A DNA stretch of 42,886 nt from Bacteroidales bacterium. Lineage in GTDB: Bacteria; Bacteroidota; Bacteroidia; Bacteroidales; UBA932. The stretch is taken from the NCBI GenBank assembly GCA_017938925.1, contig JAGBAO010000006.1, positions 1 to 42,886 of the forward strand, given 5' to 3'. The stretch's first letter is position 1. Every line of letters starts with the position of its first letter. Below the pieces are notes generated by a model, which was not told where the DNA came from, ran no database searches, and saw only the letters and a program-made list of their open reading frames with translations. Both the position numbers and the translations under genes were made by a program. Positions 1 to 42,886 of the stretch are shown piece after piece.

Positions 1-73
1 CGAACAGAGAAGTTAAGCTCACCATCGCCGATGGTACTGCCCCACCAGGTGGGAGAGTAGGTAGCTGCCACTT
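1..73 (+). rRNA. rrf: 5S ribosomal RNA, 3' part
   Basis: The first ~73 nt match the conserved 3' half of bacterial 5S rRNA, including the CGAACxxxGAAGTTAAG block and the GGGAGAGTAGGT element near the 3' end. The 5' part lies outside the window. A strong terminator follows directly, so this is the end of an rRNA operon. The exact 3' end is uncertain by a few bases. Confidence 0.9.
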
Positions 74-82
74 TCTTATACT

Positions 83-119
83 AGTCCCCGACATCGAATG
101 ATGCCGGGGACTTTTCGTT
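83..119 (+). terminator. Rho-independent terminator of the rRNA operon
   Basis: A GC-rich stem (AGTCCCCG pairing with CGGGGACT, extended by ACAT/ATG with one mismatch) is followed by TTTTCGTTT. It lies just after the 5S rRNA and before the convergent glycosyltransferase gene. Confidence 0.9.
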
Positions 120-191
120 TTCCGCGCGTCTGATGACGCAGTCAGTTCGCTCCGAAGGGGATTGGAAATGCTGGAGGGAGTATTGTAGTTG

Positions 192-1163
192 TTAGAACTC
201 CTCTCTGACATTATACTGGTTGCGTTCGCTGCTGTTGCGGGAAATCATCTCGCAGATGAAGCCTGAAAGGAAAAGCTGGAAACCGAGCAGTATGGCAACC
301 AATGCAAGATAGAATAGAGGCTGGTCGGTTACAGGTCTGAAATCCAGACCGTTAGCTTGCTGTACCAGTTTTTCTATGATAACCCAGAGGGTGAGAACTG
401 CGCCTGCAATGAACATAAGGATGCCTGTGAAACCGAAGAAATGCATTGGCTTCTTTCCGAAACGGCTGAGGAACCAGAGTGATATGAGGTCAAGCAGACC
501 GTTCACAAAACGTTCCAGTCCGAACTTGCTCACTCCGTATTTGCGCTTCTGATGCTGCACCGGTTTTTCCGTGATCCGTGAGAATCCTGCATTCTTCGCC
601 AGGTACGGTATATAGCGGTGCATCTCACCATAGACCTCGATGTTCTTGACCACTTCGTTGCGGTATGCCTTCAGACCGCAGTTCATGTCGTGAAGCTTGA
701 TTCCCGTCACCTTGCGTGCAGTCCAGTTGTATAACTTTGAAGGCAGGTTTTTCGTGAGCTTGTTGTCGAACCTCTGCTTCTTCCATCCGGATACGATGTC
801 GTACCCCTCTTCCGTCACCATGCGGTAAAGTTCCGGAATCTCGTCCGGCGAGTCCTGAAGGTCTGCATCCATGGTTATGACCACGCGGCCTTCCGCTGCC
901 TTGAAACCATGGTACAGAGCAGCTGATTTTCCGTAGTTGCGGCGGAATGATATTCCCCTGATTGTCGGATTCTTTCCTGCAAGTTCAGTGATCACCTTCC
1001 AGGATGAGTCGGTGCTGCCGTCGTCAACCATGATTATTTCATACTCGTACTTCTCTCTGGTTGCTACCTTTTCGATCCATGAGACAAGTTCGGGAAGCGA
1101 CTCCTCTTCGTTGAAGAGTGAGATGACAATTGAAAGATCCTTATTATATTCCATATCTACCAT
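192..1163 (-). CDS. Family 2 glycosyltransferase, polyprenyl-phosphate sugar transferase type
   Basis: A 323-aa DPMS/ArnC-like family 2 glycosyltransferase, expected to move a sugar from a nucleotide sugar to a polyprenyl phosphate carrier at the inner face of the cytoplasmic membrane. The GT-A domain fills about residues 8-230, with VDDGS at 46-50 and the metal-binding MDADLQD (D99, D101). Two hydrophobic helices near 240-265 and 283-305 anchor the C-terminus, as in GtrB/ArnC. The start at 1163 overlaps the end of the DUF4199 gene by 7 nt; Met4 at 1154 is equally plausible. The two genes form one operon, a pairing common in Bacteroidota. The sugar and acceptor cannot be told from sequence. 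Confidence 0.88.
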   Translation of the reverse strand: MVDMEYNKDLSIVISLFNEEESLPELVSWIEKVATREKYEYEIIMVDDGSTDSSWKVITELAGKNPTIRGISFRRNYGKSAALYHGFKAAEGRVVITMDADLQDSPDEIPELYRMVTEEGYDIVSGWKKQRFDNKLTKNLPSKLYNWTARKVTGIKLHDMNCGLKAYRNEVVKNIEVYGEMHRYIPYLAKNAGFSRITEKPVQHQKRKYGVSKFGLERFVNGLLDLISLWFLSRFGKKPMHFFGFTGILMFIAGAVLTLWVIIEKLVQQANGLDFRPVTDQPLFYLALVAILLGFQLFLSGFICEMISRNSSERNQYNVREEF

Positions 1164-1723
1164 TCGTCTGATGAACGCTCTGCAAACGGATTCCTGTCAG
1201 GAATGTTGCGTGAAAGAATGAATGAAAGTATCGTTCCGTAGAAGAAACAATATATGAGGTTTGAGAAGAATGTGAGCTGCGGCATTATGCCGAGCATATC
1301 ATCCATCTGTTCCATTGTGTTGGAATCCATCATAGGGGCCATCTGCTGCATGAGCATGTTCATCTGCTCGGCATACATGTCTGCGGATATGTACGCTATA
1401 TTGGCGAATGAGGCTGCTGCATAGATGACAGCTGACAGCAGGGCGGTTATGACTCCGAATCTGAAGGTGGAAGAATTGTCTGCTTCAGTGTTTCTGGCAG
1501 CAAATCTTCTCATGAACTTCAGCATGAGCCAGATGCATCCTGCGAATTTCACTGCCCACAGCAGAAACGATAACGCCATGTTGAGAAAGGCGGACATTTC
1601 GGCTCCTGCAAGAAATGTGGTGATGAAAAGATAGGCGGTCGATACAAGACCAAGAGCAAGACCGGCTTTGGATGCCTCCTCCCACATTTGTTTCCGGATG
1701 GTATTTTGTTCCATATTCCTCAT
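1157..1723 (-). CDS. DUF4199 domain membrane protein
   Basis: A 188-aa protein with four predicted membrane helices, roughly residues 17-38, 47-70, 88-112 and 150-172. A Met-rich extramembrane stretch (about 115-145) lies between helices three and four. The arrangement and its place directly upstream of a DPMS-like glycosyltransferase fit the Bacteroidota DUF4199 family, whose function is unknown. A -7 element (TATCTTTG) at 1742-1735 places transcription start near 1728, so translation begins almost at the 5' end; Met4 (1714) may be the true start. It probably assists or anchors the glycosyltransferase, but this is inferred from context only. Confidence 0.75.
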   Translation of the reverse strand: MRNMEQNTIRKQMWEEASKAGLALGLVSTAYLFITTFLAGAEMSAFLNMALSFLLWAVKFAGCIWLMLKFMRRFAARNTEADNSSTFRFGVITALLSAVIYAAASFANIAYISADMYAEQMNMLMQQMAPMMDSNTMEQMDDMLGIMPQLTFFSNLIYCFFYGTILSFILSRNIPDRNPFAERSSDEW

Positions 1724-1734
1724 GTTAACTGGTA

Positions 1735-1762
1735 CAAAGATAGAAAAAAATTCCTACCTTTG
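1735..1762. promoter_or_regulatory. Back-to-back divergent promoters for DUF4199-GT2 and thrS
   Basis: TATCTTTG on the minus strand (1742-1735) and TACCTTTG on the plus strand (1755-1762) both match the Bacteroidota -7 consensus. They are only 12 bp apart, so each -33 region lies on or next to the other promoter's -7 box. Neither has a clear TTTG -33 element. Confidence 0.7.
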
Positions 1763-1801
1763 CGCTCTTGGATTTATTAGACCTAATTAAATAGTAAAGA
1801 T

Positions 1802-3760
1802 ATGATCAACATTACATTTCCTGACGGCAGCGTGAGACAGTACGAAAGCGGAGTCTCAGCGTTTGACATTGCACAGAGTATCAGCCCAAGACTTGCAGCG
1901 GACGTGTTGGCTGCAACGGTAGTGACGACATCTGACGCGACAGGAAAGGGTACGATATATGATGTGACTCGCCCCATAAACGAGGACGCGGCCATCAGGC
2001 TCCACAAGTGGGAGGATCCGGAGGCGAAGCATGTGTTCTGGCATTCTTCTTCACACCTTCTTGCTGCAGCACTTGAGGCTCTTTATCCAGGCGTGAAGTT
2101 CGGTATCGGACCAGCAATCGAGACAGGTTTCTACTATGATGTGGACTTCGGTGAGAAGACTCTCGTGGAGGCGGATCTCAAGGCTATCGAGGACAAGATG
2201 ATCGAGCTGGCACGTCAGAAGAATCCGTTCGTAAGGACAGAGGTTTCAAAGGCTGATGCGCTCAAGACCTTCACCGAGAAGGGAGACGAGTACAAGTGCG
2301 AGCTTATCAGCGAACTTGAGGACGGCAGCATCACATTCTACAGCAACGGTGACTTCACCGACCTGTGCCGCGGACCTCATCTCAAGGATACATCGGTAAT
2401 CAAGGCGGTAAAGCTGACTGCAATAGCAGGTGCATATTGGAGGGGTGACGAGAAACGCCCTATGCTGACCCGTGTATATGGTGTGTCATTCCCTAAGAAG
2501 TCTCTCCTCGATGAGTATCTTGTGATGCTTGAGGAGGCCAAGAAGCGTGACCACAGAAAGATCGGCAAGGAGATGGAACTCTTCACATTCTCTCAGAGAG
2601 TGGGACAGGGCCTTCCGTTGTGGCTTCCTAAGGGAGCGGCTCTTCGCGAGCGTCTTGAGAACTTCCTCAGAAAGCTTCAGAAGTCATATGGCTATCTTCA
2701 GGTCGTTACTCCGCACATCGGAAACAAGGATCTTTACGTGACTTCAGGTCACTATGCAAAATACGGCAAGGACTCGTTCCAGCCGATCCACACTCCGCAG
2801 GAAGGCGAGGAGTATCTGCTCAAGCCGATGAACTGTCCTCACCACTGCGAGATCTACAGGACAAAGCCGCATTCATACAAGGAACTCCCTATCAGGCTTG
2901 CAGAGTTCGGTACCGTGTACCGTTACGAGCAGAGCGGAGAGCTTCACGGACTCACCCGTGTGCGCAGCTTCACTCAGGATGACGCCCACCTGTTCTGTCG
3001 TCCGGATCAGATCAAGGAGGAGTTCTGCAAGGTCATCGACATCATCCTTTATGTGTTCAAGACCTTGAACTTCAACGAGTACGTTGCACAGATCTCTCTC
3101 CGTGACCCTAACAATACAGAGAAGTACATCGGTTCGGACGAGAACTGGGAGAAGGCTGAGGCAGCCATCATCGAGGCAGCAACAGAGAAGGGCCTCAACA
3201 CGGTGGTAGAGTATGGCGAGGCTGCATTCTATGGTCCTAAGCTCGACTTCATGGTGAAGGATGCCATCGGAAGAAAATGGCAGCTCGGAACAATCCAGGT
3301 GGACTACAACCTTCCTGAGCGTTTCGAACTCGAATATGTCGGAAGCGACAACCAGAAGCATCGTCCGGTGATGATTCACCGTGCACCGTTCGGATCCCTT
3401 GAAAGATTCGTCGCTGTCCTTCTCGAGCACACAGGTGGAAGACTCCCTCTCTGGCTCACTCCGGATCAGGTTAACATCGTGCCAGTCAGCGAAAAATATG
3501 AGGAATATGCAAAAAAAGTTTGTGATTTGCTGAATAATTCCGATATTCGCGCCGCCGTTGATGATCGTAACGAGACACTCGGCAAGAGAATCCGTGAGAG
3601 TGAACTCAAGAGGATTCCTTTCCTTGTGATTGTAGGTGAGAAGGAGATGAATGAAGGAACGGTATCTGTCAGAAGACAGGGTGGAATAGACGCAGGTTCT
3701 ATGCCGGTTGAGGATTTCGTCGCTCTTGTAAGCGATGAGGTCAAGGCTCAGCTGTCATAG
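1802..3760 (+). CDS. thrS: Threonyl-tRNA synthetase
   Basis: A 652-aa class II aminoacyl-tRNA synthetase that charges tRNA-Thr and edits mischarged Ser-tRNA. The TGS domain covers about residues 1-62. The editing domain carries HSSSH (H81, H85). The catalytic core contains MNCPHHC with the zinc-ligand Cys345, a class II motif 2 region ([20 protein letters not shown]) and motif 3 ([11 protein letters not shown]). The C-terminal anticodon-binding domain starts near residue 545. Length is typical for the family. A -7 box at 1755-1762 lies 40 bp upstream of the ATG. It heads the conserved thrS-infC-rpmI-rplT order. Confidence 0.98.
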
Positions 3761-3788
3761 CGTATTTATATTTATTAACTTAACTTAT

Positions 3789-3805
3789 AGGAGGAACTTT
3801 TTATC
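3789..3805 (+). promoter_or_regulatory. Shine-Dalgarno site and ATC start codon of infC
   Basis: A perfect AGGAGG at 3789-3794 stands 8 nt before an in-frame ATC at 3803-3805. The frame continues without a stop into the recognisable IF3 sequence, and no ATG, GTG or TTG sits at a suitable distance. A strong SD is unusual in this phylum. Rare AUU/AUC starts on infC are the known basis of IF3 autoregulation in other bacteria. Confidence 0.85.
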
Positions 3806-4408
3806 GCAGCACCATTTAGACCCGGTCCACGCCCGAGCGGCCCAAGACCGAACGCCAATCGTCCAGGCCAGAAGCCTATGAACGGAAAGAAGGACGATGA
3901 CGGATTGAGAATCAACGAGGAGATCACAGCCTCACAGGTACGTCTCGTAGGAGATAACATTCCTGAACAGGGAGTGTACTCGCTCAGGGATGCCCTGAGG
4001 ATGGCTGATGAGCAGAATCTCGATCTGGTGGAGATAAGCGCGAAGGCGGATCCTCCTGTATGTAGGATCATGGACTATCAGAAGTATCTCTATCAGCAGA
4101 AGAAGAAAGCTAAGGAGATGAAGGCCAATGCGGCCAAGATAGTCATCAAGGAGATCAGGTTCGGCCCGAATACGGATGAGCACGATTTCCAGTTCAAGCT
4201 CAAGCACGCGCAGGAGTTCCTGCAGGAGGGCTCGAAGGTGAAGGCCTCGGTCTTCTTCAAGGGACGCTCCATCATCTACGCGGACCAGGGAGAGAAGCTT
4301 CTTCTCCGTTTTGCAGTTGAGCTCGAGGAGTACGGTAGAGCAGAGCAGATGCCTAAGCTTGAAGGAAAGAGGATGATCATGATGATCGCCCCGCTTAAGA
4401 AAAAGTAA
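3803..4408 (+). CDS. infC: Translation initiation factor IF-3
   Basis: IF-3 binds the 30S subunit, prevents premature subunit joining and checks the start codon and initiator tRNA. From the ATC start the protein is 201 aa: a Pro/Arg-rich N-terminal extension (about 1-27), the IF3 N-domain ([15 protein letters not shown] and [10 protein letters not shown]), a Lys-rich linker helix ([14 protein letters not shown]) and the C-domain ([17 protein letters not shown]). Starting at the first ATG (3878) would drop 25 residues that are in frame and follow an ideal SD, so the ATC is preferred. It lies 42 nt after thrS and ahead of rpmI-rplT, the standard order. Confidence 0.95.
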
Positions 4409-4456
4409 TCCAAGAGATTGGAGAACAAATAATTATTAACTAAATCAAATTTAACT

Positions 4457-4651
4457 ATGCCAAAGATGAAGACCAACTCCGGTTCAAAAAAGCGTTTCAC
4501 GCTTACCGGAACGGGAAAAGTTAAGAGAAAGCATGCTTTTAAGAGCCACATTCTCACAAAGAAGACCAAGAAGCAGAAGAGAAATTTGACTCACATCGGA
4601 CTCGTAGCGAATGTTGACGAGAAGAGGGTCAAAGCTTTGTTGGGTATGTAA
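4457..4651 (+). CDS. rpmI: 50S ribosomal protein bL35
   Basis: A 64-aa, strongly basic protein with the family signature [14 protein letters not shown] at the N-terminus and a [16 protein letters not shown] block. It is a small constituent of the large ribosomal subunit. It sits between infC and rplT, with 48 nt upstream that contain no obvious promoter, so it is probably cotranscribed with infC. Confidence 0.97.
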
Positions 4652-4745
4652 TTCGTGACGGATTACGAAGTAATTTTAAGTTAAACTTGGAACGCAGTCG
4701 AAAAGCTCCTAAGAAGGACACTGCCTCCATAAATCAGTTAAATTT
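4652..4745 (+). promoter_or_regulatory. rpmI-rplT intergenic region with a small hairpin
   Basis: The 94-bp gap contains a short inverted repeat (TTCGT at 4652-4656 with ACGAA at 4665-4669). In other bacteria bL20 represses its own operon by binding leader RNA near this position. The hairpin here is small, and no match to a known bL20 leader can be asserted by eye. Confidence 0.25.
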
Positions 4746-5090
4746 ATGCCAAGATCGGTAAATTCAGTTGCCTCAAGGGCACGCCGCAAGAAAATTCTTA
4801 AGAAAACCCGCGGTAATTTCCTCGCAAGAAGGAACGTATGGACGGTAGCAAAGAACACCTATGAGAAGGGTCTTACCTATGCATACCGTGACCGTAAGAA
4901 CAAGAAGCGCACATTCCGCGCACTTTGGATCCAGAGAATCAACGCTGCCGCACGTCAGTACGGTATGACTTATTCTCAGCTTATGGGTCGCATCGCAAAG
5001 CAGAACATCGGTCTCAACCGTAAGGTGCTTGCTGACCTTGCTATGAACAACCCTCAGGCATTTGAGGCTGTTATCAATTCTGTAAAATAG
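4746..5090 (+). CDS. rplT: 50S ribosomal protein bL20
   Basis: A 114-aa protein of typical length, needed early in 50S assembly. The N-terminal basic extension includes [19 protein letters not shown] and [14 protein letters not shown]. The globular part carries [20 protein letters not shown] and the Y-S[22 protein letters not shown] region. It is followed 9 nt later by lepB in the same direction. Confidence 0.98.
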
Positions 5091-5099
5091 TTTGAGCTG

Positions 5100-6443
5100 A
5101 TGAGCTTGAAGGAACTATACCACAACAAGTGGGTGAGGTTCGGATTCTGGTCTGTCCTCTATGTGTTGTGGGTTATCTGGCTCGGAAACTACTGGTGGCT
5201 CTTCGGACTTATCCCTATCTTCGACGGACACATCACAAAAAAGGTGAAGTGGCTCTTCTGGAAGAAGGAGTATAAGGAAGGAGAAAAGAGGAACGCCCTT
5301 CTTGACTGGCTTGATGCAATAATCTTTGCAGTCGTGGTCGTTACTTTCATCAACACCTTTTTCTTCCAGGCTTTCAAGATTCCTTCATCCTCGATGGAGA
5401 GTTCGCTCTACACAGGTGACCACCTGTTCGTGAGCAAGCTCGCATATGGTCCAAAGCTCCCGCAGACACCTTTGACCATCCCGTTCACTCATAATGTCAT
5501 AGCTGGCAAGGAGTCATATTCGACACTTATTCAGAATGACTATAAGAGGCTCAAGGGATTCGGACAGGTCGAGACAGGGGATTATGTCGTCTTCGGATTT
5601 CCGCATGGTGACACAGTTCTTGTGAGGGAGCCTGCAAGTGACTACTACATGTATGTAAGGACATACGGCCGTGAATACACTCTGAAACATTTCGGTCCAG
5701 TGAAGGCCAGACCGGCCGACAAGAAGGATCACTACGTGAAAAGATGTGTGGCAGTCGCGGGAGATACTCTCGAGATCAGAAACGGTCAGGTGTATGTCAA
5801 TTCAGTGGCTCAGGAGGTATGGCCCGGAGTGCAGAACTCGTACAGGGTCGTTACCAACGGTCAGAAGATCAACCCGGTCAATCTCGACAAGCTCGGATTG
5901 AACACAAGGGAACTCTGGTATCATCCTGAACTGCCTGGATACCCTGAGATGGCACTTACTGCAGAAATGCTGGAAAAGGTCAAGGGATATGCAAATGTAG
6001 AGTCAGTGACGCAGAACATAGACGTATGGCCGGCAGATTATCCGGATTCGGAGCTGACCATCTTCCCGTTCTCGTCTCAGTACAGATGGACACGTGATAA
6101 TTATGGACCGCTTTGGATCCCTGAGAAGGGAGCGACGGTGGAACTGACAACGGATAACCTTCCGCTTTATGAGAGAATCATCACAGCATACGAAGGAAAT
6201 TCACTTGAGGTCCGCGACGGTGTCATATACATCAACGGGGAAGAGGCTCGAAGCTACACTTTCAAGCAGGATTATTATTTCATGATGGGAGACAACAGGC
6301 ACAATTCTCTCGACTCGCGTTACTGGGGATTCGTACCTGAAGATCATATAGTCGGAAAGCCCGCATTGATCTGGCTCTCAATCGATGGGAACAAAAGATT
6401 CCCGCATAATATTAGATGGCGGAGGTTCTTCAAATTTGTATAG
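5100..6443 (+). CDS. lepB: Signal peptidase I
   Basis: The membrane peptidase that removes signal peptides from secreted proteins. Of 447 aa, two N-terminal hydrophobic segments (about 14-40 and 70-92) precede the catalytic box IPSSSM, where Ser98 is the expected nucleophile. The general base Lys214 lies in YVKRCVAVAGDTLEI. The conserved box MMGDNRHNSLDSRYWG and the terminal VGKPALIW lie near the C-terminus. A long insertion between the Lys box and the GDN box (about 235-375) makes it larger than the E. coli enzyme, which is common in Bacteroidota. The start is 9 nt after rplT; a new promoter begins downstream. Confidence 0.96.
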   Translation: MSLKELYHNKWVRFGFWSVLYVLWVIWLGNYWWLFGLIPIFDGHITKKVKWLFWKKEYKEGEKRNALLDWLDAIIFAVVVVTFINTFFFQAFKIPSSSMESSLYTGDHLFVSKLAYGPKLPQTPLTIPFTHNVIAGKESYSTLIQNDYKRLKGFGQVETGDYVVFGFPHGDTVLVREPASDYYMYVRTYGREYTLKHFGPVKARPADKKDHYVKRCVAVAGDTLEIRNGQVYVNSVAQEVWPGVQNSYRVVTNGQKINPVNLDKLGLNTRELWYHPELPGYPEMALTAEMLEKVKGYANVESVTQNIDVWPADYPDSELTIFPFSSQYRWTRDNYGPLWIPEKGATVELTTDNLPLYERIITAYEGNSLEVRDGVIYINGEEARSYTFKQDYYFMMGDNRHNSLDSRYWGFVPEDHIVGKPALIWLSIDGNKRFPHNIRWRRFFKFV

Positions 6444-6447
6444 AAAT

Positions 6448-6479
6448 TTTGCAATTGCGATTTTTTTATGCGATATTTG
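6448..6479 (+). promoter_or_regulatory. Promoter of rpmB-rpmG-DUF4295
   Basis: TTTG at 6448-6451 and GATATTTG at 6472-6479 (seven of eight consensus positions by form) are 20 nt apart, the normal Bacteroidota spacing. Transcription would start near 6486, about 34 nt before the rpmB ATG. Confidence 0.7.
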
Positions 6480-6519
6480 CAGCCCGCTAAAAATGAATTA
6501 ATTAAAAAAGTTATATACA

Positions 6520-6762
6520 ATGGCAAAGGTTTGTCAAGTTACAGGAAGAAAGAGAATGGTTGGAAACAACGTTTCCCATTCTAAGAGACGCACAAAGCGT
6601 ATCTTCGCCCTCAACCTCAAGACCAAGAAGTTCTGGTCAGAGGAGGAGCAGAGATTCATCACCCTCAAGGTGTCTTGCAAAGGTATGAGAACAATCGAGA
6701 AGAACGGTCTCGACGCTACAATCAAAGACGCTCAGAAGAAAGGATTTATTAACCTTGTTTAA
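6520..6762 (+). CDS. rpmB: 50S ribosomal protein bL28
   Basis: An 80-aa basic protein with the family signature [20 protein letters not shown] followed by [19 protein letters not shown]. It is a constituent of the large ribosomal subunit. It is first in a three-gene unit with rpmG (11 nt downstream) and DUF4295, under its own promoter. Confidence 0.98.
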
Positions 6763-6773
6763 TTTTCAGGATT

Positions 6774-6962
6774 ATGGCAAAGAAAGCAAAAGGTAACAGG
6801 GTGCAGGTCATCCTTGAGTGCACTGAGCAGAGAGAGAGCGGTGTACCAGGTATCTCAAGATACATCACTACAAAGAACAAGAAGAACACAACTCAGCGTC
6901 TGGAGCGTAGGAAGTACAATCCGTTCCTGAAGAAGGTAACCCTTCATCGCGAGATTAAATAA
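6774..6962 (+). CDS. rpmG: 50S ribosomal protein bL33
   Basis: A 62-aa large-subunit protein. [46 protein letters not shown] match bL33. The zinc-binding CxxC pairs of the C+ form are missing (the only Cys is in LECTE), so this is the zinc-free type. It is cotranscribed with rpmB and the DUF4295 gene. Confidence 0.97.
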
Positions 6963-6979
6963 TTAGGAGGAATTAAGAT

Positions 6980-7135
6980 ATGGCAAAGAAAGCAGTCGCA
7001 ACCTTCAAGGCTGGTACGCTCAAGAAGATGGTTAAGTGTATCCGCATGGACAAGTCGCCAAAGACTGGAGCTTATGTTTTCACAGAGGAGCTCGTTGAGG
7101 AAGACAAGACTAAGGAATTCTTCGCAAAGAAATAA
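6980..7135 (+). CDS. DUF4295 family small protein
   Basis: A 51-aa basic protein beginning MAKKAVATFKAGTLKKMVK and ending EFFAKK. It matches the Bacteroidota DUF4295 family, which is nearly always encoded after rpmB-rpmG. Function is unproven; size, charge and context suggest a ribosome-associated protein. An AGGAGG at 6965-6970 lies 9 nt before the ATG, unlike most neighbouring genes. The product is short enough to be missed by gene callers with a length cutoff. A terminator follows 20 nt downstream. Confidence 0.9.
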   Translation: MAKKAVATFKAGTLKKMVKCIRMDKSPKTGAYVFTEELVEEDKTKEFFAKK

Positions 7136-7155
7136 TTCTTTCTTGTGATATGTTG

Positions 7156-7192
7156 AGTGGCAGTGCTGAATATCAGCATTGCCACTTTTTTT
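7156..7192 (+). terminator. Terminator after the DUF4295 gene
   Basis: AGTGGCAGTGCTGA pairs with TCAGCATTGCCACT around a two-base turn region, with one G-T wobble, followed by a run of seven Ts. It closes the rpmB-rpmG-DUF4295 unit. Confidence 0.92.
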
Positions 7193-7208
7193 ATACGTCA
7201 AAAATCAT

Positions 7209-7231
7209 TACATTTGTAGGTTATAACTTTG
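7209..7231 (+). promoter_or_regulatory. Promoter(s) of ftsY
   Basis: Two -7 type boxes lie in series: TACATTTG at 7209-7216 and TAACTTTG at 7224-7231. Use of the second would give an essentially leaderless transcript, because the ATG is at 7239. No convincing -33 TTTG is present for either. Confidence 0.55.
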
Positions 7232-7238
7232 ATTTTGT

Positions 7239-8177
7239 ATGGGAATATTCGATAAAGGCGTCAAGAAGACGAACAGGAGTTTTTTCGACAGGCTTTCAAG
7301 GGCTATCGTGGGAAGGACGGAGGTGGACGATGATGTGCTGGATGCCATCGAGGAGGCGCTGCTTGCGACAGATATGGGTGTGGATACAACTCTCAAGATC
7401 ATAGAGAATCTGGAGGAACGTGTCCGTCAGGACAAGTATGTTTCCCTTGACGAACTTGTGGATATCTTACGTGATGAGATAGCTGTCCTTCTGAACGTCC
7501 GCGAAGGTGAGGATACTGATGAAAAGGTCATTCCTTTTGATTTCTCGAAGAAACCTTATGTGATCATGGTTGTGGGAGTGAACGGAGTAGGCAAGACCAC
7601 GACCATAGGCAAGCTCGCGAGCAACCTCAAGGCACAGGGCAAGAAAGTGGTTCTTGGAGCTGCGGATACTTTCAGGGCAGCGGCAGTGGATCAGCTGACA
7701 GTGTGGGCAGAGCGTGCCGGTGTCGATCTTGTCAAGCAGCAGATGGGGTCAGATCCGGCTTCGGTTGCCTTTGATACCGTAAAGTCGGCTGTTGCCAAAG
7801 ATGCGGATGTCGTGATCATTGACACGGCAGGGCGACTCCATAACAGGGTGGACCTTATGAACGAGCTTACCAAGATACGCAATGTCATGAGGAAGGTCAT
7901 TCCGGATGCGCCGCATGAAGTCCTGCTTGTCCTGGACGGATCGACCGGGCAGAATGCATATATGCAGGCAAAGGAGTTTGCGCGTGCGACAGACATAACG
8001 GCATTGGCAGTCACGAAGCTTGATGGCACGGCAAAAGGTGGCGTGGTAGTGGGAATCGTGGACCAGTTCAAGGTGCCGATCAAGTTCATAGGAATCGGAG
8101 AAGGTATAGATGACCTGAAGGTCTTCGACAAACGTGAGTTTGTGGGTTCGCTCTTTTCGAAGGAAGATATAGAATAA
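7239..8177 (+). CDS. ftsY: Signal recognition particle receptor FtsY
   Basis: The SRP GTPase that docks SRP-ribosome complexes at the membrane for cotranslational insertion. In 312 aa it has an N-domain helical bundle (about 1-95) and the G-domain: GVNGVGKTT (113-121), GAADTFRAAAVDQL, DTAGR (195-199) and TKLDGTAKGG (259-268). The acidic A-domain of E. coli FtsY is absent, as is usual in Bacteroidota. pheT follows 49 nt downstream. Confidence 0.97.
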   Translation: MGIFDKGVKKTNRSFFDRLSRAIVGRTEVDDDVLDAIEEALLATDMGVDTTLKIIENLEERVRQDKYVSLDELVDILRDEIAVLLNVREGEDTDEKVIPFDFSKKPYVIMVVGVNGVGKTTTIGKLASNLKAQGKKVVLGAADTFRAAAVDQLTVWAERAGVDLVKQQMGSDPASVAFDTVKSAVAKDADVVIIDTAGRLHNRVDLMNELTKIRNVMRKVIPDAPHEVLLVLDGSTGQNAYMQAKEFARATDITALAVTKLDGTAKGGVVVGIVDQFKVPIKFIGIGEGIDDLKVFDKREFVGSLFSKEDIE

Positions 8178-8181
8178 GTTA

Positions 8182-8205
8182 CTGAACGAAGTGAAGAATC
8201 TATAA
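8182..8205 (+). repeat. Diverged copy of a CTGAGCGAAGCGAAGGATCT-type dispersed repeat
   Basis: The ftsY-pheT spacer reads ACTGAACGAAGTGAAGAATCT, which aligns with few substitutions to the repeat at 42591-42611 (CTGAGCGTCAGCGAAGGATCT). Similar short elements occur widely in bacterial intergenic DNA; function here is unknown. Confidence 0.4.
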
Positions 8206-8226
8206 GAATTTAAAAATTAGCAATAT

Positions 8227-10671
8227 ATGAAGATTTCGTACAATTGGCTCAAGGACTACCTTGAGTGTGACCTCGCCCCAGAGGCAGTTGCAGAGGCCTT
8301 GACTTCCATCGGACTGGAAGTCGATGCCCTTGAACAGATTGAGGAGATTCCAGGCGGTCTTGCCGGAGTCATTGTCGCAGAGGTGGTGGAGTGTGTAGAG
8401 CATCCGGATTCGGATCATCTGCACATAACAAAGCTCAATACCGGTGAAGGAGAACTTCTTCAGGTTGTCTGTGGCGCTCCTAATGTGGCGGCAGGCCAGA
8501 AGGTCCTGCTCGCAACGGTGGGCACTGTGCTTGGAGAGGATTTCAAGATCAAGAAGTCAAAGATCCGCGGTGTGGAGTCTTTCGGTATGATATGCGCCGA
8601 GGATGAACTTGGAATCGGTGAGTCACACGACGGAATCATGGTCCTTGATCCAGAGGCGGTTGTCGGTACTCCTGCAAAGGACTACCTCGGTCTTGCTACA
8701 GATGCCCTCATCGAAATCGGACTGACAGCCAACAGGGTGGATGCAGCTTCACATATCGGAGTTGCCCGTGACCTGTATGCATACCTCAAGCACAACGGCA
8801 TTCCATGTGCCTTGAACATTCCTGATGTTTCGGCTTGGGCTGACGGTGGTGCAGGCGAGGCGGTTCCAGTGGAGGTGACCGCTGTTGACGGTGCTCCGAA
8901 ATATACCGGAACGACAATCAAGGGTGTAAAGGTGGCTCCGTCACCTGAGTGGCTTCAGAAGAAGCTTCTTGCAATCGGACTCAGACCGATCAATAATATC
9001 GTCGATATAACAAACTTCGTTCTTCATGAGGTCGGACAGCCTCTTCATGCATTTGACCTTGCAAAGGTCGAAGGCGGCAAGGTGGTTGTGCGCAGGGCTG
9101 AGGAAGGAGAGAAGTTCGTGACACTTGATGGAGTCGAGCGTACTCTCAGTGCAGCCGACCTGATGATTGCAGACACTGTGAAGCCTATGTGTCTTGCCGG
9201 AGTATTCGGCGGAGAGCATTCCGGAGTTACTGAGACCACGACTGATGTCTTCCTTGAAAGTGCATATTTCAATCCTGTCTCGATCAGGAAGAGCTCGAAG
9301 AGACATGGTCTCAAGACCGATGCCTCATTCCGTTACGAGCGAGGTGCAGATCCGCTGATCGTGGAATATGCTGCCAAGCGTGCTGCCCTCCTGATCCAGG
9401 AACTTGCCGGAGGTGAGATTGTGGGAAAGATGCAGGTGTCATGCCCTGAGCAGATCGGAAAGAAGATCGTGGAGCTTGACTACAACCGCATTGAGAACTT
9501 TGTGGGCAAGAAGATAGGTCATGACGTGATCGAGAACATTCTGGAGGCTCTTGCATATGAATTCGTGGAGAAGACTGAGACCGGCTCAAAGGTTGCCGTC
9601 CCTTCCTATATGATCGATGTATATCGCGAGTGCGACGTGGTGGAGGAGATTCTCCGCATCTACGGATACAACAACATCGAGCTCCCGCAGGCAATGCGCA
9701 TGTCTGTGAATGCCCCTCAGAAGCCTGAGCCGGAGCTTGTACGCACGACAGTCTCCAACTTCCTGGCAGCCAACGGATTCGTGGAGACGATGAACAACTC
9801 CCTCACGAAGTCCGAGTACTATTCGAAGCTCAAGACCTTCCCTGAGGAGAAGTGCGTGAGGATCATGAACCCTCTCAGCTCAGACCTGAATGTAATGAGG
9901 CAGACTCTGCTTCTCAACGGTCTTGAGGTGATAGCATACAACATCAACCGTCAGATCACCAATGTAAAGACATTCGAGTACGGCTCTGTATATTCATTCA
10001 ACCCTGAGACAGACGGCAAGACTCTTGATTCATATGAAGAGCACACATGCTATGCCCTCTTCATGAGCGGTCAGCCGGACAAATCGTGGAGGGTGGATCC
10101 TGGCAAGGGAAGCTATTTCCAGCTCAAGGGCTATCTCGAACTGCTTCTGAAGCGTTTCGGATGTGACATATATTCTCTTGAGACAGAGGCTGCTCCGGCC
10201 GATCTCTTCTCTGAGGGACTTGCATACAACCTCCCGGGTTCGCACCAGCCTCTCGCAGTGATGGGAACCATCTCTCCTGCAAGGCTCAAGCAGTTCGGCA
10301 TCAAACAGCCTGTGTTTGCTGCTGAGATCAGCTGGCCGGCTCTGTTCGAACTTGTGAAGAGGAACAGGATCAAGTACAAGGAGCTTCCTAAGTTCCCTGA
10401 GGTAAGACGTGACCTTGCCCTTCTGCTTGACGAGTCAGTGACTTATGCTGATCTTCGCAGGAGCGCTCTCCGTGTGGGCAAGAAGCTGCTCAAGCAGGTG
10501 GGACTCTTCGATGTGTACAGAGGGGACAAGATCGCTGAAGGCAAGAAGCAGTATGCTCTGAGCTTCGTGCTTCAGGATCTGGACAAGACCTTGACTGACA
10601 ATGATGTGGAGAGAGTGATGAGCAAGCTCCTCTCTACTTTCCAGAACGAATTCGGAGCAACTCTGAGATAG
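8227..10671 (+). CDS. pheT: Phenylalanyl-tRNA synthetase beta subunit
   Basis: The 814-aa beta chain of the heterotetrameric enzyme that charges tRNA-Phe, carrying editing and tRNA-binding functions. Domains in order: N-terminal B1 (MKISYNWLKDYLE), EMAP/OB tRNA-binding domain (about 40-150, with HPDSDHLHITKLNTGEG and VVCGAPNV), B3/B4 editing domain (about 215-380, RPINNIVDITNFVLHE), B5 domain (about 400-480), catalytic-like core (about 485-690), and C-terminal FDX-ACB domain (about 720-814, KFPEVRRDLALLLDE). Length is typical. The alpha subunit gene is not in the window. The next gene starts 1 nt after the stop. Confidence 0.98.
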   Translation: MKISYNWLKDYLECDLAPEAVAEALTSIGLEVDALEQIEEIPGGLAGVIVAEVVECVEHPDSDHLHITKLNTGEGELLQVVCGAPNVAAGQKVLLATVGTVLGEDFKIKKSKIRGVESFGMICAEDELGIGESHDGIMVLDPEAVVGTPAKDYLGLATDALIEIGLTANRVDAASHIGVARDLYAYLKHNGIPCALNIPDVSAWADGGAGEAVPVEVTAVDGAPKYTGTTIKGVKVAPSPEWLQKKLLAIGLRPINNIVDITNFVLHEVGQPLHAFDLAKVEGGKVVVRRAEEGEKFVTLDGVERTLSAADLMIADTVKPMCLAGVFGGEHSGVTETTTDVFLESAYFNPVSIRKSSKRHGLKTDASFRYERGADPLIVEYAAKRAALLIQELAGGEIVGKMQVSCPEQIGKKIVELDYNRIENFVGKKIGHDVIENILEALAYEFVEKTETGSKVAVPSYMIDVYRECDVVEEILRIYGYNNIELPQAMRMSVNAPQKPEPELVRTTVSNFLAANGFVETMNNSLTKSEYYSKLKTFPEEKCVRIMNPLSSDLNVMRQTLLLNGLEVIAYNINRQITNVKTFEYGSVYSFNPETDGKTLDSYEEHTCYALFMSGQPDKSWRVDPGKGSYFQLKGYLELLLKRFGCDIYSLETEAAPADLFSEGLAYNLPGSHQPLAVMGTISPARLKQFGIKQPVFAAEISWPALFELVKRNRIKYKELPKFPEVRRDLALLLDESVTYADLRRSALRVGKKLLKQVGLFDVYRGDKIAEGKKQYALSFVLQDLDKTLTDNDVERVMSKLLSTFQNEFGATLR

Positions 10672-10672
10672 T

Positions 10673-11452
10673 ATGAAACCGCTCTTGAAGCATATAGTTC
10701 CGCTGCTTGCGGTCATTGTCTTTGCCTCATGCAAAAAGGATGAGGCAGAGGTGATTCCGCGTGGTAAGATGGCGGATATATATGCCGAGATGCTGATGAC
10801 GGACCAGTGGATCTCATCCACTCCGGGAGTCAGAATGATCGCTGACACTTCGTTGGTCTATGAACCGATACTCCAGAAATATGGTTATGACAAATATGAC
10901 TATATAAAGAGCATAGACCATTATATGAATGACCCTGAGCGTTTTTCACGAATCCTCCGCTCATCTGGTGAGAAACTGGAAAAGAGGCTGAAGGAACTGC
11001 GTAAGCGTCAGAAACAGATGGAACTTGAGGATGCGGCTTTGAAGGAGGTGCTGAAGCATCAGACCGACTACTCCTTTGATGAATATTTCCCGTATCTGGC
11101 GGATGAACCTTATGTTCACTATTATGACAGCGTGACCTTCGAGCCGGATTCGTTCAGGGTGTATCGACTTGTTCCTATCGAACGTGCAGATACCCTTTAT
11201 GACAGGATCAGGATGATCATTCGAGACTCTTTGGCTGTGTCGGACAGCTTGTCTGTGACTGACTCGCTGTCAGTGGAAGATTCCCTGAACGTTGCCGATG
11301 CAGTGACAGTCAAGGACTCCATAATCCCTTCCCGTCCTGTAAAGGTCATTGACAGACCGGTGCCGGGCAGGCAGCCGGCCCCAATACTGAGGGATACTGT
11401 TCAAGGGAAAGCGGGACTTAAAAGCAACAGAAAATGGCAGGTAAAAGAATAA
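10673..11452 (+). CDS. DUF4296 domain lipoprotein
   Basis: A 259-aa probable outer-membrane or periplasmic lipoprotein. An N-terminal signal ends in a lipobox (VFASC, Cys20) followed by KKDE. The DUF4296-type region (about 25-115, IPRGKMADIYAEMLM and YGYDKYDYIKSIDHY) is predicted helical, with a charged coiled-coil-like stretch near 100-122. Near 184-216 it carries about five 6-residue repeats of the form DSLxVx, then a Pro-rich basic tail. Function is unknown. It starts 1 nt after pheT and its 3' end overlaps the amidohydrolase start by 19 nt, so translation is probably coupled. Confidence 0.8.
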   Translation: MKPLLKHIVPLLAVIVFASCKKDEAEVIPRGKMADIYAEMLMTDQWISSTPGVRMIADTSLVYEPILQKYGYDKYDYIKSIDHYMNDPERFSRILRSSGEKLEKRLKELRKRQKQMELEDAALKEVLKHQTDYSFDEYFPYLADEPYVHYYDSVTFEPDSFRVYRLVPIERADTLYDRIRMIIRDSLAVSDSLSVTDSLSVEDSLNVADAVTVKDSIIPSRPVKVIDRPVPGRQPAPILRDTVQGKAGLKSNRKWQVKE

Positions 11453-12618
11453 CGGCGGAGTATGTATATACTCTTACATCTGCGGAGCCCATCAGAAACG
11501 GCTATGTGGAATACGATGAGGATGGTACAGTTCTCGCTACCGGGCCTTGTGCCCCTGGTGAGGAGGTGGCTTCTGGTGCCCTTGTGCCTGGCTTTGTAAA
11601 CGCCCATTGCCATGTGGAGCTCTCCCATCTTCATAAGAAGTTCGTCAAGGGATCTGGAATGGCTGGTTTCATAGACCAGATAAATGCCCTTCGCGACTGG
11701 GCAGGCAGGGAAAGGAAACAGGAGCTTGTGAAGGAGTGGATGGACAGGATGTGGGCTGACGGAGTGTCTGCGATGGCTGATATCAGCAATGACGATTCTT
11801 CATTCGATATCAAGTCCTCTCATCCGATGTACACAAGGACATTTCTGGAGGTCTTCGGAAGCGAGCCGGAGATGTGCGACGGAGTGATGGCGGATGTCAC
11901 TGAACTTCAGAAGGTTGCCGATGAAGCAGGAATTGATGCAGCGCCTACACCTCATTCATGCTACACGATGAGTCCGCAGCTGCTGAGTGCATCGGCGGCA
12001 GCCGGACTGGAGAGAGGATATCTGTCATATCACTCTCAGGAAAGTCAGGAGGAGGAAGACCTGCTTCTGACCGGAACAGGAGCAATGTATGAGAACCGTG
12101 TCCGCAACGGAATGAGCACTCCTCCGGTGACAGGGGAATCATCCCTGAAATATTTCATCCAGCGTCTTGCAGATGCCAGTAAGGCTCCGTATGACGGGCA
12201 TATCCTCCTTGTGCACAATGTCTGCCTGCAGCAGGACGACATCGATGCTGCAAAGAAGGTCATGAACAACGTGTGGTGGGCTGTGTGTCCGCTGTCCAAT
12301 ATATTTATACACAATGCTTTGCCGCCGATTCAACTTATGAGGAAGAATGGCCTGGCAATTGCTTTGGGAACGGATTCGCTTTCGAGCAACGACGACCTTG
12401 ACATGGTTGCCGAGATGTATTGCCTGCATAGGAACTTCCCTGAAGTGCCTATGGCTGAGATACTGACATGGGCTTCACTTAACGGAGCACGTTTCCTCTC
12501 GAAGGATAAGGAGCTCGGAACTCTTGAAAAGGGCAAGAAACCTGGCATTGTACGTATATATGATGTTGATGGTGAGGGTTTTGTAACAGAGACAAGCAGG
12601 TCGGAAAGAGTGATATAG
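11434..12618 (+). CDS. Metal-dependent amidohydrolase (aminodeoxyfutalosine deaminase / chlorohydrolase type)
   Basis: A 394-aa TIM-barrel hydrolase of the TRZ/ATZ-like amidohydrolase group, expected to deaminate a purine- or pterin-like ring using one zinc or iron. Metal ligands are visible as HCH (H58, H60), a His in SYHSQESQEE, a His in LLVHNVCL, and the Asp of GTDSLSSNDD. The GTDSLSSN wording resembles 6-aminodeoxyfutalosine deaminase of the futalosine menaquinone route, but no other gene of that pathway is in the window. Substrate is therefore open. It overlaps the DUF4296 gene and is followed 1 nt later by the radical SAM gene. Confidence 0.82.
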   Translation: MAGKRITAEYVYTLTSAEPIRNGYVEYDEDGTVLATGPCAPGEEVASGALVPGFVNAHCHVELSHLHKKFVKGSGMAGFIDQINALRDWAGRERKQELVKEWMDRMWADGVSAMADISNDDSSFDIKSSHPMYTRTFLEVFGSEPEMCDGVMADVTELQKVADEAGIDAAPTPHSCYTMSPQLLSASAAAGLERGYLSYHSQESQEEEDLLLTGTGAMYENRVRNGMSTPPVTGESSLKYFIQRLADASKAPYDGHILLVHNVCLQQDDIDAAKKVMNNVWWAVCPLSNIFIHNALPPIQLMRKNGLAIALGTDSLSSNDDLDMVAEMYCLHRNFPEVPMAEILTWASLNGARFLSKDKELGTLEKGKKPGIVRIYDVDGEGFVTETSRSERVI

Positions 12619-12619
12619 A

Positions 12620-13378
12620 ATGCTGCATTTCGATGACATAGTCTTCGGACCTATATTCAGCCGCAGGCTCGGTTCTTCATTGGGGGTCAATATCCTGCCT
12701 TCAAAGGGGAAGCTATGTAATTTCGACTGTGTATATTGCGAATGCGGTTGGAACAGGGACGGAAAGTCGGACAATGTGTTCCCACGTCTGGCAGAGGTGG
12801 AAGCGGCATTGGAAGAAAAGATGTCCAAGGCTGCGGAAGAAGGAGTGCCTGTCGACTCGATAACCTTTTCCGGGAATGGAGAGCCTACCATGAATCCGGA
12901 TTTTCCGGAGATTGTGGATGCTACATTGAGGTTGAGGGACAGATATTTCCCTCAGGCTAAGGTGTCGGTCCTGTCCAATGCGGTGCTGGTCGGTAGGCCG
13001 GCTGTAGCAGAGGCGTTGAAGAAGGTGGATAATCCTATATTGAAGATCGATGCGTCGTCTGATGTGCTGGTGCAGAAGATCAACAAACCTGTCGGAGCAT
13101 ATCGTCTGGCCGACATAGTGACCGCCCTCAAAGGCTTTGACGGAAACTTTGTCCTGCAGACAATGTTCCTCCGTTCGCCGGATTTCGATACGACAGAGCC
13201 GGAAGCATTGCAGGCATGGATGGAGATTGTCAGGGAACTGCGTCCGCGCGAGATAATGGTATATACGATCGACCGTGAGACTCCCGACAAGAGTCTCGGC
13301 AAATATACGGTTGAGGAGATGACCCGGTTCGTGCAGCCGTTGCTGGATGAAGGGTTCAGGATTCAGATAAGAGGATAA
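12620..13378 (+). CDS. Radical SAM protein (COG0731-like)
   Basis: A 252-aa radical SAM enzyme with the cluster-binding motif CNFDCVYC (C33, C37, C40), preceded by the SSLGVNILP box found in COG0731-type proteins. SGNGEPTMNPDF corresponds to the SAM-binding GGE-like loop, and SVLSNAVL is a later core strand. There is no extra C-terminal Fe-S domain. The family is distantly related to TYW1 (wybutosine synthesis), but the reaction in Bacteroidota is not established. Its TAA shares its last base with the ATG of dtd, indicating tight coupling. Confidence 0.85.
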   Translation: MLHFDDIVFGPIFSRRLGSSLGVNILPSKGKLCNFDCVYCECGWNRDGKSDNVFPRLAEVEAALEEKMSKAAEEGVPVDSITFSGNGEPTMNPDFPEIVDATLRLRDRYFPQAKVSVLSNAVLVGRPAVAEALKKVDNPILKIDASSDVLVQKINKPVGAYRLADIVTALKGFDGNFVLQTMFLRSPDFDTTEPEALQAWMEIVRELRPREIMVYTIDRETPDKSLGKYTVEEMTRFVQPLLDEGFRIQIRG

Positions 13379-13833
13379 TGAGGACGGTAATACAAAGAGT
13401 GTCAGAGGCTTCGGTAAGCGTGCCGGCAGAAGGCTATCTTGCGAGGATAGGAAATGGTCTGCTGGTTCTTGCTGCATTCATTGATGAAGATACCGATGAA
13501 GATCTTGAATGGACTGCACGCAAGATAGCGGCCATGAGGATATTTGACGATGCGGACGGAGTGATGAATCTTTCTGTCCGGGATGTGGATGGGGAGGTCT
13601 TGGTGGTGAGCCAGTTCACTCTTTATGCTTCGACGGTCAAGGGAAACCGACCTTCATATATAAAGGCTGCCAAACCGGATGTTGCAGTCCCGTTGTACGA
13701 GAGGTTCATGACCTTGCTTGAACAGCAGCTCGGCAGACAGGTGAAGAGGGGGATATTCGGAGCGGATATGAAGGTGTCGCTTCTGAATGACGGCCCGGTA
13801 ACTATAATAGTAGATTCAAAGTTGAAATTTTAA
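13378..13833 (+). CDS. dtd: D-aminoacyl-tRNA deacylase
   Basis: A 151-aa enzyme that hydrolyses D-aminoacyl-tRNAs and mischarged Gly-tRNA, keeping D-residues out of translation. It starts MRTVIQRVSEASV, and the two active-site motifs are present: SQFTLYAS and NDGPVTI (the SQFT and NxGPVT motifs of the family). Length equals the family norm. It is cotranscribed with pheT and the radical SAM gene, giving this operon a tRNA quality-control theme. Confidence 0.97.
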   Translation: MRTVIQRVSEASVSVPAEGYLARIGNGLLVLAAFIDEDTDEDLEWTARKIAAMRIFDDADGVMNLSVRDVDGEVLVVSQFTLYASTVKGNRPSYIKAAKPDVAVPLYERFMTLLEQQLGRQVKRGIFGADMKVSLLNDGPVTIIVDSKLKF

Positions 13834-13844
13834 ATACTGAAGAT

Positions 13845-14735
13845 ATGACAGATTTTCTTTCAAAGTATGGCTATGCTCCTGATCAGGAGGCCATGAACAG
13901 AGCACTTGAGATGATAGCTACAGGTCTTGAAGGTATGGCTTCAGAGCAGGTGTACAAGGAGTGCTTTTCCATGATGGACCTCACCACCTTGAAGACAGAT
14001 GACACTCCGGCTTCAGTCACCAAGTTGGTCAATAAGGTCAATTCCTTCAAGGAGTCATATCCTGAATGGCCGCTTCCGGCATCTCTTTGTGTATATCCGA
14101 ACTTTGCGTCAGTGGTCAGGGATGCAAGAAAGTGTGATGTCAACATCACCGTTGTATCAGCCTGCTTCCCATCCTCGCAGAGCTTCCTTGAGGTGAAGCT
14201 CAGAGAGTGCGAACTTGCAGTTGAGCAGGGAGCAGATGAGGTGGATATCGTTCTGGCTCTCAATGCATTTCTCGCAGGTGACTATGAGACAGCTGCCGAA
14301 GAAATTCGTCAGGTGAGAAAATGTATCGATGCAGTTGCTGCAAGACAGGGACGTCAGGTACACCTCAAGGTCATCCTTGAGACCGGCCTTCTCCGCACTT
14401 CCGAGAATATTGCTAACGCATCCTTCCTTGCGATGGAAGCGGGAGCGGACTTCATCAAGACTTCTACCGGCAAGGTGGATGTGAACGCAACACCGGCTTC
14501 TGCATATGTGATGTGCGAATGCATCGCCAGATATCATGAGACTACCGGCAAGAAGATCGGTTTCAAACCGGCTGGAGGAATTTCATCGGCTGCGGATGCT
14601 CTCTGCTACTACTCGATTGTATCCACACTTCTTGGCAAGGAATGGCTGAACAAGGACCTTTTCCGTTTCGGAGTGAGCCGCGTTGCCAACAGTCTGCTTT
14701 CGGCTGTGGAGCAGAAGACAGTTTCATTCTTCTAG
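13845..14735 (+). CDS. deoC: Deoxyribose-phosphate aldolase
   Basis: A class I aldolase that splits 2-deoxyribose-5-phosphate into acetaldehyde and glyceraldehyde-3-phosphate in deoxynucleoside breakdown. The Schiff-base Lys205 lies in ADFIKTSTGK, the second active-site Lys in FKPAGGIS, and LKVILETGLL forms the upstream strand. At 296 aa it has the length of the longer DeoC subgroup. It lies 11 nt after dtd, and a terminator at 14783-14816 closes the transcript. Confidence 0.96.
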   Translation: MTDFLSKYGYAPDQEAMNRALEMIATGLEGMASEQVYKECFSMMDLTTLKTDDTPASVTKLVNKVNSFKESYPEWPLPASLCVYPNFASVVRDARKCDVNITVVSACFPSSQSFLEVKLRECELAVEQGADEVDIVLALNAFLAGDYETAAEEIRQVRKCIDAVAARQGRQVHLKVILETGLLRTSENIANASFLAMEAGADFIKTSTGKVDVNATPASAYVMCECIARYHETTGKKIGFKPAGGISSAADALCYYSIVSTLLGKEWLNKDLFRFGVSRVANSLLSAVEQKTVSFF

Positions 14736-14782
14736 AAAGTCTGCGTAAAACGTTACGTTTTTAACTGATATTTGAGCTTTGA

Positions 14783-14816
14783 ATCGCCCTTGGACATCGG
14801 TCTGAGGGCGATTTTT
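14783..14816 (+). terminator. Terminator after deoC
   Basis: ATCGCCCT pairs perfectly with AGGGCGAT around a 14-nt loop and is followed by TTTT. A weaker AAAACG-TTA-CGTTTT hairpin lies just upstream at 14747-14761. Confidence 0.88.
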
Positions 14817-14858
14817 GTAAATAGCCGTATACTTTTTCGGTACACGGATAATCCTTCT

Positions 14859-14866
14859 GAACTTTG
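14859..14866 (+). promoter_or_regulatory. Possible -7 box of the metallopeptidase/fimbrial operon
   Basis: GAACTTTG matches TAnnTTTG except at its first base and lies 25 nt before the ATG at 14891. No clear -33 element is seen. Confidence 0.4.
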
Positions 14867-14890
14867 CCTCCGTAATTAAAACTAATTGTT

Positions 14891-16465
14891 ATGAGAGGTA
14901 AATTTAAACTGGCGCTCATGGCATTGATGATGATGGCATGCAGCAAAGAGGGACCTTCTTCCGTCCGGGATCTGGACTACGATTACGGTAAGGAACTGGC
15001 CCATGAGAAGATCGTTTTGGGAGAGCGTCTGGAGAATCCCTACAAGACGGAGAACATTACGAAAGCCCTGAACATGCTCTATCCGACCAAGGCAGACAGA
15101 GTGGATGTAAGGACGACAGACCTGTATGTGCGTTTTCTTCCGGCAACTCAGGCAGAGTATGACACATTGTCAGCAATGGGACTGCGGCTGATCGACCACC
15201 CGCTGGATTATGCCATTGCTGTCGAGGGAGACTGGTATCACGATCCTGAGGTTTCCCGGGACAGCATTACCTGGCAATATGCCGTGGTCCCGACAGATTT
15301 CGTGTTCCCGGATATACGTCATGAAATAATTGACGAATGCTATCTTTCTGAAAATGATGCTGCAACCAGGTCTGACGATGGAATTGACTGGGATGAAGTG
15401 GAAAGGCAGGCCTATATATTGACCGGGAATGAGAGCATGCTCGAACCGCAGACCAGAGCAGCAAAATCTGTCCGTCCCAAAGGACGTATAACAATAGAGG
15501 ACAAGCACTTCAATAAGGGAAGGCCGATAGGAGTGGCAGGAGTGCAGGTGTCCTGCAATTCATTCGTCAAGTTTGATGATACCTATACAGATGAAAACGG
15601 ATATTATGAAATGTCAAAGAAGTATAACTCAGACATCCGTTACAGGCTCATCTTCAAGAATAAGGAAGGCTTTTCCATCGGCTTCAATCTGATTCTGGTA
15701 CCCGCTTCGGTCTCTACTTTGGGAAAGGCTTCTGCATCCGGCATCAATATGACAGTGACCAAGAATTCGGAAGACAAGCTTTTCAAGAGATGTGCGGCAA
15801 ACAATGCGGCTTATGATTATCTGAAGCGTTGTTCTGCATCTGATCTTGACATCACTCCTCCGCCGGCCAAGCTTCGCCTGTGGCTCTTTCATAATCTGAA
15901 TGTAAGCAGTGCAGTAATGATGCATCATAACACGGGCCTGAACAAGGGACTTATCAGGGCGTTTCTTGGGGAGTATGCGACACTGATCAAGATATTTCTT
16001 CCGGATCTCACCATCGGAGTGAAGGATGCCGATGATTATCGGGATATCTATTCCACCACCTGCCACGAACTGGCTCATGCAAGTCATTTTGCAGAAGTGG
16101 AGACGGACTATTGGGATGAGTACATACATTATATAATAGAATCCTTCATCACTTCGGGAGGGATGACCTACGGTGATGGAACAGGCTCCAAGGCAGGCTA
16201 TTGCGAGGTCGGTGAAATGTGGGCCTACTATCTGGAGAGCCTTATCTACAAGGAAAGGTATGGAGGGAACTTCCCGTCGTTCGGAAATTCCTATTGGTTC
16301 AAGCCTGAGATATTCAGATATCTTGACGACAGGGGATTCTCATGCGGAGAGATATTCTCGGTTCTTGATGAGGAAGTGACTTCGAGGAAGGCGCTTGAGA
16401 GAGCACTGATAGCAGAGTTCCCGACAAGACGCTCTCATATCGAACAGGCATTTGACAAATATTGA
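14891..16465 (+). CDS. Zinc-metallopeptidase-like lipoprotein with carboxypeptidase-regulatory-like domain
   Basis: A 524-aa surface or periplasmic lipoprotein with signal MRGKFKLALMALMMMACSK and lipobox Cys17. A beta-sandwich resembling carboxypeptidase regulatory domains lies near residues 198-245 (GRITIEDKHFNKG, GVQVSCNS, DENGYYEM). A gluzincin-type HELAH motif (H392, E393, H396, in TTCHELAHASHF) is followed by a candidate third ligand Glu in VGEMWAYYLESL. The motif and spacing support a zinc peptidase, but no family can be named with certainty. It sits directly upstream of the fimbrial genes. A role in processing fimbrial lipoproteins is possible but inferred only from neighbourhood. Confidence 0.65.
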   Translation: MRGKFKLALMALMMMACSKEGPSSVRDLDYDYGKELAHEKIVLGERLENPYKTENITKALNMLYPTKADRVDVRTTDLYVRFLPATQAEYDTLSAMGLRLIDHPLDYAIAVEGDWYHDPEVSRDSITWQYAVVPTDFVFPDIRHEIIDECYLSENDAATRSDDGIDWDEVERQAYILTGNESMLEPQTRAAKSVRPKGRITIEDKHFNKGRPIGVAGVQVSCNSFVKFDDTYTDENGYYEMSKKYNSDIRYRLIFKNKEGFSIGFNLILVPASVSTLGKASASGINMTVTKNSEDKLFKRCAANNAAYDYLKRCSASDLDITPPPAKLRLWLFHNLNVSSAVMMHHNTGLNKGLIRAFLGEYATLIKIFLPDLTIGVKDADDYRDIYSTTCHELAHASHFAEVETDYWDEYIHYIIESFITSGGMTYGDGTGSKAGYCEVGEMWAYYLESLIYKERYGGNFPSFGNSYWFKPEIFRYLDDRGFSCGEIFSVLDEEVTSRKALERALIAEFPTRRSHIEQAFDKY

Positions 16466-16470
16466 GGACG

Positions 16471-17031
16471 ATGAAAAGATTGTTGGTGGCTTTTGCCTTG
16501 ATTTTTTGTGTAACTCATGTCCAAGCTTCTTCAAACCGTTTCGGCCTTTCAGCCAATCTCTTGGATTATGCCCGTCTCGGAACCATGAACATGGATTTTT
16601 CTTATGCCGTCTCCAAGCATTGGAGCCTTGTGGCTGGTGCAAGGTATAATCCTTTCACCTTCCGCAAAGGAGATCCTGACAGACAGTTCCAGTATCGTCA
16701 GATATCATGTGCAGCAGGAGCGAGAGTGTGGCCGTGGCATGTGTGGTCAGGGTGGTGGTTTGCAGGAAAGCTCCGGTATCAGGAGTATAATGCAGGCGGA
16801 ATAGGGACCCGGGAGACAGAGGAGGGAGACAGGGTTGGTGCGGGATTGTATGCTGGATATACACTTATGTTGACCCCTCATCTGAATATGGAGTTCGGCC
16901 TGGGATTCTGGGGCGGTCTGGACTGGTACAGAAGGTATTCCTGCCCGGTGTGCGGAATCCTGGAAGATGGTGGAAGAAGGCCGTTTGTCAGACCTGATGA
17001 CTTCATGATATCGTTGGTGTATGTGTTTTAG
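16471..17031 (+). CDS. DUF3575 family outer-membrane beta-barrel-like protein
   Basis: A 186-aa protein with a type I signal peptide (MKRLLVAFALIFCVTHVQA) and alternating strand patterns ending in a C-terminal aromatic residue (ISLVYVF), as in small outer-membrane barrels. Internal phrases such as NRFGLSANLLDYARLGTMNM match DUF3575, a family regularly encoded with Bacteroidales fimbriae. The ATG at 16471 is preferred over the in-frame TTG at 16462 because it starts the signal peptide exactly. Its 3' end overlaps the next gene by 11 nt. It may help carry or anchor fimbrial subunits, by context. Confidence 0.8.
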   Translation: MKRLLVAFALIFCVTHVQASSNRFGLSANLLDYARLGTMNMDFSYAVSKHWSLVAGARYNPFTFRKGDPDRQFQYRQISCAAGARVWPWHVWSGWWFAGKLRYQEYNAGGIGTRETEEGDRVGAGLYAGYTLMLTPHLNMEFGLGFWGGLDWYRRYSCPVCGILEDGGRRPFVRPDDFMISLVYVF

Positions 17032-18904
17032 AAACCTGTATCTCATTTTATCAGTAGTTCTGGTTGCCTGTTCATGCTCCCAGTACCGGAAACTTGATCA
17101 GATCCGCACTGGCTCAGTCGGTCTGTCCATGTCCGTCCCAGATGAACAGCCTTTGGAGGAAGAAGACAGATCGGTGATCATGGTGGACAGCATAAGGAGT
17201 TCACTTGCGGATGAGCCTTTCATAATGAATGCTGTAAAGGATTCCGAAACAGGTGAAATGGTGGCGACAGATGTGATCCGGGCTTCTACAGTAACGGCAA
17301 GGTTCAGAAATGTGGCGGAGAGGGCAGGATATGTTTCCATCAGTTTTGATGTGAGCGTGCCGGGCAGCATGGCCGATTCCAGATGGCAGCTGAAACTTTG
17401 TCCCTACATGCGGATGATGGAGGATACGGTAGCTTTGGAGCCGGTGTATATAACCGGTGAGGATTATAGGGCGGAACAGTTGAGGGGGTATGAGAGGTAC
17501 AGGAGATTCATGGCTTCTATAATCACTGATACAACGGATTTCATAAGGGTCAGGCAGCTTGAGATATTTCTCAGAAGGCACTTCCCTGACACCTATGCCA
17601 TGAAGACAGATTCGTCCTATGTTTCCGACCCTCTTGCCTGCACATTGTTCGGGACAACTCAGGAGGAGGCGTTGAGGCATTATACCATGAAACTGAAGAA
17701 GAGTCTGAATGAGCGTAGGAAGGCCAGGGCCGGGAGCATGTATGACAGATATGTGAAGGATCCCATCGTGCGTGAGGGAATAAGGCTGGATACCGTGATG
17801 ACTATGACGTCAGGGGATTTTCTCTATCGGTATGTGCATACTTTCAAGAGCAGACCTTACCTCAGAAAGGTTGTAGTAAGTCTGGAAGGGGGATTGTATG
17901 AGTCTGGTGAACGTATTCTGGACATTCCTTTTGACGATTCGCTCACCTTTTACATAAGTTCTCTGGCATCCCTTGCCGACGAAGCTCCAAGATACAGGAT
18001 GATTGTCCTGGAAAGAAGGGCGTATGACAATACATGGGCATTTCTGGAATTCGCCCAGGGAAGTTCGGTGGTGGATACCTTGCTTGGTGATAATGCGCAA
18101 GAACTGAAGCGAATAAGAAGATGCATAGATGATGTTGCGGCAAAGAGTGAATATGCATTGGATTCCCTGCTGATTGTCGCATCATGCTCTCCTGAGGGGG
18201 CATATCAGTTGAATAGAAGACTTTCGTCCGCCCGGGCTGAGGCCGTGAGAGAATACCTTGTGGAGCATGTGCCGGAATCGTGGAAAGACAGTCTCCGAAG
18301 TTCTGAAATCCCGGAGAACTGGGAGAGGATGAAGATGCTGGTGAGCAACGACACTGTTCTGAGACAGCCGTCCAGGAAAAGGATATTGAAGCTGATGGAT
18401 GAGGTGGAGGATCCGGATATCAGAGAGAGGAGGCTTTCCGAAATGTCTGAGTACAGATATCTCAGGGAAAAGATATATCCGCAGCTGCGCTGTGTCAAGT
18501 TTGACTTTCACCTCCACCGTATTGGCATGGTGAAGGATACTGTCCATACGACGGAACCCGATACGGTCTATCTGGCTGGCGTCAGGGCTCTTAAAAACCT
18601 CGATTACAAGAAGGCTGTGACCTTGCTTCGCCCATACGGAGACTATAATGCAGCTTTGGCGTGCATGGCGGCAGATTACAATCATTCGGCTCTGGATATC
18701 CTCAACAGGCTTCCTCCAGATTCCTCCCGGGTCTGCTATCTGAAGGCCGTAGTCCTGTCAAGACTGGGAGTGAGTGAGGAGGCTATGAAATATTACGAGT
18801 TGGCGATTCTTTTTGATCCGTCATTGGCCCATAGGGCAAACCTTGATCCTGAATTATCAGATATATTAAAGTTAAACAATTTAAAATCAAACAATTATGA
18901 GTAA
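17021..18904 (+). CDS. DUF3868-type OmpA-like lipoprotein with C-terminal TPR
   Basis: A 627-aa lipoprotein (signal MCFRNLYLILSVVLVACSCS, lipobox Cys near 17-19). An N-terminal region of unknown fold (about 30-370) resembles DUF3868-type fimbrial accessory proteins. An OmpA-like peptidoglycan-binding motif follows near 388-410 (IVASCSPEGAYQLNRRLSSA). TPR-like helices close the protein (about 510-625). Such proteins accompany type V pili in Bacteroidales and are thought to tether the assembly to the cell wall. The start overlaps DUF3575 by 11 nt and the end overlaps the fimbrillin gene by 8 nt. DUF3868 assignment is by resemblance and context. Confidence 0.7.
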   Translation: MCFRNLYLILSVVLVACSCSQYRKLDQIRTGSVGLSMSVPDEQPLEEEDRSVIMVDSIRSSLADEPFIMNAVKDSETGEMVATDVIRASTVTARFRNVAERAGYVSISFDVSVPGSMADSRWQLKLCPYMRMMEDTVALEPVYITGEDYRAEQLRGYERYRRFMASIITDTTDFIRVRQLEIFLRRHFPDTYAMKTDSSYVSDPLACTLFGTTQEEALRHYTMKLKKSLNERRKARAGSMYDRYVKDPIVREGIRLDTVMTMTSGDFLYRYVHTFKSRPYLRKVVVSLEGGLYESGERILDIPFDDSLTFYISSLASLADEAPRYRMIVLERRAYDNTWAFLEFAQGSSVVDTLLGDNAQELKRIRRCIDDVAAKSEYALDSLLIVASCSPEGAYQLNRRLSSARAEAVREYLVEHVPESWKDSLRSSEIPENWERMKMLVSNDTVLRQPSRKRILKLMDEVEDPDIRERRLSEMSEYRYLREKIYPQLRCVKFDFHLHRIGMVKDTVHTTEPDTVYLAGVRALKNLDYKKAVTLLRPYGDYNAALACMAADYNHSALDILNRLPPDSSRVCYLKAVVLSRLGVSEEAMKYYELAILFDPSLAHRANLDPELSDILKLNNLKSNNYE

Positions 18905-19877
18905 ATTTAATTTTTTCTTTACAGCATTCATGTGTGCTGTCTCTTTAATGACCGGATGTCAGAAGAACGATTCTGATGCCGCACTGTCCGACAAGAAGGT
19001 CAGATTGGAGATCACTGTTCCTGTAGCCGAGACAAAGGTGGTAACGGGAGTGAATGAGACTGCCATAAAGAACTATCAGGTCTTCCTCTTCAATGATAAG
19101 GATGTACTTGAGGCCTATGTCAGTCAGGCAACTCCCGATATCTCTCTGGATTGCACATTAGGGGAGAAGACCGTCGTTGTCCTTACAAATGCTCCGGCAG
19201 TAAATGATGCCACTACCTTGGCCTCTCTGCAGTCGAAGGCATCGACTCTTTCCGACAATTCTGCTGATGCATTTGTGATGGAGGGTCTTGTGGAAGTCGC
19301 TATTGAGACGACAGAGGATGTCAACATAGTTGTGCCGGTTGTCAGGCAGGTGGCAAAGATTGAACTGGTGAATGTGACTACTGATTTCGAACTACCGGAA
19401 TATGAGGCTACGCCATTCAGTATTTCAGCAGTATATCTTATAAATGTTCCGGCAGATAAAAAGTATTTCGGTGCTGAGGCTCCTGAGATATGGTTCAATA
19501 AATCAGCGTATGATCCGGGAGATGACAACTCCTTGATATATGATGATATGAATGATGTTGCCGTGACAGCAGGGGCGCAGTATTCCACAAGGAATGCGTT
19601 GTATTGCTATCCTAATCCTACTCAGGAGGATGCTTTTGAGACACCTTGGACAGCACGTCATACCAGACTTGTCGTGGAAACGGTACTCGGCGATGAAACA
19701 TATTATTATCCGGTGACCATGCCGGTAATACAGCAGAACAAGAAATACGAGGTGAGTCTGACTATAACAAGACCAGGATCGTATTCTCCTGATACAGTGG
19801 TGGATAAGTTTGCTGCAGATTTTGCGGTTACTGTAAAGGACTGGGAAGTGGGAGCCTCTGTTTCAGAGGAAATCTGA
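18897..19877 (+). CDS. Fimbrillin (Mfa1/FimA-type) lipoprotein, type V pilus subunit
   Basis: A 326-aa lipoprotein with signal peptide and lipobox (SLMTGC, Cys21). After the lipid anchor the region VRLEITVPVAETKVVTG and the NYQVFLFNDKDVLEAYV strand are typical of FimA/Mfa1 N-terminal domains, which lose a leader peptide by Arg-specific proteolysis outside the cell. The sequence is rich in beta strands, Thr and Val. Position before the Mfa2-like gene supports the role of stalk or major subunit. Whether it is the stalk or an accessory tip subunit is not decided by sequence. Confidence 0.82.
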   Translation: MSKFNFFFTAFMCAVSLMTGCQKNDSDAALSDKKVRLEITVPVAETKVVTGVNETAIKNYQVFLFNDKDVLEAYVSQATPDISLDCTLGEKTVVVLTNAPAVNDATTLASLQSKASTLSDNSADAFVMEGLVEVAIETTEDVNIVVPVVRQVAKIELVNVTTDFELPEYEATPFSISAVYLINVPADKKYFGAEAPEIWFNKSAYDPGDDNSLIYDDMNDVAVTAGAQYSTRNALYCYPNPTQEDAFETPWTARHTRLVVETVLGDETYYYPVTMPVIQQNKKYEVSLTITRPGSYSPDTVVDKFAADFAVTVKDWEVGASVSEEI

Positions 19878-19883
19878 TTCGCC

Positions 19884-20660
19884 ATGAAGCGCTTGTCTTT
19901 CCTTATGATGGCTGGCATCATGTGGTTGTCATCCATTTGCGGATGCAGCGTGAAAGAGGATAGGGAGGACTGCCCATGCAGGCTGTTTCTCGACATGGCC
20001 GGTACTGATATGACGGCCATGTCACCTCTTGCCCTGTATGTGTCTTCAGATGATGGACCGGTTTGCGAGGCGGTTCTGACTGATCCTGTGGAGACCTATG
20101 TGGTGGAGGTCCCAAGGACCGGACTGTCTGTGCAGGTCTGGAGTGGTGGAGGCAATATGGTTTCGCAGCAGGGACTGACAATACCGGTGGGAAGCGACTG
20201 CCCGAGAATATATATGCATTCATCATCTGTGGTGGCGAATGGCGATTATGTGAGGGATACGGTTGTCTTGCGGAAGAACTATTGTATGCTGACCATACTG
20301 TTCAGTGAAATGGAAAGCCCCTATGCCTTGGTGCTGAGTGGAGAGGTTGCCGGATATGATCAGACAGGTGCACCCCAGCCGGGAAAATTCCAGGTCCCGG
20401 TTCCTGTGGATACTGCCATGTCAGCTTCTACGCAGGTGTGTCTTCCGCGTCAGAACGGAGGGGAACTTCTTCTGGAGATTGCAGATGGTTCCGGTAATAC
20501 AAAGACCTTCCCGCTTCATAAATATATAGCGGCAGTGGGATATGACTGGGCGGAGCCGGATCTTAAAGACCTCAAGCTGACGCTGGATTATACCATGACA
20601 GCAGTTACCTTGGTTATTCAAGGTTGGGATGAAGAATTTGTCTTTGATATTGTAATATAA
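19884..20660 (+). CDS. FimB/Mfa2-type fimbrial anchor lipoprotein
   Basis: A 258-aa lipoprotein: signal MKRLSFLMMAGIMWLSSICG, lipobox Cys21, then the EDREDCPCRLFL motif (Cys30, Cys32) that marks FimB/Mfa2 proteins. In Porphyromonas these anchor the type V pilus and limit its length. The rest shows two beta-rich halves. It is 6 nt after the fimbrillin gene and is the last member of the fimbrial operon; the tRNA-Leu promoter follows. Confidence 0.86.
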   Translation: MKRLSFLMMAGIMWLSSICGCSVKEDREDCPCRLFLDMAGTDMTAMSPLALYVSSDDGPVCEAVLTDPVETYVVEVPRTGLSVQVWSGGGNMVSQQGLTIPVGSDCPRIYMHSSSVVANGDYVRDTVVLRKNYCMLTILFSEMESPYALVLSGEVAGYDQTGAPQPGKFQVPVPVDTAMSASTQVCLPRQNGGELLLEIADGSGNTKTFPLHKYIAAVGYDWAEPDLKDLKLTLDYTMTAVTLVIQGWDEEFVFDIVI

Positions 20661-20679
20661 AAAAGAATTCGTATATTTG
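20650..20679 (+). promoter_or_regulatory. Promoter of tRNA-Leu
   Basis: TTG at 20650-20652 and TATATTTG at 20672-20679 are 19 nt apart, a good Bacteroidota promoter. The -33 element overlaps the last codons of the Mfa2-like gene. Transcription would start near 20686, 9 nt before the tRNA. Confidence 0.75.
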
Positions 20680-20694
20680 CAGGACAATTCTGAC

Positions 20695-20775
20695 GCCCGA
20701 GTGGTGAAATGGTAGACACGCTCGTTTCAGGTGCGAGTGCTTCACGGCGTGTAGGTTCGACTCCTATCTCGGGCA
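20695..20775 (+). tRNA. tRNA-Leu (anticodon CAG)
   Basis: The acceptor arms GCCCGAG and CTCGGGC pair perfectly. The anticodon loop TTCAGGT gives CAG, reading CUG. A long variable arm (GTGCTTCACGGCGT) and the T-arm GGTTCGACTCC confirm a class II tRNA. CCA is not encoded. Confidence 0.95.
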
Positions 20776-20780
20776 CAAAA

Positions 20781-20806
20781 GCTCAGTCTCAGGACTGGGC
20801 TTTTTT
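20781..20806 (+). terminator. Terminator after tRNA-Leu
   Basis: GCTCAGTC pairs with GACTGGGC (one G-T pair) around TCAG, followed by six Ts. Confidence 0.9.
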
Positions 20807-20809
20807 CAT

Positions 20810-20817
20810 TATATTTG
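20810..20817 (+). promoter_or_regulatory. -7 box of the D-2-hydroxyacid dehydrogenase gene
   Basis: TATATTTG directly after the tRNA terminator is a perfect -7 match; start near 20824, 14 nt before the ATG at 20838. The terminator Ts occupy the spacer. Confidence 0.6.
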
Positions 20818-20837
20818 CGTTAGTAATTGTGAATACC

Positions 20838-21764
20838 ATGAAAATCGCGTTTTTGGATGCGGCTACAATGGGAGATGTCTCCTTTGAGCCGATTGCCCGT
20901 CTGGGTGAATTCATTACCTATCCAGGTTCAACTCCTCAGCAGGCCCGTGAAAGGGTCCGGGATCTGGACGTGCTTATAATTAATAAGATACTCGTAGATA
21001 AAGAACTGATAGATTCTGCGCCGTCTCTGAAACTCATCTGCATATCTGCGACGGGAGTGAACAATATTGATGTGGAATATGCGGCTTCAAAGGGTATCCC
21101 TGTGCGTAATGTCGCGGGATATTCCACCGATTCGGTGGTTCAGTCCACATATATGCATATCCTTTCCCTTGTGGGCGGTGCTCCGTATTTTGACAGAAGC
21201 GTGAAGTCCGGAGATTACTCCCGCAGCGGAATGTTCACCGATCCGAACTGGAACTGGTGGGAGCTTGCCGGGAAGACGATCGGAATAATCGGACTTGGAA
21301 ATATAGGTCGTAAGGTGGCATCGATTGCAGAGGCCTTCGGAATGAAAGTCTGCTATTTCTCGACTTCAGGAACAGGTCATTGCACGGATTATCCTTGCCT
21401 GACCTTGGAGGAGCTTCTGTCTCAGTCGGATATCGTTTCCGTGCATGCTCCGTTGAATGAGAGGACCAACGGGCTTATCGGAGAACTAGAACTCGCCATG
21501 ATGAAGCCGACGGCTTTCCTGGTGAACATGGGCAGGGGAGCGATCGTTGATGAATATGCTCTGGCAAAGGCGGTTGACGAAGGGGTCATTGCCGGTGCCG
21601 GTCTGGATGTCTTTGTCCGGGAACCTCTTCCGCTTGATCATCCGTATCTGCATATGAGGCACCCTGAACGCCTCAGTCTGGCGCCGCATGTGGCATGGGC
21701 GAGCAGGGAGGCCCGCACACGTCTGGTCAGCATGATTGCTGACAATATTGCCAAGGGGTGGTGA
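20838..21764 (+). CDS. D-isomer-specific 2-hydroxyacid dehydrogenase
   Basis: A 308-aa NAD(P)-dependent oxidoreductase acting on D-2-hydroxyacids or 2-ketoacids. The N-terminal substrate domain includes ICISATGVNNIDVEYA. The Rossmann motif IGIIGLGNIGRKVA and the NMGRGAIVDEYAL box follow, then GLDVFVREPL and the catalytic His in LAPHVAWAS. The frame is open upstream through the tRNA-Leu, but translation must start at the ATG at 20838, downstream of terminator and promoter. The glycerate dehydrogenase (HprA-like) branch is the closest fit by eye. Substrate is not decided. Confidence 0.9.
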   Translation: MKIAFLDAATMGDVSFEPIARLGEFITYPGSTPQQARERVRDLDVLIINKILVDKELIDSAPSLKLICISATGVNNIDVEYAASKGIPVRNVAGYSTDSVVQSTYMHILSLVGGAPYFDRSVKSGDYSRSGMFTDPNWNWWELAGKTIGIIGLGNIGRKVASIAEAFGMKVCYFSTSGTGHCTDYPCLTLEELLSQSDIVSVHAPLNERTNGLIGELELAMMKPTAFLVNMGRGAIVDEYALAKAVDEGVIAGAGLDVFVREPLPLDHPYLHMRHPERLSLAPHVAWASREARTRLVSMIADNIAKGW

Positions 21765-21773
21765 TATATTTCG

Positions 21774-21781
21774 TACTTTTG
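21774..21781 (+). promoter_or_regulatory. -7 box of the FISUMP gene
   Basis: TACTTTTG is a perfect TAnnTTTG match 12 nt before the ATG at 21794. It excludes the in-frame GTG at 21758 as the start. Confidence 0.6.
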
Positions 21782-21793
21782 ATAGACTTTGTT

Positions 21794-22801
21794 ATGAAAG
21801 CTAAACTGTTTTTAGTTCTTGTTCTCTCCGTCTTGTCAACGCAGGTTGATGCCCAGGACCTTTTGAAAAGAATCGGAAGGTCTGTGGGTAAATCCGTCCA
21901 GAGAGAAATCGTGAAGAAAGCCAGGGAGAAGTCAGCTTCTCAGCGCTATCATGTCCAGACCCAGCCGGGTTCCCGTAAGCAGGAGGAGCCTCAGCAGGTC
22001 GCGCCTCAGCCTCAGGCTGTTGTCATGCAGGCTCGTGATACAGGCCAGAATATAGTCCGTGATACGACCTTGAACTATATCGACGAATATGGTATCAACC
22101 ACGGAGGCGGTATCCTTATCGGCGGTATATTGTGGGCTCCGGTCAATTGCGGGTATCATGCTACGGATTACCCTTATGGAAAGCTTTTCCAATGGGGCAG
22201 AAAGCATGGCCAGGGATACGGAGCACCATATTTGAGCGACAAACATGACGTCCGTCCGGATAAGACTACAGCAGATATTGTCCCTGCTCCTGTCACTCCG
22301 GCAGAGGCGCGCAAGCATCCGAATGACTTCTATGCAAGATCTGATAATTCTCTCTTCAACTGGACCAGAAATGATATGAAGTTGTGGAATCAGTTCACGG
22401 ACGACGGCATAATTTTCAAGAATAAGCTGAACGACCCGTGTCCGGACGGCTGGAGGTTGCCGGAATTGTTTGATTTCTATAATCTTACCAAGAATTATTC
22501 TGAATTTACCGAGTCTCACGAAGGTGGGCAGAAAGGCAGATGGTTCTCCGGACCTGAGCCATATGGCACTGATGTACAGCGTATATTCCTGCCGGCTGTC
22601 GGATCGCGCAACAGGGATGGATATAGTGCGAATCGTGATATCAGTACCGGCTACTGGAGTCTCCGTCATGGTGGTGGCGAGGGACTTATATGGACGTTGT
22701 ACTTCGGTAGTGATGAGGTGGAAGTCTCCCCATATGCCTTCCCTCACGAAGCCAACGCAGTCCGCTGTGTCAAGGATATCCCCGACCAGAGGATGCTTTG
22801 A
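21794..22801 (+). CDS. Secreted FISUMP-domain protein
   Basis: A 335-aa protein with signal peptide MKAKLFLVLVLSVLSTQVDA and cleavage before QD. A basic helical stretch (20-50) and a Gln/Pro-rich linker (50-80) precede a C-terminal domain of about 240 residues. Its phrases GILWAPVNCGYHATD, DPCPDGWRLPELFDF, FLPAVGSRNRDG and ANAVRCVKD match the Fibrobacter succinogenes major paralogous (FISUMP, C-type-lectin-like) domain. It probably acts at the cell surface or outside the cell; ligand unknown. It stands alone, with gene-free DNA on its 3' side. Confidence 0.82.
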   Translation: MKAKLFLVLVLSVLSTQVDAQDLLKRIGRSVGKSVQREIVKKAREKSASQRYHVQTQPGSRKQEEPQQVAPQPQAVVMQARDTGQNIVRDTTLNYIDEYGINHGGGILIGGILWAPVNCGYHATDYPYGKLFQWGRKHGQGYGAPYLSDKHDVRPDKTTADIVPAPVTPAEARKHPNDFYARSDNSLFNWTRNDMKLWNQFTDDGIIFKNKLNDPCPDGWRLPELFDFYNLTKNYSEFTESHEGGQKGRWFSGPEPYGTDVQRIFLPAVGSRNRDGYSANRDISTGYWSLRHGGGEGLIWTLYFGSDEVEVSPYAFPHEANAVRCVKDIPDQRML

Positions 22802-22817
22802 TCCAGTCCATGTGTAC

Positions 22818-22842
22818 GGCTCAACGTAAAATCCCGGTTGTT
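22818..22842 (+). repeat. Left copy of a 25-bp inverted repeat
   Basis: It begins GGCTCAACG and ends CCCGGTTGTT. The reverse complement recurs at 23476-23500 with a single C/T difference. Similarity fades inward over the next ~15 bp. Confidence 0.8.
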
Positions 22843-23022
22843 CTGCATTTTGTAGAACTATTGAACTTGTGGAATGACTTCCGTAGTTTGTGTAACCTTC
22901 CCCATCCGGTCATGCTATCGGGCATGTTGCCACTATAATGACAAGGGAAATGGCGATATTGAGCCTCTCTCTAAGAATGAATTCGGATCAATGGAAAAAG
23001 TCGGTTGGTAAAATCAGTCGCT

Positions 23023-23144
23023 GGACCGACAGGCGCTGTTTTGTTCAAAAGTCTGCCTGATGGTGCCGTTTTAGGTGCCAAATGCATGATATTCAGGACC
23101 GATAGGCAATGTTTTGGCTGAAAAGCTACCTGTCGGTGCCTTTT
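23023..23144 (+). repeat. Two diverged tandem copies of a ~50-bp hairpin-forming repeat
   Basis: Copy 1 spans 23023-23072 and copy 2 spans 23096-23144. Both begin GGACCGAxAGGC, have a central TGTTTTG and AAAAG, and end with CCTG...GGTGCC...TTTT. Within each, ACCGAxAGGC can pair with the later xCCTGxxGGT arm. They could be two small transcribed hairpins with T-tails or non-coding repeat units. Confidence 0.65.
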
Positions 23145-23301
23145 GTCCGCGGAAACTGGCATATTCGAGATTCACAACAAGGGATCAACGGGAAAAGCAG
23201 GCGGGTCATTTAGCTTCATTACCTTGATATCATGGTAACCAGGACTTTATTAGAGACTGTTTTTCGGATGAATGGGCAACAGAGCAACATGCCACAGCAT
23301 T

Positions 23302-23335
23302 TTCAATCAAAAAACACGACGATTTTTTGATTGAA
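23302..23335. repeat. Perfect 13-bp stem hairpin
   Basis: TTCAATCAAAAAA (23302-23314) and TTTTTTGATTGAA (23323-23335) are exact inverted copies around an 8-nt loop. A related, slightly imperfect hairpin with CAATCAAAA arms lies at 23387-23415. Confidence 0.75.
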
Positions 23336-23475
23336 ACTCACGGAAACTGTCGAAAATATGCGATTTCGCATGATTCACAGAGTCTGGATCAAAAAATAGG
23401 CGGATATTTTGATTGTAGGACCATTTGCTTACCGCTCGCTATGCATGCTTTGTGTCGGTGATGAAGAAAATCCAA

Positions 23476-23500
23476 AACAACCGGGATTTTACATTGAGCC
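23476..23500 (-). repeat. Right copy of the 25-bp inverted repeat
   Basis: This is the reverse complement of 22818-22842 with one mismatch. On the minus strand an ATG one base upstream opens a short frame of about 37 codons that ends inside the region. Confidence 0.8.
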
Positions 23501-23554
23501 ATTTTATCCTACTACTAAATGTCCACCCCGCCCCAAAATAGGGGTAATTATAAC

Positions 23555-23587
23555 GAAAAAGAGGTTGCGATTTCTCGTAACCTCTTG
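23555..23587 (-). terminator. Terminator after tRNA-Asn
   Basis: On the minus strand AGAGGTT pairs with AACCTCT around a 12-nt loop, followed by TTTTTCG. It lies about 11 nt past the tRNA 3' end. Confidence 0.85.
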
Positions 23588-23597
23588 ATTTTTGGTG

Positions 23598-23671
23598 CTC
23601 CCGAACTTGGACTTGAACCAAGGACCCTCTGATTAACAGTCAGATGCTCTAACCAACTGAGCTATTCGGGA
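23598..23671 (-). tRNA. tRNA-Asn (anticodon GTT)
   Basis: Read on the minus strand, acceptor arms TCCCGAA and TTCGGGA pair. The D-arm has GCTCAGTTGGTTAGAGC. The anticodon loop CTGTTAA gives GTT, and the T-arm is GGTTCAAGTCC. CCA is not encoded. Confidence 0.97.
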
Positions 23672-23711
23672 ATTTTGTTGTCTCAAACGCTGTTCTTATC
23701 GTTTGGGATTG

Positions 23712-23742
23712 CAAAGGTAGGCATTTTTTCTTTACCTGCAAA
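23712..23742 (-). promoter_or_regulatory. Promoter of tRNA-Asn
   Basis: On the minus strand TTTG (23742-23739) and TACCTTTG (23719-23712) are 19 nt apart: a full Bacteroidota consensus promoter, with a start near 23705 and a ~34-nt leader before the tRNA. Confidence 0.85.
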
Positions 23743-23811
23743 TTTTTCTGTAAAAAAATGCAAAAAAAATCATCGGAGGAGTGAGTGTTACTGAATTTCA
23801 CAAGTTTTCAT

Positions 23812-23819
23812 TATATTTG
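23812..23819 (+). promoter_or_regulatory. -7 box of the HU-domain protein gene
   Basis: TATATTTG is a perfect -7 box; transcription from ~23826 leaves the ATG at 23868 as the first good start and excludes the upstream in-frame GTG at 23781. Confidence 0.6.
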
Positions 23820-23867
23820 TATGATTTACTGAAACTGATTGACCTCTGGTCCCTAAAACTCTTCGTT

Positions 23868-24860
23868 ATGGATATCGATCTGTTGTCTAAAATGGTCAAG
23901 GAACTCATTCTTGACAACGACAGGGTGGTGCTGCCCGGTCTTGGTTCTTTTGTTGCTGAGATAGTTCCATCCACTTTTTCAGATAAGGGCTATACGATCA
24001 ACCCGCCATACAGAAAGCTTTATTTCCGTTCACGTCCGGATGAAGGCTCGGAACTGGCCGCATTCTATGCAAAGTCCAATTCTGTGTCGGAGGACATGGC
24101 GGAAAGAATCATCGGTGACTTCATTTCAGAAATGAAGGAGATTCTCTTCACAAGAAAGACTGTGGTGTTCCCCGGACTGGGACGTCTGAGGGCGACCAAG
24201 GAGAATAACGTGTTCTTTGTGGCTGACGAGGATCTGGATATATACCCTGAGGGATTCGGTCTGGAACCGATATCCTTGAAGACGCATCAGGAGACACGTG
24301 AGGAGGTCAGTGCGGCTGTGGCAGATCTGAAGTCGATTCTGGATGCTCCGGAGCCTGTAGAGGAAATTCCGGAGACTCAACCGGAAGAACCGACCGTGCA
24401 GGAAGTGCCGGCAGAGGATCCGGCGCCGTGTCAGGAAGAAGAACCTGTTGAGGAACAGGAAGAGGAGCCGGTGAAGGAACAGGAAGTTCAGCAAGAGACT
24501 TCGGAAGGTGTCCCGGAAGAGACTCCTGTGGAGGTCGCTGAGGAACTGGTGGTGCAGGAGGAAGATATCCTTCAAGTAGGAGATATAGTCATAGAGGATA
24601 TTATGGATGAACCGGTGGAGGAAGAAGATGTTGCGGAATCTGGGGATGAGCAGAATGAAATAGAGATTGAGCCGGAAGAGGAGACCCAGCCGAAGAAGCC
24701 GGCCACATGGTGGAAAATCGTGCTCAAGATTCTTGGATGGCTGCTGCTGGCCGCTGTGGTGGCTGTGGCTGCCTATGTGGCGGTAGGACATTTCTTCCCG
24801 GACTGGATAGATCAGTTCCTTTATACCCCTGAAGAACTGGAAATTCTTAACTACCGATAA
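23868..24860 (+). CDS. HU/CCDC81-like domain protein with acidic linker and C-terminal membrane helix
   Basis: A 330-aa protein. Residues 1-~125 resemble the paired HU-like (CCDC81-type) domains of Bacteroidota: DLLSKMVKELILDNDRVVLP, GLGSFVAEIVPS, and the second unit with RKTVVFPGLGRLRA. A long Glu/Pro/Val-rich acidic linker (about 135-280) leads to one hydrophobic helix (about 285-308, LLLAAVVAVAAYVAVGHFF) and a short tail. Related proteins often end in a periplasmic SPOR domain; none is present here. The topology suggests a cytoplasmic HU-like module tied to the membrane by its tail, with possible DNA- or division-related roles. Confidence 0.75.
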   Translation: MDIDLLSKMVKELILDNDRVVLPGLGSFVAEIVPSTFSDKGYTINPPYRKLYFRSRPDEGSELAAFYAKSNSVSEDMAERIIGDFISEMKEILFTRKTVVFPGLGRLRATKENNVFFVADEDLDIYPEGFGLEPISLKTHQETREEVSAAVADLKSILDAPEPVEEIPETQPEEPTVQEVPAEDPAPCQEEEPVEEQEEEPVKEQEVQQETSEGVPEETPVEVAEELVVQEEDILQVGDIVIEDIMDEPVEEEDVAESGDEQNEIEIEPEEETQPKKPATWWKIVLKILGWLLLAAVVAVAAYVAVGHFFPDWIDQFLYTPEELEILNYR

Positions 24861-24866
24861 TGAATT

Positions 24867-24886
24867 TAACTTTCGCATTTGCGAAA
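24867..24886 (+). promoter_or_regulatory. Possible promoter with dyad before the thioesterase operon
   Basis: TAACTTTC (24867-24874) matches the -7 box except the last base. It overlaps TTTCGCA-TT-TGCGAAA (24871-24886), a perfect 7-bp dyad at the expected start site. It could be an operator or just a weak hairpin between the two genes. Confidence 0.35.
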
Positions 24887-24894
24887 CTTGAGAA

Positions 24895-25635
24895 ATGAAC
24901 AAGTTTACACAGAAATTCATAATACCATGCTACAATGCCGATGCATCGTGGCGACTCAAGCCTGCGTCCTTCATGGACCTGGCGCAGGAGGCGGCCAACA
25001 GGCATGCCACCGTTCTGGGATTCGGCTACGACGACCTGATCGCCTCGCGCACGGCCTGGGTCCTTTCCCGGATGCACATTGACTTTGTGGACACTCCGAA
25101 ATGGAGGGATGAGGTCACTCTCCAGACCTGGCACAAAGGTCTGAACCGGCTCTTTTTCCTGAGAGACTTCATCATGACCGACAGTGAGGGACGACCAAGG
25201 GTCAAGGCCACTACATCATGGCTCGTGATGAATCTCGACACCCGTCGTCTTGTCCGTGACCCGAATCTTCTTGATGCGGATGGCGTATGTCTGGAAAATG
25301 TAATCGAAACTCCGGCTGACAAGGTCCAGATGCCAAAGGAGGCGGAGCCGGAGCTTGTCATGACCCATAAGGTCTCATATTCTGATGTGGACATGAACGG
25401 CCATGCAAACAATGCCATGTACATGCATTGGGCGATGAATGCGGTGGGATATGACGTGACCTCAGAGCGCCCGGTCAGCGCCCTGACCATCAATTTCAAC
25501 CATGAGATCAAGCCCCAGGAGGACGTGGACCTGTATCGTGTATGCGTGGAGCAGGAGGACGGCCTGCATGTCTTCATAGACGGAAGGGTGGGCGAGCAGT
25601 CCGCCTTCATTGCCGAAATCGTTTTCAAGGCTTAG
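24895..25635 (+). CDS. Acyl-ACP thioesterase
   Basis: A 246-aa double hot-dog thioesterase releasing fatty acids from acyl-carrier protein. The N-terminal hot dog has ASFMDLAQEAANRHA and the strand AWVLSRMHIDF. The C-terminal one has VSYSDVDMNGHANNAMYMHW, containing the D-x-N-x-H arrangement of bacterial and plant Fat-type enzymes. Length fits PF01643. It lies 34 nt after the HU gene and 3 nt before the Nudix gene, opening a run of closely spaced genes. Confidence 0.9.
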   Translation: MNKFTQKFIIPCYNADASWRLKPASFMDLAQEAANRHATVLGFGYDDLIASRTAWVLSRMHIDFVDTPKWRDEVTLQTWHKGLNRLFFLRDFIMTDSEGRPRVKATTSWLVMNLDTRRLVRDPNLLDADGVCLENVIETPADKVQMPKEAEPELVMTHKVSYSDVDMNGHANNAMYMHWAMNAVGYDVTSERPVSALTINFNHEIKPQEDVDLYRVCVEQEDGLHVFIDGRVGEQSAFIAEIVFKA

Positions 25636-25638
25636 AAA

Positions 25639-26226
25639 ATGCTGGAACTTATATATCCATATGACCTTGCACCTCTGGTGCCGGCGCCGACTGCGGATAC
25701 GATATCTTCGTCCAAGGTCGTATGCGAATACTTTCCCGTAGTGGAGCCTAACGGACTTGTGGTAGGAAGATCTTCCAGACAGTATTGCCACTCGGGACAG
25801 AAACCGCTCCATCCGGTGGTGCATCTGCATATAATAGACAGATATTCAAGACTTTACCTTCAGAAAAGGTCGATGAAGAAGGAAATCCAGCCGGGAAAGT
25901 GGGACACAGCAGTCGGGGGCCATGTCGCATATGGGGAAAGCATTCTTGAGGCTCTCTACCGTGAGTCTTCCGAAGAACTGGGACTTACCGATTTCAATCC
26001 TATCTACGTGGAGTCGTATCTGTTTGAGTCTGAGATAGAAAAGGAGATGGTCAACGTCTTTGCCGCCGTGGGAAGCTATCAGCTGACTCCGGATCAGGAT
26101 GAGGTGGATGAGGGGCGCTGGTGGCCTTTGGAAGAGGTGGATGAGAATCTTGGAAAGGGAGTGTTCACTCCTAATTTTGAATCAGAGTACAGGATGATCC
26201 GTTCAGGTCTTCTTGCTCTTTTATAA
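25639..26226 (+). CDS. Nudix hydrolase
   Basis: A 195-aa pyrophosphohydrolase. The Nudix box is complete: G94, five residues, E100, seven residues, R108-E109 and E112-E113-L-G115, with flanking GGHVAYGES and SSEELGL. The upstream sequence around LYLQKRSMKKEIQPGKWDT resembles isopentenyl-diphosphate isomerase/YfcD-type Nudix proteins. About 55 N-terminal residues (LIYPYDLAPLVPAP) are not part of the core. Substrate unknown. It lies 3 nt after the thioesterase and 9 nt before the glycosyltransferase. Confidence 0.88.
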   Translation: MLELIYPYDLAPLVPAPTADTISSSKVVCEYFPVVEPNGLVVGRSSRQYCHSGQKPLHPVVHLHIIDRYSRLYLQKRSMKKEIQPGKWDTAVGGHVAYGESILEALYRESSEELGLTDFNPIYVESYLFESEIEKEMVNVFAAVGSYQLTPDQDEVDEGRWWPLEEVDENLGKGVFTPNFESEYRMIRSGLLALL

Positions 26227-26235
26227 CTATCCAAT

Positions 26236-27654
26236 ATGTCAGGAATAGAATGCTTTATTCCGTCCATGTCGGGCGAAGATCTTCAGGTGACAGTCGAATC
26301 TCTGAACAGGAGCGACTCGTTCACAGGTGTCACCATCCTTTCAGGAGTCTCCCTGCGGGAAACAGAAACTCTCAGGAGCATTGCTGAGGCCCTGTCTCAG
26401 AAATATGTGCTTCTCTACACGAAGAGTCTGCCTCTGGAAATGGGCATGCTTGCCCTGGACCGCATCATCGGTGTAGCGGAAGACACGGGCGCGGATATGC
26501 TTTATGCCGATCATTATGAACTGATTACAGGACCGGACGGAGAAACCGTGCGCAGGAAGCATCCGCTGATCGACTGCCAGAGGGGAGCTCTGAGGGATGA
26601 TTTTGATTTCGGAAGCGTGCTGGTGTTCAGAAGGACAGCTTTCCGTAAGGCGGTCAGGGAAATGAAGACCGACAGGAATTGGGGAGCGCTTTATGACCTG
26701 AGGCTCCGCATGAAGAAGATCGTGCATATAAACGAATATCTTTATACGGAGATCGAGACGGATTCCAGAAAGTCGGGAGAGAAACAGTTTGATTATGTGG
26801 ATCCGAAGAACAGACAGGTCCAGAGCGAGATGGAGGAGATATGCACTGAGCATCTGAAGAGGATAGGGGCATGGCTGGCGCCGGATTTCAAGGAGGTCGC
26901 TTTCGGGCAATCATTCCCGGTGACTGCCACCGTGGTGATACCTGTGTTCAACAGGATAAGGACAGTGAAGGATGCCGTGGAGAGTGCTCTGAGCCAGAAA
27001 TGTGACTTTCCGTTCAATGTGATCGTGGTGGATAACCACTCCAGCGACGGGACCACGGAACTGCTCGCTCAGATGGCCGAGGCAGATTCCAGACTGGTTC
27101 ATCTGATTCCGGAAAGGAATGACCTGTGCATAGGAGGATGCTGGAATCTTGCAGTCCATCACGAGCTTTGCGGAGAATTTGCGGTCCAGCTGGACAGCGA
27201 TGATGTTTATAGCGGTCCTGACACCTTGGCGAAGATAGTTGCCGCCTTCCGTGAGCAGAAGTGTGCAATGGTCGTGGGAACCTATCAGATGACTGATTTC
27301 CAGATGAATCCGATTCCTCCGGGAGTGATCGACCATAAGGAATGGACTGAGGGTAACGGACGTAACAACGCGCTTAGAATCAATGGATTGGGAGCTCCGA
27401 GGGCCTTCTGGACTCCGCTTCTGAGAAAACTCAATCTTCCGAATACAAGCTACGGTGAGGACTATGCGCTCGGACTGCGTATAAGCCGTGAATACCGTAT
27501 AGGCCGTATATATGACGTGCTCTACTGCTGCCGCCGTTGGGAGGGAAACTCCGATGCGGCCTTGGAGATAGAAAAAGTCAATGCCAACAATCTATATAAG
27601 GACAGGGTCAGAACCTGGGAACTGGAGGCAAGGATTGCATTGAACAGGAAATGA
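26236..27654 (+). CDS. Glycosyltransferase with two GT-A-like modules
   Basis: A 472-aa protein. The C-terminal ~240 residues are a clear GT2 domain: [32 protein letters not shown], the DxD-like VQLDSDDVY, and a C-terminal [18 protein letters not shown] acceptor-side motif. The N-terminal ~215 residues look like a second, diverged GT-A fold, with [11 protein letters not shown] in the DxD position and a [13 protein letters not shown] segment. No membrane helices are seen, so it is probably cytoplasmic. Its stop overlaps the next ATG by 4 nt. The sugar and acceptor are unknown. Confidence 0.8.
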
Positions 27655-29933
27655 AGAACAACAAGCCGATACATAAATTCGTAGGAGACCAGCTGTCACG
27701 CTGGCCTCTTGCCTGCGATAACTTCCGTGCCCTGAAGAATGTCAGGGTGAGAGAGGTGGAGATAGGCGGCCTGACCGTCAAACTCCAGTTCAATCCGGCG
27801 CGTATGATATCGTCAGCTGCGAAACTGAACAAGGAGGATATAGCCAGGCGGAAATGCTTTCTATGCCGCGAGAACCGTCCGTCCGAACAGATACTGCTGA
27901 AGTTCGACGGGCGCAAGGGAAAGAGGTATCATATTCTTGTCAACCCATATCCCATATTCCCTGACCATCTTGTCATTGCCATGAACAGGCACGTGGACCA
28001 GTCCATCTGGCACAGGTACGTGGATATGCTGGATCTGGCGAGGAAATATTCAGATTACATATTCTTCTATAATGGCCCCAAGAGCGGTGCGTCCGCCCCT
28101 GACCACCACCATTTTCAGGCGGCTCCTGCAGGTCTGATTCCTCTTGTGAATGATGTGGACAGATTGCTCGCCGGCACAGGTGACGCAGGAAAGACTTCTT
28201 TGCATGGCGCGGATGGAGCTGCATGGCAGGAGGCTCCGATAGCAAGCATCCAGGATGCCAATCTGTATCATTATGACGGATTTACGACCGGGGTTTTCGT
28301 CCTGAGAGCGGAGACCGTCAAGTCGGCGGCCAAGCTTTTCTACCGTCTTCTGGACTGCGCAGACACTCCGGAAGGAGAGAAGGAACCTCTTTTCAACCTC
28401 TTCTCATACTGGAAGGACGGGGAGTTCCGTTCTGTGATAGTCTTCAGAAGCAGGCATCGTTCCCATCATTATTTCTCGGAGGGACCTGACCATCTTACGA
28501 TGAGTCCGGGCTGTGCAGATATGGGAGGAGTCTTCATCGTTCCTGTTGAGGAAGAATATGAGAGGCTCTCGCCTGAACTTCTGGAAGAGATGGTCAGGGA
28601 GGTCTCGATAACGGAAGAAGAACAGAACAGGATCATCGATCGTCTGACCAGGACCCAGCCGAGGCTCCATGTGGGAATCATGTCAGCCAAAGAGATTGAG
28701 TTTGAGATTCTTTCTGACGGGGCTGGTGCCAGGAAGGCAGTCATACGTGAAGGAAAGATCGAATATGATGGTGCCCTCTATGATGAGCTCTATTTTGAGG
28801 AACAGAATCCGTCCACGATGTTTGCCGAGCCGTCATTCATCCTGCACGGTGTGACTATCGGGGTGAATTTTCATTGGGAACGTCGTGAGGACCAGAAGTT
28901 TGCAGGTGCCTTGAAGATAGTTGTGGAAAACGGCATGCTGACCGCCATAAATGTGGTGGGAGTTGAGGATTATCTTCTGAGCGTAATATCATCGGAGATG
29001 AGTGCGACGGCTTCGGAGGAGTTCCTGAAGGCTCATGCAGTGATCTCCCGCTCGTGGGTGATGGCGCAGATTGCCGCTTCGGGAGTCCGCAGACATGCCC
29101 AGGTGCCGGAAGGAGTCAATGACGTGCCTTCCCTGATCTCGTTTCTGGACAGCATCAGGGCTGTCGAGGACAAGGCTCAGGATGACCTGAATGTGGAATA
29201 TGTCAAGTGGTATGACCATGAGGACCACAGGAACTTCGATGTGTGCGCAGATGATCATTGCCAGCGTTATCAGGGACTTACGCGTGCGACTGGGCAGACT
29301 GTCAGAAAGGCCGTCGACTCCACCTGGGGGCAGGTGCTGACCTATGACGGAGAACTATGCGATGCCCGTTTCTCGAAATGCTGCGGAGGTCGAATGGAAA
29401 AGTTTTCGACATGCTGGGATGACGTGGATATGCCATATCTCCAGCCGCTTGCAGATACGCCGGATCATGGCGACGGAGAGTGCTTCTGCGACACCCAGGA
29501 CAAGGAAATCCTCTCGCAGGTCCTGAATAACTACGATCAGGAGACTGTGGACTTCTACAGGTGGACCGTTGAGTATGACCGTGACGAACTCTCTGAACTG
29601 GTCTGCCGCCGCAGTGGAATCAATGTCGGGAGGATTCTGGAAATAGTGCCTCTTGAAAGAGGAGAGTCAGGAAGGATATATAAGCTGATGATTGTCGGCT
29701 CTGAGATGACACTGACCGTGGGCAAGGAACTGGAAATCAGAAGGATACTTTCCGAAACCCATCTGAAAAGCTCTGCCTTTGACGTGGAGTATGAGAAGGA
29801 CAGGATAGTGCTTCATGGCCGCGGATGGGGACATGGAGTGGGGCTGTGCCAGATTGGAGCGGCGGTGATGGCCTCGAAAGGCTATACATATAAGGAAATA
29901 CTTGAACATTATTATCCCGGAACCGAATTATAG
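27651..29933 (+). CDS. DUF4922 (HIT-like) and SpoIID/LytB domain fusion
   Basis: A 760-aa fusion. The N-terminal ~330 residues match DUF4922, a HIT-superfamily relative of GDP-galactose phosphorylases: CFLC (C69, C72), [18 protein letters not shown], and the HIT-type triad PDHHHFQA (H152-H154). From about 335 a SpoIID/LytB domain follows, with [30 protein letters not shown], a Cys-rich segment ([15 protein letters not shown]), and the terminal [20 protein letters not shown]. SpoIID domains cleave or enhance cleavage of peptidoglycan glycan strands. No signal peptide is visible. That is odd for a wall enzyme and suggests action on cytoplasmic fragments or a nonclassical route. Confidence 0.85.
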
Positions 29934-31244
29934 ATGTCTGGAAAAAATAATCCCTGGTGGTGGATCCCCACCCTGTATTTTGCAGAGGGAATACCATATT
30001 TCATAGTGAACAACATCTCGGTGGTGATGTTCAACAACATGGGCATGTCAAAGGGTGATATGGCCCTGTACACCAGTCTCCTTTATCTCCCTTGGGTGAT
30101 CAAGCCTCTCTGGAGTCCCTTTGTGGATCTGATAAGGACCAAGAGATGGTGGGTCGTTGCCATGCAGGTCCTCATGTCTGTGGCTTTTGCCCTGGTGGCC
30201 TTCACTCTGCCTCATCCATCCGCTGAGCTCATCGCCTCGGATGCCACTCCGGTGTCGCTGTTCACCGTGACGCTGGTGATATTCTGGATAACCGCCTTTG
30301 CATCGGCGACCCATGACATAGCGGCAGACGGATTCTATATGCTGGCACTCGAACCGAGCGATCAGTCCCTTTTCGTGGGAATCAGAAGCACCTTCTACCG
30401 CCTGTCCTCCATTTTCGGGCAAGGAATACTCGTTGTAGTCGCAGGATTGCTTGAAACCCGTCTCGGAGACATCCCGAAGGCATGGTCTCTGACGCTGCTG
30501 GGAAGCTCCATCCTCTTCTCTGCCCTCACTCTCTGGCATATATACAGACTTCCGAAACCTGCTTCCGATTCGAAGAGAAAGACTATGGAAGGCGGCGCCG
30601 GACAGATATTCTCTGAATTCATCAGAACCTTCAGGACTTTCTTCCAGAAGAAGGGGGTGCTTGTGGCGCTTGCTTTCATGCTGCTTTACCGTCTCCCGGA
30701 AGCCTTCCTTGTGAAGATGATGAACCCGTTCCTGCTGGACCCGGTGTCCGAGGGCGGACTTGACCTTTCGACGGAATCAGTGGGTCTGATATATGGGACA
30801 ATCGGTGTGGCCGCCCTCACGGTCGGAGGAATCCTCGGAGGAGTGGCGGCTTCAAGATGGGGCCTCAAGAAATCGCTCTGGCCGATGGCTCTGGCTCTCA
30901 CGCTGCCGTGTCTGTCCTTTGTCTTCCTGGCGGCATTCCAGCCGTCCGATATGTGGATCATAGGCTCCTGCGTGGCTCTGGACCAGTTTGGATATGGTTT
31001 TGGCTTCACAGCGTACATGCTGTACCTTATATATTTCTCTGACGGGGAATTCAAAACGGCACACTATTCGCTGTGCACTGCGTTCATGGCGTTAAGCATG
31101 ATGATTCCCGGCATGGTCGCAGGCTATGTCCAGGAAGCTCTCGGTTATACAAGGTTCTTCGGATTCGTCATGGTGTGCTGTCTTGTGACGGTGCTGGTGA
31201 CCTTCCTTCTGAAGGTGGATCCTGAATATGGAAAGAAACATTAA
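29934..31244 (+). CDS. AmpG-like MFS permease
   Basis: A 436-aa transporter with about 12 hydrophobic helices. The opening WIPTLYFAEGIPYFIVN and the MALYTSLLYLPWVIKPLW loop are characteristic of the AmpG branch of the major facilitator superfamily, as are SATHDIAADGFYMLAL and ALDQFGYGFGFTAYML. AmpG imports GlcNAc-anhydroMurNAc peptides released from the wall. Its position immediately after a SpoIID protein and before NamZ supports a muropeptide or related wall-fragment substrate. No nucleotides separate it from the upstream stop codon. Confidence 0.87.
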   Translation: MSGKNNPWWWIPTLYFAEGIPYFIVNNISVVMFNNMGMSKGDMALYTSLLYLPWVIKPLWSPFVDLIRTKRWWVVAMQVLMSVAFALVAFTLPHPSAELIASDATPVSLFTVTLVIFWITAFASATHDIAADGFYMLALEPSDQSLFVGIRSTFYRLSSIFGQGILVVVAGLLETRLGDIPKAWSLTLLGSSILFSALTLWHIYRLPKPASDSKRKTMEGGAGQIFSEFIRTFRTFFQKKGVLVALAFMLLYRLPEAFLVKMMNPFLLDPVSEGGLDLSTESVGLIYGTIGVAALTVGGILGGVAASRWGLKKSLWPMALALTLPCLSFVFLAAFQPSDMWIIGSCVALDQFGYGFGFTAYMLYLIYFSDGEFKTAHYSLCTAFMALSMMIPGMVAGYVQEALGYTRFFGFVMVCCLVTVLVTFLLKVDPEYGKKH

Positions 31245-31256
31245 AGAAAGATAGTT

Positions 31257-32405
31257 ATGAAACGGATTTTGATGTCTATGGCAGCTCTGGCTGCAATCGC
31301 GGGACTATTCTCATGTGGAACGGAATATGAAAAGCCGACAGAAGGCTCCCAGAAGGGATTTGCCCTGTCTTTCTTCAAGCATGTCAATGCAACTGTCGAG
31401 GCTGGCGAGAACGTTGTCGTGTCTCCTTACAGTGCAGGTGTTGCCCTGTCAATGGTAGCTGAGGGTGCTGAGGGTGAAACAAGGGTAGAGTTCGACAATG
31501 CTCTCAACGGATGTCTTTTCAAGGCGGTGGATCTGGGAAGCAATGACACTGTGGTCGTGAAGTCGGCCAACTCTGTGTGGGTTGATGATGATTTCAGCAT
31601 CAGAAACAGATATGTGGACATGCTGCAGAAGGATTTTGACGCGATGGTCGTCAATCTGAACTTTGCAGATCCTGCGACTGTGCGGGCAATCAATAACTGG
31701 TGCTCGGAGAACACGGCAGGAAAGATAACCGAAATCGTGGAGCGTCTGGAGCCTGGTATGGTCATGATGCTGGTCAATGCCTTGTATTTCAATGCTCCGT
31801 GGGCTGAGGCGTTCCCGGTCAGGAACACCCATGAGGCTGTCTTTCATGGATCTGAAGGCGATGTGACCGTCCCTATGATGTCAAGAACAGATTATATGAA
31901 CTACGCGGAATATCAGGGATGTCAGATGGTGGAACTGCCTTATAAGGGGGAAAGATACTCGATGTACGTCGTCCTGCCTGCGGCCGGTATGTCACCGGAC
32001 AAGATGCTCTCATATGTGAATGAGGGACTTTACGATCAGGCCATGTCCATGATGAATCCGAAGAAGGTGAAACTCACCATGCCGAAGCTCAAGCTTGAGA
32101 CTTCCATGATACTCAACAAGCCTCTGCAGAATATGGGGCTGAAGACAGCCTTCACTGCTGCGGCTGACTTCAAGGGAATATCCCAGATGGGACCTCTCGT
32201 GCTGAATCAGGTGAAGCAGAAATGCTATATCGATGTTTCAGAGAAGGGAACCGAGGCTGCAGCCGTGACAAGCGTGGGTGTCAGACTGACCTCTGCCCGC
32301 CCTGAAATCGTGGTCAGCATGAATGTCGACAGACCATATCTGTTCTTTATTTCTGACCGCACAAACGGCAATATCCTGTTTGCAGGAAAGGTCGTGACTT
32401 TATAA
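31257..32405 (+). CDS. Serpin lipoprotein
   Basis: A 382-aa serine/cysteine protease inhibitor of the serpin fold with a lipoprotein signal (MKRILMSMAALAAIAGLFSC, Cys20). Family markers: NVVVSPYSAGVALSMVAEGA, MMLVNALYFNAPWAEAF, YKGERYSMYVVLPA. The reactive loop hinge GTEAAAVTSV is small-residue rich, as in inhibitory serpins. It is followed by GVRLTSARPE and the closing DRPYLFFI. Counting from the hinge Glu, the scissile bond falls near R-L-T-S. It sits 12 nt after AmpG and 4 nt before NamZ. It is probably surface-exposed and aimed at host or competitor proteases, by analogy with Tannerella miropin. Confidence 0.93.
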   Translation: MKRILMSMAALAAIAGLFSCGTEYEKPTEGSQKGFALSFFKHVNATVEAGENVVVSPYSAGVALSMVAEGAEGETRVEFDNALNGCLFKAVDLGSNDTVVVKSANSVWVDDDFSIRNRYVDMLQKDFDAMVVNLNFADPATVRAINNWCSENTAGKITEIVERLEPGMVMMLVNALYFNAPWAEAFPVRNTHEAVFHGSEGDVTVPMMSRTDYMNYAEYQGCQMVELPYKGERYSMYVVLPAAGMSPDKMLSYVNEGLYDQAMSMMNPKKVKLTMPKLKLETSMILNKPLQNMGLKTAFTAAADFKGISQMGPLVLNQVKQKCYIDVSEKGTEAAAVTSVGVRLTSARPEIVVSMNVDRPYLFFISDRTNGNILFAGKVVTL

Positions 32406-32409
32406 TAAT

Positions 32410-33660
32410 ATGATGAAGAGACTGTTAGTATTCATATCCATTCTGGCATGCATAAATTGCAGTGCCTCCCATCCTGTGGTAAAGACCGGAGTCGAGGTGC
32501 TGCGCGATCGGGGTTTTGAAGGCCTGGTCGGAAAGAGGGTCGGGCTGGTGACCAATCCCAGCGGAGTGGACAGCCGCCTGAAATCGACAATCGACATCCT
32601 GAATGAAGCCCCGGGGGTGGAACTTGTCGCTCTCTATGGTCCTGAACATGGGGTCAGGGGAGAGGTCTATGCCGGCGGGAAGGTGGACACCTTTACGGAT
32701 CCGGCCACCGGACTTCCTGTATATTCCATCTACGGATCCACAAGGAAACCCACTCAGGAAATGCTTGAAGGCATTGATGTCATGGTCTATGACATCCAGG
32801 ATGTGGGAGTACGTTCCTATACCTTCATCAGCACCCTCGGACTTGTGATGGAAGCCTGCGCTGAAAAGGGCATTGAAGTCATGGTGCTGGACAGACCTAA
32901 CCCTTTGGGAGGTAACAAAATAGAAGGATGCTACGTGGAGCAGCCGTTCAACTCCTTTGTAAGCCAGTACCGGATTCCGTATGTTTATGGGCTCACTGTC
33001 GGAGAACTTGCGGTGATGATCAACGAAGAGGGACTGAACAGAGGTCAGAAAGGAGGCCAGGCTCCTGCCAGGTGTCGTCTGAAGGTTATTCCGATGGAGG
33101 GCTGGACCCGTGATATGCTGTACGAAGACACAGGACTGCCATGGGTGCTCCCGTCTCCGAACATTCCGTTCAAGGAATCCCCTATGTACTATGCTGCCTC
33201 CGGAGTGTGCGGTGAGCTGTACGGCTTCATGAATATTGGGATAGGATATACCCTTCCGTTCCAGGTCTTCGGAGCGACCTGGCTCGACCCGGAAAGTCTC
33301 ATGAAGACTCTTGAAGGATATGAACTTCCGGGGGTGTCGTTCAGGACCATTTGGTACAAGCCGTTTTCCGGCAGTCTGAAAGGCCAGCTTGTGGGAGGAT
33401 TGCAGTTCTTCTTTACGGACTATGAAAAGGCCCGTCTGACGGAAGTCCAGTTCATGGTGATGCAGGCAGTGGCACAGCTCTATCCGGATAAGAAGGCATT
33501 TGAAACAGTGAGCGGAATAGGCCTCTTCGATAAAGTCTGCGGAACGGATCAGATAAGACTGAAGTTCTCGGAGAACTACCGTTTCGATGACATCAGGGAC
33601 TACTGGCGCAAGGACGAACCCGCCTTCAGGAAACTGTCTGGGAAATATTACCTCTATTAG
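32410..33660 (+). CDS. namZ: DUF1343 exo-beta-N-acetylmuramidase (NamZ/YbbC type)
   Basis: A 416-aa secreted GH171 enzyme. NamZ proteins release terminal MurNAc from the non-reducing end of peptidoglycan fragments. Family phrases: KRVGLVTNPSGVD, LYGPEHGVRGEVYAGGKV, PVYSIYGSTRKPTQEM, MVYDIQDVGVRSYTFIST, VLDRPNPLGG, and TGLPWVLPSPNIP. The N-terminus MMKRLLVFISILACINCSAS is a signal peptide, possibly lipoprotein. Its 3' end overlaps the convergent murI stop by 4 nt. With SpoIID and AmpG neighbours it points to peptidoglycan turnover. The symbol is by family. Confidence 0.9.
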   Translation: MMKRLLVFISILACINCSASHPVVKTGVEVLRDRGFEGLVGKRVGLVTNPSGVDSRLKSTIDILNEAPGVELVALYGPEHGVRGEVYAGGKVDTFTDPATGLPVYSIYGSTRKPTQEMLEGIDVMVYDIQDVGVRSYTFISTLGLVMEACAEKGIEVMVLDRPNPLGGNKIEGCYVEQPFNSFVSQYRIPYVYGLTVGELAVMINEEGLNRGQKGGQAPARCRLKVIPMEGWTRDMLYEDTGLPWVLPSPNIPFKESPMYYAASGVCGELYGFMNIGIGYTLPFQVFGATWLDPESLMKTLEGYELPGVSFRTIWYKPFSGSLKGQLVGGLQFFFTDYEKARLTEVQFMVMQAVAQLYPDKKAFETVSGIGLFDKVCGTDQIRLKFSENYRFDDIRDYWRKDEPAFRKLSGKYYLY

Positions 33661-34421
33661 ACCAGTGAATTGTATGTGTGCAGGAGTTCTTTCCTGTCTC
33701 CCGAGCACAGAAGCTCCATGCTGAAGCCCTCAGGGGAGGCAGTCTGTATGCCTTCCGCTTCCATGACTTCCAGAAGATGTCTGGCTACGGCTGGGGCAGG
33801 GTCTATCAGGTGAAAGGAGTTGCCGTCTGCACCATGTGCGGCGGCGACTTTCTTTATTGTATCCGCGAGGAAAGGGTAGTGCGTACAGCCGAGGACTATG
33901 GTGTCGGCACCGGCTTCAAGAAGTGGGACGAGACTTCTTTTGACTATAGTCTCAGCTTCTGCTCCTGAGGTCTGTCCTTTCTCCACAAGTTCCACGAACC
34001 CTTCGCCGATATGTTCTACAACCGTGATGCTCTGGGCCCATTTCTCTCGGGTGTCGAGATATTTCTCGGCCTTGAGGGTGCCTGCTGTGGCAAGGACTCC
34101 CACGACTCCGGTCTTGGTCAGAGCTGCTGCCGGCTTTATGGCAGGCTCCATTCCTATGAACTTTATCGGGAATTCCTCCCGGAGGATTGATATTGCCGCT
34201 GCTGTGGCGGTGTTGCAGGCCACTACCACTATCTCTGCTCCCATTTCCATGAGCCTGCGGGTGATGGAGCGTGCCCTGTCTATGATATATTCCTTGGATT
34301 TTTCGCCGTAGGGGCAGTGGGCGCTGTCCGAATAATAGATATAACCCTGCTCAGGGAGAAGTTTGCGTATCTCTCTGAAGACGGACAGACCGCCTATGCC
34401 TGAGTCAAATATACCTATCAT
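33657..34421 (-). CDS. murI: Glutamate racemase
   Basis: A 254-aa cofactor-independent racemase making D-glutamate for peptidoglycan stem peptides. The fold opens with IGIFDSGIGGLSVFREI. The two catalytic cysteines are in VACNTATAAA (Cys69) and LGCTHYPFL (Cys179), and SDSAHCPYGEK is the substrate loop. It converges on namZ with a 4-nt overlap and lies 10 nt downstream of prfB on the same strand, so prfB-murI is probably one transcript. Confidence 0.97.
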   Translation of the reverse strand: MIGIFDSGIGGLSVFREIRKLLPEQGYIYYSDSAHCPYGEKSKEYIIDRARSITRRLMEMGAEIVVVACNTATAAAISILREEFPIKFIGMEPAIKPAAALTKTGVVGVLATAGTLKAEKYLDTREKWAQSITVVEHIGEGFVELVEKGQTSGAEAETIVKRSLVPLLEAGADTIVLGCTHYPFLADTIKKVAAAHGADGNSFHLIDPAPAVARHLLEVMEAEGIQTASPEGFSMELLCSGDRKELLHTYNSLV

Positions 34422-34431
34422 CCTGCAGATG

Positions 34432-35544
34432 CTATTTGTTGCCGCCCATGAGGTAGACCTTCATGAAATCGTTGAGGTCTCCGTCCAGGACTCCCTGAGT
34501 GTCGGAGGTCTCGTGTCCTGTGCGCAGGTCCTTGACCATCTTGTACGGATGGAGGACATAGCTTCGGATCTGCGAACCCCACTCGATCTTCTTCTTCTGG
34601 CCTTCAAGTTCGGCCTGCTTCTCCTGACGTTTCTTGAGCTCGATGTCGTACAGGCGGGATTTGAGGATTCGGAGGGCGTTCTGCCTGTTGTCAAGCTGCG
34701 AGCGTGTCTCCGTGTTCTCCACCACGATGCCGCTCGGGATGTGCCTCACCCTGACTCCTGTCTCCACCTTGTTCACGTTCTGTCCGCCGGCTCCGCTGGA
34801 ACGGTAGGTGTCCCATTCGAGGTCGGCAGGGTTGATCTCGATTTCGATCGTGTCATCGACAAGAGGGTATATGAAGACTGACGAGAATGTCGTCTGGCGC
34901 TTTCCCTGAGCATTGAACGGAGAGATCCTGACAAGACGGTGGACGCCACTCTCGGCCTTGAGATATCCGAAGGCATAGTCGCCTTCCACCTGCATGGTGA
35001 CTGACTTGATGCCGGCATCTTCGCCTTCGAGTTCGTCAGTGATGGTCACCTTGTAGCCGTTGCGCTCAGCCCAGCGGATGTACATGCGCATCAGCATCGC
35101 CGACCAGTCGTTGGCCTCCGTGCCGCCTGCACCGGAGTTGATGGTCAGGACCGCACCGAGGTTGTCTCCTTCCTCTCCGAGCATGTTGCGCAGCTCCAAT
35201 GCCTCCAGTTCGGCAAGGACTGCAGCGTATGCCTGGTCAAGCTCCTCCACTTCCGGGGTCACCTCTTCGTCAGAAGAGCCGCTGAGGCTTTCCTTTGCAA
35301 AGTCCAGAAGTACGTTAAGGTCCTCCGCTCCCGAAGCCACCTTGTCATAGCCGTTCACCCAGAACTTCACTCCGGAGAGCTCCTTGAGGAATTTCTCTGC
35401 CTCCTTCGGGTCATCCCAGAAGTCCGCTGCAAGAGTCTTCTCCTGTCGCTGTGCCACATCTGCACGCTTGCCCTCGATGTCGATGCACCTTCCCAGCGTC
35501 TCCACACGGCGCTGCACTTCCTTTATGTTCTCGTTAGTTGTCAT
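34432..35544 (-). CDS. prfB: Peptide chain release factor 2
   Basis: A 370-aa release factor that reads UGA and UAA. The stop-codon tripeptide SPF (208-210, in LVRISPFNAQG) identifies RF2 rather than RF1, and the catalytic GGQ is at 253-255 (SSGAGGQNVNKVE). The frame is continuous from the ATG: there is no in-frame UGA and no CTT-TGA slippery site near codon 25, so the common autoregulatory +1 frameshift is absent. The promoter lies at 35571-35564. Confidence 0.98.
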   Translation of the reverse strand: MTTNENIKEVQRRVETLGRCIDIEGKRADVAQRQEKTLAADFWDDPKEAEKFLKELSGVKFWVNGYDKVASGAEDLNVLLDFAKESLSGSSDEEVTPEVEELDQAYAAVLAELEALELRNMLGEEGDNLGAVLTINSGAGGTEANDWSAMLMRMYIRWAERNGYKVTITDELEGEDAGIKSVTMQVEGDYAFGYLKAESGVHRLVRISPFNAQGKRQTTFSSVFIYPLVDDTIEIEINPADLEWDTYRSSGAGGQNVNKVETGVRVRHIPSGIVVENTETRSQLDNRQNALRILKSRLYDIELKKRQEKQAELEGQKKKIEWGSQIRSYVLHPYKMVKDLRTGHETSDTQGVLDGDLNDFMKVYLMGGNK

Positions 35545-35563
35545 TTCGTTCCGTTAAATCATA

Positions 35564-35571
35564 CAAATATA
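35564..35571 (-). promoter_or_regulatory. -7 box of prfB-murI
   Basis: TATATTTG on the minus strand, 20 nt before the prfB ATG, is a perfect -7 match. No clear TTTG -33 is seen. Confidence 0.6.
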
Positions 35572-35632
35572 GTAATTATATCCGTAATAATGCCCTTTGT
35601 GCGCCTGCTTATATGATAATGGAGCTTTTAAA

Positions 35633-35664
35633 TTTGCAGATGCACATAATAAAGGGTACCTTTG
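35633..35664 (+). promoter_or_regulatory. Promoter of the PagL-like gene
   Basis: TTTG at 35633-35636 and TACCTTTG at 35657-35664 are 20 nt apart, a full consensus. Transcription begins near 35671, so the ATG at 35685 is the start and upstream in-frame ATGs are not transcribed. Confidence 0.85.
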
Positions 35665-35684
35665 CGCCGGTTTTAGAATTTAGT

Positions 35685-36965
35685 ATGAGACGTTTGATTA
35701 TGATCGTAGTCGCGGCCCTGTCTTTTGCACATTTTTCTCCGGCGCGCGACGTTAAGGCTGTGCATACGGGAAATGACGCATTTTCCGTAAAGGCGCAGGC
35801 ATTCATGGGAACATATCTTGACCCCAGTGGCAATATAGTTGACATAGATCCCAACGCTCCCACCGGTCTGAATTTCGGTGTTGAGTTCCCTTCGTCAAGG
35901 CAGCGCCCGTGGCAGCAGTATCTGAATGACCCTACCGTGGGACTCGGCCTGACATATATGAATCTCGGCAACGATGTGATGGGTGAGGGACTGGCATTGT
36001 ATCCTTATATAATGCTTAACGCCCTCCGTGTACCTCATTTCCATGCGAAAATCAAGCTGGCCTCAGGCCTGGCTGCTCTCAACGGCCATTATAAGGCTAC
36101 TGTCAAAGAGGAAATCCCCAATGAAACATTCGGTTCCATGTTCAATGTCTTTCTCAGCGGGGGACTGAACCTGGATTTCCCGATCAACCGCAATCTCACC
36201 ATCAACGCAGAGGTGGGATTCAACCATATAAGCAACGGCCGTATCTCGGAGCCGAACAAGGGAGCTAACATCCTTTATGGCGGTGTCGGACTTATTGCGA
36301 CTGTCAATCCGACTGAGGATGAGGCCAGGGTGCCGAAGCGTTTCCCGAGCCTTCCTTATAAGTGGAGCCTGAACATAACAGGGGCTGCCGGAGCACAGAA
36401 CGCGGATATGACGGACGCCGGCAAGTTCCTGATCTCGACTTTCCATGTGGGAGGAATATATAATGTGACCAACTGGTACGGAGTGGGTCTGGGAATGGAT
36501 GTATTCTTCAATGACGCGATCGGAAACGTGACCAACCGAGGCCTCTTCTGCAGGAAGCATGAATATTCTAATGCAGACAAGACCCGCGTGGGTATATCCT
36601 GGAACAACGAACTTCAGTTCGGAGATGTCACCGCCATGGTCGATTGGGGACTTTATCTTGTGAATCCTGCACGTAATTTCTACAATTTCGATCACGAGAG
36701 GACAGGATGCGACACAAAGATTCCGCTGTTCTACAAGACGGACGGAGCCGGCAGTCAGGAGGCATGCCACTATATCCGTTTCGGTGTCAAGTACAGGGTG
36801 TGGGACAACATCTATCTTCAGGCTCTTGCCAAGACCCACCGTCATATAGCCGAGTGCATCGAGTTCGGAGTCGGCTACCAGATCCCGTTCCTGCGCAAGT
36901 CCTCACGCCGTGATGATTCGGTTGTTTTCCATCACCGTCGCGGCTGGTGGGAGAATTATGATTAA
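35685..36965 (+). CDS. PagL-like acyloxyacyl hydrolase (lipid A deacylase)
   Basis: A 426-aa outer-membrane protein with signal MRRLIMIVVAALSFAHFSPA. The core near residues 60-250 shows barrel-like strands (VGLGLTYMNLGNDVMGEG, FHAKIKLASGLAAL). It includes the PagL catalytic motif H-x-S-N in FNHISNGRISEPNKGAN (His181, Ser183). PagL enzymes remove acyl chains from lipid A in the outer membrane. The protein is about twice the length of proteobacterial PagL, as usual in Bacteroidota, with extra strands after ~230. Its last ~63 nt overlap, on the other strand, the 3' end of the truncated DUF4255 gene. Substrate is inferred from family only. Confidence 0.82.
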   Translation: MRRLIMIVVAALSFAHFSPARDVKAVHTGNDAFSVKAQAFMGTYLDPSGNIVDIDPNAPTGLNFGVEFPSSRQRPWQQYLNDPTVGLGLTYMNLGNDVMGEGLALYPYIMLNALRVPHFHAKIKLASGLAALNGHYKATVKEEIPNETFGSMFNVFLSGGLNLDFPINRNLTINAEVGFNHISNGRISEPNKGANILYGGVGLIATVNPTEDEARVPKRFPSLPYKWSLNITGAAGAQNADMTDAGKFLISTFHVGGIYNVTNWYGVGLGMDVFFNDAIGNVTNRGLFCRKHEYSNADKTRVGISWNNELQFGDVTAMVDWGLYLVNPARNFYNFDHERTGCDTKIPLFYKTDGAGSQEACHYIRFGVKYRVWDNIYLQALAKTHRHIAECIEFGVGYQIPFLRKSSRRDDSVVFHHRRGWWENYD

Positions 36966-37391
36966 CCTGACTGCTGTGGCCCAGATATTATGGAAGTCGA
37001 ATATAGGAACTGTTTCCAGTGTCAATGAGTATTCAACATCATCTATTCTGAATCGATGATTGGACTGAATGAACGCCAATGCAGTAGAGAATATTGATAA
37101 TGATTCGGCATACTGCTTCTCCTCGAACACAGCGGCAAACATTACCTTCAGATTCAAAAGGAACGGTGCTGCCGAGGAGGTATAACCGCCATTCGCCGTC
37201 CTGACATTGGCAGCAATGCCACCGGCTGTCTCACGCTCAAGATTTACCAATGAAACGATGATCTTGTTTGGCGTTTCACCAGTACTCTGGCCGATATGGC
37301 CCACCTCAGCCAACCCTTCGGGGCGGTGGTGGTATCGGCTCAAGTAACCATTGAGCTGGTCTGCGCAATATGTCAGCACTTTCTTAATCAT
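36903..37391 (-). pseudogene. DUF4255 (Pvc16-like) gene, 3'-truncated
   Basis: The first ~140 residues look like DUF4255 proteins: MIKKVLTYCADQLNGYLSRY, KIIVSLVNLERET, APFLLNLKVMFAAVFEEKQY, AESLSIFSTALAFIQSNHRF and IFDFHNIWA. These proteins cap the inner tube in extracellular contractile injection systems. Family members continue after the (H/Q)xxW helix with a WxxLGxxYxPSxxYKxR-type ending. Here the frame changes to an unrelated basic/hydrophobic tail that is simply the antisense of the PagL 3' end. The gene therefore seems cut at about 36966-36980. No sheath, tube or baseplate gene is present. It starts inside the AraC-type gene (8-nt overlap). Confidence 0.65.
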
Positions 37392-37797
37392 TATCTTTAT
37401 TTATCTCTACATTTTCTATTTTCCACTCATCCGGAGTCTGTCCGGTTATCTTAACGAATGCCTGTTTGAATGAGGCCGGGTGCGGTTGCCCTACCTTATA
37501 ACCGATGTCATATATCGACATTTCGGGATGACTAAGCATCAACCGCTTCGCTTCCTCAATCCTGAGGTTATTAAGCCAAGGCACGAAGGTCGTATCTTCC
37601 GCTTTACGGATGTAGAAAGACAGATAGGCACTGTTGGTTCCCAACTCTGCTGCAACATCTTTCAACTTCAATCCGTGACGGCGATAGTGCTTATGCCTCT
37701 TCCATTCGTTTACATTTTTTCCAATTTCCTTTATCTTTTCTGAAAATGTCGGTTTCGGGGGTTTAATTACATATCTATCCCAATTCGTATCCGGCAT
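37384..37797 (-). CDS. Short AraC-type HTH protein
   Basis: A 137-aa protein. Residues ~40-128 form an AraC/XylS double helix-turn-helix domain: LKLKDVAAELGTNSAYLSFY as the first unit and MSIYDIGYKVGQPHPASFKQ as the second, ending KITGQTPDEWK. The N-terminal 35 residues (NWDRYVIKPPKPTFSEKIKE) contain no sensor domain. It may be the complete small regulator or the detached end of a larger sensor-regulator. It is 39 nt downstream of the fimbrillin-LRR gene and overlaps the DUF4255 start by 8 nt. Confidence 0.8.
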   Translation of the reverse strand: MPDTNWDRYVIKPPKPTFSEKIKEIGKNVNEWKRHKHYRRHGLKLKDVAAELGTNSAYLSFYIRKAEDTTFVPWLNNLRIEEAKRLMLSHPEMSIYDIGYKVGQPHPASFKQAFVKITGQTPDEWKIENVEINKDND

Positions 37798-37836
37798 GAT
37801 TTGTTGTTTAAATGTTTATATTTTCCGCTACTGGTT

Positions 37837-39450
37837 TTAATTTACAAACGAGATTGACTTGAATGTGAAACTCACATCTTCTCCGTCCGGGGTTTTCGTA
37901 GTCCAAGTATTGCCGCTCACTTGACTCTGCTTGTTGGTATGGAGTACAAGATTCACTTCCTCATCAAGCAATTCATTATCCACCCACCAAAAACATTTTT
38001 CGTCAAGGGTAATATCCGAATCAGCAGTCAAATAAATCGTTACTTCCGTATCAGGATCCACAACATCCAGTGCAAGCTGTCCCACAGTTGTAACCTTTGG
38101 CAATTTAATGCTTGTCAATGCCCTACATTCGTAAAACGCGATATATTCAAGTGTAGTCGCTTCGGGCAATTCCACAGTAACAAGACCGGTCATGGTAAAC
38201 GCACCCTCATGAACAATCTGTACTTTTGGAGCATACAACGATGTAAGATTTTTGCAATAATAAAAAGCATAATCGCCTACGGTCACAGCATCAGGCAGAC
38301 TGATACTTCTCAATTCCGCAACGGCCTCACTCATCTGGATACTTCCCGGCTCTTCGAAACGACCAAAGAGAGGATAAGATGTGCTGTTATCCGGAATTGC
38401 GGTCACACCGGCAAGAGTAAGGTCAACGCTGCCGTCGGCAATGTCTGCCTCAACGAGAGCCTCGCGGATAGCGGTGAACATCTCGGCAGAAGCATCGGTG
38501 GAAAGGGTGACTGTTATTTCGGTGCGACTTGCCGCAAGCAATTCTGCTACGGCGGTCTTCAAGTTTTCGGCGGTCATATCAGTGGCATCGACATTGTAAT
38601 ATTCCTCGGCAGTGCCACCGTTAATAGGGTCATCCATATTCTCCCAATCAGCCACTCTCACATCACCCATAGTCACAGCATCCCGACCAACTTTCAGTTC
38701 GACGGTATAAGCGGCACCGGAAGCCAAGCCCTCCGTAGCAGAAGCCGTAGCCTTGAATACACGGCCACTATTCATGGTCACTATAACGGACATGGATGCC
38801 GTTCCGGGAAGCAGCAAAGCGGAATAATCGGCATCGGCAGAGATTGTACCAGTATTGGTGGTAGAGTTTACCCATGAATCAGCAGCCAATGTCCATGTAG
38901 CAGTCAAAGGTACATCGGCAAAAGCAATGGATGCTACACTTTCACCTGTAACTTCCGTACCTGTTCCCGTCACGCTTACCGTCACTTTACTGAGGCGATG
39001 TGACATATTGAGGGAAATTTCACTGCTGGTCAATGCCGTAGATGAAGCGGCATACAAGTAATCCGTCTGTGTGGTCAGGTCAACGGTAATTGTTCCGTCA
39101 TCGGCATCATCGGTAAACGGAGAATAAGCGTATGCCTTCTGTGTGGAATTAGTGCCTTCGTAAAGCACCTTTCCGTCCGTGGGAGTCCAGTTGCCGTCCT
39201 CATCGCCCGTCCACTTCATATTGGCAGCCTTGTATTTTGCATCGGTCTTATCGCTGGTCACGAAAAGTCCGAGGTCGGCATCCACCAATTTGCCTTCGTC
39301 AGTAATGGCACGTGTGGGGAGCAGTTCGGCCACATTCGTACTTAGGGTAATCGGGGTGTCCTTGGTATTGTCAATCCCCAAATCATCGTTGTTCTTGTCG
39401 CAGGCCACCAACGCGAGGGCAGCTGCTGCCATTGTTAGATACTTTTTCAT
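37837..39450 (-). CDS. Fimbrillin-family lipoprotein with BspA-like leucine-rich repeats
   Basis: A 537-aa lipoprotein (MKKYLTMAAAALALVAC, Cys17). Residues ~30-270 match the fimbrillin-like Mfa_like_1 region: PITLSTNVAELLPTRAITDE, AYAYSPFTDDADDGTITVDL, SLNMSHRLSKVTVSVTGT. After a linker (about 285-355) come about four BspA/LRR_5 repeats (~365-480) of the pattern L-x-x-I-x-L-P-x-x-x-x-V-x-x-x-A-F-x-x-C, e.g. SISLPDAVTVGDYAFYYCKN and SIKLPKVTTVGQLAL. BspA repeats bind host matrix proteins or other bacteria in Tannerella and Treponema. Fusion to a fimbrillin suggests an adhesin-tipped surface protein. It is cotranscribed with the 391-aa fimbrillin (36-nt gap). Confidence 0.82.
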   Translation of the reverse strand: MKKYLTMAAAALALVACDKNNDDLGIDNTKDTPITLSTNVAELLPTRAITDEGKLVDADLGLFVTSDKTDAKYKAANMKWTGDEDGNWTPTDGKVLYEGTNSTQKAYAYSPFTDDADDGTITVDLTTQTDYLYAASSTALTSSEISLNMSHRLSKVTVSVTGTGTEVTGESVASIAFADVPLTATWTLAADSWVNSTTNTGTISADADYSALLLPGTASMSVIVTMNSGRVFKATASATEGLASGAAYTVELKVGRDAVTMGDVRVADWENMDDPINGGTAEEYYNVDATDMTAENLKTAVAELLAASRTEITVTLSTDASAEMFTAIREALVEADIADGSVDLTLAGVTAIPDNSTSYPLFGRFEEPGSIQMSEAVAELRSISLPDAVTVGDYAFYYCKNLTSLYAPKVQIVHEGAFTMTGLVTVELPEATTLEYIAFYECRALTSIKLPKVTTVGQLALDVVDPDTEVTIYLTADSDITLDEKCFWWVDNELLDEEVNLVLHTNKQSQVSGNTWTTKTPDGEDVSFTFKSISFVN

Positions 39451-39486
39451 TGTTACTCTCTTTTAAGTTACTATTTTGTTGATATT

Positions 39487-40662
39487 TTATTCATTGATTT
39501 CTTCTTCAACTTCTCCACCATCTATAGTACCGCCGTCGGCCCAGTCGTTGACTGTTACCTTGCCGACTGTCAGCACATCGTCAAGATAGAGGTGGAAGGT
39601 GTAGAGGTCGCTGGTCTGCCAGTCGTATGAACCGGTCGCCTCTTTGAATACCTCACCGCTGAGTTCGTATGTGAAATATTTGTACTCACCTTGTGCCGCA
39701 GTGCCTGTCAGGTCTTGTGCGATGAGGGTGAAACGCAAGGTGCTGTTCTGGAATGGATTTTCAGAACCCACAGGGAATACAGGAGCATAGAGGAAAACAT
39801 TGTCTTCGACAATCAGCCCACCATCGGCAAGGTTCACCTGTATGCCTTTGCCATCTGTTGCCGGGGTGTACACAAAACCCTCGGATGTGTAACTTGCAAG
39901 GCTGCCGGAAGCGGGAACTGCATTGCCGCCGGTATCTACAACCTCTAACTTCACACCATAGAGCGTGGCAGGCTCTCCTCGCCAGTTATAGACCTTGAAG
40001 CGGATGTAGGAGGCAAGGTGGGCGAAGTCGAGCGATGCAGTGCTACCTTCAAGTACATCAGTTGCATACATATACATATAGTCGCTCAGGTGTGCCAAGT
40101 TGTTTTTCCCCGATTGGGTGAAGGTCGTTGGCATCTGGAGCACTGCGTTGATTTTGGCTTTATTATCCTCAATCTTAACCTCCACCTGTGAGTTGTTGAC
40201 ATCGTTTATAGGTGTAACGGCATACACATTGTATCTGTCAAACACATCGTCAGTCCATTCGGGGGCAAAGCCTTCTATGGTCTCAAACTCGGCCCAATGC
40301 TTATCATCCGCCTTCGCAGGATCGGTATGTTGCAGGATTCTCGCTTGTGTAACAGATGATAATTCACTATTCATTAAGTAATCGCCTTCATCGTTAATAA
40401 AAGCCATCTTTAAGTCTGATGTCGTGGCATTAGGTTCCTGATAATCCCACGCGAAGGTGAGCTTGCCGTCGTTGTTGTCCGTCCATGTAGCACGGGTGGC
40501 AGCATTGTCATCGCCCACGCTGCCGCTGAATCGCAGATGATATTGCGCAGTCGGGGTATCGGGCGTATCGGGAGTGTCCGGGCCGATGTCATCGTTGTTG
40601 CAAGAGACAAAGAGTCCTGCCACAGCCGATGTAAATATGAATGTTCTTAAAATGCTTCTCAT
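39487..40662 (-). CDS. Fimbrillin-family lipoprotein
   Basis: A 391-aa lipoprotein (signal MRSILRTFIFTSAVAGLFVSC, Cys21), then a DTPDTPDTP spacer. The body is fimbrillin-like: YHLRFSGSVGDDNAATRATW (ATRAT resembles the Arg-protease cleavage region of type V pilins), LTFAWDYQEPNATTSDLKMA, ASLDFAHLASYIRFKVYNWR, and the closing TVGKVTVNDWADGG strand. It is probably a pilin or surface adhesin subunit. It follows the 54-aa small protein by 18 nt. No Mfa2-type anchor gene lies nearby. Confidence 0.85.
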   Translation of the reverse strand: MRSILRTFIFTSAVAGLFVSCNNDDIGPDTPDTPDTPTAQYHLRFSGSVGDDNAATRATWTDNNDGKLTFAWDYQEPNATTSDLKMAFINDEGDYLMNSELSSVTQARILQHTDPAKADDKHWAEFETIEGFAPEWTDDVFDRYNVYAVTPINDVNNSQVEVKIEDNKAKINAVLQMPTTFTQSGKNNLAHLSDYMYMYATDVLEGSTASLDFAHLASYIRFKVYNWRGEPATLYGVKLEVVDTGGNAVPASGSLASYTSEGFVYTPATDGKGIQVNLADGGLIVEDNVFLYAPVFPVGSENPFQNSTLRFTLIAQDLTGTAAQGEYKYFTYELSGEVFKEATGSYDWQTSDLYTFHLYLDDVLTVGKVTVNDWADGGTIDGGEVEEEINE

Positions 40663-40680
40663 TGTGTTATTATTTTTCTG

Positions 40681-40845
40681 TTATTGCTCCCACAAGTTGC
40701 CCCATTCTTTACGGTATTCGTTGGTTTTACGTTCGCCAAAGTTATGGTTGCCCTCTGTGTCATTGCCGTAACCACTTGTAGATATCATTTGTGTCACACC
40801 TACATTGACTATCGTACTCTTAGACTTGATATACTCCTTTTTCAT
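40681..40845 (-). CDS. Small protein B, 54 aa, with TSGYGNDTE core
   Basis: A 54-residue frame starting MKKEYIKSKSTIVNVGV and carrying TSGYGNDTE and FGER, followed by a basic, Trp-containing tail (RKEWGNLWEQ). The core is shared with the small protein just upstream. There is no signal peptide or membrane helix. It lies 10 nt after that gene and 18 nt before the fimbrillin gene, so it is cotranscribed. The frame remains open upstream through the first gene, but the ATG at 40845 begins the region that aligns with protein A. Function unknown. Confidence 0.7.
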   Translation of the reverse strand: MKKEYIKSKSTIVNVGVTQMISTSGYGNDTEGNHNFGERKTNEYRKEWGNLWEQ

Positions 40846-40855
40846 ATTTATTGGT

Positions 40856-40987
40856 TTAGAATCTTTCTCCAAATTCATAATAATCTTCCGTATCGTTGCC
40901 GTAACCGCTTGTGCAGAAACCGCCTTCAACTGCTACCTCAATAACCTCTATCTTTGGAGACTCATAGATGAACTGCTCATTCTTCAT
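40856..40987 (-). CDS. Small protein A, 43 aa, with TSGYGNDTE core
   Basis: A 43-residue frame: MKNEQFIYESPKIEVIEVAV, then GGFCTSGYGNDTE, DYYEFGERF and stop. The alternating IEVIEVAV stretch and the E-G-G turn divide a leader-like N-half from an acidic, Gly/Tyr-rich C-half, an outline seen in many short Bacteroidota proteins of unknown role. It is first in the accessory operon and shares its core with small protein B. It is too short for usual gene-calling cutoffs. A precursor-peptide or secreted-peptide role is conceivable, but no modifying or export enzyme is adjacent. Confidence 0.7.
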   Translation of the reverse strand: MKNEQFIYESPKIEVIEVAVEGGFCTSGYGNDTEDYYEFGERF

Positions 40988-41027
40988 ATTATAAAAATAT
41001 TATAAGTTTGCTTTTACATTAATGACT

Positions 41028-41080
41028 AAAAAAACGCTCACGAAAAACAACCTTAAATCAAGCTGCAATCCGTAAGCGTT
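41028..41080 (-). terminator. Attenuator-like terminator in the leader of the small-protein operon
   Basis: On the minus strand AACGCTTACG (41080-41071) pairs with CGTGAGCGTT (41042-41033), one T-G wobble, with a 28-nt loop, then a run of seven Ts. It lies ~40 nt upstream of small protein A and points into the operon. Any transcript from the upstream promoter must pass it. Confidence 0.65.
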
Positions 41081-41238
41081 ATATTATGTCTCGTAGTGGC
41101 GTTGCTACACACAGTTCTATGCCGGGAGGGATTTCTCTATGGCACATCAGAAACACTATGTAACTATTGCAAATCATATTTTCTATATTTACATACCAAT
41201 TCTTTGTCAAAAATACAAACGATTTTTCAAATTTCTAT

Positions 41239-41246
41239 TACTTTTG
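41239..41246 (+). promoter_or_regulatory. -7 box of the AraC-type regulator gene
   Basis: TACTTTTG is a perfect -7 match; start near 41253, leaving an ~80-nt leader before the ATG at 41334. No TTTG at the -33 distance. Confidence 0.5.
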
Positions 41247-41333
41247 CACTAAATTTTGTTTACTGATTTACATATACTCATTACTTGAATTTATTTCTGG
41301 GGGTAATATATTGGTATTCAGCTATTTATAAAA

Positions 41334-42173
41334 ATGCTAAAATCTGTAAAAATTACAAATTGGAAGGGCGCAGCTCAGATGGCAAGTCGCAATAATGAGC
41401 ATGAAACCGGATTTGCGGATATTCTTGTGCGCAAAGGTGAGTGGTATGAGGATAGTTGTGCCAGACACTACTACATTCTGATGATAAAATCAGGTACAAT
41501 CAACCTGTCCTGCAGGATCTATCATAACCGACTGATAGAGACCGGAACGATGGCTCTCATTCCCAAAGGCGGAAAACTCGTGTTCAAAGCGGTGGAGGAA
41601 GCAAATATCATTATGTTCGCGTTCTCAAGCACCATCATCCGTACCGATAAGGAGATGCTGGACTATTTCTGTAAGTATGCTGGCAAAAAGGACTATACCT
41701 TCAATACGCTGCCAATATGCAAGGCAATAAATGATCTGATTAATCTCATAAGTTCTCAATTACACGAGCGTAAACTCAAACATAGCGGTATCTGCCATGT
41801 CTGGAACTCATATTTCTTCCATATGATGGTGGCATATTATGGTAAGGAAGAGATTACAGCATTCATGCGTCCCATCATATCTGCAGGAGCCGATTTCGAA
41901 TCGTTTATTGAGAACAACTATCTTGAAGCTGCCGGTAATGTATCGAGGTTAATCTCTCTTTCAGGGCTATCGGTTGTAGCATTCAACAATAGGTTCTTGT
42001 CCATTTACGGAATGAAACCCAAGAAATGGTTGGATGAAAAGCTCAAGACAAGGATTCTTGACCTTGCTGCGGAAGAAATGATGACTCCGGGACAGATTGC
42101 ACGCGAGATAGAAGTGACTCCACAGAGGTTTAACGACATAACCAACCGTTTTTGGGGGTCACATCATTCATGA
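41334..42173 (+). CDS. AraC-type transcriptional regulator
   Basis: A 279-aa regulator with an N-terminal cupin-like sensing region (about 25-110: HYYILMIKSGTINLSCRIYH, GTMALIPKGGKLVFKAVEEA) and a C-terminal helix-turn-helix domain (about 195-275: NVSRLISLSGLSVVAFNNRF, then YGMKPKKWLDEKLKTRIL and MTPGQIAREIEVTPQRFNDI). It is transcribed away from the small-protein/fimbrillin operon across the shared 346-bp region, the usual place for that operon's controller. Met16 at 41379 is an alternative start. Base composition is AT-richer than the following gene. It ends in an ATGA overlap with the DUF454 gene. Confidence 0.8.
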   Translation: MLKSVKITNWKGAAQMASRNNEHETGFADILVRKGEWYEDSCARHYYILMIKSGTINLSCRIYHNRLIETGTMALIPKGGKLVFKAVEEANIIMFAFSSTIIRTDKEMLDYFCKYAGKKDYTFNTLPICKAINDLINLISSQLHERKLKHSGICHVWNSYFFHMMVAYYGKEEITAFMRPIISAGADFESFIENNYLEAAGNVSRLISLSGLSVVAFNNRFLSIYGMKPKKWLDEKLKTRILDLAAEEMMTPGQIAREIEVTPQRFNDITNRFWGSHHS

Positions 42174-42529
42174 GGTGGCTTTTGATAATCTTGGGCGTCC
42201 TTTCCCTGGGGCTCGGCATTCTCGGCATATTCCTGCCGGTTCTGCCGACGACTCCATTGCTGCTTCTTGCTTCCGCGCTTTTCCTGCGCAGTCATAAAGG
42301 ACTGTATGACTGGCTGATGAACCATCCGCGACTTGGACCATATATCCGGAACTTCATGATCAATAAGTCCATTCCTCTGAAGATCAAGGTCATTTCGGTC
42401 ACCATGGTCTGGCTTACCCTCCTGAACTGCGCCATCTTCGTGGCCGAGCACTGGGCCTTCCGCCTCTTCTTCATCCTTCTGGCAGCGGCAATCACCGCCC
42501 ATATCCTTTCCTACAAGACCCTGAAATAA
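42170..42529 (+). CDS. DUF454 (YbaN-like) inner membrane protein
   Basis: A 119-aa protein with three hydrophobic segments (about 2-34, 76-92, 97-113). The YbaN/DUF454 signature is clear: GILGIFLPVLPTTPLLLLAS, then ALFLRSHKGLYDWLMNHPRLGPY. Function is unknown in this family. The ATG at 42170 overlaps the regulator's TGA (ATGA). Its GC-rich codon use resembles the core genes rather than the adjacent accessory genes. Confidence 0.88.
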   Translation: MRWLLIILGVLSLGLGILGIFLPVLPTTPLLLLASALFLRSHKGLYDWLMNHPRLGPYIRNFMINKSIPLKIKVISVTMVWLTLLNCAIFVAEHWAFRLFFILLAAAITAHILSYKTLK

Positions 42530-42886
42530 TAGGCCGCCCTTCCTGTCATCCTGAGTGCTCTTCCTGTCCTCCTGGATGCCCGGTGTCATCCTGAGCGTCA
42601 GCGAAGGATCTTTATAGAAAAATATAAACCAACACTATACAAAATGGCTTAAAATTACTCTAACAAAGATAATGTCATGATGTACCGAAGTATATTACAC
42701 CATATACTATTTTATCTTTCATATATTTACACCGCTAAATCGGAATTCCCAGTTGAAATCCAAGCACAACCTACATAATATTTTCAACCAAATCTATAAG
42801 TTGTTATATATCAGGTAAATAAAATTCTATTATTTTTCTGTTAGAGCAACAGAAATCCTGTCAATCTTGTTCAGATCGACTCAATT
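42530..42886. other. Gene-free tail of the window
   Basis: Contains the short repeat cluster at 42544-42611. AT-rich DNA without a recognisable gene follows. An 8-bp perfect hairpin (TTTCTGTT at 42835-42842 with AACAGAAA at 42848-42855) lies near the end. A gene may begin beyond the window edge. Confidence 0.6.
42544..42611 (+). repeat. Tandem TGTCATCCTGAG repeats ending in a dispersed repeat unit
   Basis: TGTCATCCTGAG occurs at 42544-42555 and 42584-42595, with a degenerate copy (TGTCCTCCTGGA) at 42565-42576, at about 20-bp spacing. The last copy extends into GCGTCAGCGAAGGATCT, where ATCCT and AGGAT can pair. This wording is common in bacterial intergenic repeats. Confidence 0.6.

Follow-up and report, generated by a model that had tools for sequence, protein, structure and literature searches.

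YxxP is a leader motif bound by several RREs, including those of the lasso type (PMC12710340, PMC13381572). The linear polyphosphorylated peptides (LPPs) are RiPPs that one report calls restricted to Bacillota (PMC13381572, 2026). The same report lists the LPP gene set as a SipW-like peptidase, a discrete RRE, an HprK-like kinase, an NTP transferase and an MsbA-like exporter, and describes precursors with a conserved YxxPxVLxHQxIxFETxxS N terminus and a variable C terminus (PMC13381572). In LPP maturation as outlined there, cleavage follows FET and Ser3 becomes polyphosphorylated; the Pro and Tyr of YxxP are held by N33 and D70 of the LPP RRE, LppB (PMC13381572).

We analyzed two tandem small frames, P1 and P2, in a Bacteroidales genome; the window is the whole stretch of DNA that was analyzed (42,886 nt). 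P1 fits the description of an LPP precursor (35–200 aa, N-terminal YxxP, variable C terminus) and P2 does not. We tentatively favor the reading that P1 is one of about 30 dispersed orphan precursors recognized by an RRE that binds YxxP and, in genomes that have one, handled by an LPP-like cassette.

Tandem frames P1 and P2 and their neighbors

P1 (40856..40987, minus strand) encodes 43 aa from an ATG start (MKNEQFIYESPKIEVIEVAVEGGFCTSGYGNDTEDYYEFGERF) and is a canonical family member with the layout MKNEQFI-YESP-KIEVIEVAVEGGFCTS-GYGNDTEDYYEFGERF. Position-wise family counts place its leader motif (YxxP...EGxxCxS) at Y8 to S27 (40907..40966, minus strand). The composition of 94 tails and the codons of P1 and P2 place the variable acidic tail, or "core", at G28 to F43 (40859..40906, minus strand), with the putative leader/tail boundary between the two. 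P2 (40681..40845, minus strand) is a tandem copy with a longer C terminus, encoding 54 aa from its ATG; its frame is open beyond this codon and would amount to 82 aa if counted from an upstream TTG. Eighteen nucleotides separate the stop of P2 from the ATG (40662) of the first lipoprotein gene. The initial annotation had described two tandem frames of 43 and 54 aa, 10 nt apart, and this arrangement was confirmed on the minus strand.

The leader Pro and Cys are gone from P2, and the TSGYGNDTE/FGER core is retained. Both strings are identical in P1 and P2 and stand in the same register in an ungapped alignment from the conserved Tyr, in agreement with the earlier description of a shared nine-residue core followed by FGER at the matching place. 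Among the 13 common codons, seven differ synonymously, six are identical and none differs nonsynonymously, whereas the remaining aligned codons, counted from the conserved Tyr up to the penultimate P1 residue, include 18 nonsynonymous differences and one synonymous. Fisher's test of this contrast gave 1.2e-5, a value that is optimistic because the core segment was picked for being identical. The synonymous bias supports the annotation's proposal of a duplication with selection on the core, and it points to selection acting on the peptide tail itself. We propose that P1 and P2 arose by tandem duplication, with both tails kept by selection and the P2 leader decaying.

The emphasis on the core stood only in part: it is under selection in P1 and P2, but the part conserved across the family is the N-terminal leader, and the TSGYGNDTE core was found at this locus only. 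The 960 stop-to-stop frames of at least 25 aa in the window were also searched with leave-out profiles. With the profile lacking P1 (93 peptides), P1 scored E 3.6e-12 and the next-best frame 0.049; with the profile lacking every peptide of its own genome (68 peptides), the values were 3.8e-13 and 0.28. P2 reached E 4.1 only with the former profile and was unlisted at E ≤ 10 with the latter, and the case for its kinship is its similarity to P1 (E 2.1e-6, in an alignment crossing one stop). Both P1 and P2 look like genuine genes, and the score of P1 bears out the annotation's view that these are not chance frames.

The first lipoprotein (39487..40662, minus strand; 391 aa) has a weak fimbrillin-like N-terminal domain, with an Mfa1 match (NF038041) below the cut-off (20.5 of 130 bits, E 2.4e-4) and no Pfam match. 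Profile A4 matched it, but A4 was built including this protein; its AlphaFold model was unusable (mean pLDDT 40.7), and as a query against the named genomes it gave no confirmed match. The second lipoprotein (37837..39450, minus strand; 537 aa) carries Mfa_like_1 (PF13149, E 1.9e-32) and LRR_5 (PF13306, E 4.9e-11), and A4, which was built without it, matched at E 4.3e-9. The annotated fimbrillin-family assignment holds for the second lipoprotein and is weak for the first, which has the sub-cutoff Mfa1 match only.

Downstream on the same strand lie genes for an AraC-type HTH protein (37384..37797, minus strand; 137 aa; PF12833, E 1.2e-15) and, at the end of the run, a Pvc16_N-like protein (36903..37391, minus strand; 162 aa; PF14065, E 4.1e-11). 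The latter gene overlaps the former and is an odd neighbor for fimbrillin genes to have as the last member of their operon. A divergent 279 aa frame (41334..42173, plus strand) may encode an HTH regulator, based on sub-cutoff HTH matches only. Elsewhere in the window (31257–33660), a bacterial serpin gene adjoins a NamZ muramidase gene. Among 27 scanned window frames, P1 and P2 included, none of the LPP gene set (SpI, RRE, HprK, NTP transferase, MsbA-like exporter) was found beside P1; a Peptidase_S26 protein and a radical SAM protein are encoded 27–34 kb from it. The statement that no modifying enzyme is adjacent holds at P1 and P2, but a candidate peptidase-RRE-exporter cassette exists elsewhere, in related genomes.

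The peptide family and its surface-protein partners

P1 alone as a query matched 12 places in its own genome (rated 91.9% complete) at E ≤ 10, P1 and P2 included, several of which showed the pattern Y..P.........EG..C.S with a large lipoprotein next. Profile A1, six of whose 12 rows came from this genome, gave 30 matches there; 28 were judged members by eye and two (C32:62705, C10:19829) were discarded by eye as noise. Four extra members stand before lipoproteins first thought to be peptide-free (L198, L199, L203, L205), and the member at C15:6631 is a frame without ATG. Two of the 28 are identical copies inside a repeat of 10.6 kb. This repeat is identical between two contigs (C5 from 285897, C13 from 25400; L094/L095/L202/L390), peptide-lipoprotein pair included, and reflects either a recent duplication or assembly redundancy.

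At E ≤ 0.1, A1 had matches in 96 of 120 same-genus genomes (own included), with the most in the own genome and up to 15 in relatives. A draw from the order gave a family match in 15 of 393 genomes (own included) at E ≤ 0.01. In a phylum-wide draw of 392 genomes with profile A2, the sole match was the own genome; this result says little because only five other same-order genomes were among those listed. Searches of P1, P2 and the 12 A1 rows against Pfam and NCBIfam gave no match save one row at E 0.049, and a PDB search with the peptide profile gave none. The family was not found described in the titles and abstract openings of the literature searched, and its motif strings occurred in none of the papers of that literature. 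One member (L241) comes from a bin labeled Oscillospiraceae, on a contig that is probably misbinned Bacteroidales DNA. At L143:1504-2613, a YxxP peptide is in frame, without a stop, with a lipoprotein signal sequence, possibly a natural fusion or a sequencing error.

Family members are 34–60 aa long. Numbered from the conserved Tyr as position 0, the 26 own-genome peptides have Tyr and Pro in all, Glu13 in 20, Gly14 in 22, Cys17 in 24 and Ser19 in 24. Across all 94 unique peptides the counts are Tyr 94, Pro 94, Glu 87, Gly 89, Cys 91 and Ser 92. These include 50 unique peptides from named bins with all six residues in 50/50, where the scan pattern required Glu, Gly and Cys and YxxP was present in 50/50, and 18 others picked with a pattern requiring YxxP. 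The leader also carries a strand-like EVIEV stretch, and no signal peptide was seen in the family peptides. Tails are net negative in 94/94 unique peptides and contain Cys in one of 94; in 81 of 94, at least one of the final three residues is W, F, Y, I or L.

In the own genome, 26 of 28 members are followed at −61 to +22 nt by a lipoprotein-like frame of 446–1124 aa; the exceptions are P1, where P2 intervenes, and C15:9035, where a lipoprotein frame is not adjacent. We assembled 103 loci (26 own, 53 from named bins that are mostly from rumen, and 24 others), corresponding to 94 unique peptides because some places occur twice (L014/L019, L013/L021). This set omits the C13 copy identical to C5, C15:9035, 11 of 35 other-genome loci (one repeat and ten unrecognised by the pattern) and all 24 order-draw loci, about half of which, by eye, precede a lipoprotein. 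The next frame has a Sec-type signal at 100 of the 103 loci (100/104 if C15:9035 is included), with a lipobox-like pattern in 96; these counts come from a crude rule that let in at least one protein lacking a lipobox (L240), and by eye at least five partners have none (L226, L229, L231, L233, L240). The exported frame lies at −68 to +45 nt in 98 of 103 loci. Two Sec-exported partners fall outside this range, those of P1 (193 nt) and L015 (205 nt, a doubtful call), and no exported frame was called at L223, L258 and L260, the last because the contig ends.

The A4 domain was matched (E ≤ 1e-3) by 49 of 74 downstream proteins from other genomes and not by the remaining 25. PF13149 was found at E ≤ 0.01 in only three of 27 lipoproteins scanned. 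The own genome has 13 places where PF13149 matches above the cut-off, six of them within peptide operons; no peptide match lies near the three PF13149 genes of C18. Homologues do occur before fimbrillin-like genes, and the partners are broader, being Sec-exported surface proteins. Relatives with W-D/E-rich tails (L141, L146, L155, L158), from G635 and G793 in another family of the order, were seen just behind large surface-protein-like genes. Thirteen of 27 own peptides sit 7–38 nt behind a same-strand frame of at least 90 aa, and the idea that the peptides mark transcript starts was rejected on this basis.

By comparison of sequences, these data establish a family of small peptides with a fixed leader (YxxP, EVIEV, EGxxCxS) and an acidic tail, encoded as a cistron just before a Sec-exported surface protein. 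We consider it nearly certain that the members are real small genes and that the family is abundant and coupled to surface proteins. In 19 close pairs (slightly below 19 independent ones, given repeated loci), pN/pS was 0.26 for the leader and 0.40 for the tail; by this measure both parts are under purifying selection and the tail evolves faster.

The peptide could be a cytosolic partner that associates with the surface protein of its own operon prior to export, or an adaptor that binds the ribosome, SecA or R (the PqqD-like RRE), with the tail giving client specificity. The close spacing of exported frames fits this explanation, and tail similarity tracked the similarity of the mature surface proteins (Mantel r 0.51) more than leader similarity did (r 0.14; 82 de-duplicated loci); given the signal peptide, the tail correlation was 0.39 (64 loci). 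A tail and a downstream client are common to P1 and P2, and no exporter or peptidase would be needed, as in the own genome. However, plain co-inheritance could also produce the tail-partner correlation, some almost identical tails stand before dissimilar mature proteins (L234/L253, L229/L231/L233), and the link to an RRE cassette is left unexplained. We regard this explanation as somewhat unlikely. At C15:6631 and C15:10367 (L104), the tails and the partner signal peptides are similar but the mature parts are not, a picture that 5' shuffling would give, and L229/L231/L233 and L234/L253 resemble this case.

A cis-acting leader frame, whose translation would couple or tune the next gene while its sequence serves as a nascent chain or is incidental, is in our judgment improbable. 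The tight gap to the next start, commonly 10–20 nt, and the lack of a visible signal peptide would suit it. However, conservation is at the amino-acid level, with mixed synonymous codons at conserved residues, and the junction with the next gene was no more stable than shuffled sequences (mean z −0.03; 3 of 68 loci below −2). The 13 peptides that lie behind a same-strand frame are not at the transcript start, and the relatives in G635 and G793 come after the surface-protein gene.

Candidate RRE cassettes in related genomes

We denote the PqqD-like RRE as R, the SipW-like serine peptidase as S, the MsbA-like ABC exporter as T, the HprK-like kinase as K and the NTP transferase as N. The own genome has two PF05402 (RRE) matches, a 490 aa protein and a lone R of 88 aa, the latter sitting by eye between two glycosidase-like genes. 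No T was found anywhere in this genome at E ≤ 1e-60, and no S, K or N (tblastn, E ≤ 0.01) in the 1.56 Mb covered, a figure that counts overlaps and is at most 58% of the 2.67 Mb genome. The 490 aa protein, at C5:181911 (L197:4813-6469), joins its RRE domain to what by eye is a radical SAM part, and a small Cys-containing ORF (MKTYKKVV...) follows it; this looks like a separate RiPP locus.

Peptide-rich same-genus genomes (the first 20 of 29 others with at least eight A1 matches) were compared with peptide-less ones (20 of 24 without an A1 match), uncorrected for common ancestry. PF05402 was present in 20/20 and 12/20, respectively (p 0.003). S, R and T together at the RRE locus were found in 17/20 and 3/20 (p 1.9e-5), with score thresholds for S and T set after the fact and with searched stretches of 8.6–16 kb in peptide-rich and 5.2–10 kb in peptide-less genomes. 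T anywhere in the genome was found in 19/20 and 12/20 (p 0.02), G104 being the peptide-rich genome without it. The compact operons that surround the RRE in many genomes read K-S-R-T, or S-R-T with or without N, and the exporter candidate scanned had no C39 peptidase domain among its Pfam matches.

No family member was seen inside the K-S-R-T operons; the RRE contig of G073 bears one about 7 kb away. At L307, one strand encodes in a row a YVAP peptide of 52 aa, a lipoprotein of 738 aa without an A4 domain match, an RRE and an NTP transferase. RRE-NTP transferase pairs also occur in polysaccharide-like loci (L305, L309), so L307 may be a chance neighborhood. Its genome, G065, has no A1 match, which indicates that A1 misses such peptides and that the peptide-less label is imperfect. 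By eye, L315 (G121, 1910–7967) contains all five cassette genes and a radical SAM gene; the cluster comprises a YSSP-containing ORF of 141 aa and genes for radical SAM, kinase-like, S24-like, RRE, NTP transferase and ABC exporter proteins.

The S proteins of relatives carry SMxPF serine and YVxHR histidine motifs in 6/6 examined. An Asp motif, the candidate counterpart of LppS D93, was MGDG by pattern in four of the six and GDG by eye in the other two; PF00717 matched above the cut-off in one, below it in one and not at all in another. By eye, Asn35 is present in 18 of 19 R proteins and Asp73 in 17 of 19, the own-genome R included. Compared with LppB, the Tyr-Asp spacing is equal and the Asn-Tyr spacing one residue longer, an equivalence by spacing with LppB outside the alignment. 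Peptide-less genomes have RREs with these residues as well (L304, L309, L312), and so do RREs of the lasso type. A PDB search with one RRE returned only TfuB1 (E 0.53).

Another kind of RiPP precursor (lasso, or GG-leader/PCAT), or a peptide signal made by another enzyme, appears quite unlikely. YxxP is also a lasso RRE motif (PMC13381572, PMC12710340), and the C5:181911 protein is another RRE-bearing candidate in the own genome. However, a double-Gly cleavage site is absent (92 of 94 peptides have Ser at position 19, and position 18 is variable), the tails have no conserved ring acid, and the C5:181911 gene has its own small ORF beside it. That the frames arose by chance or are decaying, productless remnants is highly improbable, although P2 goes unrecognised by the family profiles, given the leave-out score of P1 and the purifying selection in the 19 pairs.

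The precursor reading and its relation to known systems

In the favored reading of P1 as a dispersed precursor, R would bind the YxxP leader. In genomes with the cassette, S would cut near the EG or CxS step, K or N may modify the peptide, and T would release the acidic tail, which would then act with the surface protein of the next gene. A cut after E-G would put Cys17 at core position 3, by analogy the position of the phosphorylated Ser in LppA. Signal peptidases follow a small-residue rule at the cut site, and a cut after C-x-S would suit it. The own genome has only R among the genes found, and so the later steps are doubtful there. A P2 core without a leader is unexplained by the precursor reading unless P2 is a remnant of selection in the past or its core has an intracellular role. 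Of the roles that the initial annotation had left open (peptide signal, pilus accessory, ribosomally made peptide precursor), the last is now the best supported and is still putative.

It is possible, if doubtful, that gut and rumen Bacteroidales possess a companion-peptide system in which one trans-acting RRE cassette, perhaps the RRE alone in some, serves many dispersed YxxP peptides, each paired in the genome with a single surface protein, fimbrillin-like or other, and each such surface protein being delivered with its own small acidic and possibly modified peptide. If so, an LPP-like peptide pathway would exist outside Bacillota, RRE cassettes without a local precursor would gain likely substrates, and a large unnamed set of small genes would have a testable role in surface building in gut and rumen bacteria. 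Whatever the mechanism, about 30 coupled small genes in the own genome, and up to 15 in relatives, match no tested Pfam or NCBIfam model.

The type V pilins and fimbrillins (Mfa_like_1, PF13149) are related to this family through the downstream lipoproteins, which often have a fimbrillin-like N-terminal region, whereas the peptide lacks a signal sequence and is no pilin. The GG-leader/PCAT peptides of Bacteroidales are likewise small precursors with a conserved leader and a variable core, in the same order, but the family lacks the double-Gly and the exporter scanned has no C39 peptidase domain among its Pfam matches (PMC10352776). Paeninodin-like lasso peptides share a YxxP leader bound by a discrete RRE and tailoring by HprK and NTP transferase (PMC13381572); the family tails differ in having neither the conserved Thr two residues before the core nor the ring Asp/Glu.

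The closest likeness in leader and machinery is to the LPPs (PMC13381572). We did not file the peptides as LPP members because, when looked for, neither co-location with the gene set nor the full leader consensus was found. LPP precursors lie within their clusters, one to three in each, whereas here they are orphans, about 30 in the own genome, each before a surface-protein gene. In place of the FETxxS of YxxPxVLxHQxIxFETxxS the family has E-G-x-x-C-x-S, and the operons of relatives usually hold four of the five genes, with only the RRE found in the own genome. On the other side, both precursor groups combine a YxxP N terminus with a variable C terminus, the candidate machinery in relatives draws on the LPP gene set, and the RRE pocket residues stand at near-equal spacing (PMC13381572).
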